A stretch of DNA of 44,040 bases, from the NCBI GenBank assembly GCA_013002205.1, contig JABDKN010000199.1, forward strand, positions 1 through 44,040, written 5' to 3'. Below the pieces are notes generated by a model. The model had not been told where the DNA came from and did no database searches. It saw only the letters and a list, made by a program, of their open reading frames with translations. The number at the start of each line of letters is the position of its first letter. The stretch's first letter is position 1. The DNA is from Granulosicoccus sp. GTDB taxonomy: Bacteria; Pseudomonadota; Gammaproteobacteria; Granulosicoccales; Granulosicoccaceae. Positions 1 through 44,040 of the stretch are shown in pieces. The translations under genes and the position numbers were made by a program.

Positions 1-230
1 TGCCCCAACAGATCGTCTTTTAATTGCACTCGTTTCATTTTCATGCCGTCCAGTTCAAGATCCTGTACATGCTCCAGTCCTTGCTCGATGCGTACGATGT
101 GTTTGTCAAGTGCCTCGTATTCGTCCATAAGTCGTGAGAAATGAGCATTGTTCATTTTCATCGTGTGGATGGCTTCCCGAAACTCGGGTAAATCCTGAGC
201 GAGAGAATGATTGTCCACCAGTTTTGACAT
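1..230 (-). CDS. YdcH/DUF465 family small protein (3' end cut by window edge)
   Basis: Reading from an ATG at 230, the frame stays open for 76 codons to the left edge. The product starts MSKLVDNHSLAQDLPEF and continues with a helical, charged stretch (HTMKMNNAHFSRLMDEYEAL, then a basic MKMKRVQLKDDLL end). This is the pattern of the DUF465/YdcH family: about 70-80 residues, one predicted coiled-coil hairpin, cytoplasmic, function unknown. The start is supported by an AGGAG Shine-Dalgarno about seven bases upstream. The reading is shorter than a listed-length gene only because the window cuts it; the stop codon is probably within a few codons to the left. Family assignment is by sequence pattern from memory. 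Confidence 0.75.
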   Translation of the reverse strand, partial: MSKLVDNHSLAQDLPEFREAIHTMKMNNAHFSRLMDEYEALDKHIVRIEQGLEHVQDLELDGMKMKRVQLKDDLLG

Positions 231-404
231 CTGCGACTCCTGAAAGTTGTAAAAAACGAATAATGGCTGATTCAAGATCTGGCGTATTGACGAAAGTCAA
301 ATCAGGCTGCAAGCCAACGAGTCAACTGGCTCATGGCGCATACCTGAAATCTGCTGGGTAGCAATCATCTGTTATATCACCTCACAGGCGACTTCAAACC
401 CTGC

Positions 405-896
405 TCAGCGCATGCGATGGCATGCATTGCAGTTACCCGTCAGTTGTCCCGCGCCATAATAGTTTGGAGGCTCAGCTTCAGCCTGGAATCTTGCCTTCAT
501 TATCTGGCCGATGAATTCATCGATATGCTCATCGATGAGCAGGTGGTTGGTCACTGGTCTGGCTTCACCCTCGAGCGTCTTGCCGGTCGTGCTTGAACTG
601 ACTGATATGGCTAAAGCTTCCAGATTCTGCAGCTCGGCCAGTACCTCAGGCCGATAGCGGGATGGGGTGGCGCTGTCAGCCGATTGTCGGATAACGGTAT
701 CCAGCGCCATCAGACTGATGGTCATTTCGTGCATCACGCCCTTCACGGAGTCGGCTTCCAGATAGCTGAATTCAGAGGGATAGGTCAGCAGGCGAATTTT
801 GGCGCAACCGATTACACTCAGTAATAGCAGGGAGCCGAAAAAGACTGCCAGGCAGGTGCGCCATCGATTTATCGGAATTTGCTGCACTGCGGTCAT
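405..896 (-). CDS. Lipoprotein with C-terminal c-type haem motif (cytochrome c'-like)
   Basis: A 163-residue protein from the ATG at 896, which has a GGAAG Shine-Dalgarno; an in-frame ATG at 974 would add 26 residues ahead of the signal and is less likely. Residues 11-31 form a basic n-region, a hydrophobic core and a VIGC lipobox, so it should be a lipoprotein outside the inner membrane. The only haem-attachment motif, CNACH, lies at residues 156-160, three residues from the end. A haem site at the extreme C-terminus after a mostly helical domain is the layout of cytochrome c'-type four-helix bundles, which bind gases such as NO or carry electrons. The next gene (1006-1431) is divergent and ends in the same way (PPN...C-x-x-C-H), so the two look like paralogues. 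The exact family is not identified. Confidence 0.7.
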   Translation of the reverse strand: MTAVQQIPINRWRTCLAVFFGSLLLLSVIGCAKIRLLTYPSEFSYLEADSVKGVMHEMTISLMALDTVIRQSADSATPSRYRPEVLAELQNLEALAISVSSSTTGKTLEGEARPVTNHLLIDEHIDEFIGQIMKARFQAEAEPPNYYGAGQLTGNCNACHRMR

Positions 897-1005
897 TTTT
901 CTTCCATGTTTCTGGTTGGATGGTTGTCTGGCACAGACCTCTGCCTGTGTCGTCGTCCAGGTTTCATGCGACAATTACCTTCGCAAGCTACAATGTAACT
1001 GATTC

Positions 1006-1431
1006 ATGAATAGCAGCGCAATTGTGCTCACCTTGCCGCTGGTGCTTTCGCTGGCATGCTGTAGTTCGCCGATGCAGATCAATGAGCAGGCACCAGAAAG
1101 ATTCCACGCTCTGTCCGAAGACGACCTGCGCGTGCACATGCAGGGAATGGCTGACCGTATTGCGGTGCTTTCGCTGTTTACGCTCGATCACGAAATGCCG
1201 GCAACACAGAAACGCGACAAGATAGTTGCATTGCTGGACAGCATAGAGTTGATAGCGGCCGATCTGAACCGAGGCGGGGAAACCACTAATTATTCCGTGG
1301 TCGATCGTTACATGGGGTCTTTTCTGTATGACGTGACCACTGCCCGCAGGTTTGCCCAGCGTGATCCGCCAAATTTTGTGCCCTCACAACGACTGGTCAG
1401 AAGCTGCCTTTCCTGTCACGAATCCATCTGA
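1006..1431 (+). CDS. Small lipoprotein with C-terminal c-type haem motif, paralogue of the divergent neighbour
   Basis: A 141-residue protein with a short hydrophobic signal (residues 4-17) and Cys18 in a lipobox-like setting. The middle part looks helical (FHALSEDDLRVHMQGMADRI, then KRDKIVALLDSIELIAADL). One CLSCH haem motif lies at residues 134-138, three residues from the end. The segment before it (RDPPNFVPSQRLVRSC) parallels EPPNYYGAGQLTGNC in the product encoded at 405-896. The two genes are divergent, about 110 bp apart, and probably arose by duplication. Likely role: a periplasmic or outer-membrane-anchored mono-haem protein, either a gas-binding or an electron-transfer cytochrome. 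No clear Shine-Dalgarno precedes the ATG, so the start is less certain than the frame. Confidence 0.65.
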   Translation: MNSSAIVLTLPLVLSLACCSSPMQINEQAPERFHALSEDDLRVHMQGMADRIAVLSLFTLDHEMPATQKRDKIVALLDSIELIAADLNRGGETTNYSVVDRYMGSFLYDVTTARRFAQRDPPNFVPSQRLVRSCLSCHESI

Positions 1432-1458
1432 GTTCGAGCGCGGGAGTGCGCTGGGTAG

Positions 1459-1731
1459 TCAGTGCAGATGGCATGATGTTCGACGCAAGTGCTGCAGGAA
1501 CGAACTTTGTGTGTCGGCCGTCAGATTAAAGAATCGGCATTCGACGATCAGCATGCTCTGTCTGCCCGTGAATTCTGCAGGCAATTCCCCACGAATGAGT
1601 AAATCGACTCGCTGCTGGCCATCGACCAGGCTTATCCGGTCGACGCCCAGTTCCAGTGTCTCCTGATGGCTGAGGCTGGGAAGATGTTCCAGCGCATCGA
1701 TCCGGGTACCGGAAAAACCGATCAGGTGCAC
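1459..1731 (-). pseudogene. Possible remnant of a PilZN/YcgR-like protein
   Basis: The reverse strand carries a 90-codon frame from a GTG at 1731. The same frame can be read about 24 codons further upstream to a TAA near 1805, but without an ATG, GTG or TTG there. The translation reads VHLIGFSGTRIDALEHLP, then a beta-rich part ending IVECRFFNLTADTQSSFLQ. The pattern 'v-liG--g-----lP' followed by 'GVxR...C-F--L' resembles the N-terminal half of YcgR-type c-di-GMP proteins. No recognisable R-x-x-x-R / (D/N)-x-S-x-x-G PilZ signature follows. No Shine-Dalgarno precedes the GTG. It may be a truncated gene, a small functional domain protein or chance; the assignment is weak. Confidence 0.3.
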
Positions 1732-1900
1732 GCAAGGGATGATGTCTGGTGGGCAGGTGAGGGGCTGAATGATGGCAATCCTGCGATAAATCCTTGATTA
1801 GACAAAAAAAGTCGTTTGAAAATTGCCTTTTAATGTCTTTTCGAGGTCTATTGCTGTTAGAAGTTGAGCGACAGTCTGGCGGAAATCCGGGCAGTCTGGA

Positions 1901-1914
1901 TTGAGGCACATCAA
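1901..1914. promoter_or_regulatory. Candidate Fnr/FixK-type palindrome upstream of the regulator gene
   Basis: The sequence TTGAGGCACATCAA keeps the core TTGA-N6-TCAA, but the fifth base of the left half is G rather than C or T, so it is a weaker match than the boxes at 8230, 8296, 12954 and 28365. It lies about 260 bp upstream of the Crp/Fnr gene at 2171, far for a simple activator site. It could mark autoregulation from a long leader, or be chance. Confidence 0.3.
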
Positions 1915-2170
1915 TGCATTGAACCGGACACCTCCCAAGCAATAGTCCCGTTTTCCTTGCATCTGTGGCGCGAAGCGCAGGCTATTCGTGAAATCACCAG
2001 ATCCCTGCGAATTTCATCCCTCGGCGAAGATATCGGCGTTTCCGAAATACGCAGGACATGCCCGCGGTTACAAATGAATACACACTGATACGCTGGAAAT
2101 AACGTGTGGTGACACATCTCTGATTAGATTCAAGTCGACCATCTGCAAAATACCTGACGGGGAAATGATC

Positions 2171-2893
2171 ATGTCGACCAATAAGCACTCCACCACCACG
2201 GCTATTAGTACGATTACACCCTGGTTTTCGAATGACAGTATCGATCACGTCAGTTTCGGTCACACGGTGACTGCGACCATCGAGAGAGACCTCGATGAAC
2301 ATGAACACCTGTTTCTCGAAGGAGAGGACCAGACTCACGTCTATCTGGTGGTGGAGGGCGTCGTCGGCTTGTACAAGCTACTGGCAGATGGTCGGCGACA
2401 GATTTCCACATTTGCATATCCAGGTGACATCATCGGGCTGGACAGCATCGGTGTTCACGGCAACAGTGGCGAGGCGCTGAGTCATGCGGTTGTTCGATGC
2501 ATCCCTGTCAACGCCATCGAGAAACTCATCCGCAGTGAGCCTGGCTTCGGACAGGCGTTATTATATCTGACGGCCAGTGAACTGGCAGAAACACGCGAGC
2601 AGATGTTGTCACTGGGAAGAAAGTCGGCTGCAGAAAAGGTAGCAACATTCTTGATCAGAATTTCCCGACGAAGTGTCGCGATGGGTCAGACGGGTAGCCT
2701 GCTGTCCATTCCGATGAAGAGAAGCGAGATTGCGGATTTTCTCGGGCTGACCATAGAAACCGTCAGTCGGACTTTCACCAAGTTGAAAGTTGCACGAGTC
2801 ATTCGCCTCAGATCGAACTCTCAGGTTGAAGTTCTGGAAATGGAAAAACTCTCTGGTATTGCTGAAGGCAATTCGACAAACGTGATTCACTAA
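2171..2893 (+). CDS. Crp/Fnr-family transcription regulator (FixK/Dnr-like, no Fe-S cysteines)
   Basis: A 240-residue protein. The N-terminal cyclic-nucleotide-binding fold includes EHLFLEGEDQTHVYLVVEGVVGLYKLLADG and the PGDIIGL turn. A long dimerisation helix follows (TASELAETREQMLSLGRKSAAEKVATFL). The C-terminal winged helix contains RSEIADFLGLTIETVSRTFTKLK near residues 185-207. The recognition helix has E-T-V-S-R, the E-x-x-S-R signature with which FNR, FixK and Dnr read TTGA half sites. The only cysteine is in VVRCIPV, so the four-cysteine iron-sulphur sensor of true FNR is absent; the signal is unknown. The start at 2171 is preferred over 2165 because GGGGA then sits at proper spacing. 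Matching palindromes elsewhere in the window are good candidates for its targets. Confidence 0.9.
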   Translation: MSTNKHSTTTAISTITPWFSNDSIDHVSFGHTVTATIERDLDEHEHLFLEGEDQTHVYLVVEGVVGLYKLLADGRRQISTFAYPGDIIGLDSIGVHGNSGEALSHAVVRCIPVNAIEKLIRSEPGFGQALLYLTASELAETREQMLSLGRKSAAEKVATFLIRISRRSVAMGQTGSLLSIPMKRSEIADFLGLTIETVSRTFTKLKVARVIRLRSNSQVEVLEMEKLSGIAEGNSTNVIH

Positions 2894-3062
2894 GACGTGA
2901 TGATGTTGTCGATTGATTCATCCCCGCAGTGTCTACCGGATTGAAGTGTTACGAACAGCATCATGAGCCGGTACCAATCATAGTCATGCCGGCTGCAGTC
3001 AGGGTGTTGGCTTTCGACTTGCGAGTTACTTCACGAAGGCGATTTACCGCACACCTTTCAGT

Positions 3063-4127
3063 TCAGGAAGGTATTTTACCGTCAGCTTTGCCATTGCCAT
3101 TGCTATTGCTATTGCCTTTGACTTTTCGATTACGTCTAAACAGGAACGCCTGGTGTGATTCAGGCGTACCATCATGATAGCTGCCTGTCCATTTGTCCCA
3201 TGGCATCTCCAGGCCACCGTAGTTGCAAGTGAAATAGCGATGATGCAGCTGATGATGAAATGTTCCCAACGGCAGTACCAATCTGCTGCCCATCAATATG
3301 CCCTGATAACCAGTGTGTGTAGTTGCTGCGGATAAGGTGAAATACATCAGATGAAATGTGATCAACAATGGCGTAGAAGGTATGACGAAATGCACGAGTA
3401 TCGTGCTCAAGTAAACAAGATGCTCCACTGGGTGCATTGACATACCCGACCATGGCCCAACGTTTGTGTTTCTATGGTGAAGTGCGTGTACCCGTTTGTA
3501 GAGCCTGGATGTATGAATCAACCGGTGTATTAAAAAAAAGTGCGTGGTTTCCCACATCGGTAGCAGGAAAATCAGCAGCGCGAGCCAGGGCCATTGCCCT
3601 GGCATACTCAGCGCGGGTGCATACCCATTGGCAAGTGCCCATAACATCAATGCCTCATAGGCAGTCCATATAGTCACACCACTGGCCAAGGTCCAGAAAA
3701 TGTTGTCACGCACTTGTGAGCCAAACGTAAACACCCTGCTTGACGTTGCAAACGGGCGTGTATCATAGCGTCGCTCATCACCTTGCTTACGCGCGATATA
3801 GAAATACCAGTGCAAGCCACCTGCTACCAGACACATCAACAGCAGATTTCGGGTAAACAGATGAGCTACCCAGCCCGGGGCAAAGCTAATGGTCTCCGGA
3901 AGTGAGGGCTGAAGCACCACACTGGCGATAACGGCCAGCAGCAATATGATCAGCCGCTCCGATATCGGAAACCACCCGCCAACCATCCAGGAGATTATTC
4001 TGATGACATCGGGTGGCCAGCGAAAGTATGGTGACACGGCAACAGGCAGCGTTGGCGTGTAATGCCAGACTGTTCTGGTTTTGCCTGGCCTTTGCGGTGA
4101 GACTACTGATTGATCCACTTGTTTCAT
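3063..4127 (-). CDS. Fatty-acid hydroxylase / sterol desaturase superfamily membrane protein
   Basis: A di-iron membrane oxygenase of about 354 residues. Several hydrophobic segments flank the histidine boxes HRLIH, HALHH and HHQLHH, which ligate the two irons in this superfamily. Members hydroxylate or desaturate lipids or carotenoids; the substrate here cannot be told. The ATG at 4127 is preferred over 4139 because GAGGGGC then forms the Shine-Dalgarno. The C-terminus is odd: after FLFRRNRKVK it ends in a Gly-Asn/Ser-Asn run encoded by a hexanucleotide repeat (3088-3117) and a short basic tail. The gene stands alone, with no co-oriented neighbours. Confidence 0.85.
   Translation of the reverse strand: MKQVDQSVVSPQRPGKTRTVWHYTPTLPVAVSPYFRWPPDVIRIISWMVGGWFPISERLIILLLAVIASVVLQPSLPETISFAPGWVAHLFTRNLLLMCLVAGGLHWYFYIARKQGDERRYDTRPFATSSRVFTFGSQVRDNIFWTLASGVTIWTAYEALMLWALANGYAPALSMPGQWPWLALLIFLLPMWETTHFFLIHRLIHTSRLYKRVHALHHRNTNVGPWSGMSMHPVEHLVYLSTILVHFVIPSTPLLITFHLMYFTLSAATTHTGYQGILMGSRLVLPLGTFHHQLHHRYFTCNYGGLEMPWDKWTGSYHDGTPESHQAFLFRRNRKVKGNSNSNGNGKADGKIPS
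3088..3117. repeat. Hexanucleotide simple-sequence repeat, five units, inside a coding C-terminus
   Basis: Five successive 6-base units (TTGCCA, TTGCCA, TTGCTA, TTGCTA, TTGCCT) lie near the 3' end of the hydroxylase gene. On the coding strand they specify alternating Gly/Ser-Asn. Gain or loss of a unit adds or removes two residues without changing frame, so this is a length-variable tail rather than an on/off switch. Confidence 0.8.
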
Positions 4128-4225
4128 GATGCCCCTCAAAATCGACCACGTTTTGAAGTGCCGCCCGAGTAGGCTGTCAGCTGTGGCTCATAGTGCAGTG
4201 TTTCACGATTCTACGTTGAAGATAA

Positions 4226-4483
4226 CGCGGAATACAAATTAACCTGTTCAATGATGAACTGGCAGCATCCCCTGACGCCATCAGCTACCAGATCAAGAAA
4301 CTGGAACGCGTATTTGCATGGCCCAGTAAGGTTGACAAGCTCCAGTAAGATAAGGACTACTGGTCAGAATGGCTTCAGCTGGCAGGGCATGGAGCCATTG
4401 CACCCGGCGGTCACCGGCAACTCGCATTGTTCCACGATTGGCTCATGGAGGAGATCCTGCGGTTGCAGATTACTCACCAGTGA
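4226..4483 (+). pseudogene. Remnant of a GcvA-type LysR transcription regulator
   Basis: One reading frame contains two recognisable pieces of a LysR protein. The first (4241-4312) reads LFNDELAASPDAISYQIKKLE, the LysR helix-turn-helix. After a TAA at 4346 the same frame continues with WSEWLQLAGHGAIAPGG and FHDWLMEEI before a TGA at 4481; these match the end of the effector domain in GcvA-type LysR proteins (WLxLAG and F-x-x-WL-x-E). Most of the roughly 300-residue protein is missing between them and there is no start codon. The gene was therefore lost by internal deletion plus a nonsense mutation. It lies just before a LysE exporter, a usual partner of such regulators, so it may once have controlled that gene. 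Confidence 0.65.
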
Positions 4484-4669
4484 TGCAATCCTATTGATTG
4501 GCGGCTTCACTTGATCGCCTGGTTTTTGGTACTTTATCGTCAGATAAATGAAAGCATGGCAAATCCCGGATGAGTTCCATTACATCCGCCGTTTAGATTC
4601 AGGCGTTTCCATAAAAGAGATTTGCGGGACAGCAGCGACTATCTTCTTGCCGTCCGGTAAAATAGGCCA

Positions 4670-5299
4670 ATGACAATCGAACTTTGGCTCGCATTCTCCG
4701 CAGCGTCAATAGTGCTGCTTCTAATTCCAGGGCCGACAATTCTGACGGTTGTCAGCTACTCCGTAGCGCATGGAGGACGGGCAAATACTCCTTTGGTCAT
4801 CGCTGTTGCACTGGGCGATTCAACGGCGTTACTGCTGTCCATCCTGGGTTTGGGTGCGCTACTCGCTACTTCTGCGTTCTGGTTCACTGTCATCAAGTGG
4901 ATCGGAGGACTCTACCTGTTGTATCAGGGAATCAAGCTCCTTCGAGCAGGCATTACGACGACTGTTGCTCCAGCCCCTGAATTGCCGGACTCCAGGTGGA
5001 GACTGTTTGGGAACACCTGGTTGGTAACGGCACTGAATCCAAAGGGAATACTATTCTTTGTCGCATTTCTTCCGCAGTTCCTGAATACCGCCGAAGCAGC
5101 GGCACCACAGCTTTGGATTCTCTCTGGTACCTTCGTATTACTCGCAACTTTGAATGCGACATTGTATGCAGTTTTCGCAGGCACGGCCCGGCGTGTCTTG
5201 TGTTCACCAACAGCTCATAAACGTTTCAACCTGGCTGGTGGTTTCATGCTTACCAGTGCAGGTGTCTGGGCTCTATCAGCAAGGCAGCAGGCCCCATAG
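4670..5299 (+). CDS. LysE/RhtB family amino-acid exporter
   Basis: A 209-residue membrane protein with about six transmembrane segments. Family marks are the IPGPT motif at about residues 19-23 in the first helix, the GDS segment in the second and NPKGILFFVAFLPQF in the fourth. Members export amino acids or their analogues (lysine, homoserine, threonine, leucine) from the cytoplasm by proton antiport. A weak AGG lies four bases before the ATG. The upstream LysR remnant (4226-4483) suggests that this exporter has lost its dedicated regulator. The substrate cannot be told. Confidence 0.88.
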   Translation: MTIELWLAFSAASIVLLLIPGPTILTVVSYSVAHGGRANTPLVIAVALGDSTALLLSILGLGALLATSAFWFTVIKWIGGLYLLYQGIKLLRAGITTTVAPAPELPDSRWRLFGNTWLVTALNPKGILFFVAFLPQFLNTAEAAAPQLWILSGTFVLLATLNATLYAVFAGTARRVLCSPTAHKRFNLAGGFMLTSAGVWALSARQQAP

Positions 5300-5400
5300 G
5301 CTATATTTTCCCTTGCTGGACTGGCTGACAGCACTCCTTCGCCAATCCAGGAAGAAAACAACAACTTGATTAGGTCGACCAATCCAAATGACCCCGTGGC

Positions 5401-5549
5401 CGGCAATCATGCCAGACAACAGTCTCATGCTGCTCTGCACCACGTGAACGACAATAAACCGGGTTCCTGGATCACGGTTGAGGAACATCCTGCCTGTGGC
5501 AAGTGTAAAAACAAACTGCTTAGCCGTGAGCCGCTTGATTGGACGGCTT
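5401..5549 (+). pseudogene. Decayed partial duplicate of the trxC 5' end
   Basis: About 149 bp here align with 5781-5930, the start of the downstream thioredoxin 2 gene, with only scattered substitutions. The match begins at CGGCAATCATG, just before the start codon, and fades after CTTGATT near 5545. In this copy the codon for the second zinc-ligand cysteine has become TGA (5445-5447), and a one-base loss near 5485 shifts the frame across the second CxxC. Only the zinc-ribbon part was copied; no thioredoxin active site follows. This is a truncated tandem duplicate that has become a pseudogene. Confidence 0.85.
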
Positions 5550-5708
5550 TGTTCAGTCGTTTCACGTGGGAATTCTCCTGGTGGTTTGAATCAATGTTCG
5601 CATCGGCAGGCGACGGATAGAAGGGCTGGATTCTGACGGCAAGCTGTCCGCGTCGCGGCATAGCCGATCTCATAGCTTGATACGACACGACCGTGCGAGG
5701 CGGGTAAA

Positions 5709-5722
5709 TTGACCTGGATCAT
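5709..5722 (+). promoter_or_regulatory. Candidate Fnr/FixK-type site for trxC
   Basis: TTGACCTGGATCAT matches TTGA(C/T)-N4-(G/A)TCAA at every defined position except the last. A -10-like TATTCT lies at 5744-5749, 31 bp from centre to centre, close to the spacing of class II Fnr promoters (site near -41). The predicted transcript would begin near 5756, about 33 bases before the trxC ATG. The site lies between the decayed copy and the intact gene. Confidence 0.5.
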
Positions 5723-5788
5723 CCTGCAGTACCATGAATCGACTATTCTCTTTTGCGGTCAGGAATAAAATCGAGAGTAACGGCAATC

Positions 5789-6247
5789 ATGTCAGACAAC
5801 AGTCTCATGCTGCTCTGCACCACGTGCATGACAAGAAACCGGGTACCTGGATCACGGTTGAGGGAGCATCCTTCCTGTGGCAAGTGCAAAAACAAACTGC
5901 TCAGCAGTGTGCCACTTGATTTGACGGGAGATCAATTCGATGCACTTCTGCAGAAGGATGAACTTCCCGTGTTGGTCGATTTCTGGGCAGCCTGGTGTGG
6001 TCCCTGCAGGCAGATGGCACCGGCTTTCAAGAACGCGGCAATAACAGCCGGTGAGTCGATAAGGTTTGTAAAACTGGATACCGAGACCAACCAGTCTCAA
6101 TCGGCTCGGCACCAGATCAGAAGTCTGCCAACGCTGGCTCTGTTCATTAAAGGCAAGGAGGTAGACCGGCGCATGGGCCTCATGAATGAGCAGCAAATAC
6201 TAAACTGGTTGAGGAGCCATGTTCTGGATACCCGTATTGCCTCATGA
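5789..6247 (+). CDS. trxC: Thioredoxin 2 (zinc-ribbon thioredoxin)
   Basis: A 152-residue cytoplasmic disulphide reductase. The N-terminal zinc ribbon has Cys10/Cys13 (CTTC) and Cys30/Cys33 (CGKC). The thioredoxin fold follows, with the active site WCGPC (Cys70, Cys73) after LVDFWAAW and the cis-proline loop in RSLPTLALF. Thioredoxin 2 repairs oxidised proteins and is typically stress induced. The ATG at 5789 agrees with the family's MSD/MSN-type N-terminus. An Fnr-like box lies upstream (5709-5722), and a truncated, mutated copy of its first 150 bp lies at 5401-5549. Confidence 0.93.
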   Translation: MSDNSLMLLCTTCMTRNRVPGSRLREHPSCGKCKNKLLSSVPLDLTGDQFDALLQKDELPVLVDFWAAWCGPCRQMAPAFKNAAITAGESIRFVKLDTETNQSQSARHQIRSLPTLALFIKGKEVDRRMGLMNEQQILNWLRSHVLDTRIAS

Positions 6248-6299
6248 CCAACCCTGAGCCGGCGACGAAGGCAAACTCAACGCCCAAACTCAACGCCGC

Positions 6300-7991
6300 T
6301 CAACTACATGGGCTGGAAATGGCATCGAAACCCGGTGATACGCGCATCAGCGTGCTCCACCTTCCGCTGACCGTGGCGCCACCCAGCTGATCAGCACAGT
6401 TGCGGCTGATGCGTATATTGCCCCACTGGCCGGAGGCGTCCCGATCGATCCAGCGAAACTCATCCTTGTCGGTTCTGGAGAACACATAGCCTTCACCGAT
6501 ATTGAAAGTAACGCTGTTGCTGCTTGCGGTATCTGGGCTCACCGCACCTGCGGTGCTGCAGGGGCTGCTAATGCCATCAAAGTCGGGAGCCAGCTGCATT
6601 AATATTGACCACCTCCCCTGAGATTTGGGCCCGCCCATTCGATCTGCACACTGTTTGTCTATCCTGACACTGGCCATCTGGCCGGATGTGCCCGGGGCAA
6701 TCCAGCGATACTCGTCCTTGTCAGTTCGAGAGAATACAAAACCTTCGCCAGTGGCAGGAATGTCGGCTTGGACCGTTTCAGATTCCGTGGTGCTGGCAGC
6801 TGTCGTGTTTGCGCTGCACGGCAGAGGAGCCGCATCAAACTCCGGTGACAGCGTGATGAGCGCTTTCCAGTCCCCTGATCGCGTTGCTCCGCCAAGGCGT
6901 TGCGCGCACTCAGCATCGATCCGGATATTGCCCCAACGACCAGCGTCGTCCTGCTCTATCCAGCGGAATTCTTCCTTGTCGGTGCGGGAAAAAACGAAGC
7001 CGGATTGCTCGGCACTGACCTGTGGCGGAGGTGGCGCCGAAGCGACCACGACCGGTTCCGGGTTTGCGTCCGGTAGACGCAATACAAAGCGATCGGGAAC
7101 GGCCCCGTCAATTGCCTTGAAATAGCAGTCCGCAGTGGTGGCCTCGAAGTGGCAGAACAATGCCCCGTGCGTGGCTCCCTGAGTGGCGGTGTAGATGGAT
7201 GCAAACCAGTCACCGCCGCGCTTCTGGGGACGGACTTCACGGCCACCCAGGCCGGATACGAAAGCGAATGATTTACCGGGTTCCAGCGTCATGTCACTGC
7301 CATAGTGGGCAACGGTCTGGTTGGCGAAATCACTGAGCAGGTAGGTTCGCGAATAGGCATGTTCATGGGCCATGGCAATCATTGCTCCTGCATCCAGGCA
7401 GGCATCGTAGACACCCCAACCGGTGCTGTCGCCCTTTGAACCGGTCTGCATGGCATTCTGGTTCTTGTGCCAGCTGCAGATTCTCCAGCGGCTTTCGGCA
7501 TCACTGAATGATGTGCGGATATACCCATCATAGTTGTCCTGGGACTTGACTCCCGCAACTTCATTTATACCTGGAGCGACCTGTACGATGTCGATGTTGC
7601 GGAACTGGCAGGTAGCCTTGACGCCGGTATCACCTGTGCAAGACAGTTCTCCAGCACGATTGATTCGTTGTTGAATATAGCTTCGATAAGTAGGCCACTC
7701 GTAATTCTCGTGGTTACCGACAATCGTCAGTACTGGAAAGTCCTTGCCCAGCGCATCCGTGAGATTGGCCTCCCATTGAGCGGCTGAGTTGTCGGCATAT
7801 CCCAGATCGCCCTGAATCATCAGCAGATCCGTACCTTCTTCGGCAACCAGGGACAGCACGTCGCGCGCGTCAGATCCAGTGCCCTGGTCACCCAGAAAAG
7901 CAACCGTGGTGGCCGCACTGGTCAGGACAGGGAAGCATAGTGCAGTAGTGAGCAGGACAATGGGTGTTAACAGGCTTTTGTTGGTAGGCAA
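6300..7991 (-). CDS. Secreted calcineurin-like metallophosphatase with three C-terminal repeats
   Basis: About 563 residues from a TTG at 7991, chosen because GAGG lies seven bases upstream and a normal signal peptide follows (LLTPIVLLTTALCFPVLTSAA). An ATG at 8036 would add 15 residues and has no good ribosome site. The catalytic domain has the metallophosphatase motifs GDQG, QGDLGYAD, GNHE and AHEHAYSR, ligands for a two-metal centre. After a proline-rich linker come three copies of a 63-residue unit, GF/YVFSRTDK(D/E)E(F/Y)RWI...C...GG...W...L...P-F-...PCS, at residues 346-408, 432-494 and 516-578 of the longer reading. Each has two cysteines, which could form a disulphide. The repeat family is not recognised. 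The protein is probably periplasmic or extracellular. Confidence 0.85.
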   Translation of the reverse strand: MPTNKSLLTPIVLLTTALCFPVLTSAATTVAFLGDQGTGSDARDVLSLVAEEGTDLLMIQGDLGYADNSAAQWEANLTDALGKDFPVLTIVGNHENYEWPTYRSYIQQRINRAGELSCTGDTGVKATCQFRNIDIVQVAPGINEVAGVKSQDNYDGYIRTSFSDAESRWRICSWHKNQNAMQTGSKGDSTGWGVYDACLDAGAMIAMAHEHAYSRTYLLSDFANQTVAHYGSDMTLEPGKSFAFVSGLGGREVRPQKRGGDWFASIYTATQGATHGALFCHFEATTADCYFKAIDGAVPDRFVLRLPDANPEPVVVASAPPPPQVSAEQSGFVFSRTDKEEFRWIEQDDAGRWGNIRIDAECAQRLGGATRSGDWKALITLSPEFDAAPLPCSANTTAASTTESETVQADIPATGEGFVFSRTDKDEYRWIAPGTSGQMASVRIDKQCADRMGGPKSQGRWSILMQLAPDFDGISSPCSTAGAVSPDTASSNSVTFNIGEGYVFSRTDKDEFRWIDRDASGQWGNIRISRNCADQLGGATVSGRWSTLMRVSPGFDAISSPCS

Positions 7992-8229
7992 GGTCGATCC
8001 TCGTTCGGTTGGACACAAAGTCGGCGAAGCTATCATCGAAACGTGGTGTCCTTAAGTTACAAGCTGGTAGACATCAGGCAATGTCAGTTCGCAGATTGTG
8101 TGCACAGGCGGTTGCAGTGTTTATTCGTGCGGCCGCTGTCCTCTGATGTCCAAGTGGCAATATTCGAACGAGTCAGTGAGCAAGTGCCAGGCCATGCGAT
8201 GCCCTGGTGATATAAACTGCAGGTTTCAA

Positions 8230-8243
8230 TTGACCACGATCAA
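8230..8243. promoter_or_regulatory. Fnr/FixK-type palindrome, distal site of a pair
   Basis: TTGACCACGATCAA is a perfect TTGA(C/T)-N4-(G/A)TCAA site. Its centre is 66 bp upstream of the centre of the second perfect site at 8296-8309, about six helical turns, so two dimers would sit on the same face of the DNA. It lies in the divergent gap between the metallophosphatase and the kinase genes. Confidence 0.7.
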
Positions 8244-8295
8244 TATCGACGCTGAACCATGCGAGGGCGTCGTAACGATTCGTGAGCCGGTCTGC

Positions 8296-8309
8296 TTGAC
8301 CTGAGTCAA
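8296..8309 (+). promoter_or_regulatory. Fnr/FixK-type palindrome with class II promoter spacing
   Basis: TTGACCTGAGTCAA is a perfect palindromic Fnr-type site. TATACT at 8333-8338 is a good -10 element whose centre lies 33 bp downstream of the site's centre, so transcription should start near 8345 with the site at about -42. That is the classical geometry of an Fnr/FixK-activated promoter with no separate -35 box. It drives the kinase and probably the P-type ATPase gene. Confidence 0.78.
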
Positions 8310-8374
8310 TGATCCGGACCCTGAATGAGCAATATACTTTCAGTATCAGGTGTCTCCAGTTGCGGCGTCATATC

Positions 8375-10015
8375 ATGAGTGAGTCAGGTTTCATGCGGGG
8401 GCAGCCAGGTGAAGCAGGACAGAGCGATGTCATCCGGTTCCTGTCCAGCATGACCGCCTACACCGGTATCGACGCAGGCGCGCAGATCGAATCGATGCCC
8501 GCGTGTTGTGATCAGGCGGTTGCAACCGGAGTCGAGACAATCAGTACTCACTCTGCACGGTTATTCCTGACCGGTCGGCATGTGTTCAAGATCAAACGCG
8601 CGGTGACCTACAGTTACCTGGACATGTCGTCGCTGGAGACCCGTCGGCGGCTCTGCCAGCGGGAAGTGGAACTCAATAGCGTCCTGTTACCGGACATCTA
8701 TCTGGGCGTGGTCGCAATTTGCCGTCGAGCGGATGGTTCGCTGCAGTTGGGTGGCGAAGGTAAACCGGTTGAATGGGCGGTGCACATGCGGCGTTTCGAC
8801 GAATCGCTGGTGTTGGACAATATTGCACGACGCGGGGCGCTTGATACTCGGCTTGCGGGCATGATGGGACGCTCGATTGCCGAATTCCATGCCGGTTTGC
8901 AGAGTGAGCCGGTTGGAGATGGTTGTGATCGAATACGCGAAGTAGTCATTGAGCTGGTTCACGAACTGAACCTGTTGCAGGGGCAGTTCGATCGCGACAG
9001 ACTCGATTCATTCTCGCGATATGGAATGCAGGAACTGGAATCGATGGCCCATCGTCTGGATAGTCGCGCCTGTGACGGATTTGTCAGACGATGTCATGGT
9101 GACCTGCACTTACGGAATCTCGTGCTGCATGAGGGCGTGCCCACACCATTCGATGCGCTCGAGTTCGACGAACGCATGAGTACGACCGATGTACTTTATG
9201 ACCTTGCATTCGTCATCATGGATCTTCATTACCGTCAATTGTCCCGGCAGGCGAACAGCACCTTGAATCAGTATCTTCTGTATTCTACCGAAGGCATGAT
9301 CGATGGTCTGTCACTGTTGCCGCTATTCCTGTTCTGCAGGGCTGGAATCAAGGCGATGACCAGTGCACAACGAGCTAGTCTGGAAGAGTCAGCATCGAGA
9401 AACAGTGGCAGGGACGCTGTCGACTATCTTGACCTGGCACTGAGTTATCTGAACAAAACTCCGCCCGTACTGGTTGCCATCGGCGGCTTGTCGGGCACCG
9501 GCAAGTCAACGGTCAGTGCCGAACTGGCGTCCGAACTACCCGGCGTTTCAGGGGCGGTTCTATTGCGCAGCGATTCTGAGCGCAAGAGGTCCATGGGCAT
9601 TAATGAAACGGATTCTTTACCCGATGATCACTACACGGAAGAGGCGTCGAGAGTCAATTATCGTTTGTTGTTGCGTAAGGCAGAACGAGCCCTGAAGGCG
9701 GGTCAGTCGGTGGTCGTGGATGCGGTCTTTGTGGACGCCGGGCAACGCCTCGGTATCGAGCAGTGCGCACGAGAGCAGGGTGTCGTGTTTATGGGTGTGT
9801 GGTTACACGCGCCGGTCGACGTGTTGCGACAACGGGTGGCCAGCAGGGTAGGCGATGCGTCGGATGCAACAATCAGTGTCATCGATAAACAACTCAAAAC
9901 CGACACCCGGACAGTGTCATGGTGCCAAGTGGAGGCTACTGGTGCACGCGAATCGGTATACGAACAGGTCAGGGACGCGGTGAATCGACAACGCGACGAG
10001 CGCAAAGCACACTGA
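8375..10015 (+). CDS. Two-domain protein: aminoglycoside-phosphotransferase-like kinase plus P-loop (AAA/zeta-like) kinase
   Basis: About 546 residues from the ATG at 8375. An in-frame ATG at 8309 overlaps the Fnr-type box and would precede the predicted transcript start, so it is rejected. The N-terminal half has the protein-kinase-like APH fold: FKIKRAV (ATP lysine region) and the catalytic loop HGDLHLRNLV (His241, Asp243, Asn248). The C-terminal half begins with the Walker A motif GGLSGTGKST (Lys377) and resembles small-molecule P-loop kinases. This domain pair is a known but poorly characterised family; no substrate is established as far as I know. It is not an antibiotic-resistance gene in the usual sense. 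The Ca2+-type P-ATPase gene follows 50 bp downstream, and two Fnr-type boxes precede the gene. Confidence 0.85.
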   Translation: MSESGFMRGQPGEAGQSDVIRFLSSMTAYTGIDAGAQIESMPACCDQAVATGVETISTHSARLFLTGRHVFKIKRAVTYSYLDMSSLETRRRLCQREVELNSVLLPDIYLGVVAICRRADGSLQLGGEGKPVEWAVHMRRFDESLVLDNIARRGALDTRLAGMMGRSIAEFHAGLQSEPVGDGCDRIREVVIELVHELNLLQGQFDRDRLDSFSRYGMQELESMAHRLDSRACDGFVRRCHGDLHLRNLVLHEGVPTPFDALEFDERMSTTDVLYDLAFVIMDLHYRQLSRQANSTLNQYLLYSTEGMIDGLSLLPLFLFCRAGIKAMTSAQRASLEESASRNSGRDAVDYLDLALSYLNKTPPVLVAIGGLSGTGKSTVSAELASELPGVSGAVLLRSDSERKRSMGINETDSLPDDHYTEEASRVNYRLLLRKAERALKAGQSVVVDAVFVDAGQRLGIEQCAREQGVVFMGVWLHAPVDVLRQRVASRVGDASDATISVIDKQLKTDTRTVSWCQVEATGARESVYEQVRDAVNRQRDERKAH

Positions 10016-10065
10016 AAGCTACCGATACCCACGGTGCTGCACACTCGTTGGCATCGAATTCCAGG

Positions 10066-12765
10066 ATGACAGAGACCCCATTGAAGCCACTATCCGACTA
10101 TCACGCACAATCGGTGGAATCCGTGCTGGCGTCGCTTGATGTCGATCAGTCCATGGGACTGTCCGATGCCCAGGCGGCTGATCGCCTGGCACAGTTTGGT
10201 GCCAATGTGCTTCGAGAAGGCCGCAGGGTGAGCCTGTTGTCCCTGTTGTTGCGTCAACTTCGCAGTCCCATCGTCATGTTGCTGGTGCTGGCGTCGCTTT
10301 TCTCTCTGTTCACCCATGAGATTGCGGAATTCATTGCCATCATCGCCGTGTTGATCATCAATACATCAATCGGTTTCTTCACCGAGTATCAGGCCTTGAG
10401 TTCCATGCAGACTCTGAAGGAACTTTCAACGGTCCGTTGTCGTACACGTCGCAACGCGCAGATAACAGAGCTGGATGCGAAAGACCTCGTGCCGGGCGAT
10501 ATTCTGATTCTGGATGCGGGTGATGTACTGCCTGCCGATGCCAGGGTACTGATGTCAGCCAGCTTATCGTGCGATGAATCTGCGCTGACCGGTGAGTCGC
10601 TGCCAGTCTCCAAATCCTCCGAACCAGTGCTCAAGGATGCGGTAATCGGTGACAGGCGGTGCATGGTTTTCAACGGTTGCGGTGTCAGCCGAGGCACCGG
10701 CGAAGCGGTGGTCACCGGAACCGGGATGAATACAGAGCTGGGTCACATAGCCCGCCTGGTCGACGATGCGGAGGCCGAGCATTCGCCATTGGAGAAGCAA
10801 CTCGCTGCACTTAGCCAGCACCTCATCTGGTTGACGCTTGGCCTGACGGCCTTGCTGGCGAGTGTGGGAATTCTAGCTGGTCAGGATACTCAGATGATGC
10901 TCAAGTCAGCGGTCGCGTTGGCTGTGGCAGCGATTCCTGAAGGTCTGCCCATCGTAGCCACGCTGGCGCTGGCTCGGGGAATGATCCGGATGGCCAGGCG
11001 AAATGCCCTGATCGAGAAATTGCCATCGGTAGAGACTCTGGGTGCCACCACTGTGATCCTGACTGACAAGACCGGTACCATGACCGAGAACCACATGCGG
11101 GTAAGCAGCATCAGAACCTCGCAGGGTGAATACATTTTCGATTCAGAAAACGCAACGATTTCTGTGCAAGGCAAGAATGCAGGTCTGGAGACTGACAAGA
11201 CCTTGAAATGCCTGATTCGTACCGCGGCACTGTGCAATAACGCCAGTTATCAGCCCGAGGATGACACCGGCACGGGTGATCCGATGGAAGTGGCTCTGTT
11301 GGAAGTGGCGGAAGCAGTATCCTTGTCGAGAAATAGTCTGGTCGACGCCTGTCCGGAAGTGCACGAGCATGCGTTTGACAGCAATCTGCGCATGATGGCC
11401 ACGATACACTCCGACGACTCCGGCTACTTCGTTGCCGTCAAGGGTGCACCTGGAGAGGTCCTGAAATGTGTCACGCATGTCATGGACCTCACTGTCAGTG
11501 GTGAGAAAATGGTTCTCGACGATGCGGGCAGGAAATTCTGGTTTACGGTAAGTGAAGACTATGGTCGTCTGGGCTTGAGGTTGCTGGCGGTTGCTGGAAA
11601 ACGCGTTGACGAGGAAGACGCCGATCCATATGGTGATCTGACCCTTTACGGAATCGTGGCACTCAGTGATCCTCCGCGAAGGGATGTTGCCGGGGCAATC
11701 AGCGATGCGAAAAGTGCTGGTATCAGGATTGTCATGGCAACTGGCGACCATCTGACCACGGCGAGGTTCGTGGCTGACTCCGTTGGCCTGAGTGATGCGG
11801 ACAGCCTGTCGATGCGCGGTTCGGAGTTGCCACGATTTGATTCACTTTCCCAGGCACAGTCTTCCGAGCTGCGGCGAGTCGATGTTTTTTCACGTGTCGA
11901 TCCGGAACAGAAACTACGACTCATCGAGCTGTATCAGAAGTCGGGTGACGTGGTCGCGATGACAGGGGATGGAGTCAACGATGCACCGGCACTGAAAAAG
12001 GCCGATATCGGAATTGCCATGGGCATTAGAGGCACTCAAGTGGCCAAGGAGGCATCCGACATGATTCTGAAGGATGATGCCTTCCCCAGTATCGTTCATG
12101 CCATTCGAGAAGGCAGGATCATCTACAGCAATATTCGTCGATTCACCGTCTATCTGTTGTCGTGCAACCTGAGTGAAATACTGATCGTAGCGGTTGCCGT
12201 GCTTCTCGGTTTGCCTTTACCGCTTCTGCCTCTGCAGATACTCTTTCTCAATCTGGTGACCGATGTGTTCCCCGCCTTTGCATTGGGCACGATCGCACCG
12301 AAACAGGATGTACTGTCCCGCTCACCGCGACCGAAAGGCCGATCGATACTGGGCAGGCAGGATTGGCTCACCATCAGTATATCTGGCATCATTCTGGCCC
12401 TGACCACCCTGACTGCCCTGTTGGTCAGTATTCATTGGTTGGAGCTGGAGGGTGATTCGATCACAACCGTTTGTTTCCTGACGCTGGCGTTGTCGCAACT
12501 GTGGCACCTGTTCAGCATGCACAACTGGCGCGATGGCTGGTTTGACACCGCAGTGATGAAAAACAACTATGTATGGCTCGCTGTCCTGCTCTGCCTGTTG
12601 CTTCTGGCCCTGGCCATGTTACAGCCGCAATTGTCCGCGGTTCTTCATCTCGTCGAGTTGCCACCGGTTGCCTGGCTGCTGATCGTCGCTTTGAGCATAC
12701 AGCCATGGCTGATTCGCGAGTTCACAGCCACGGCCAAACGACTGATTCGCCACTCGGTGCAGTAG
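10066..12765 (+). CDS. P2-type Ca2+-like cation-transporting ATPase
   Basis: An 899-residue pump from the ATG at 10066; the frame is open from 9919 but the first part overlaps the kinase gene. Parts in order: cation-ATPase N domain (QSVESVLASLDVD), actuator loop with LTGES, M4 with PEGLP (residues 291-295), phosphorylation site DKTGT (Asp334), nucleotide-binding region KGAPGE, hinge MTGDGVNDAPALKKADIGIAMG, and six C-terminal helices. The SERCA calcium ligands are largely present: Glu in PEGLP, Asn and Glu in SCNLSEI (M5), Asn, Thr and Asp in NLVTD (M6). That points to Ca2+ or Mn2+ export from the cytoplasm rather than Na+/K+ exchange. It probably shares the Fnr-type promoter of the upstream kinase gene. 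Confidence 0.9.
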   Translation: MTETPLKPLSDYHAQSVESVLASLDVDQSMGLSDAQAADRLAQFGANVLREGRRVSLLSLLLRQLRSPIVMLLVLASLFSLFTHEIAEFIAIIAVLIINTSIGFFTEYQALSSMQTLKELSTVRCRTRRNAQITELDAKDLVPGDILILDAGDVLPADARVLMSASLSCDESALTGESLPVSKSSEPVLKDAVIGDRRCMVFNGCGVSRGTGEAVVTGTGMNTELGHIARLVDDAEAEHSPLEKQLAALSQHLIWLTLGLTALLASVGILAGQDTQMMLKSAVALAVAAIPEGLPIVATLALARGMIRMARRNALIEKLPSVETLGATTVILTDKTGTMTENHMRVSSIRTSQGEYIFDSENATISVQGKNAGLETDKTLKCLIRTAALCNNASYQPEDDTGTGDPMEVALLEVAEAVSLSRNSLVDACPEVHEHAFDSNLRMMATIHSDDSGYFVAVKGAPGEVLKCVTHVMDLTVSGEKMVLDDAGRKFWFTVSEDYGRLGLRLLAVAGKRVDEEDADPYGDLTLYGIVALSDPPRRDVAGAISDAKSAGIRIVMATGDHLTTARFVADSVGLSDADSLSMRGSELPRFDSLSQAQSSELRRVDVFSRVDPEQKLRLIELYQKSGDVVAMTGDGVNDAPALKKADIGIAMGIRGTQVAKEASDMILKDDAFPSIVHAIREGRIIYSNIRRFTVYLLSCNLSEILIVAVAVLLGLPLPLLPLQILFLNLVTDVFPAFALGTIAPKQDVLSRSPRPKGRSILGRQDWLTISISGIILALTTLTALLVSIHWLELEGDSITTVCFLTLALSQLWHLFSMHNWRDGWFDTAVMKNNYVWLAVLLCLLLLALAMLQPQLSAVLHLVELPPVAWLLIVALSIQPWLIREFTATAKRLIRHSVQ

Positions 12766-12953
12766 ACTGGATAAGCGCGTTGCACAGTGGAAGGTGCTGA
12801 CATAAAGCGGTGGTGAACAGGCGGCCATGGATGCAGGTATTGATACGATTATCGATGCAGGTAGGGATGCCGGTGGGGCAGAAGCTGAGCACTGCCGGCC
12901 AGAGTGGGTTTCCATTGTAAATCCTGAATCAAAGAAATCTACTTCGGGTGTGA

Positions 12954-12967
12954 TTGACCGTAGTCAA
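12954..12967 (+). promoter_or_regulatory. Fnr/FixK-type palindrome upstream of PEP synthase
   Basis: TTGACCGTAGTCAA is a perfect palindromic site, identical on both strands in its half sites (TTGAC/GTCAA). It lies in the 267-bp gap after the P-type ATPase, about 66 bp before the PEP synthase start. The -10 is weak; CTTATT near 12994-12999 is the best candidate. The gap holds no convincing gene. Confidence 0.72.
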
Positions 12968-13032
12968 TACAGGCATTTGAAGATTGCCCGACACTTATTC
13001 GATCTAGGTCAATTGAGATTCAGGAGAAGGAT

Positions 13033-15447
13033 GTGACTACCGAAGAAACCACTCTGGTCATGCGCTTCGAGGACTGCAGACGAACCGATGTAGCTCTGGT
13101 TGGTGGTAAGAACGCTTCGCTTGGCGAAATGGTGCATTCGCTGACTTCGCAGGGCATCAACGTACCGGGTGGTTTTGCCAGTACTTCGGCAGCATATTGG
13201 CGTTTCATCAAGGAGAATGACCTCGAGTCGTTCATCAGGGAAAGTATTGATTCGCTGAATCAGGGCAAGGCAACGCTTGCGGAAACCGGGGCAGCAATTC
13301 GCAGGGCGATACTGAAAGGAAGCTGGCCTGAGGACGTGGCGAATGCCATTGCCGAGGAGTACCGGCATCTGGAAGCTGTTACCGGTCGTCCAGGTCTGGA
13401 CGTTGCCGTCCGATCCAGTGCCACTGCCGAGGACTTGCCCGATGCCAGTTTTGCCGGTCAGCAGGAGTCGTATCTCAACATATGTGGTACCGAGGCGTTA
13501 CTACGGACTTGCCAGCGCTGCTATTCATCACTGTTCACGGACCGGGCGATCAGTTACCGGTCTGTCAAGGGTTTTGATCACTTCAAAGTGGCCTTGTCCA
13601 TTGGTGTGCAGATCATGGTTCGTGCAGATCGTGGAGGATCCGGCGTGATGTTCTCCATCGATACGGAAAGCGGTTTCGACAAGGCGGTCGTGATCAATGC
13701 CGCCTGGGGGCTGGGTGAGAATGTCGTGCAGGGGGCGGTTGATCCCGATGAGTTCGTCGTGTTCAAGCCGTTCCTGACAGATGCCAGCCTGACACCGATC
13801 ATCGAAAAACGACTTGGCGCAAAGGCACAGAAGATGATCTACGCCGAGGGAGAGTCTCCCACGGTCAATGTACCGACCTCGCGCCTGGAGCAGCGCAGTT
13901 TCGTTCTGGATGATCAGGAGGTGCTGACACTGGCACGCTGGGCTGCAATCATAGAATCTCACTATGGGTGCCCGATGGATATGGAATGGGCCAGGGACGG
14001 CTTGGACGGCTCCCTGGCCATCGTGCAGGCGAGACCGGAGACCGTACAGTCACGCCGGGACGCATCCGTGTTCAAATCGTACAGGATAACGGGTGACAGC
14101 GAAGTTCTCGTCACCGGACTGAGTATTGGTGAATCCGTGGTTTCAGCCCCCGTGTGCATGATCGACAATCCCAGTGAAATCGAGAATTTCAAGGACGGCA
14201 GCATTCTGGTGACGGGTAACACTGACCCTGACTGGGTCCCGATCATGAAACGTGCAGCAGGTATCGTCACGGATCATGGCGGCCGTACCTCCCATGCGGC
14301 CATTGTCAGTCGTGAAATGGGATTACCGGCAATCGTTGGTGCACTGGACGCCACGGACAAACTGCATGATGGCCAGATCGTGACCCTCTCCTGCGCCCGG
14401 GGAGATGAGGGTGCAATCTACGACGGTGCAGTTGCCTTTGAAGTCGAAGACATTCTTCTGGATCATATCCCGGACACGAAAACAAAGGTCATGCTTAATC
14501 TGGCGAACCCGGGTGCAGCGTTTCGCTGGTGGAGAATGCCAGTGGACGGGGTCGGATTGGCGCGTATGGAATTCGTCATCAGCAACCATATTCGTATACA
14601 TCCGATGGCACTGGTCAGGTATGACACACTGCAGGATCAGGCCGCAAAGTCACAGATCGATGAGCTGACACGCGGCTATGAAGATAAATGCGACTATTTC
14701 GTCGACAAGCTGTCACGCGGACTGGCCCGAATCGCTGCCGTGGTGCATCCCTCGCCGGTCATCATTCGCATGAGTGACTTCAAGACCAATGAATACGCCA
14801 ATCTGATCGGTGGACAGGTATTCGAAACACCCGAGGCCAATCCGATGATCGGATTTCGAGGTGCCTCACGGTATTATTCGGACGCTTACGCCGAAGGGTT
14901 TGCGCTGGAGTGCAAGGCCATCGTGAAGCTGCGGCAGAGCATGGGTTTCAAGAATGTGATCGTGATGATTCCATTTTGCAGGACGACACGAGAAGCTGAC
15001 AAAGTGCTGGAGGTCATGGCCAACCAGGGACTGAAACGCGGTGAGGACGGTCTGCAGGTGTACGTCATGTGTGAAATTCCTTCCAACGTGATCATGGCAA
15101 GCCGGTTTGCCGACAAATTCGACGGCTTTTCAATAGGTTCCAATGACCTGACCCAGCTCACACTGGGCGTAGACAGGGATTCAGAACTGCTGGCTGATCT
15201 GTTCGATGAGCAGGACGATGCGGTGGAGTGGATGATCAGCAAGGTCATCCAGGAGGCAGCCAGGGCCGGTGCCAAAGTGGGAATCTGTGGTCAGGCTCCC
15301 AGCGATCATCCCGAATTCGCAAGATTCCTGGTAGAGGCTGGAATCGATTCCATATCGGTCACGCCAGACAGTTTCGTGGAGGTAAAGAAGCATGTAGCCG
15401 CAGCCGAAAAATCGAAACTGCCCGCTGCCGAACCTGTGATGAGCTAG
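13033..15447 (+). CDS. ppsA: Phosphoenolpyruvate synthase
   Basis: An 804-residue enzyme that makes PEP from pyruvate and ATP, giving AMP and phosphate: the entry to gluconeogenesis from pyruvate. It has the N-terminal ATP-grasp part (GGKNASLGEM, VRSSATAEDLPDASFAGQQES), the swivelling phosphohistidine domain with DHGGRTSHAAIVSRE (His421) and the C-terminal PEP/pyruvate barrel, with GSNDLTQLTLGVDRD and the active Cys752 in GICGQAPS. The length is normal for the family. The start is a GTG preceded by AGGAG at six bases. An Fnr-type palindrome lies 66 bp upstream, which suggests higher expression when oxygen is low. Confidence 0.95.
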   Translation: MTTEETTLVMRFEDCRRTDVALVGGKNASLGEMVHSLTSQGINVPGGFASTSAAYWRFIKENDLESFIRESIDSLNQGKATLAETGAAIRRAILKGSWPEDVANAIAEEYRHLEAVTGRPGLDVAVRSSATAEDLPDASFAGQQESYLNICGTEALLRTCQRCYSSLFTDRAISYRSVKGFDHFKVALSIGVQIMVRADRGGSGVMFSIDTESGFDKAVVINAAWGLGENVVQGAVDPDEFVVFKPFLTDASLTPIIEKRLGAKAQKMIYAEGESPTVNVPTSRLEQRSFVLDDQEVLTLARWAAIIESHYGCPMDMEWARDGLDGSLAIVQARPETVQSRRDASVFKSYRITGDSEVLVTGLSIGESVVSAPVCMIDNPSEIENFKDGSILVTGNTDPDWVPIMKRAAGIVTDHGGRTSHAAIVSREMGLPAIVGALDATDKLHDGQIVTLSCARGDEGAIYDGAVAFEVEDILLDHIPDTKTKVMLNLANPGAAFRWWRMPVDGVGLARMEFVISNHIRIHPMALVRYDTLQDQAAKSQIDELTRGYEDKCDYFVDKLSRGLARIAAVVHPSPVIIRMSDFKTNEYANLIGGQVFETPEANPMIGFRGASRYYSDAYAEGFALECKAIVKLRQSMGFKNVIVMIPFCRTTREADKVLEVMANQGLKRGEDGLQVYVMCEIPSNVIMASRFADKFDGFSIGSNDLTQLTLGVDRDSELLADLFDEQDDAVEWMISKVIQEAARAGAKVGICGQAPSDHPEFARFLVEAGIDSISVTPDSFVEVKKHVAAAEKSKLPAAEPVMS

Positions 15448-15497
15448 CCTCCCCGGGGCACATCGAGTTCAGAAATGCCAGGTTTGCCGACTTGGAA

Positions 15498-15525
15498 ATC
15501 CCTGCCAGTGTGACCCGGCAGGGAT
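15498..15525. terminator. Possible bidirectional terminator hairpin
   Basis: Perfect 9-bp arms ATCCCTGCC (15498-15506) and GGCAGGGAT (15517-15525) enclose a 10-base loop. The hairpin lies between the convergent ends of PEP synthase (15447) and the DUF302 gene (15540). No run of T follows on the plus strand, so it is a weak intrinsic terminator at best, or an RNA 3'-end stabiliser. Confidence 0.4.
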
Positions 15526-15539
15526 AGTCATGTGCGTCT

Positions 15540-16031
15540 CTACTCGGTCGCTTCGTCCACCAGCGCCTGCATGAGTGACTCGATGTCGGCCAGTGCCTGT
15601 TCACTGGCCTCTCCGGTTGCGCCAGCAGGCCGACGAAAGCCAAGGTAAACCGTATCCGGTTCGCTCTTCACCTGGTAGGCAAAGACGACGTAGGGGCAAA
15701 TTGCCATGTTCTCGGGACTGGCGGCAATGGCCGCATGCGTCAGTTTTGCTGAACAGAAATTGATGTATTGCGCAGCGGATAATGGAGATTCTGTTTCCAG
15801 CGCTTCCGCTGTGCGCTCCAGCATGTCTCCCGAGTGCCCAACGAAATCGACTACCAGACCCTGATTGACGATTGCATCCTGAAGATCAGCAACGACGACA
15901 TCGAATTCATTGCTCGATGTAGAGAGGTAGTAGCTGCCATGCAGCTCGCCGGCCGTGACCATGGCGGGCATACTGGCTGTCAGGCTCAGTGCAAGCGTCA
16001 GCGCAGCGGTTGTGATGTATGAAATTTTCAT
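15540..16031 (-). CDS. DUF302 family exported protein
   Basis: A 163-residue protein. The ATG at 16031 has an AGGAG Shine-Dalgarno six bases upstream and starts a clear signal peptide (ISYITTAALTLALSLTASMPAMVTAG). The mature part (FDVVVADLQDAIVNQGLVVDFVGHSGDML, then YINFCSAKLTHAAIAASPENMAICPYVVFAYQVKSEPDTVYLGFRRP) has the DUF302 layout: a helix followed by 'fC-a-l-h-a--a-p--a--cP--v-vy----g-v-v--r-p'. Members are periplasmic, of unknown role, and are often found near redox or sulphur metabolism genes. It converges on PEP synthase. It is not part of an obvious operon. Confidence 0.8.
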   Translation of the reverse strand: MKISYITTAALTLALSLTASMPAMVTAGELHGSYYLSTSSNEFDVVVADLQDAIVNQGLVVDFVGHSGDMLERTAEALETESPLSAAQYINFCSAKLTHAAIAASPENMAICPYVVFAYQVKSEPDTVYLGFRRPAGATGEASEQALADIESLMQALVDEATE

Positions 16032-16451
16032 GATGATCTCCTCGGTGAAATTTATCGATGGCAAGTGGTGCATTGCACGGACGCTGTCGTCGACTGGCAC
16101 AATAACGCTCATGCATTTTTGGGCAAGGCTTATTTTACAGACGGTAAAACGTTGTCTTTCAGGATCAGGCCAGTCACGCGCACCGAACGGGAACCCGATC
16201 ATCCAGTCGCCCATTCAGCTGAGACACCGACGTGCAGGCCGGCAGTTGTGCCCACTTTACTGGCATTGCTGAATATATTCAAGAATTTGAATTTATGATG
16301 CCCTGATGCGCGGGCAACGGCAGGGATGGCATGCACAATGCTGCGTAAGATTATCCTTCCCCGTTCCCGCTCCTAGTACAAATACAACATTTTTCAAGTC
16401 GCTATCTGTCAGGTTCGCGGGGAGGGCGATGGCATCCAACTTGCGGCTCAC
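16032..16451. other. 420-bp intergenic gap without a recognisable gene
   Basis: This stretch separates the divergent DUF302 and GGDEF genes. Both strands hold only short frames without family resemblance or ribosome sites, apart from the DUF302 Shine-Dalgarno at its left edge. I saw no Fnr-type palindrome, no clear -35/-10 pair and no repeat. Confidence 0.5.
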
Positions 16452-17285
16452 ATGCCATTCGGATCGACGGAACAAAAGCCCATGAAATCGGCTTTCATAC
16501 CTATCAGTTCAAGCTCGCTGCGTAGCTCTCTGGCCGTTGCCGGCTCGATCATACTGACCTGCCTGCTGCAGTATCTGGGTGGCTTTCCGATGGTGGTGGC
16601 ACTCAATGCGTTGACCGTTGGCCTGGTCATCCGGCATATTTCCGGCGAACCAGGGCGGATCAGATTACAGGTTCGGCAGAGGACGTCCGCGCTTCAGGAT
16701 CTGGCCTACCGTGACAGCCTGACAGGATTACCCAATCGGCGTTTTTTCACGTGGTATCTGGAACAGAATCTGGCTATGCGGATGGCCAACCGTCGTCGCG
16801 GCTCGCACGTCAACCGGGTCGTGCTGTTCGATCTGAACGGATTCAAGGCCATCAACGACACCTACGGGCATGAGGCTGGTGACGAGCTGTTGAAATTCAT
16901 AAGCGTGACACTGACGGCTTATCTGCCCTCTGATGCATTGCTGGCAAGACTTGGCGGTGATGAATTCGTCGTGATGGTAAGAGACAGCCGAGGTGGACGC
17001 AAGACCCGGGAAGTAGAAGCAACCATTCGCCAGGCGGCCAGTAGCGCATTCGTGTTCGCTGGTTACCGGATCAGCGTCTCTGCCAGTATCGGCACCTCGT
17101 CACCCGCCACCGCAAAGTCAACGGCGGTGCAGCTCCTGCGAGAAGCCGATCAACGCATGTATGCGGACAAGGTGGCGAGTCGGGAGCACCCGGTCCGTGA
17201 ATATCAGCGTCCGGCAACGCGATTGGCGGTGCCGGAGCGTCGTCGTCTCCGAACCCGCTCCGGGCCAGCGGCCCACGTGCGCTGA
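16452..17285 (+). CDS. Membrane-anchored GGDEF diguanylate cyclase
   Basis: About 278 residues. An ATG at 16482 (MKSAF) is an equally possible start; neither has a strong ribosome site. Residues 20-60 hold one or two hydrophobic segments (LAVAGSIILTCLLQYLGGFPMVVALNALTVGLVI), with no extracytoplasmic sensor domain between them. The GGDEF domain follows, with DSLTGLPNRRFF, FDLNGFKAINDTYGHEAGDELL and an intact GGDEF at residues 168-172, so it should make c-di-GMP from GTP. The inhibitory RxxD I-site is absent: the four residues at its usual place read PSDA. The C-terminus is basic and Arg-rich. Confidence 0.88.
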   Translation: MPFGSTEQKPMKSAFIPISSSSLRSSLAVAGSIILTCLLQYLGGFPMVVALNALTVGLVIRHISGEPGRIRLQVRQRTSALQDLAYRDSLTGLPNRRFFTWYLEQNLAMRMANRRRGSHVNRVVLFDLNGFKAINDTYGHEAGDELLKFISVTLTAYLPSDALLARLGGDEFVVMVRDSRGGRKTREVEATIRQAASSAFVFAGYRISVSASIGTSSPATAKSTAVQLLREADQRMYADKVASREHPVREYQRPATRLAVPERRRLRTRSGPAAHVR

Positions 17286-17319
17286 ACCAAACTGCGACAA
17301 GTGCGCCACGGCGAGCTGT

Positions 17320-18123
17320 TCAGCTCAGCTGCAGACCGTCGTAACCGGGAATGACGTTTGCCGGCAACTGCCTGCGCAAACTGTCATGATCCAGGTCACT
17401 GTGCATATTGGTCAGTACGGCTCGCTCCGGGCCAATCAGGGCAATGAAGTCAAGCGCCGCCTCGACATTCATATGTGACGGATGTGTACTGTAGCGAAGG
17501 GCATCTACAATGAGAATTCTGACGCCCTGCAGTGCATTCAGGCTGTACGCGTCGACCATGCGTTTAATGTCCGGTAGATATGCGATGTCACCGATGCGGA
17601 AGCCCAGTGCATCAATATCTCCGTGCTCGACCAGTAACGGTATGGCTTCCACGGTACCTCCGTCACCGACGCAAAGTGTGGGTGTGCCATGCTCTATCCG
17701 CACTGGTGTGCAGAAGGCGGGATAACTGCTCCCCTGCGCCTGCCGGAAACAATAGGAAAAAGACTGCATGACGACCTGGGCCGTCGCATCATCCATGTGT
17801 ACGCGAATGCTGGTACGCATCAACATAGCCAGTTGGCGCAGGTCGTCGAGTCCGAATATATGGTCAGCGTGGGCGTGCGTGAGCAGGACTCCGTCCAGAC
17901 GCGCCACGTTTTCTGCAAGAAGTTGTTCACGCAGATCGGCACCAGTATCGATCAGCAGTACCGTTTTTCCTCCATCAGGCGCGGATGACTCCACCAGTAC
18001 CGCACAGCGTCGTCGGCGGTTTCTGGAGTTTGTCGGATCACATGCTCCCCACTGATTGCCCACACGTGGTACGCCACCTGAAGAGCCTGTTCCCAGCAAT
18101 GTAAACTTCAACGTACTGGTCAT
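17320..18123 (-). CDS. Metallo-beta-lactamase-fold hydrolase (PhnP/PqqB-like)
   Basis: A 267-residue cytoplasmic protein from the ATG at 18123; a GTG at 18156 is less likely. It begins LKFTLLGTGSSGGVPRVG and has the metal-binding HAHADH (His83, His85, Asp87, His88). Later come EHGDIDALGFRIGDIAYLPDI, STHPSHMNVEAAL and TNMHSDLDH, all typical of the phosphodiesterase branch of the fold that includes PhnP and PqqB. The exact substrate is unknown, and no phn or pqq genes are nearby, so neither symbol is given. Genes for this general family (MBL-fold next to amidohydrolase) are often co-oriented, as here: the amidohydrolase gene lies 139 bp upstream. Confidence 0.82.
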   Translation of the reverse strand: MTSTLKFTLLGTGSSGGVPRVGNQWGACDPTNSRNRRRRCAVLVESSAPDGGKTVLLIDTGADLREQLLAENVARLDGVLLTHAHADHIFGLDDLRQLAMLMRTSIRVHMDDATAQVVMQSFSYCFRQAQGSSYPAFCTPVRIEHGTPTLCVGDGGTVEAIPLLVEHGDIDALGFRIGDIAYLPDIKRMVDAYSLNALQGVRILIVDALRYSTHPSHMNVEAALDFIALIGPERAVLTNMHSDLDHDSLRRQLPANVIPGYDGLQLS

Positions 18124-18261
18124 GGTATCCGGATGTAGTTCAGCACCCTCGGGCACTGTCTGGCGTCATGGAGTGTCATTACTGGCGCGTTTCTCCATCA
18201 GGCGACGATTGCCGGCTCGGTCCCCGCGCCAGCGCTCGCCTTTGCTCGCGTGGCATTGCGG

Positions 18262-19137
18262 TTACTGATTCGATGAGATTCGTGTGCTGCTGGAGGCACT
18301 TGGAATGTTCCACAGTCTGGAGGCGTTGCGGTGAAACAGGCGGTCGCGTTCCTCGCGTGAACAACCCTCGACAAGCGCATGGGTGGCAGCCACCCAGGTT
18401 TCGATCTGTCCACCCAGTGTGCACACGGGACTATCGCTGCCCCAGATCACTCGATCCCAGCCAAACGTGGCAATCGTGTGCTCGACATAGGGTCGCAGAT
18501 CTTCCAGAGTCCATCGGTCCAGATCACCGTAGGCCATGACCCCGGAGATCTTGGCTGAGACGTTCTGTCGTTCCGCAAGTCGTGTCATGTGTTCATTCCA
18601 TGGGGAAAAGGCGTTGGCTTTTATATCCGGAACACCGCAATGATCGAGGACGAATTGTACCTCCGGGCAATGGTCGATCAGTTCGATGGCCAGCGGGATC
18701 TGCCTCGGCAACACGCACAGATCAAAACTCAGCCCGGTTCCGCTCAATCGCCTGACGTTGTCCCGAAATACCCTGCTGGTGGATACGTCATCCGGTACCA
18801 CATGCAGTACTCGACGAAAACCCTTGATCTCTGTACGCTCCAGCTGGCGCTCCAGCCAGTCCGGAAATGCAGTCGACTCGGGACGACACGAGACGATGGC
18901 ACCTCGCAACAGGCTCTCGGGCTGGTCCATCAGCGACCTCACCAGGTCCGTCTCCGCATCACGATCCTCGTCAGCGACGTCTACTTCCATGTGCAGTGCA
19001 CCAACGATGCCGACACGCCTGGCGACGGTGGCATAGTCCCCGTAGCGGCTATCGCGATTCAGGGCGTGATTTTCGTCAATCCAGGGATAGGTCAGTTTAT
19101 CTCGGTAGATCAGATGCAGATGCGTGTCGATCAGCAT
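18262..19137 (-). CDS. Amidohydrolase-2 family lactonase-like hydrolase (COG3618 type)
   Basis: A 291-residue TIM-barrel metal hydrolase with a strong AGGAGG ribosome site before its ATG. The motifs are DTHLHL at residues 4-9, FRRVLHVVPDD, FVLDHCGVPDI and WGSDSPVC, in the order seen in L-fuconolactonase and 2-pyrone-4,6-dicarboxylate lactonase-type enzymes. The divergent gene at 19464 encodes an L-rhamnose/L-fucose mutarotase-type protein, which favours a sugar-lactone substrate such as L-fuconolactone. No dehydrogenase or dehydratase of that pathway is in the window. Confidence 0.83.
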   Translation of the reverse strand: MLIDTHLHLIYRDKLTYPWIDENHALNRDSRYGDYATVARRVGIVGALHMEVDVADEDRDAETDLVRSLMDQPESLLRGAIVSCRPESTAFPDWLERQLERTEIKGFRRVLHVVPDDVSTSRVFRDNVRRLSGTGLSFDLCVLPRQIPLAIELIDHCPEVQFVLDHCGVPDIKANAFSPWNEHMTRLAERQNVSAKISGVMAYGDLDRWTLEDLRPYVEHTIATFGWDRVIWGSDSPVCTLGGQIETWVAATHALVEGCSREERDRLFHRNASRLWNIPSASSSTRISSNQ

Positions 19138-19346
19138 GGTGGCCTCCTGTTGCGGCTCTGCCGGATTACATGGTCGTGGGCGAATGCAGTCGTGTACTGA
19201 GCTGATTGTATGTGGAAATTCACGTGCGTGTCTGTCCTCCGCACGGTTGATAGCGCCGCTGTAGCACGAGCCGCAGGCGATCTTCAGACGGCTGTTTTCG
19301 TCTCATTGAGGTCAGGTCCTGGTCAGTGTTAGCCTGTGGTCTCCAG

Positions 19347-19364
19347 GTCAGTTTCTGGACTGAC
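19347..19364. promoter_or_regulatory. Small palindrome, possible operator of the divergent sugar locus
   Basis: GTCAGT-TTCTGG-ACTGAC is a perfect 6-bp-arm palindrome in the 326-bp gap between the lactonase-like and mutarotase genes. GGTCAG also occurs just upstream on the same strand near 19311 and 19321. The placement suits a shared repressor or activator site; the regulator is not in the window. The rest of the gap shows no gene. Confidence 0.3.
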
Positions 19365-19463
19365 TGCGGCTGCACGTCGTGATTGTCTGTAATCGGCAGT
19401 TGAAAAGTCGCGACTGCTCCGGGATAGCGGTTCGGGAACACAGAGCACAGGAAGGAGAAGGCA

Positions 19464-19793
19464 ATGCAACGAATGGGTATGGTTATCGGCCTGGATGCGG
19501 ACAAGGTGGTCGAGTACAAAGCCTTGCACGCAGATGTCTGGCCTGGTGTACTGGCCAGAATTTCTGCCTGCAATATTCGCAACTACACCATTTTTCTGAA
19601 GGAGCCGGAGAATCTTCTGTTTGCCTACTGGGAGTATCACGGCTCCGATTTTGCGGCGGACCAGGCATTGATGGCAGCGGATTCAGAGACACAGCGCTGG
19701 TGGGAAGTGTGTGCACCCTGCCAGAAGCCCTTCGATACGCGCAAGGAAGGTGAATGGTGGGCGATGATGGAGCCCGTGTTTCACGTGGATTGA
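19464..19793 (+). CDS. L-rhamnose mutarotase family protein (RhaM/DUF718)
   Basis: A 109-residue cytoplasmic protein with a strong GGAAGGAGAAGG ribosome site. The sequence QRMGMVIGLDADKVVEYKALHADVWPGVLARISACNIRNYTIFL is diagnostic of the RhaM fold, a dimeric alpha-beta barrel in which His and the WP pair shape the sugar site. Members interconvert the alpha and beta anomers of L-rhamnose and related 6-deoxy sugars. The tail (EGEWWAMMEPVFHVD) is also typical. Its divergent partner is a lactonase-type amidohydrolase, so both may serve oxidative L-fucose or L-rhamnose breakdown. Confidence 0.88.
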   Translation: MQRMGMVIGLDADKVVEYKALHADVWPGVLARISACNIRNYTIFLKEPENLLFAYWEYHGSDFAADQALMAADSETQRWWEVCAPCQKPFDTRKEGEWWAMMEPVFHVD

Positions 19794-20100
19794 GCGGGTT
19801 CTCGCCAGCGCGGGCCGGTTTTTAAACGCGTCGCCCCAATTCTGCGTGGTAACCAGAAAATCCCGGCGGTGTACCACTTCAGCCGTGACCCACTGAAGAC
19901 CATCCATCAGCAGAGGTTGCGTGGGCATTGGCCAGGAGGGTGCATCAGGTTGGGGATGCAGAGTGGCCGTCACAAACTGTTAAGTATGTCACCGTATTGC
20001 AACTTGAACGTACAAACCATGCAAAGTCGCAGAGCTGCGGCAGAGCCAGTGCAGGTTAGTGGTGTACATTCTGGTTCTGAGGCAACAGGTGGAACAGCAC
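19794..20100. other. 307-bp gap before the purine permease; no supported gene
   Basis: A reverse-strand frame (19683-19973) starts in this gap but overlaps the 3' third of the mutarotase gene and matches no family I recognise, so it is not called. No palindrome of the Fnr type and no clear terminator was seen. The last bases provide AGGTGG, the ribosome site of the permease. Confidence 0.45.
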
Positions 20101-21528
20101 ATGGCACGCACACATTCCGGAATGACGCCGGCACAGATGCGCGATCCCGATTATTTTCCAGGCATCATCGCGGGCACTCCACTGGGCATTCAGCACGTAC
20201 TGGCAATGTTTGTCAGCAACGTGACGCCTGCCATCATCGTGGCCGGTGCAGCCGGTTTCGGCTTTGGTTCCGGCGACATCTCGAACATGATCTACATGAT
20301 CCAGATGTCGATGGTATTTGCGGGTATCGCCACGTTGATACAGACCATTGGTATTGGACCCATGGGGGCACGACTGCCTGTGGTGCAAGGCACCAGTTTC
20401 GCCTTCATTCCGATCATGATTCCCATCGCCATCCAGTTCGGTATGCCGGCATTGATGGGTGGAATCGTCATCGGTGGCATCTTTCATTTCTTTCTTGGCA
20501 CCATCATAGGGCGTATCCGTCACTGGCTGCCGCCGCTGGTCACCGGGTTGATCGTCCTGATGATCGGGCTGGCACTGGTGAAAGTCGGCATCCAGTATGC
20601 GGCCGGAGGTGTGCCCCTGATGGGCAAGCCGGAGTACGGCACTCTGGTTCACTGGAGTCTTGCATTGGTGGTCATCATCGTCACGCTGGGTCTGAAGTTC
20701 TTCACGCGAGGTATGTTGTCCGTGTCTGCGGTGTTGCTTGGCCTGCTCGCCGGGTATCTGGTGGCACTGGTGATGGGCCTGGTCAGTTTTGACAATGTGG
20801 GGCGCGCTGCGTGGTTTGCCGCCCCCAACCCGCTGCATTTCGGCATTGAATTCAACGCGGCCGCGATTATCGGCATGTGCCTGATGGGAGTCATTTCAGC
20901 CATCGAGACAGTGGGCGACATATCGGGTATCACCAAAGGAGGTGCAGGCAGACAAGCCAGCGACAAGGAAATTACCGGCGGCACGTTGGCCGATGGTTTT
21001 GGCACCGCACTGGCTGGCCTGTTCGGCGCGTTGCCCAATACCTCATTCAGCCAGAACGTCGGGCTCATTTCCATGACCGGTGTGATGAGTCGACATGTTG
21101 TTACCATTGGCGCTGTATTCCTGATTGTCTGCGGCCTGGTACCCAAATTCGGTGCAATCATATCCAGCATGCCCATTGCCGTACTGGGTGGGGGCGTCAT
21201 GGTCATGTTCGGCATGGTCGCTGCTGCCGGAGTGAGCATGCTGTCCGATGTTGTCTGGGATCGCAGAAACATGGTCATCTTCGCCATTGCCCTGTCGGTG
21301 GGGCTGGGGCTGCAGCTCGAGCCTGGGGCTCTGCAGCATCTACCCGCGACGCTCAAGGTTCTGATGAGCTCTGGTCTACTGCCTGCGGCACTCATTGCGA
21401 TCATACTGAACCTGTTGATTCCGCACGAGCCGGATGATCTCGAGGAATCCCCGGATATGGACGTGGCCACGCCGGCCTCGACCCTGAGTGGTGCAGCCAT
21501 TGACAGGAACCCGCCGGGCAGACACTAA
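20101..21528 (+). CDS. NCS2 family nucleobase permease (xanthine/uric acid type)
   Basis: A 475-residue inner-membrane symporter with 12-14 hydrophobic segments. The ATG at 20101 has AGGTGG upstream and is preferred over a GTG at 20059. Family marks are VVQGTSFAF in TM3, GVISAIETVGDISGITKGG in TM8 and the signature PNTSFSQNVGLISMTGVMSR in TM10. The Glu in TM8 and the Asn in QN are substrate contacts in characterised NCS2 proteins. The form points to the xanthine/urate branch more than the uracil branch. It stands alone and converges on the atp operon. Confidence 0.9.
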   Translation: MARTHSGMTPAQMRDPDYFPGIIAGTPLGIQHVLAMFVSNVTPAIIVAGAAGFGFGSGDISNMIYMIQMSMVFAGIATLIQTIGIGPMGARLPVVQGTSFAFIPIMIPIAIQFGMPALMGGIVIGGIFHFFLGTIIGRIRHWLPPLVTGLIVLMIGLALVKVGIQYAAGGVPLMGKPEYGTLVHWSLALVVIIVTLGLKFFTRGMLSVSAVLLGLLAGYLVALVMGLVSFDNVGRAAWFAAPNPLHFGIEFNAAAIIGMCLMGVISAIETVGDISGITKGGAGRQASDKEITGGTLADGFGTALAGLFGALPNTSFSQNVGLISMTGVMSRHVVTIGAVFLIVCGLVPKFGAIISSMPIAVLGGGVMVMFGMVAAAGVSMLSDVVWDRRNMVIFAIALSVGLGLQLEPGALQHLPATLKVLMSSGLLPAALIAIILNLLIPHEPDDLEESPDMDVATPASTLSGAAIDRNPPGRH

Positions 21529-21653
21529 AGCATCAGATCCGCCAGGAGCCTCCCTGCACAGGTGTTCGCAATGCTTGTGTCCGGCGTATCAGCCAGGGAT
21601 GGTGATACTGCCAGCACCTGACACTGCAGCGATGACAGTAGACTGATCAAGCA

Positions 21654-21732
21654 CCAGACATCATGTAGTGACCTGCCCATCTCAAGAACGTGGATTATCA
21701 GTGAGATGGGCTGGTCACTACATGATGTCTGG
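21654..21732. repeat. Long inverted repeat (31-bp arms, one mismatch) overlapping the atpG 3' end
   Basis: The left arm is 21654-21684 and the right arm 21702-21732. They are reverse complements at 30 of 31 positions (the mismatch is near the middle) around a 17-base loop. The right arm encodes the last ten codons of atpG and its stop falls in the loop. A stem of this length far exceeds a normal terminator and has no T-tract. It could act as a strong RNA hairpin between the convergent permease gene and atp operon, or be the scar of an inverted duplication. Confidence 0.85.
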
Positions 21733-22618
21733 CTTTACGCCTGGGCTGGCGTTTTAATGCTTCGAATCCGATGATCACGTCAAGCAGTTCCGTGGTGATC
21801 TCGCTCTGGCGTACGGTTCGCGTTTCGCTGGACAATTCTTCCAGTCGCTCATCCACAGAATGTTCTGCCTGCTGCATACGTTCCAGGCGCGCTGAATTCT
21901 CTGTGACCAGTGCTTCAGCAGCCGCGCAATATAGATCGGCAAACAGCAGGTTCCTGATCAATGCCGCCAACAGCTCTTCGGCTGGCGGATTGAACTGCGG
22001 TAAGCTGTTCGATATCCACGGCGCGTCAGCCAGCCTGTCCAGCAGGCTCTGGTCGACGGGCAGCAGGCACTGACTGACTGGAAATTGTTGTCCTTGCTCT
22101 GCACGTCTGGTGTAGACCAGTGTCGCATCGATCGTATCGACTCCGGGGCTCTGGTCTATATTGTCCAGATTAGCGACCAATTCGCTGGCCAGACGACCCA
22201 GACCCTCGGCCGTTGCAGGTGGCAGTAACGCAGGTTCGGGTGACAATCCCAGGCCTTTCAAGGCATCTTCCATCTGGGCGCCTACGCAGATGATACGGTT
22301 CGAGACATGAGTGGCAGTCTGCGCGGCTACCTCAGCGGCGATGATCTCGTTGTAGTTTCCACATAAACCATGATCCGAGCCCAGGGCGACGATCACCGGA
22401 GTGCTCGTCAGATTTTTTTCATGAGGCAGAGGCCCATGCTTGTGCATGAAAGCCTGCAAGGCGGTTAGGACGATGTCGCGGTAGGTGGTAATGCTGTTGG
22501 CAGCCTGCTCATAGGGCTGGGTATTGATCGCGGACATCGTCTTCATCGTGCGCACGATGCCGCGAATACTGCGCAGGGTATCGGTGCGGTGGGTCAGCGA
22601 TTCAAGCGACTGGGGCAT
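21698..22618 (-). CDS. atpG: N-ATPase gamma subunit (central stalk)
   Basis: A 306-residue gamma-like subunit, last gene of the operon; it overlaps the end of atpA by 17 bp. The first part, [25 protein letters not shown], is the N-terminal coiled-coil helix of the rotor shaft. [12 protein letters not shown] is the conserved 'sD-GLcG-yN' segment. The C-terminal helix [20 protein letters not shown] completes the shaft. After the usual end a further [18 protein letters not shown] tail follows, whose codons form one arm of the inverted repeat at 21654-21732; the tail may be a recent addition. Confidence 0.92.
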
Positions 22619-24134
22619 GGATCTGTCCTCCCTCCACCAGCGCCTTGCGGCTCGCCTGTACGATGCGCCCGGTAACCTCCGTGCTCACTGTCGAACCTGC
22701 AGCGATGATCGGAGCCACCCATGGCATCGCAGTTTTCACTGCGGCCCGGATCAGTTTCATGGCTTCATCGCAGGTGGTTTCATCCATTCCGTCGAGTAAA
22801 CCCTGCATGGCGCACACCAGTACGACCAATTGCTGATCCGCAGGCAGCGGCTCACGCTCCGGCTGCCTGAGTGCCGCGCGAACGGCAGCACCACGTGCCA
22901 GTCGTGTGCGGGTCACGGTATCCAGCCGTGTTCCAAAACGGGCAAATTCCTCCAGTTCCTCGAATTGCGAGAGTGTCACGCGCAGATTACCGGCAATGTC
23001 TCTCAAGCTTCGACTTTGGGCCTTGCCGCCAACACGTGACACGGAAACACCCAGATCTATTGCTGGAAACTGGTTTTTCTGTACAAGTCGAGGCGACAGT
23101 GCAATCTGCCCGTCAGTGATGGAAATGAGATTGGTCGGTATATAGGCGGACAGGTTGCCGGCCTGAGTTTCCACCACGGGAAGGGCGGTGATGGAACCGC
23201 CGCCCACGGCCGGAGAAAACTGACCGGCGCGCTCCAGAAGTCGTGCATGCACATAGAAAATATCACCAGGGAAGGCCTCACGACCAGGTGGTCGTCGTAA
23301 CAGCAATGACAATTCCCGGTAAGCGTGAGCATGACGCGTGAGGTCATCGAAAACTACCACCACGTCGTCACCGTCATCGGCAAAGGACTCAGCGATTGAC
23401 ATGGCGGCGTAGGGAGCAATATAGGCAAGTCCGGGTGCCTCTTCGTCTCCGGCTATCATGACCAGGGTGTTCTGCTGCATGCCGCCATCCCTGATAGCCC
23501 CGATGACCTTGGCCACCGCATCTCCCCGCTGACCAATCGCACAATATATGCATCGCACCCCCGAGTCTTTTTGATTCAGAATGGTATCGATGGCTATAGA
23601 TGTCTTGCCGGTCTGTCTGTCACCGATGATCAGTTCACGCTGACCCAGGCCGATGGGAACGGCTGCATCAACTGCCTTTAGTCCGGTAGCCAGCGGCCGT
23701 GAGACGGCGCTGCGTTGCAGAATCGGGCGAGCATCGGCCTCTACCGGTCGTCGAGTCGTCGAGTCAATGGGGCTGCCCGCATCACGCACCCGCCCCAGCG
23801 AATCGATGACGCGACCCAGCAATGCACGGCCAACCGGAACGCTGACCACTGAGTGACTGCGCCGAACATCCTCGCCGAGAGACACCTGGGCCGATGGCCC
23901 AAGTAGCACGACACCCAGGCGACCTGGCTCCAGATCGAAGACGATTCCCCGTACACCGGACGTAAAAACCAGGAGCTCGTCAGCCAGTGCACGGGCCAGT
24001 CCTGTCACTACGGCAATGCCATCACCCACTTCGGTCACTCTGCCGATTTCGTTGAGTCGAGGACGAGGCGACGGTGCCTGTAAAAGTGCATCTATTCTCT
24101 CCCGAGTCGTCCACACCGACACATCAGACGACAT
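22602..24134 (-). CDS. atpA: N-ATPase alpha subunit
   Basis: A 510-residue alpha subunit. The ATG at 24134 overlaps the end of atpF by 11 bp; a longer frame from 24191 runs inside atpF and is rejected. The Walker A loop is GDRQTGKTS, and the alpha-type nucleotide region includes [46 protein letters not shown] and [46 protein letters not shown]. It forms the non-catalytic site-bearing part of the F1 hexamer. N-type alpha subunits have the GR-x-E/V-type N-terminal beta barrel seen here ([20 protein letters not shown]). Confidence 0.94.
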
Positions 24135-24888
24135 CCGATGCTCCGCGATTCCTGACAGCCATACCCTCGCGCAGCAATTCGTCCAGTCCATCCAGATAGC
24201 TATCCACTGTCCAGCTCAACTGCACGCCGCCGAGTCTTAGCGTGAGGCCAGGCGAATGTTCCGGTTCGGAGACGAAAGCCAGTTCGGTGTCTGGCAGGGC
24301 ACGTCCGAATTCCTCACGTAGCTGCTCTTGCATGTCGTCGGGCAGCGCCTGCTGTGTCGTGATGGTGGCATGGTCGTGCGTGGCGGCCGCCTGGCGAAAC
24401 TGTTCGCCCATGCCGCTGGACCTGGCCACCGCGTGTGCCACGATTCGTTGCTCCAGTGTCTCGTCTGACAGGTCGCTCACAACCTTGCGGGTCAACTTCA
24501 GCAGGGCCTTGGCCCCAATCATATGCAACTCCGTCATGTAGCGCGACATCTCTTCCGCCCGTTGTTTTTCACTCTCCTGAATTTCGCGCACTATCATTGC
24601 GTGGGTGTCGGCAAGCATGCCGTCGCGTTCAGCTTCCGCTGCACGCCGTGTCTCTGCCAGAATACCCTCGCGATCCTGTTTCAATGATGCAATCTTTGCC
24701 TCGAAACCGGCCTTCGTCTCGTGAGCGGTTTCGCGAATCGCTTGTGCTTCTGACATACGATCCGCTATTTCGCGTTCTCTTGCATCGATTCCATCGAGTA
24801 TCGGTCGGTAGAGGAAGCGTTTCAGCAGCCATACCAGAACCAGGAAATTGACAATCTGGGCGGCAACGGTAAACCAGTCGATGGACAC
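24124..24888 (-). CDS. atpF: N-ATPase b subunit with extended, delta-like C-terminus
   Basis: A 254-residue protein from a GTG at 24888, three bases after atpE. One N-terminal membrane helix ([21 protein letters not shown]) is followed by a long charged coiled coil (to about residue 140) and then a further 110 residues ([27 protein letters not shown] ... [40 protein letters not shown]). An ordinary b subunit is about 160 residues. N-ATPase operons lack atpH, and the extended C-terminus resembles a delta subunit (KVVS-L, G--l--g----D-S----L), so b and delta functions appear fused, as described for this ATPase type. Confidence 0.9.
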
Positions 24889-24891
24889 GGC

Positions 24892-25191
24892 TCAACCACC
24901 AGCAGCCATTGCCGCAGTGCTGGCAGCCTCCAGTGCGGTATTCCAGAATGGATTCGCGAACAGCAGTATCATGGCAACCACAAAGCAGTAGATCGCAGTC
25001 GATTCGATCATTGCAAGACTGACGAACAAGGTGCGCGACAGCGTCGCCGCTGCGTCGGGTTGCTGGGCAATGGCGTTGAGTGCCGTCGAGGCCGCTCTGC
25101 CTTCACCCAGTGCTGGTCCCAGGGCACCGAATGAGACTGTCAGGCCGGCAGTGAATATGGATATCGACGCAATGATGGCAAGATCTGTCAT
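24892..25191 (-). CDS. atpE: N-ATPase c subunit (rotor ring)
   Basis: A 99-residue hairpin of two membrane helices; its ATG overlaps the stop of atpB (ATGA). The helices are joined by the polar loop NAIAQQPDAA. The carboxylate of the ion site is Glu63 in MIESTAIYCF. Ser64, Thr65 and Tyr68 stand where Na+-binding rings have Ser, Thr and Tyr. In helix 1, Glu30 (GPALGEG) replaces the Gln of the Na+-type site, giving two carboxylates per hairpin. Sequence alone does not decide between H+ and Na+. Confidence 0.93.
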   Translation of the reverse strand: MTDLAIIASISIFTAGLTVSFGALGPALGEGRAASTALNAIAQQPDAAATLSRTLFVSLAMIESTAIYCFVVAMILLFANPFWNTALEAASTAAMAAGG

Positions 25192-25892
25192 GAGTGTCCT
25201 ACTGGTTTCAGGTGTTGGTCAGAGTCTGACGGCGTCGCTGTTGCTGACGATATGTAGACGGTGGCAAGGATGGCAAAGATGTACGCCTGGATCACACCGG
25301 TGAGCAGACCGAGCATGTCCATGACGACCGGAAAAAAGAACGGGGCGACACCAAGCAGAATCGCAGCGATCACTGCACCGCTCATGATATTGCCGTACAG
25401 TCGAATCGCCAGCGAAATACCGCGAGAAAACTCGCCGATGATATTGAACGGCAGCATGATCGGTGAGGGTTGAATGAAGGTGCGCAGATAGCCGCCGATA
25501 CCGCGACTGTCTATACCAAACGCTGGTACCGCGATAAGCACCGACAGAGCCAGGGCTGTCGTCGTGGACAACGATGCTGTCGGTGGCGTGAATCCAGGTA
25601 CGACCATCAGGATGTTGGAGACGAGTATGAACAGAAACAGCGTGCCCGTGAAATAGAGGAGTCGATGGTCAGGCCGACGGGTGATTTCCTCGATCTGCGA
25701 TTCGATACCCAGTACGATGACCTCAAGGGTCGTGCGCCAGCGATCAGGCGCGACATCGGCCCGCAGGTTACGAGTGATAAGCACAGAGATGCCGGTAATC
25801 AGGCCCATGACTACCCAGGTGTATACGATGGTGTCATTGATTGCCCAGGCGCCAATGGAAAAGGCAATGCTGCTATCCGGTGTCAATTCCAT
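25188..25892 (-). CDS. atpB: N-ATPase a subunit (ion channel stator)
   Basis: A 234-residue membrane protein. Typical a-subunit segments are RLLYFTGTLFLFILVSNILMVVPGFTPPTASLSTTTALAL and IGEFSRGISLAIRLYGNIMSGAVI, in which the second Arg (SLAIRLYGN) is the essential channel arginine opposite the c-ring carboxylates. The last helices read LLTGVIQAYIFAILATVYISSA. It overlaps atpR (TGATG) upstream and atpE (ATGA) downstream, so the three are translationally coupled. Confidence 0.93.
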   Translation of the reverse strand: MELTPDSSIAFSIGAWAINDTIVYTWVVMGLITGISVLITRNLRADVAPDRWRTTLEVIVLGIESQIEEITRRPDHRLLYFTGTLFLFILVSNILMVVPGFTPPTASLSTTTALALSVLIAVPAFGIDSRGIGGYLRTFIQPSPIMLPFNIIGEFSRGISLAIRLYGNIMSGAVIAAILLGVAPFFFPVVMDMLGLLTGVIQAYIFAILATVYISSATATPSDSDQHLKPVGHS

Positions 25893-26188
25893 CAGCCTGG
25901 TCCCCGACTCGTGCCCGGTCGAACCACCGCCATGATGATGTAGCGCGTAAGAAGAAATGCCACGGCGAAGCCGATGGTGGCAGCTGGACCGAGTGTGGCC
26001 ACGCTTGACCCTGCGCCCAGCAGCAACAGGATCCGAATCAGTGCACTGAGAACCAGAATGGTTGTGGTGCTGGTGCTGTTCAAGGCAATCTTCATCCCCG
26101 CTGCCAGACCGGCAAAGAACAATGTGCTGGCAACGGCTCCTGCCAGTAGTCCGAACCCGACCATCGTCCAGTCAACTGCGGTAATCAT
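25892..26188 (-). CDS. atpR: N-ATPase accessory membrane subunit AtpR
   Basis: A 98-residue protein with three hydrophobic segments. The ATG at 26188 has AGGGAG at eight bases and overlaps the atpQ stop; a frame from 26218 has no better start. atpR is found only in N-type ATPase operons, between atpQ and atpB. The sequence includes NSTSTTTILVLSALIRILLLLGAGS; a conserved Arg in a membrane helix (SALIRILLL) is thought in this family to face the c ring and aid assembly. Confidence 0.88.
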   Translation of the reverse strand: MITAVDWTMVGFGLLAGAVASTLFFAGLAAGMKIALNSTSTTTILVLSALIRILLLLGAGSSVATLGPAATIGFAVAFLLTRYIIMAVVRPGTSRGPG

Positions 26189-26471
26189 CGTCTGTTCTCC
26201 CTGTCTACCCACGACCATGCGAGCAAGGCACCGGCGACGACACCTCCCAGAATCAGTGCGATAGTCCAGGAGAAATCCCTGGGTGCCACGCGATCAAGCC
26301 ACAGGCCCAGAAACGCCCCGCCGACGGTTGGTACCACGATCGACCAGCCAATCATGCCGAACGTGCCAAATCCTCGCAAAGGGCTGGGTGCAGGTTGATC
26401 GCGCTGCGCCCGTTTGCGCGATACCTGGCTGGCAATGTCGTGCAGTGATGGATCCTTGTTTGGCCTGTCAC

Positions 26472-26475
<4 letters not shown>
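26185..26475 (-). CDS. atpQ: N-ATPase accessory membrane subunit AtpQ (AtpI-like)
   Basis: A 96-residue protein. A charged N-terminal stretch (NKDPSLHDIASQVSRKRAQRD) precedes two membrane helices (FGMIGWSIVVPTVGGAFLGLWLDR and WTIALILGGVVAGALLAWSWV). The GWSIVVPTVGGAFLGLWLDR segment matches the AtpI/AtpQ form, whose conventional relatives help assemble the c ring. It overlaps atpC at its start (ATGA) and atpR at its end. Confidence 0.88.
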
Positions 26476-28345
<1,870 letters not shown>

Positions 28346-28364
28346 TCAGAACCTCTTGCAGGTA

Positions 28365-28378
28365 TTGATGCAGGTCAA
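28365..28378 (-). promoter_or_regulatory. Fnr/FixK-type palindrome upstream of the N-ATPase operon
   Basis: On the coding strand the site reads TTGACCTGCATCAA, a perfect TTGA(C/T)-N4-(G/A)TCAA match. TATCGT at 28342-28337 (4 of 6 bases of the -10 consensus) lies about 32 bp downstream of the site's centre, so transcription would start near 28330, about 50 bases before the atpD ATG. The site lies in the gap between the M24-family gene and atpD, so the atp operon appears to have its own low-oxygen-type promoter. Confidence 0.72.
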
Positions 28379-28430
28379 TTACACCCGTCTGTGTGCTATC
28401 AGGTTACAGCCGGCTTACCCGTGACTTCCA

Positions 28431-29585
28431 TCATTTGCCGAACAGCAGGGTACGCGGGTAGTCCGTGAGATACTCGATGCCCGTGTCAGTGACCACTACC
28501 GAGTCGCCGATTCGACCGGCTGTCACACCATCCACCGATATGCCTCCGTCGACTGCAAACGTCATCCCCTTTCGCAGAATCGTCCTGTCGCCTTCCTTGA
28601 GTTCAGGGGCTTCCAGATAGGCAACACCAATGGAGCGACCAGTACGATAACCGGGTGCGTAACCTCTCTGGCGGTAAACCTCATTGGCCGCCATGGCGAC
28701 CTCTTCGGCATGCACGCCGGGACGTATGGATTCGATGGCTGCCTGTTGGGCCTCGATGGCAACCAGTTGCACATCGCGATCGACGTCCCTCACATCTCCG
28801 ATATAGAACATGCGGTCGAATCCCAGTTTGTATTGTTTGAACTGGACCATGTTGCAGAAGCAGAAGTAGACCGGATCAAACTGGCGATAGGCCTTGACGC
28901 TGGCGCGACGATGCACCATGGAGGTATCAGTACCACTTTGGAGAATCTGTAAATTATGCAGCAGCGGTGATACGAACCGATCCCAACCTCGTTCTGTCAG
29001 AAAACTGGCTGCCTTGCGTGATCCAGCATCTATGACAGCCAGGGCGGACTCATACTCGCGCGCGCCTGCGTGCAGGCTGTCATGTGCTGCGGCCATCATG
29101 ACGCCGGCGATCTCGCCTGCCTTTTTCATGATCTCTATTTCGAAGGGCGATTTGACTGTACGCATCGGGCCCAGGATGCAGGCGATGTCCTGCAAAGTTA
29201 TATCCCTGTATGTTTCGTCGAGAAAGTTGCGAACGATGGCCGGTATGCTGTTGCTCTCCACCCAGATATCCGCAGGTTTGCTGCCCAGTGCGTCAGAGAG
29301 CACCACAGCCCAGGAGCGGTTACCGGAGTCCTCCCAGAGGCGGATGTCCTCAACCCAGGTCATGGCCTCCACCATCTCTGCTTCCATCAACGGAGTGATC
29401 ACGATCGGCGGTTCTTCAGCGTCGATGACGAGCAGGCTGGGACGACCGAATTCGATGCCCAGATATCCCCAGAAACCGGCGAGGTAGGCGATGGACGCTT
29501 CATCACTAATCAACGCCTTGTGAATTCCCAGCTCCTGCATGCGGGATTGCAAATTCAATGTGCGTAACCTGGCTTCCGCTAGCAT
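28431..29585 (-). CDS. M24-fold (creatinase/aminopeptidase P-like) protein with replaced metal ligands
   Basis: A 384-residue protein with the creatinase N-terminal domain (RLRTLNLQSRMQELGIHKALISDEASIAYLAGFWG) and the pita-bread C-terminal domain. The usual metal positions look changed: Gly255 in YKLGFDRMF where the family has Asp, Arg317 in RTGRSIG where the family has GHG, Asp346 in FAVDGG for Glu, and Gly360 in GRIGDSVVV for Glu. It is therefore unlikely to be a standard metallopeptidase and may act like metal-free creatinase or be non-catalytic. It begins 19 bp after maiA and is probably the last gene of the homogentisate operon. Confidence 0.82.
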   Translation of the reverse strand: MLAEARLRTLNLQSRMQELGIHKALISDEASIAYLAGFWGYLGIEFGRPSLLVIDAEEPPIVITPLMEAEMVEAMTWVEDIRLWEDSGNRSWAVVLSDALGSKPADIWVESNSIPAIVRNFLDETYRDITLQDIACILGPMRTVKSPFEIEIMKKAGEIAGVMMAAAHDSLHAGAREYESALAVIDAGSRKAASFLTERGWDRFVSPLLHNLQILQSGTDTSMVHRRASVKAYRQFDPVYFCFCNMVQFKQYKLGFDRMFYIGDVRDVDRDVQLVAIEAQQAAIESIRPGVHAEEVAMAANEVYRQRGYAPGYRTGRSIGVAYLEAPELKEGDRTILRKGMTFAVDGGISVDGVTAGRIGDSVVVTDTGIEYLTDYPRTLLFGK

Positions 29586-29604
29586 GAGAATCTCCTGGTC
29601 CGGG

Positions 29605-30234
29605 CTAGAGTGCCTTCACGGCGTCAGGATGCGCAGCTATGAAAGCCGGATGGTCGCAGCAGGCTTCGGCCACGCAGCGGATTCTACGGCACTGTGAATA
29701 GTCTGCTCCCCAGCGATCGGCATTATACAGCTGCGGTACCAGACACAGGTCTGCCAGTGATGGACGATCGCCGGTGCAGAAGGGAGATTGTTCAAATTCC
29801 GCCAGTCGTGACTCGAAGGTTCTCAGGCCGGGTGTGATGAAGTGTCGCATCCACTGTGTTCTGGCAGGCTCCTCGCCATTCGTTGCATACTCCACCACTG
29901 ACAGATTACACACAGGGTGCAGGTCTATTGCCAGCGAATAGGCCAGTGCCTGCACCTGGGTACGAAGTACCGGCTCAACCGGCAGCAGTTGCAGGTTTCT
30001 GGTTGAATCCAGATAGTCGATGATTGCCAGCGATTGTGTGAATCTGTGTCCATCGATATCCAGAACCGGAACCAGACCCTGTGGGTGACGTGCCAGGTGA
30101 TCTGCCTGTTTGTGCTCGCCTGCCACGAGATTCACGGGTATGGATTGCCAGTCGATACCTGCCAGATTCAGCGCAATGCGTACGCGATAGCTTGCGGATG
30201 AGCGCCAGTAATCGTAAAGCCTTACCGTGTTCAT
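29605..30234 (-). CDS. maiA: Maleylacetoacetate isomerase (zeta-class glutathione transferase)
   Basis: A 209-residue cytoplasmic enzyme that isomerises maleylacetoacetate to fumarylacetoacetate using glutathione. The zeta-class active-site motif is YWRSSASYRVRIAL, followed by the cis-proline PQGLVPVLDIDG and QSLAIIDYLD (glutathione-binding Ser). The all-helical domain includes TPGLRTFESRLAEF and DRPSLADLCLVPQLYNA. The ATG at 30234 was chosen from the family start; the frame is open further upstream but would run into fahA. It lies 34 bp after fahA. Confidence 0.93.
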   Translation of the reverse strand: MNTVRLYDYWRSSASYRVRIALNLAGIDWQSIPVNLVAGEHKQADHLARHPQGLVPVLDIDGHRFTQSLAIIDYLDSTRNLQLLPVEPVLRTQVQALAYSLAIDLHPVCNLSVVEYATNGEEPARTQWMRHFITPGLRTFESRLAEFEQSPFCTGDRPSLADLCLVPQLYNADRWGADYSQCRRIRCVAEACCDHPAFIAAHPDAVKAL

Positions 30235-30268
30235 GATGGGTAGCTTGCTGCAGCCTGTGCCTCCACGA

Positions 30269-31525
30269 TCACCGCATGAACGGATTGGCAAGCGCCGGTA
30301 CGACGGTGCCGCTGCATTCGCCAAAGCCGATTCTGTATCCCGGACCTTGAGCGTAGCCGTGCAACGTCAAAGTATCCCCATCTTCAAGGAAGCTGCGGGT
30401 TTCGCCACTATCGAGTGTCAGGGGTTCCTTGCCGCCCCAGCTTAGTTCCAGTAGCGATCCGCGGGAGTGTTTGTCAGCACCGGATATGGTACCCGAACCG
30501 AGAAGGTCGCCAGTGCGCATCGGACAACCGGAGCTGCTGTGGTGTGCCAGTTGCTGGGCGGCTGAGTAGTACATCTCACGGTAGTTCGTTGCGGTGATTG
30601 TCGTCGCTGCCTTGCCACTGGGAGCCAGTGTGACGCTCAGGTTCAGGTCGTAGAGCATGGGTCCTGTGTCTGCCAGGTACGGCAGTAGCGGTACCTGGCG
30701 TTCAGGCGTGTGTACGCGAAATTCCTCCAGCGCTGCGGCCGTGACGATCCAGGGACTGATGGTGGTGGCTGTCGCTTTGGCCTGGAACGGGCCAAGAGGC
30801 TGGTATTCCCAGGCCTGGATGTCCCTGGCTGACCAGTCGTTGAGTAGTACATACCCGAAAATCATCGCGTCCGCCTCATCGACGCTTACCGGACCCTGAG
30901 AAGGCGTACCCACGATGGCACCCAATTCCAGCTCCAGATCGAAGCGCCGCGACGGCATGAAGGCGGGTTGCGGTTGGTCTGCGCCTTTCACTTGTCCCCA
31001 GGGCCGACGTATAGGTGTGCCTGAAACCACGACTGAGGACGCACGGCCATTGTAGCCTATGGGCATGTGCAACCAGTTGGGTGGCAGCGCATTCTCGGCT
31101 CCGCGAAACATGGTGCCGACATTGGTGGCATGGTGACGACCGGCATAGAAGTCAGTGTATTCACTGACTGTGAACGGCAGTTGCAGCAAGACCGAGGACA
31201 GTGGATAGAGGTGCGCTTCGACATCGCTGCGTGCAGCGGCGCCCTCGGACATCAGTGTCGTCAATTGATCACGAAATCGCAACCAGGTCACTGGCCCGCG
31301 ATTCATCAGCGTGTTCCAGGATGGTCGCCGGCAGATCGGTGTGTCACCGGTCACCAGGATTCCCTGCTCCTCCAATGTTGCAACATCCAATACCTGGTCG
31401 CCGATAGCCACTCCACAACGGGGTGCTTTGCCCGGTGGTGAGAACACGCCATAGGGCAGGTTATTCAGGGGGAAATCCGTCCCGTCTACATTGGCACTGG
31501 ACAGCCAGCTTTTACGTAAGGTCAT
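30269..31525 (-). CDS. fahA: Fumarylacetoacetase
   Basis: A 418-residue hydrolase for the last step of tyrosine/homogentisate breakdown, giving fumarate and acetoacetate. The N-terminal SH3-like part (FPLNNLPYGVFS) is followed by the FAH fold with YTDFYAGRHHATNVGTMFRG (catalytic His and metal Asp), RRFDLELELGAIVG (two metal Glu) and LLNDWSARDIQAWEYQPLGPFQAK (metal Asp). Normal length. It follows hmgA by 42 bp, forming the operon hmgA-fahA-maiA. Confidence 0.95.
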   Translation of the reverse strand: MTLRKSWLSSANVDGTDFPLNNLPYGVFSPPGKAPRCGVAIGDQVLDVATLEEQGILVTGDTPICRRPSWNTLMNRGPVTWLRFRDQLTTLMSEGAAARSDVEAHLYPLSSVLLQLPFTVSEYTDFYAGRHHATNVGTMFRGAENALPPNWLHMPIGYNGRASSVVVSGTPIRRPWGQVKGADQPQPAFMPSRRFDLELELGAIVGTPSQGPVSVDEADAMIFGYVLLNDWSARDIQAWEYQPLGPFQAKATATTISPWIVTAAALEEFRVHTPERQVPLLPYLADTGPMLYDLNLSVTLAPSGKAATTITATNYREMYYSAAQQLAHHSSSGCPMRTGDLLGSGTISGADKHSRGSLLELSWGGKEPLTLDSGETRSFLEDGDTLTLHGYAQGPGYRIGFGECSGTVVPALANPFMR

Positions 31526-31567
31526 TGCGTTTCCCCAGTGAAGGCGAACCTGGTCCGTTGCCAGGAT

Positions 31568-32929
31568 TCATTTGACACCCGGGGTGCCATCGAATTTCTT
31601 CTCGATACTGTTCCAGCAGTCTATGTAGTCATCCTGAAGTGGTGCCTCTCTGGCGGCGAATGGTGTCAAGTGTTGTGGAAATCGGGTTTCGAACATGAAT
31701 GACATGGTGCTTTCCAGTTTCTCCGGTTTGAGTTCGGCGTTGGATGCCCGCTCGAAGGCCTGTTGATCCGGACCGTGCGGTAGCATCATGTTGTGCAGAC
31801 TCAATCCTCCGGGTACGAAACCTTTGGGCTTGGCATCGTATGCGCCGTAGATGTTGCCCATCAGTTCAGACATGAGGTTCTTGTGATACCACGGTGGACG
31901 GAAGGTGTTCTCCATGGTCAACCAGCGCTCACGAAACAGTACGAAATCGATATTGGCAGTGCCTGGTACACCTGAGGGTGCGCTCAGCACGGTAAAGATG
32001 GAGGGGTCGGGGTGATCGAACAGGATTGAACCGATTGGACAGTAGGTCCCCAGATCGTACATTACCGGTGCGTAGTTGCCGTGCCAGGCCACGACATCCA
32101 GAGGACTGTGTCCTATCTGCGTACGGTGAAACTGGCCGCACCATTTGACGGTGACACTCGAGGCAGTTTCGCAATCCTCGAACGCCGCCACTGGTGTCTT
32201 GAAGTCGCGGCGGTTGGCCATGCAATTGGCACCAATGGGTCCACGTCCCGGCAGTTCGAATTTCTGGCCATAGTTTTCGCAGACGAATCCTCGGGCGGGC
32301 CCCTTCAGCAACTCGACCCGGTAGACCAGGCCACGGGGTATGATGGCGATATGACGGGGCGCCAGTTCCATTATGCCCAGTTCAGTGCACACTCGCAATT
32401 CGCCTTCCTGCGGCACTATCAGCAATTCACTGTCGGCCGAGTAAAAGTAGTGGTCTACCATGGAGTCCGTCACCAGGTAGACATGGCTGGCCATGCCCAC
32501 CTGCGTATTGACATCTCCAGCCGTGGTCATGGTGCGCATACCAGTCAGCCATGTCAGCTTTTCGCTGGTATGCGGGATGGGGTCCCAGCGATACTGTCCC
32601 AGACTCACTATGTCCGTATCGCTCGCCGGTGCCGTACGCCAGTATGGAACGTCTATTTTCTCGTAACGGGCCGAATGTTTGACTGATGGGCGGATTCGGT
32701 AGCACCAGGTCCGTTCGTTCTGATGTCCTGGTGCGGTGAATGCAGTACCACTGAGTTGTTCACCGTATAATCCATAGTTGCATTTCTGCGGACTGTTCAT
32801 GCCCTGTGGCAGAGCACCGGGCAGTGCTTCAGTCTGGAAGTCATTGCCGAAACCGGACAGGTATTGCAATGGTTTGTCAGAGGCGTGAACAGCCTCGTGT
32901 GCTTCCACGGATTCAGTTGACTTGGTCAT
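31568..32929 (-). CDS. hmgA: Homogentisate 1,2-dioxygenase
   Basis: A 453-residue cupin-fold, Fe(II)-dependent ring-cleaving enzyme that turns homogentisate into maleylacetoacetate. The start ATG at 32929 has GGAG at six bases; an upstream frame to 33004 is ignored. Family marks are [19 protein letters not shown] near the start, and the iron-site segments [19 protein letters not shown] (His, Glu) and [11 protein letters not shown] (His). It is the first gene of the homogentisate operon. No local regulator gene of the HmgR type is in the window. Confidence 0.96.
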
Positions 32930-33051
32930 GCGAGACTCCCTGCGGCAGAATTCCATGGATACAGTGCAGACGCGTGGTGTAGACGCTAACGATTGCACTC
33001 GCAACTGTCAATCTGTTGCAAATGCAATTATATGAATGGTCACCCGGATTG

Positions 33052-33096
33052 GTGAATACCTGAGCTGGAATTTTCGTGAATACCTGAGCTGGAATT
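33052..33096. repeat. Two-copy direct repeat (21 bp, period 24) upstream of hmgA
   Basis: The 21 bases at 33052-33072 recur exactly at 33076-33096, separated by three bases. The repeat lies about 125-170 bp upstream of the hmgA start, in DNA with no supported gene. It may be a recent slip duplication or a tandem binding site; the unit has no internal dyad that I can see. Confidence 0.8.
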
Positions 33097-33242
33097 ATTG
33101 AGTTTCGTGCCGTTCCGGTTGAATCGGCTGGCGGCCGAAGTCAGCCACGAGCTTGCCGAAGTCTATCGGGATAGAAATGAGTGAGCCACAATCATGTTGA
33201 TATTGCGTACACAGGGCCGGATTGCCCGGCCTGTGGCTGTAT

Positions 33243-33449
33243 TCATCGCAGATCCGGCGGCTCATTGCGGTCACATTTGAGGCAATCCAGGGGCTCACCC
33301 AACCGTGACAGGCGACCCTGCAGGGATTCAACCCAGGCTCTGTTGATCCACGGTGGCCGGTGGCGAACGTGTTGCGTATGGCGGCAATCTAGCTCCGCAA
33401 CCCAGTCATCCAGTTCATCCTTGTGAAAGCCAGTTATCTTCTGCAGCAT
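33243..33449 (-). CDS. DUF3565 family small protein
   Basis: A 68-residue protein: MLQKITGFHKDELDDWVAEL, then DCRHTQHVRHRPPWINRAWV, then LGEPLDCLKCDR. The order GFH-DE--WVAELDC-H-QHVRH-PPW-NR-WV ... L-C--CD is the whole DUF3565 family, a zinc-binding-looking protein with conserved Cys and His but no known function. The longer frame to 33605 runs into the marC gene, so the ATG at 33449 is used, although its ribosome site is weak. It lies 22 bp downstream of marC on the same strand. Confidence 0.85.
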   Translation of the reverse strand: MLQKITGFHKDELDDWVAELDCRHTQHVRHRPPWINRAWVESLQGRLSRLGEPLDCLKCDRNEPPDLR

Positions 33450-33471
33450 GCTGATTGACCCGAGCCGCCTC

Positions 33472-34116
33472 CTAGTGTGCGATGAATGCCAGTACGCCAT
33501 CGGCCACATACTGGACCGCCAGGGCTGCCAGCAGGACGCCCAGAAGTCGGGTGATGACCAGTTTACCCGTAGTGCCCATGACTTTGTCCAGTGCATGTGC
33601 CGCAATGAGTATGCCGGCTGTCAGTATCATCATCACGGCCAGAATACCCACCAGTGTGCCAATCCCCACCCAGCCGCTGACAGAGTCGCCTGAGGAGAGT
33701 TGCGAGGACAGCAGAATAGTGGCCGATATGGTGCCGGGACCGGCCAGCAACGGCAACGCCAGTGGAAACACCGCCAGGTCTGACAGATGATCGGCGGCGG
33801 CTTCGTTGGAAGCCTCTTCACGTCGTTCCTGTCGGCGACCATAGATCATGTCGAAGGCCGTGACGAACAGTAATAGCCCACCAGCGATCCTGAATGCATC
33901 GATGGTAATGCCGATGGCATCGAGTACAGCGGTTCCTGTGAGTGCGAACAGGGTCAGTATGCAGAATGCGATACCAGTGCCGCGCAGGGCGATCGAGCGT
34001 CGGACAGCCGCTGACATGCCTGCCGTCAGGCCGAGGAAGATGGGTGCGTTGCCGATTGGATCTATCGTAACGAACAGGGTGATGAACGCGTTGAAGATAC
34101 TGTCAAGTGAAAGCAT
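33472..34116 (-). CDS. MarC family integral membrane protein
   Basis: A 214-residue protein with six hydrophobic segments and the MarC/UPF0056 landmarks: TLFVTIDPIGNAPIFLGLT in TM1, RIAGGLLLFVTAFDMIYGR, and PLALPLLAGPGTISATILL. The NG/PxGN segment and AGPGTI loop are duplicated landmarks of the two halves. It sits in the inner membrane; a transport role is suspected but not established, and the early link to antibiotic resistance was withdrawn. It is followed by DUF3565 on the same strand. Confidence 0.9.
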   Translation of the reverse strand: MLSLDSIFNAFITLFVTIDPIGNAPIFLGLTAGMSAAVRRSIALRGTGIAFCILTLFALTGTAVLDAIGITIDAFRIAGGLLLFVTAFDMIYGRRQERREEASNEAAADHLSDLAVFPLALPLLAGPGTISATILLSSQLSSGDSVSGWVGIGTLVGILAVMMILTAGILIAAHALDKVMGTTGKLVITRLLGVLLAALAVQYVADGVLAFIAH

Positions 34117-34203
34117 GAAGGCAGATGTTCCGCGTTAAATGGAATGGTTGTTGTGCCAGTGTTCGGCAAATTCGATCCGAAAACGGCGAGCCGGATGTGG
34201 AGT

Positions 34204-35103
34204 TTACGTGCCGGCAACCCATCGCTGTAGCAGTACGGCCAGGAGGCAGCAGGCAACTGCACACAGGGCGAGAATTGGATAACCGGCGCTGGCCAGGAAC
34301 ATGGCATCTATCAGTGATATGCCAGCGATCATGCTGCCAACCGCTCTGGGGATATCCCCCGGTTGTCGGCGGTAGAGATACCGCAGCGAAAACCCCAGCC
34401 AGAGGGTGAATACGATGAGCGGCCATAGTAGACTGTCCTCATCAACGTTCGGTGTGGTGAATGCCGTACGTTGACACGCGATTCCGTACACGATTGGCGC
34501 CGCCAGCAACAGCAGTGGCCAAAGATTGGTAATTCTCCCCAGGTTCTCCTGTTTGGCGGTGTAGGTCAGACCAATCAGGTAGGCCAGCAATACAAGAGCA
34601 CCTGTGAACACCATGGCGGAAGGTGATCCCGTCAGCGAAAATGCAGCGGTTATATAGACCAGCATACGGCACAGTCCCATGAGCAACGGGCTCAATGGAT
34701 TATTCTTGTGCCACGCGTTATAGAGAACGATCGCACCGGCCAGAGAGATGCCGCAGAACAGCCCTGTCAGTCCACCACCGCCATCGTCCAGAGTGATCAG
34801 CGCAACCAGCACAATAGCCAGTATCAGCTGCATATAGCCGCCCGCGAAAACACTGGCTACACTGACAGTGCCCGACGGGATTGGCCGTTCAGGGCGCTCG
34901 GCAGCGTCTATGGCTGCATCAAATGCATCATTCAGGAACATGCCCCCCGTATAGGCCAGCGTCATCGCCAGTAACAAAGGCAACAGTCGCCAGTCTGCCG
35001 GATTGACACCAGCGAGTACCGCACCCGCAACGGTGTTGGTCCAGACTGTCGGCAGGTTGGAAACCCGGCCCAGACTCAACGCAGTATTGAACGACCAACT
35101 CAA
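34204..35103 (-). CDS. eboC: EboC-type UbiA family prenyltransferase
   Basis: About 299 residues and about eight membrane helices. A TTG at 35103 (MSWSFNTALSLGRVSNLPTVWTN) is proposed because AGG lies at suitable spacing and the family starts this way; an ATG at 35205 would add 34 unlike residues. The prenyl-diphosphate site is NDAFDAAIDAAERPERPIPSG (first Asp-rich motif). A second Asp-rich motif is not clear. The close neighbours eboA, eboD and a phosphodiesterase-fold gene suggest the EboC branch of the UbiA family rather than a quinone-biosynthesis enzyme. The divergent gap of 267 bp to 35371 should hold both promoters. Confidence 0.78.
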   Translation of the reverse strand: MSWSFNTALSLGRVSNLPTVWTNTVAGAVLAGVNPADWRLLPLLLAMTLAYTGGMFLNDAFDAAIDAAERPERPIPSGTVSVASVFAGGYMQLILAIVLVALITLDDGGGGLTGLFCGISLAGAIVLYNAWHKNNPLSPLLMGLCRMLVYITAAFSLTGSPSAMVFTGALVLLAYLIGLTYTAKQENLGRITNLWPLLLLAAPIVYGIACQRTAFTTPNVDEDSLLWPLIVFTLWLGFSLRYLYRRQPGDIPRAVGSMIAGISLIDAMFLASAGYPILALCAVACCLLAVLLQRWVAGT

Positions 35104-35370
35104 AACAAGGTACCTGCAACGCACGGCAGTTTGCGGTTGATTGCAGGGCCTGGCGATGCTTCTGGCCGGTAGCTGGCGAAAATGACGCGTGTCGGTGACC
35201 CGCACTCGCAGGAGTGACTATTGGCGTCAGTACACGGATGGTCGATTGCACCGGAGGTGTGTGGCAGTTTCACGGTTGGAGCGGTGTCTTTTGTATTGTT
35301 GCAATCCCTACTAGAGCATAGAGCACAATTCGTGTTGCTATTGAACTGTGCCATTCACTATTATCCTGCG

Positions 35371-36753
35371 ATGAAACAAACTCTTGTGATACTGGTCGTC
35401 GGGTTGAGCCCGGCCATGGTAGGTGAACACACGCCGCAACTGTCCAGACTGGCCAGTCGCGGCGGCCTGCGTTCGCTGAAAGCCATCACCCCCGCAGTGA
35501 CGTGCTCAGCGCAGACAACGCTGTTGACCGGCGCATTGCCCTCAGAGCATGGCATCGTTGCAAACGGCTGGTATTTTCGTGACCTGGCGGAGGTCTGGCT
35601 ATGGCGCCAGTCCAACAGGCTGGTGACCGGCGAGAAAATATGGGAGGCAGGCAGGAAACGCGATCCGGCATTCACCTGCGCTAAAATGTTCTGGTGGTAC
35701 AACATGTATTCAACTGCCGACTGGAGTGCAACGCCAAGACCCATGTATCCGGCTGACGGCAGGAAAATACCTGACCACTACGCCTATCCGCCGGATTTGC
35801 ATGACGAACTGGATGCGAAGCTCGGCCAGTTTCCTCTGTTCAAATTCTGGGGGCCCGGTGCGGATATAACCTCCAGTCGATGGATAAGCGATGCCACACG
35901 CCATGTCATGGAGACTCGCAAGCCGACGCTGACCCTGACTTACCTGCCGCATCTGGACTACAACCTGCAGCGTCTGGGCCCCGACCTGGCACACTCCGAC
36001 ATACAAAAGGATTTGCGGGAGGTGGATGCCTTGTGCGGCGAGTTGATCGACACGGCAGATCGCCAGGGCCAGCAGATCCTGGTTGTCTCGGAGTACGGTA
36101 TCACCGCTGTTACCGATGCCATTCACGTCAATCGAGCATTGAGGGACGCTGGCCTGTTGCGAATCAGGATGGAACAGGGGCGCGAGCAATTTGACGCCGG
36201 AGCCTCGGATGCCTTCGCCGTCGCGGACCATCAGATTGCGCATATCTATGTCAATGATCCCGATAAGCTGGCAATGACCCGTCAGCTCGTCGAACAACTC
36301 GACGGGGTCGAGCTTGTACTGGATGATGAGGGTAAAAAAGCATGGGGCCTGGATCATCCGCGCTCTGGGGAACTGGTCGCCGTTGCACAGTCGGATCGGT
36401 GGTTCAGCTACTACTATTGGCTGGACGATACCCGTGCGCCCGATTACGCACGTACCGTTGATATTCACCGCAAACCTGGCTATGACCCGGTTGAATTGTT
36501 TGTCGATCCGTCAATCAAACTGCCCACGTTGGCCGTCATGTCTCGCCTTGCTCGAAAGAAGCTGGGATTTCGGACGCTGCTGGATGTGATTTCGCTTAAG
36601 GATACCCGGTTGGTGAGAGGCTCCCACGGAAGACCGACAGACAGCCCGGAACACGGTCCGGTACTGATCAGTTCGAATGCGGAATTGCTTCCAGTGGGCG
36701 AGGTGGCCTCAACCGACTTCAAGGAGCTGGTTCTGCAACACGTGTTCGGTTAG
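35371..36753 (+). CDS. EboF-like protein of the alkaline phosphatase/nucleotide pyrophosphatase superfamily
   Basis: About 460 residues from the ATG at 35371; the frame is open from 35221 but the extra 50 residues are not family-like. The fold is shown by TPQLSRLASRGGLRSLKAITPAVTCSAQTTLLTGALPSEHGIVANGWYFRD, with the nucleophile Thr44. Metal-ligand positions look altered: the usual Asp-Gly-Leu at the N-terminus reads VVGL, HLDYNLQRLG has Gln where a His is expected, and the SDHG motif reads SEYG. Proteins of this type accompany eboA, eboC and eboD in ebo/EDB clusters. Its 3' end overlaps the idi stop by four bases in convergent orientation. Confidence 0.72.
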   Translation: MKQTLVILVVGLSPAMVGEHTPQLSRLASRGGLRSLKAITPAVTCSAQTTLLTGALPSEHGIVANGWYFRDLAEVWLWRQSNRLVTGEKIWEAGRKRDPAFTCAKMFWWYNMYSTADWSATPRPMYPADGRKIPDHYAYPPDLHDELDAKLGQFPLFKFWGPGADITSSRWISDATRHVMETRKPTLTLTYLPHLDYNLQRLGPDLAHSDIQKDLREVDALCGELIDTADRQGQQILVVSEYGITAVTDAIHVNRALRDAGLLRIRMEQGREQFDAGASDAFAVADHQIAHIYVNDPDKLAMTRQLVEQLDGVELVLDDEGKKAWGLDHPRSGELVAVAQSDRWFSYYYWLDDTRAPDYARTVDIHRKPGYDPVELFVDPSIKLPTLAVMSRLARKKLGFRTLLDVISLKDTRLVRGSHGRPTDSPEHGPVLISSNAELLPVGEVASTDFKELVLQHVFG

Positions 36754-37367
36754 GCTGTAACAGGCGAACTGCATCCAGCCCGGTCAGCCAGGTTGAGCTC
36801 ATCTATCATATCCCTGTACCGACACATGTAGATCTTGAACCACTCCGTGAATTGTTCGGGGTGTCGCTCGATAAGCTTGTCTATCTCGGATAATGTCAGC
36901 CAGCGGACTTCGGAAACCTCCCTGCGGTTAAACTTCCCGATGTCCTGTCGTTCGTCGAACTGCCCGTGAAAGCAATAAACATGTTCATTCTCGAACAACG
37001 CCCCGACCTGTGCCTGGTACTCGATTTCCCCGAATTGCTGCACCGGAATGGTTAATCCGAGTTCTTCGAATAATCGGCGGCTGGCGCAGGCGGATTCGCT
37101 TTCCTGCCATCGAGGGTGGCTGCAGACCGTGTTGGCCCAGAGGTCGCCTGAGTGATATTTGGTTGGCGCGCGTTTCTGTATGAGTAATCTGTCTCCTGAG
37201 AACAAAAAAATGGATATGGCCAGATGCGGAATATCGCGCTGGTGTGCGTCAAGTTTCTTGACAGGGTAGCGCACGCCGATACGATCACCTGCAGCGTCGC
37301 GATCGAATGCCGTGATCAGTTCCTGCAGATCCTGATCGATGACGTTGCGCTCGGTGATCTGGCTCAT
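36750..37367 (-). CDS. idi: Isopentenyl-diphosphate delta-isomerase, type I (Nudix)
   Basis: A 205-residue enzyme that interconverts IPP and DMAPP, the two isoprenoid building blocks. The ATG at 37367 has GGAAG at six bases. The active-site Cys is in ANTVCSHPRW and the metal/acid pair in FENEHVYCF (Glu-x-Glu replaced in part: ENE). The Nudix helix is ASRRLFEELGL. YHSGDLWANTVCSHP is diagnostic of type I IDI. Its place inside an ebo cluster with a prenyltransferase suggests that it supplies a prenyl chain. Confidence 0.9.
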   Translation of the reverse strand: MSQITERNVIDQDLQELITAFDRDAAGDRIGVRYPVKKLDAHQRDIPHLAISIFLFSGDRLLIQKRAPTKYHSGDLWANTVCSHPRWQESESACASRRLFEELGLTIPVQQFGEIEYQAQVGALFENEHVYCFHGQFDERQDIGKFNRREVSEVRWLTLSEIDKLIERHPEQFTEWFKIYMCRYRDMIDELNLADRAGCSSPVTA

Positions 37368-37496
37368 AGCGACTTCCGGTAGCAATTCATGTAGATCACG
37401 GGAATGGTAAATTACAAACTGTACTGGATAGTATCAGCCAATACCCAGGCAGGCAAAGTCACTGGACATAATTGCAGGCTTTGGACAAAGCAGCGC

Positions 37497-38423
37497 TCAG
37501 CCGTGTCTACTGACCTCGCCGCCATTTTCCAGGGACTCAGCTATGCTCGCCCACGACAGTTGGCCATTGGCCAGTTGCGCTAACAGATCCGGTTCGCAGG
37601 CCAGCAGTGCCGACGCTGCTGCATCGGGGCTGGATGACAAGGCCAATGCGGCGGCCTGGCGTTCCAGCTCATCGCCGGACTTAAAGGGGCGTCGCAGGTC
37701 TTCGAGTAACTCCTTGCTGGCGAAAGGGCCGACGCAGCGCCATAGCTCTGGCGTTACGCGACGACCAGCTGCCCATCGCTCATGGGCATAGTCGCACAGG
37801 ATTCTGGCCAGTTCAGCATTGGCGCGCTTGTCCAGACCCTGAATTGGATGCAGTGAGCTTTCGATGAATAGCGCCTTGAGTACGAGGTGATTCCAGCGCA
37901 GCTCATCGAAATGTTGCCAAGGATAAGGATTATTGTGCGCTATGGCTTCAAAAACCGCCCGTACACTGGTTCGCAGACCTTCGCCGACCTGCCAGTCAAG
38001 ATCATCGCTTGAGGGGTAAAATGAAAGTCCCTGATACAGTGCAATGGATTCACGAAGATCCGCTGTCTGACACAATTCCTTGAACAGTCGGCCGAACTGC
38101 CTGTCACCGTGTGCGGCTAGCTTGCAGAGCAGCAGAACACGCGCCGCGGTATCAATTGTCCAGTGAACCGGTTGCCAGCCTGCCACGCACTGACCGGCCT
38201 CTTTGATCTCGTTGGCGTCCGGAGACAGTTCATCGCGTCCGAGCTTTCGGGGAATCAAACCAAACGAGATGTGCAGATCACGCTCGGCCTGCTCGCCATC
38301 GAGCAATGAGATTCGATGGTGCAACCAGTCCGCTTGTGCGGCATCGAGGCGTTTGGTCAACCAATTGTCAATCATGGTGGCAGCTTGGCTGGCGATCATG
38401 GTTCGAGTACCGTTGTTGTGCAT
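37497..38423 (-). CDS. eboA: EboA domain protein
   Basis: A 308-residue, mostly helical protein starting three bases after the eboD stop. The C-terminal half contains the EboA signature FDELRWNHLVLKALFIESSLHPIQGLDKRANAELARILCDYAHERWAAGRRVTPELWRCVGPF. No signal peptide or membrane helix is seen, so it should be cytoplasmic. EboA is of unknown biochemical function; ebo genes are required for export or maturation of scytonemin precursors in cyanobacteria. Translational coupling to eboD is likely. Confidence 0.82.
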   Translation of the reverse strand: MHNNGTRTMIASQAATMIDNWLTKRLDAAQADWLHHRISLLDGEQAERDLHISFGLIPRKLGRDELSPDANEIKEAGQCVAGWQPVHWTIDTAARVLLLCKLAAHGDRQFGRLFKELCQTADLRESIALYQGLSFYPSSDDLDWQVGEGLRTSVRAVFEAIAHNNPYPWQHFDELRWNHLVLKALFIESSLHPIQGLDKRANAELARILCDYAHERWAAGRRVTPELWRCVGPFASKELLEDLRRPFKSGDELERQAAALALSSSPDAAASALLACEPDLLAQLANGQLSWASIAESLENGGEVSRHG

Positions 38424-38426
38424 TGC

Positions 38427-39632
38427 TTATTGCGATTTATAGCGTTGCTGCAAGCAGTTGATGGATTCTGCTACCCACGCTGTATTCATGTCATGGACCT
38501 CTACACCTTGTCCCAAAGAGCTGAGCAGGGTAACCGTCAGATCACCGCCCAGGTGTTCACGGAAATCGCTCAGTCCCTGTATGACATCCAGGGTGCCGGC
38601 TGCATTCTCCGTCAGCAGGCTCGGGTGCCACAGTTTGAATCCGATTTGCTCCAGAAGAAAACAGATTCGTTCTTCGCAGCCTGCTTCAAGGAGCCCGGCG
38701 AGAACAGAATAATGTGCATCCAGTGCGATGCCGATAGCCACCGCTTCACCATGTCGCAGGTGATAGCGTGTCAGGGTCTCCAGTCGATGGGCAGACCAGT
38801 GCCCGAAGTCCAGCGGGCGGGCGCTGCCGAATTCGAACGGGTCGCCGCCGTGTGCAATCTGGTGCATATGCAACTCGGCACAGCGCCTGATCATGTATTG
38901 CATCGAACTGTCGTCAAATACGGACAAGGCGTTCGCATTCTGCTCAAGCCATCTATAGAACACAGCGTCACGAATCAGCGCAACCTTCACCGCTTCCGCC
39001 ATGCCGGATATCTTGTCCCGTTGCGGCAGGCTCCTGATGAAATCAAAATCATTGAGAACGGCGAAAGGAGGTGTGAAGGTGCCGATATAGTTTTTCTGGC
39101 CGAACAGATTGACACCGTTCTTCACGCCTACACCGGAATCGTTCTGGGACAGTACGGTTGTTGGTACTCGTATATGACGTATACCCCGGTGTGATGTGGC
39201 AGCCACCAGGCCTACGGCATCCAGCAAAGCGCCTCCGCCCACGCCGATCACGAAGGAATGACGGTCGATGTGATGATCGAAAATCACTTTCTGCATCTTT
39301 TCTACATAGTGCAGGTCCGATTTGAGTTTCTCACCGGCTTCCATTCTCACAGGTTCGGTAACCAGGTCCAGGTACTCTGCATGTGTCATCGCGTATTGCG
39401 TGATCTTCTGCAGTATCAGGGGTTGCGCCAGTAGAACGCCTTCATCGATGAAGACCACCAGTCGGTGTCGCTTGTCCGTTTCTATCTGGTTGACCGTGTC
39501 GAGCAGGAGTTGGTTGTCAGGTTCAAACAGACCGTGCGTGAAACTGACCGGAAATCGATAGGAGACATCGAACTCCTGCCAGCTTGTGCTGGTCGTTCTG
39601 TATTCCACCCGTTGTTGCTGGCTTAGGGACAT
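38427..39632 (-). CDS. eboD: EboD: 3-dehydroquinate-synthase-like sugar-phosphate cyclase
   Basis: A 401-residue protein of the dehydroquinate synthase superfamily. The NAD+ site is FVIGVGGGALLDAVGLVAAT; then RVPTTVLSQNDSGVGVKNGVNLFGQKNYIGTFTPP. The zinc ligands are present: Glu in GMAEAVKVALI, His in DFGHWSAHRLE and His in RHGEAVAIGI. It should therefore cyclise a seven-carbon sugar phosphate, but not necessarily DAHP; EboD-type proteins form their own branch. It is the first gene of the eboD-eboA unit. No strong ribosome site precedes its ATG. Confidence 0.85.
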   Translation of the reverse strand: MSLSQQQRVEYRTTSTSWQEFDVSYRFPVSFTHGLFEPDNQLLLDTVNQIETDKRHRLVVFIDEGVLLAQPLILQKITQYAMTHAEYLDLVTEPVRMEAGEKLKSDLHYVEKMQKVIFDHHIDRHSFVIGVGGGALLDAVGLVAATSHRGIRHIRVPTTVLSQNDSGVGVKNGVNLFGQKNYIGTFTPPFAVLNDFDFIRSLPQRDKISGMAEAVKVALIRDAVFYRWLEQNANALSVFDDSSMQYMIRRCAELHMHQIAHGGDPFEFGSARPLDFGHWSAHRLETLTRYHLRHGEAVAIGIALDAHYSVLAGLLEAGCEERICFLLEQIGFKLWHPSLLTENAAGTLDVIQGLSDFREHLGGDLTVTLLSSLGQGVEVHDMNTAWVAESINCLQQRYKSQ

Positions 39633-39840
39633 GTCGTGCGGATAATCCGTGTTCTGTTGCTTGAATGATGCATTCTCGCTTTGCGATTCGAGATCGACTA
39701 TCTTTCAACGTAGTAGCATAGCCAGCGCATCTCGCGTGTCCACGCCAAGTGGTGTCATGGCGTTTCGGGAATTCGATGCAAGAATGAGACACGGCAGCGC
39801 TATGGCGGCGGCGAATTATTGAATAAGGCCATATTTATCA

Positions 39841-40200
39841 ATGCGATACCTGAATTTACTGCTGTGTACGCTCATGCTGGTGTTTATCGCCGTGCAGTAC
39901 AACGACCCTGATGGGCTGAGCTGGATGCTGATCTACTCGGTACCGGCGATCTGGTGCGCCATAGCCGCGTTTCGGCGAAGCTGGCTACGTCAGCCAGTAC
40001 CCCGGGCACTTCTCCTGGCAAGCCTGGCAGCCGCTGTCGCCGGGATGGTTCTCTTCTGGCCGTCGACGCCTCATTGGTGGGCATCCGAGGTCTGGTACGA
40101 CACCGAGACTGCTCGCGAAGGCATGGGCATGATGATCGTCGTGGCCGTGCTGTGCATTGTGTGGATTAGCGGTCGTCGTCGGGTGGCACCGGACGCATAG
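39841..40200 (+). CDS. Small membrane protein, TMEM220-like family
   Basis: A 119-residue protein with four hydrophobic segments: [57 protein letters not shown] and [15 protein letters not shown]. The marks QYNDPDG and [10 protein letters not shown] fit the 'transmembrane family 220' found in bacteria and animals, whose function is unknown. It starts about 208 bp from the divergent eboD gene and is followed by the ABC genes on the same strand (gap 124 bp). Confidence 0.75.
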
Positions 40201-40324
40201 CGTCGTCAGGCTACGGTATGCCCTGGATTACCGAGCAGATGCAAGAGCCGGCACCAGGCGACTTTTCTGCGAGCCTGTACACGCTGTTGGAGCAAGCGTG
40301 CTTCATAAACCAGACATCGAGGTC

Positions 40325-41050
40325 ATGAAAGATCGCACTCAGGCAGAAGAAGTGGTGCTCCGCGGACGCCAGTTGACAAAAATCTATGACATGGGCGAAG
40401 TCAGGGTGCAGGCTCTCAAACAGGTCGATATCGACCTGCATACTGGTGAGCTGCTGATTCTGCTGGGCGCCTCTGGGAGCGGCAAGTCGACCTTGCTGAA
40501 CATCATCGGTGGGTTGGATGTGCCCAGCAGTGGCACCTTGTCCTATCTGGACCTGCAACTGGAAACCCTTGATACCGATGGCTTGACCGAGTACCGTCGC
40601 CGCCACGTGGGTTTCGTTTTCCAGTTCTACAATTTGATACCCAGTCTGACAGCACGGGAAAACGTGGCTCTGGTCACCGATATTGCCAGCGATCCGATGC
40701 CAGCCTCGCTGGCGCTCGAACTGGTCGGGCTGTCAGAGCGGTTGGACCACTTTCCAGCGCAGCTCTCCGGCGGTGAACAACAGCGTGTTGCCATTGCCCG
40801 GGCGATTGCCAAACGACCGGATATTCTGCTGTGTGATGAGCCAACCGGCGCCCTGGACAGCGAAACGGGGAAACGTGTGCTGGCGGTACTGGAACAGGTC
40901 AATCGTGAGACCGGCACGACGACGGCGATCATCACACATAATGCCACCATTGGCGCGTTGGGGGATACCGTGCTGCATATGAGCAGCGGCGAAATCGTCG
41001 ATCGAATCAGCAACGAGACACGAGCCAGCGTGGAGTCACTGGATTGGTGA
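40325..41050 (+). CDS. ABC transporter ATP-binding protein (MacB/LolD-like)
   Basis: A 241-residue ATPase. The ATG at 40325 follows GAGG; the frame is open from 40157 but that part overlaps the preceding gene. Walker [11 protein letters not shown]-loop [12 protein letters not shown], signature LSGGEQQR and Walker [13 protein letters not shown] are all intact, with the switch His in IITHN. The [10 protein letters not shown] form belongs to the MacB/LolD group that powers FtsX-type permeases rather than importers. Its stop overlaps the start of the permease gene (GTGA). Confidence 0.93.
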
Positions 41051-43416
41051 ACATGACCAGTCTGAGCAGAAAGCTGGTTCGCGAACTGTGGCATCTCAAG
41101 GGACAGGTGTTCTCGATTGCGCTGGTGGTGGCCGTCGGCATCATGAGTGTGATGACCATGCGTGGCAGTTATGATTCGCTGGTTCGTACCCAGCAGATCT
41201 ATTACCAGGACACGGGCTTTGCCGATATCTGGGCGCCACTGCGCCGTGCACCCGAGTCGCTACGCGAGAGGCTGGCCAATATCCCCGGGGTCAGTGGTGT
41301 CGATACACGTGTCTCATTCCTGACGACGCTCGATCTCCCCGATCTGGAAATGCCGGCTCAGGGACTGTTCGTTTCACTGCCCTCGCGTGCCCGCCCGCGC
41401 ATCAATGACATCGTGCTGAAGGCCGGTCGATATCTGGATCCCGATGAGAGCAGCGAGGTTCTTATCAGCGAGAAGTTTGCTACTGCACGTGCACTGCGAC
41501 CGGGAGATGCGCTGACCGCGGTGATCAACGGACAGTTGACGGAACTGGACATCGTGGGTATCGCCATCTCGCCTGAGCACGCTTACTCGGTACCTCCCGG
41601 GTCGCTGTATCCCGATGACAAACGCTACGGGGTCATCTGGATGGGCAGGGATTCACTGGGCCCTGTGTATGATATGGATGGCGCATTCAACGAGGCTATG
41701 TTCACTCTGGAACCGCAAGCCTCCGAGGCTGCGGTTCTGGCGGCAATAGATCGACTGCTGGATCCATATGGTGGCCTCGGTGCCTATGTTCGCAGTGATC
41801 AGATGTCTCACCAGATCATGCAAGCGGAACTGGACCAGAACCGCATCATGGGAACCGCCTTCCCGATCGTGTTCCTGGGCGTCGCCGCTTTTTTACTGAA
41901 TCTGGTACTTGGTCGGTTGATCGCCACCCAACGCGGTGAAATCGGTGTACTAAAGGCATTTGGGTATCATGATCGTGAAGTGGGTACTCACTACCTGCTG
42001 TTTGCCATGGCGGCGGTGGTGCTGGGTGCTATTCCTGGTGCAGCCTTCGGAATATGGCTGGGCCAGGGCTATGTCCGTCTGTATGGACAGTATTTCAATT
42101 TTCCACATCTGCAGTATCAGCCGAGCTTGACCTTACTGATCGGTGCGCTGTCGATCAGTGTCATGGCAGCGGCCCTCGGGGCACTGGCCGCTGTCAGACG
42201 TGCAGCCAGGCTGCCGCCGGCCGAGGCCATGCGCGCAGAGCCACCGGCGCTCTTTCGCGCTGGCTGGCTTGAGCGTAGCGGACTGGCAGAATTTGCCCCG
42301 TCCAGTGTGCGAATGATCCTGCGCAATGTACAGCGCAAGCCCATGCAAAGTGTGTTTTCCTCGGTGGGGGTGGCCCTGTCCACCGCTATTCTGGTGATGG
42401 GACTTTCCATGTTGGACAGCATCCGTTTCATGATGGATTTACAGTTCAATGTCATACAGCGTGAAGACCTGATGCTGGTGTTTGATGAGTTCCTGGATGC
42501 CGAAGTCCTGCGCGATCTTGAAAATATCGACGGCGTGACACGCGTCGAGCCCTACCGCAGCGTTCCTGCAAGGTTGCGTAATGAACATCTGCGCGAGAAA
42601 GTGAGTCTGCAAGGTCTGGCTCCGGATGCTCGGCTTCGTCGACTGGTGGCTGGGTCCGGCCAGGTGCAGCCTGTTCCGGACGCTGGCCTGGTGCTCAGTG
42701 CCACGCTGGCGAAAAAGTTGCGAGTCGCGCCAGGTGATTACCTCAGCGTCGAGGTGCTCGAAGGCAGACGGGTGCAACGCAGCGTGCTCGTCAGTGGCGT
42801 AGTAACCGATTTCATGGGGACCAGCGGTTCAATGTCGTTGAATCGCCTGCATGCACTGGTTCAGGGGCCGGAAATGGTATCCGGTGCTTTTCTGGCAGTT
42901 GAAGATCAGGCACTGAATCGGGTTAATCGATACTTGAAAGGCCTGCCCGCGATTGCCAGTGTCACCTCACCCAAGTCCATGTACGATTCCTTCCAGAAGC
43001 AGATGGATGACAGCCTCTACATTGGCATAGCGTTTTTGATTGCCTTTGCCAGTGTGATCGCCATCGGCGTCATTTATAACGGCGCTCGCATCTCGCTGTC
43101 TGAACGGGGCCGGGAAATGGCCAGTTTGCGGGTGATGGGTTTCCGTCGCAGGGAGGCAGTCATCCTGCTGCTTGGCGAACAGGCCGTCATCACTGTCATT
43201 GCCATTCCCGTTGGCTGGTTCATCGGTTACTGGCTGGCGTTTGGTGTCGCCAGTTCCATCGGAAGCGACGCCTATCGACTGCCCTTCGTGGTGGGCCCAG
43301 CCAGTTTTATCTGGTCCGCAGTCGCAACCTGCGGGGCTGCCGTATTCAGTGGCTTTCTGATTCGGCACAGACTCAACCGACTGGACCTTGTCGAGGTATT
43401 GAAGACCCGTGAATAA
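41047..43416 (+). CDS. FtsX/MacB-type ABC permease with two FtsX domains
   Basis: A 789-residue membrane protein from a GTG at 41047 overlapping the ATPase stop; an ATG at 41053 is also possible. An N-terminal helix ([20 protein letters not shown]) is followed by a periplasmic domain and a three-helix FtsX domain ([41 protein letters not shown]), then a second copy of this layout ending [32 protein letters not shown] and three helices. It should work by mechanotransmission or extraction across the inner membrane with the ATPase and the following HlyD-type protein. The substrate is unknown. Confidence 0.92.
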
Positions 43417-43458
43417 TCTATCGCCAGGCCGCTGGCCGAACACTGCGGAGGCATGTGC

Positions 43459-44040
43459 GTGTCGATGAACAAGCGTTTGCGAAAATGGCTGATTTCTGCC
43501 CTGGTGGTTATCGCAGTGCTCGCCCTGGGTGTTGCATGGCTGCGCCCGGCTCCCGTGTCTGTTGAAACGGCTGTCCTCTCCCGCGGTAGTCTGTCCATAG
43601 CCGTCGAGGAACGCGGACGCACGCGCGCATCCCAGCGCTACTCGGTAGCGGCGCCTGTCAGTGGCCAGCTGCTGCGTACTGACGTACACGTCGGTCAGCG
43701 TGTGGAACAGGGTGAGACGCTTGCGCGAATTGCACCTCCACCGGAAGACCAGAGAACCGTCGCCACGGCGCGCGCCGAACTGGCCGCCGCCCAGGCACGT
43801 CAGCGAGAAACTGAAGCCTTGCTTCAGGAAGCTCGCAGCACGCTGGCACGCGCTCGCAGCGAGGCAACGCGGCGTACTGAGCTCTACGACAAGGGATTGA
43901 TCAGTATCGAGACCCGTGACCAGTATGCGCAAAATGCCGACGCAGCCAGAGCGCGACTGGCCAGTGCAGAAGCATCGGTGGCCGCGGCGACCGCGCAGGT
44001 ACAGAGCGCTCGTTCACGCCTGCTGGGCGTGGACAGCGAA
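43459..44040 (+). CDS. HlyD-type periplasmic adaptor (3' end cut by window edge)
   Basis: The frame is open for 194 codons to the right edge. A GTG at 43459 is favoured because GGAGG lies seven bases upstream; in-frame ATGs at 43453 and 43465 are possible. One N-terminal helix (WLISALVVIAVLALGVAWL) anchors it in the inner membrane. Then come the adaptor barrel/lipoyl half (YSVAAPVSGQLLRTDVHVGQRVEQGETLARI) and a long coiled coil (ARAELAAAQARQRETEALLQEARSTLARARSEA ... ASAEASVAAATAQVQSA). With the preceding ATPase and permease it forms a tripartite efflux or secretion system; an outer-membrane partner is not seen here. Confidence 0.9.
   Translation, partial: MSMNKRLRKWLISALVVIAVLALGVAWLRPAPVSVETAVLSRGSLSIAVEERGRTRASQRYSVAAPVSGQLLRTDVHVGQRVEQGETLARIAPPPEDQRTVATARAELAAAQARQRETEALLQEARSTLARARSEATRRTELYDKGLISIETRDQYAQNADAARARLASAEASVAAATAQVQSARSRLLGVDSE

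Follow-up and report, generated by a model that had tools for sequence, protein, structure and literature searches.

The gene described here lies in the window, the whole 44,040-bp stretch of Granulosicoccus sp. DNA (contig JABDKN010000199.1) that we analyzed. It encodes a protein of the M24 (pita-bread) family that has lost all of the family's metal ligands, and we propose with moderate confidence that it is a metal-independent C-N hydrolase of the creatinase/ectoine-hydrolase kind that shares a pathway with an amide hydrolase in many of its relatives. The 384-codon ORF begins with ATG and runs on the minus strand between the positions given by the first-pass annotation. Pfam finds in its product both PF00557 Peptidase_M24 (85.2 bits) and PF01321 Creatinase_N (44.5 bits), and this domain pair and structure comparison agree on the pita-bread fold. 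Its GC content of 0.56 is ordinary for the window (0.557), and a promoter/terminator scan gave sites no more numerous than in shuffled sequences. The features discussed below are collected in Table 1.

Table 1. Positions in the window of the M24 gene, its diagnostic residues and its upstream neighbors
Feature	Position	Strand	Basis
M24 gene, metal-ligand-free M24 (pita-bread) protein, 384 aa	28431..29585	-	ORF listing, Pfam, homologs
AGGAGA, likely ribosome-binding site, 5 bases before the M24 ATG	29591..29596	-	sequence reading
FGR motif F46-G47-R48, same register as FGR of creatinase (Phe62/Arg64)	29442..29450	-	alignments
H225, conserved M24 His, candidate general base, likely equivalent to creatinase His232	28911..28913	-	alignments
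C242, replaces ligand Asp1 (CFCN motif)	28860..28862	-	alignments
G255, replaces ligand Asp2 (KLGFDR motif)	28821..28823	-	alignments
R317, replaces ligand His (TGRSIG motif)	28635..28637	-	alignments
D346, replaces ligand Glu1 (AVDGG motif)	28548..28550	-	alignments
G360, replaces ligand Glu2 (RIGDS motif)	28506..28508	-	alignments
maiA (maleylacetoacetate isomerase), upstream neighbor, no conserved partner	29605..30324	-	first-pass annotation and sequence recognition
fahA, neighbor only	30269..31525	-	named by sequence recognition
hmgA, neighbor only	31568..33004	-	named by sequence recognition

In alignments to Pyrococcus prolidase (1pv9) and to ectoine hydrolase (6twk), C242, G255, R317, D346, and G360 stand where the ligands D, D, H, E, and E would be, and 0/5 of the residues that mark an M24 metallopeptidase (prolidase, aminopeptidase P, MetAP) are present. 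The Gly, Arg, Asp, and Gly previously noted at four of these positions are all correct, and the first ligand Asp proves to be replaced as well. The five replacement residues are invariant in 80/80 aligned sequences (the window protein and 79 homologs of 64-76% identity drawn from the best 80 of 209 matches), as are H225, C244, N245, Y252, K253, D257, R258, and D361 in the same set. Together with H225 they are also identical throughout three subfamilies: 83/83 sequences of subfamily A, 4/4 of B (the branch at about 50% identity), and 13/13 of C (about 38%). Six motif strings looked for in another 24 C loci were each present in 22 or 23 of them, the misses being an AVDG variant (L225), a split copy (L241), and a copy with stops (L242). 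The last two (in G440 and G670) look decayed, the one being split and the other having two in-frame stops. C242, C244, D346, and D361 are invariant across A, B, and C, and H210 is invariant in A and C and is Tyr in 4/4 B sequences. An invariant replacement set implies that the former metal site has been rebuilt and is strongly constrained; judged by residue conservation, the substitutions are a rebuilt site and not decay. This branch of the family is probably metal-free. This invariance, together with the gene's ordinary composition, rules out a pseudogene or drift.

An AlphaFold2 monomer model (52 sequences, pLDDT 84.2, pTM 0.84) is closest in structure to creatinase 1chm (Z 39.4; 370 residues at 2.2 A), with DoeA (36.4) and then prolidases (35.2) next by Z; Foldseek orders them differently, with two prolidase mutants on top and creatinase third. 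Plain sequence searches find prolidases as the best matches, the full-length protein matches 1chm at 5e-14, and its identity to creatinases in structural alignments is 21-24%. Creatinase works without metal, and the ligand-free pita-bread enzymes creatinase and DoeA/EutD are both hydrolases acting on a C-N bond, their substrates being amidino or cyclic amidine compounds. Creatine is bound in creatinase by Phe62 and Arg64 of the adjacent subunit, His232 is the proton shuttle, and Glu262, Arg335, and Glu358 are the remaining active-site residues.

The N-terminal domain of the window protein carries F46-G47-R48-P49. FGR is found in 80/80 sequences of the first alignment, and FGRP is present in 83/83 A, 4/4 B, and 12/13 C rows, the exception (T2_L130) being a truncated row of 319 aa. 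Neither the single DoeA sequence compared nor the two of M24b (a second M24 protein, see below) contain FGRP, and FGR is missing from the ectoine hydrolase and prolidase sequences used for comparison. The N-terminal domain of a C-subfamily member aligns its FGRP to that of creatinase (chain index 61-64), and the register for the window protein, which has the motif in the same columns, is taken from that member; creatinase is absent from the matches up to E 5 when the window N-terminal domain alone is the query. H225 stands in the conserved M24 His column (PHLTW in DoeA, PHG in prolidase). In the alignment of the C-subfamily member with 1chm (query 17 to chain 224) this column falls on what is presumably His232, a numbering taken from the aligned range, if the first eight columns are ungapped. 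H225 is thus likely the His232 equivalent on this alignment, and the active His that the first-pass annotation had called not obvious has a good candidate. The low-confidence blocks of the model (41-50, 201-230, and 311-330) cover the active-site loops and the FGR and His regions; because those two regions lie there, a pocket shared across a dimer is something that we infer.

The gene neighborhoods of relatives point to a recurrent partner. Neighboring genes were placed in single-linkage groups at 30% identity, within which paralogs are possible, and the subfamily A loci are the best 80 of 209 matches, a sample biased toward close relatives, of which 79 were scored. A nitrilase-superfamily CN hydrolase lies directly downstream on the same strand in 65/79 of the scored loci among these best 80 of 209 (66/80 when L099, counted by hand, is added), with a gap of 0-4 bp in 50/65. 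Its E44, K113, and C146 (L069 numbering), which we take to be the nitrilase catalytic triad, are conserved in 97% or more of the 65 sequences; against NCBIfam the enzyme stays below every cut-off, the best match being "nitrilase" with 104 of 500 bits. Ten other A loci encode an AtzE-like amidase (355.7 of 461 bits) within one to three ORFs past the M24 gene, in four of them behind an ORF of 80-130 aa (that of L041 has no Pfam match) and in six behind a second, DoeA_2-like M24 gene; L059, L071, L114, and L116 have neither partner. Many A loci are a bare two-gene pair amid unrelated genes. We found no description of the pair with the CN hydrolase in the titles and abstract beginnings of the papers that our literature searches listed.

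Other genes recur less regularly in the A loci. Among the best 80 of 209 matches, a GntR-family gene is present in 49/80, a EutA-like gene (TIGR02990, 207.2 of 318 bits) anywhere in the locus in 23/80, a DctM-family gene in 22/80 (as direct upstream neighbor in 14/79), and sarcosine oxidase beta genes nearby in 5/80, three of them Stappiaceae; an M20 gene 5-30 bp upstream occurs in 0/80. The sarcosine oxidase genes are in line downstream in L060, L062, L063, and L085 and on the opposite strand in L088. Roseibium sp. MMSF_3544 (L085:913-5987) has an apparent full eutABCDE set, as we name these genes from sequence recognition, just upstream of its cluster of our M24 gene, M24b, amidase, and sox genes. 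On plasmid pSC52_1 (L131:4243-9964), genes for kynureninase, an aminotransferase, and an acyl-CoA dehydrogenase precede the M24 gene and its CN hydrolase.

Subfamily B is found on plasmids of rhizobia and Paraburkholderia. In two of its loci (L133 and L135) the M24 gene is followed by a short ORF and then by an amidase gene and an ABC importer, and ahead of it, on the opposite strand, lie a GntR gene and one of arylmalonate-decarboxylase/racemase type. L134 has the amidase in fragments, and for L136 none is listed, the plasmid gene tables being incomplete. The 37 subfamily C loci comprise 24 of the 27 places from one search, 11 from another, and two plasmids, L243 being B-like. An M20 amidohydrolase gene lies 5-30 bp upstream (measured between match ends) in 11/37, and within 7.2 kb on the opposite strand in three more. 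For this M20, NCBIfam gives DoeB2 (N-acetyl-diaminobutanoate deacetylase; 318.5 bits, cut-off 550) as the best match; the one cut-off that it clears is that of TIGR01891, a broad amidohydrolase model, and among PDB chains it is nearest to a plant IAA-amino acid hydrolase homolog. A EutA-like/AMDase gene is directly downstream in 8/37 C loci, and soxB lies within 0.84 kb in 6/37; in Roseovarius pelagicus and Aminobacter, ehu importer genes, the M24 gene, AMDase, and sox genes follow one another. None of the 37 has both M20 and EutA-like genes adjacent, and 17/37 have no M20, AMDase, or sox gene as direct neighbor.

No amide hydrolase gene adjoins the window M24 gene, and the closest relatives of the partners in its genome (CN hydrolase 38%, amidase 36%, and M20 43% identity) are all on other contigs. 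The family occurs in 8/397 sampled genomes of the phylum at E <= 1e-50, the window's included, and in many named Rhodobacterales. Relatives are annotated "Xaa-Pro peptidase family protein" or "aminopeptidase P," which the metal-site residues do not support; seen instead as creatinase- or ectoine-hydrolase-like proteins that recurrently have a partner, the family has a substrate that can be tested for with two genes. Many Ti and related plasmids of Agrobacterium and Rhizobium (e.g., H16-H50) carry an M24 relative of 29-30% identity to the window protein, also annotated Xaa-Pro peptidase. Elsewhere in the window genome (G000:C27:2805-4670), a EutA-like gene (28%) lies beside another M24 paralog, a candidate ectoine-type pair. 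On the downstream side of the M24 gene, an F-type ATPase operon (21698-28339, minus strand) begins 91 bp past the stop codon, with beta and epsilon first and alpha and gamma last, presumably the layout of Na+-type N-ATPases; L081 also has an atpA, at 68% identity, about 5.6 kb from its own copy of the M24 gene.

On its upstream side the gene does follow maiA, as previously noted, with a gap of 19 bp from the maiA stop. That spacing on the same strand, with no terminator-like site found between the two genes on that strand, and the plasmid homolog that follows kynureninase, aminotransferase, and acyl-CoA dehydrogenase genes would suit an enzyme of the homogentisate/tyrosine pathway. We nevertheless regard such a role, which the first-pass annotation had drawn from the operon position, as highly improbable. 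In tblastn searches with the window HmgA, FahA, and MaiA, none of the three was found in 99 homolog loci, and in 25 further loci hmgA and fahA were likewise absent and MaiA gave a single partial match of 75 aa; this 0/124 for hmgA and fahA covers near linkage, the loci being 3.3 to 21 kb long with 10/124 under 10 kb. The same search recovers fahA and maiA, and hmgA at least in part, in 6/6 congener stretches, and surveying these six congeners with homogentisate genes placed the M24 gene after maiA in 0/6. Four other copies in the genus (L069, L075, L082, and L095; 69-73% identity, 4/26 congeners) have the CN hydrolase downstream instead. On these tests of near linkage we reject a homogentisate link, the claim from operon position falls, and the hmgA neighborhood is unsuitable for annotating the gene, which apparently came to lie beside the tyrosine-breakdown genes only through a local rearrangement in the window genome. 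A quick tree with weak support nests the window copy within subfamily A, which is rich in Rhodobacterales, and separates it from the four genus copies, a placement that would fit a separate horizontal acquisition. Four congeners (L169-L172) have two extra genes between fahA and maiA, presumably MBL-like and flavin monooxygenase-like by sequence recognition, which the window does not have.

Three further explanations were weighed. A true creatinase-type amidinohydrolase, converting creatine or a close analog to sarcosine (or another N-substituted amino acid) and urea, would account for the best fold match, the FGRP motif common to both, the probable fit of His225 to His232, and the soxB that follows in 6/37 C loci and in line in four A loci. 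The identity to creatinases is only 21-24%, and the amide hydrolases and EutA-like racemase found as partners would be superfluous for creatine, so we think this unlikely. Somewhat less likely still is that the protein has no catalytic activity and serves as a scaffold or regulatory subunit, perhaps for the amide hydrolase encoded next to it. The loss of all metal ligands would agree with such a pseudoenzyme and the tight spacing to the CN hydrolase gene is compatible with a complex, but C242, R317, D346, and H225 are fixed in 100/100 aligned sequences, and the occupation of the amide-hydrolase place by unrelated families suggests that what is shared is a metabolite and not a protein contact. 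Moreover, creatinase and DoeA are active enzymes on the same pita-bread fold, DoeA also without the ligands (its pathway is cited below). Finally, C242, C244, D346, and D361, invariant in A, B, and C, and H210, invariant in A and C, could in principle form another metal site. We consider this improbable, since H210 is Tyr in all four B sequences and the groups of creatinase and DoeA come out by Z as its nearest structural neighbors, and we know of no M24 metal site built from residues of this type.

The metal-independent C-N hydrolase that we prefer would act most likely on a cyclic amidine/amide or an amidino compound with a carboxylate. The amide or N-containing substrate suggested in the first-pass annotation is thus plausible, with creatinase the nearest fold and amide hydrolases common neighbors of the relatives. 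His225 would be the general base, and the pocket would be the former metal site, now C242/G255/R317/D346/G360. The FGR arm suggests a substrate carboxylate, which it would hold from the neighboring subunit. In many relatives the adjacent amide hydrolase, whether nitrilase-type, AtzE-type amidase, or DoeB2-like M20 deacylase, would handle the acylated half, in modules where a GntR regulator, an importer of the TRAP or ABC type, and a EutA-like racemase are often also encoded. Where sarcosine oxidase genes come next they suggest an N-methyl amino acid downstream, a plausible product. The window gene is a copy lodged behind maiA with no adjacent partner. As a more tentative extension, the family may be a third metal-free pita-bread enzyme class next to creatinase and ectoine hydrolase, with His225, Cys242, Arg317, Asp346, and a cross-subunit Arg48 as its catalytic set. 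It would open an unrecognized N-metabolite, an osmolyte resembling creatine or ectoine, in bacteria of the sea and the rhizosphere, and three unrelated amide hydrolases would have been recruited for the second step.

Comparison with the known pita-bread proteins places the window protein as follows. Prolidase/Xaa-Pro peptidase (PDB 1pv9, 5cde, and 4zng) has the same fold, gives the best plain sequence matches, and supplies the usual database name, but has the five metal ligands that are all missing here. The DMSP lyase DddP was rejected as an identity (NF043017, 20.6 of 600 bits; metal ligands absent). The M24b of the Stappiaceae clusters (DoeA_2-like; L063 and others) directly adjoins our M24 gene in six loci and likewise has the M24 fold without ligands, but is closer to DoeA_2 (186.6 bits of 575) and has neither the residue signature of our family nor FGRP. 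DoeA/EutD (PDB 6twk and 6yo9; TIGR02993 and NF038259) has the same fold and, in 6twk, has also lost all five ligands, with E, P, Y, M, and T where our protein has C, G, R, D, and G; unlike our protein, the DoeA sequence compared does not have FGRP. The window protein scores far below the curated DoeA cut-offs (TIGR02993, 84.2 of 613 bits; NF038259, 100.8 of 575 bits), and is thus neither a metallopeptidase by the ligand test nor a DoeA by these cut-offs. In the ectoine pathway, as described in PMC5924519 and PMC13188858, ring opening by EutD/DoeA yields an N-acetyl compound that EutE/DoeB then deacetylates, and EutA is proposed to invert 5-hydroxyectoine. DoeA/EutD works with a deacylase and EutA according to these papers, and relatives of our protein adjoin a DoeB2-like M20 or a EutA-like gene. 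Creatinase (PDB 1chm, 1kp0, and 7yto) resembles our protein most closely in its two-domain pita-bread fold, in the FGR placed in register through the C-subfamily member, and in the His232 that His225 probably matches, and differs from it by the low identity of the two sequences and by our family's neighboring amide hydrolases and EutA-like racemase.
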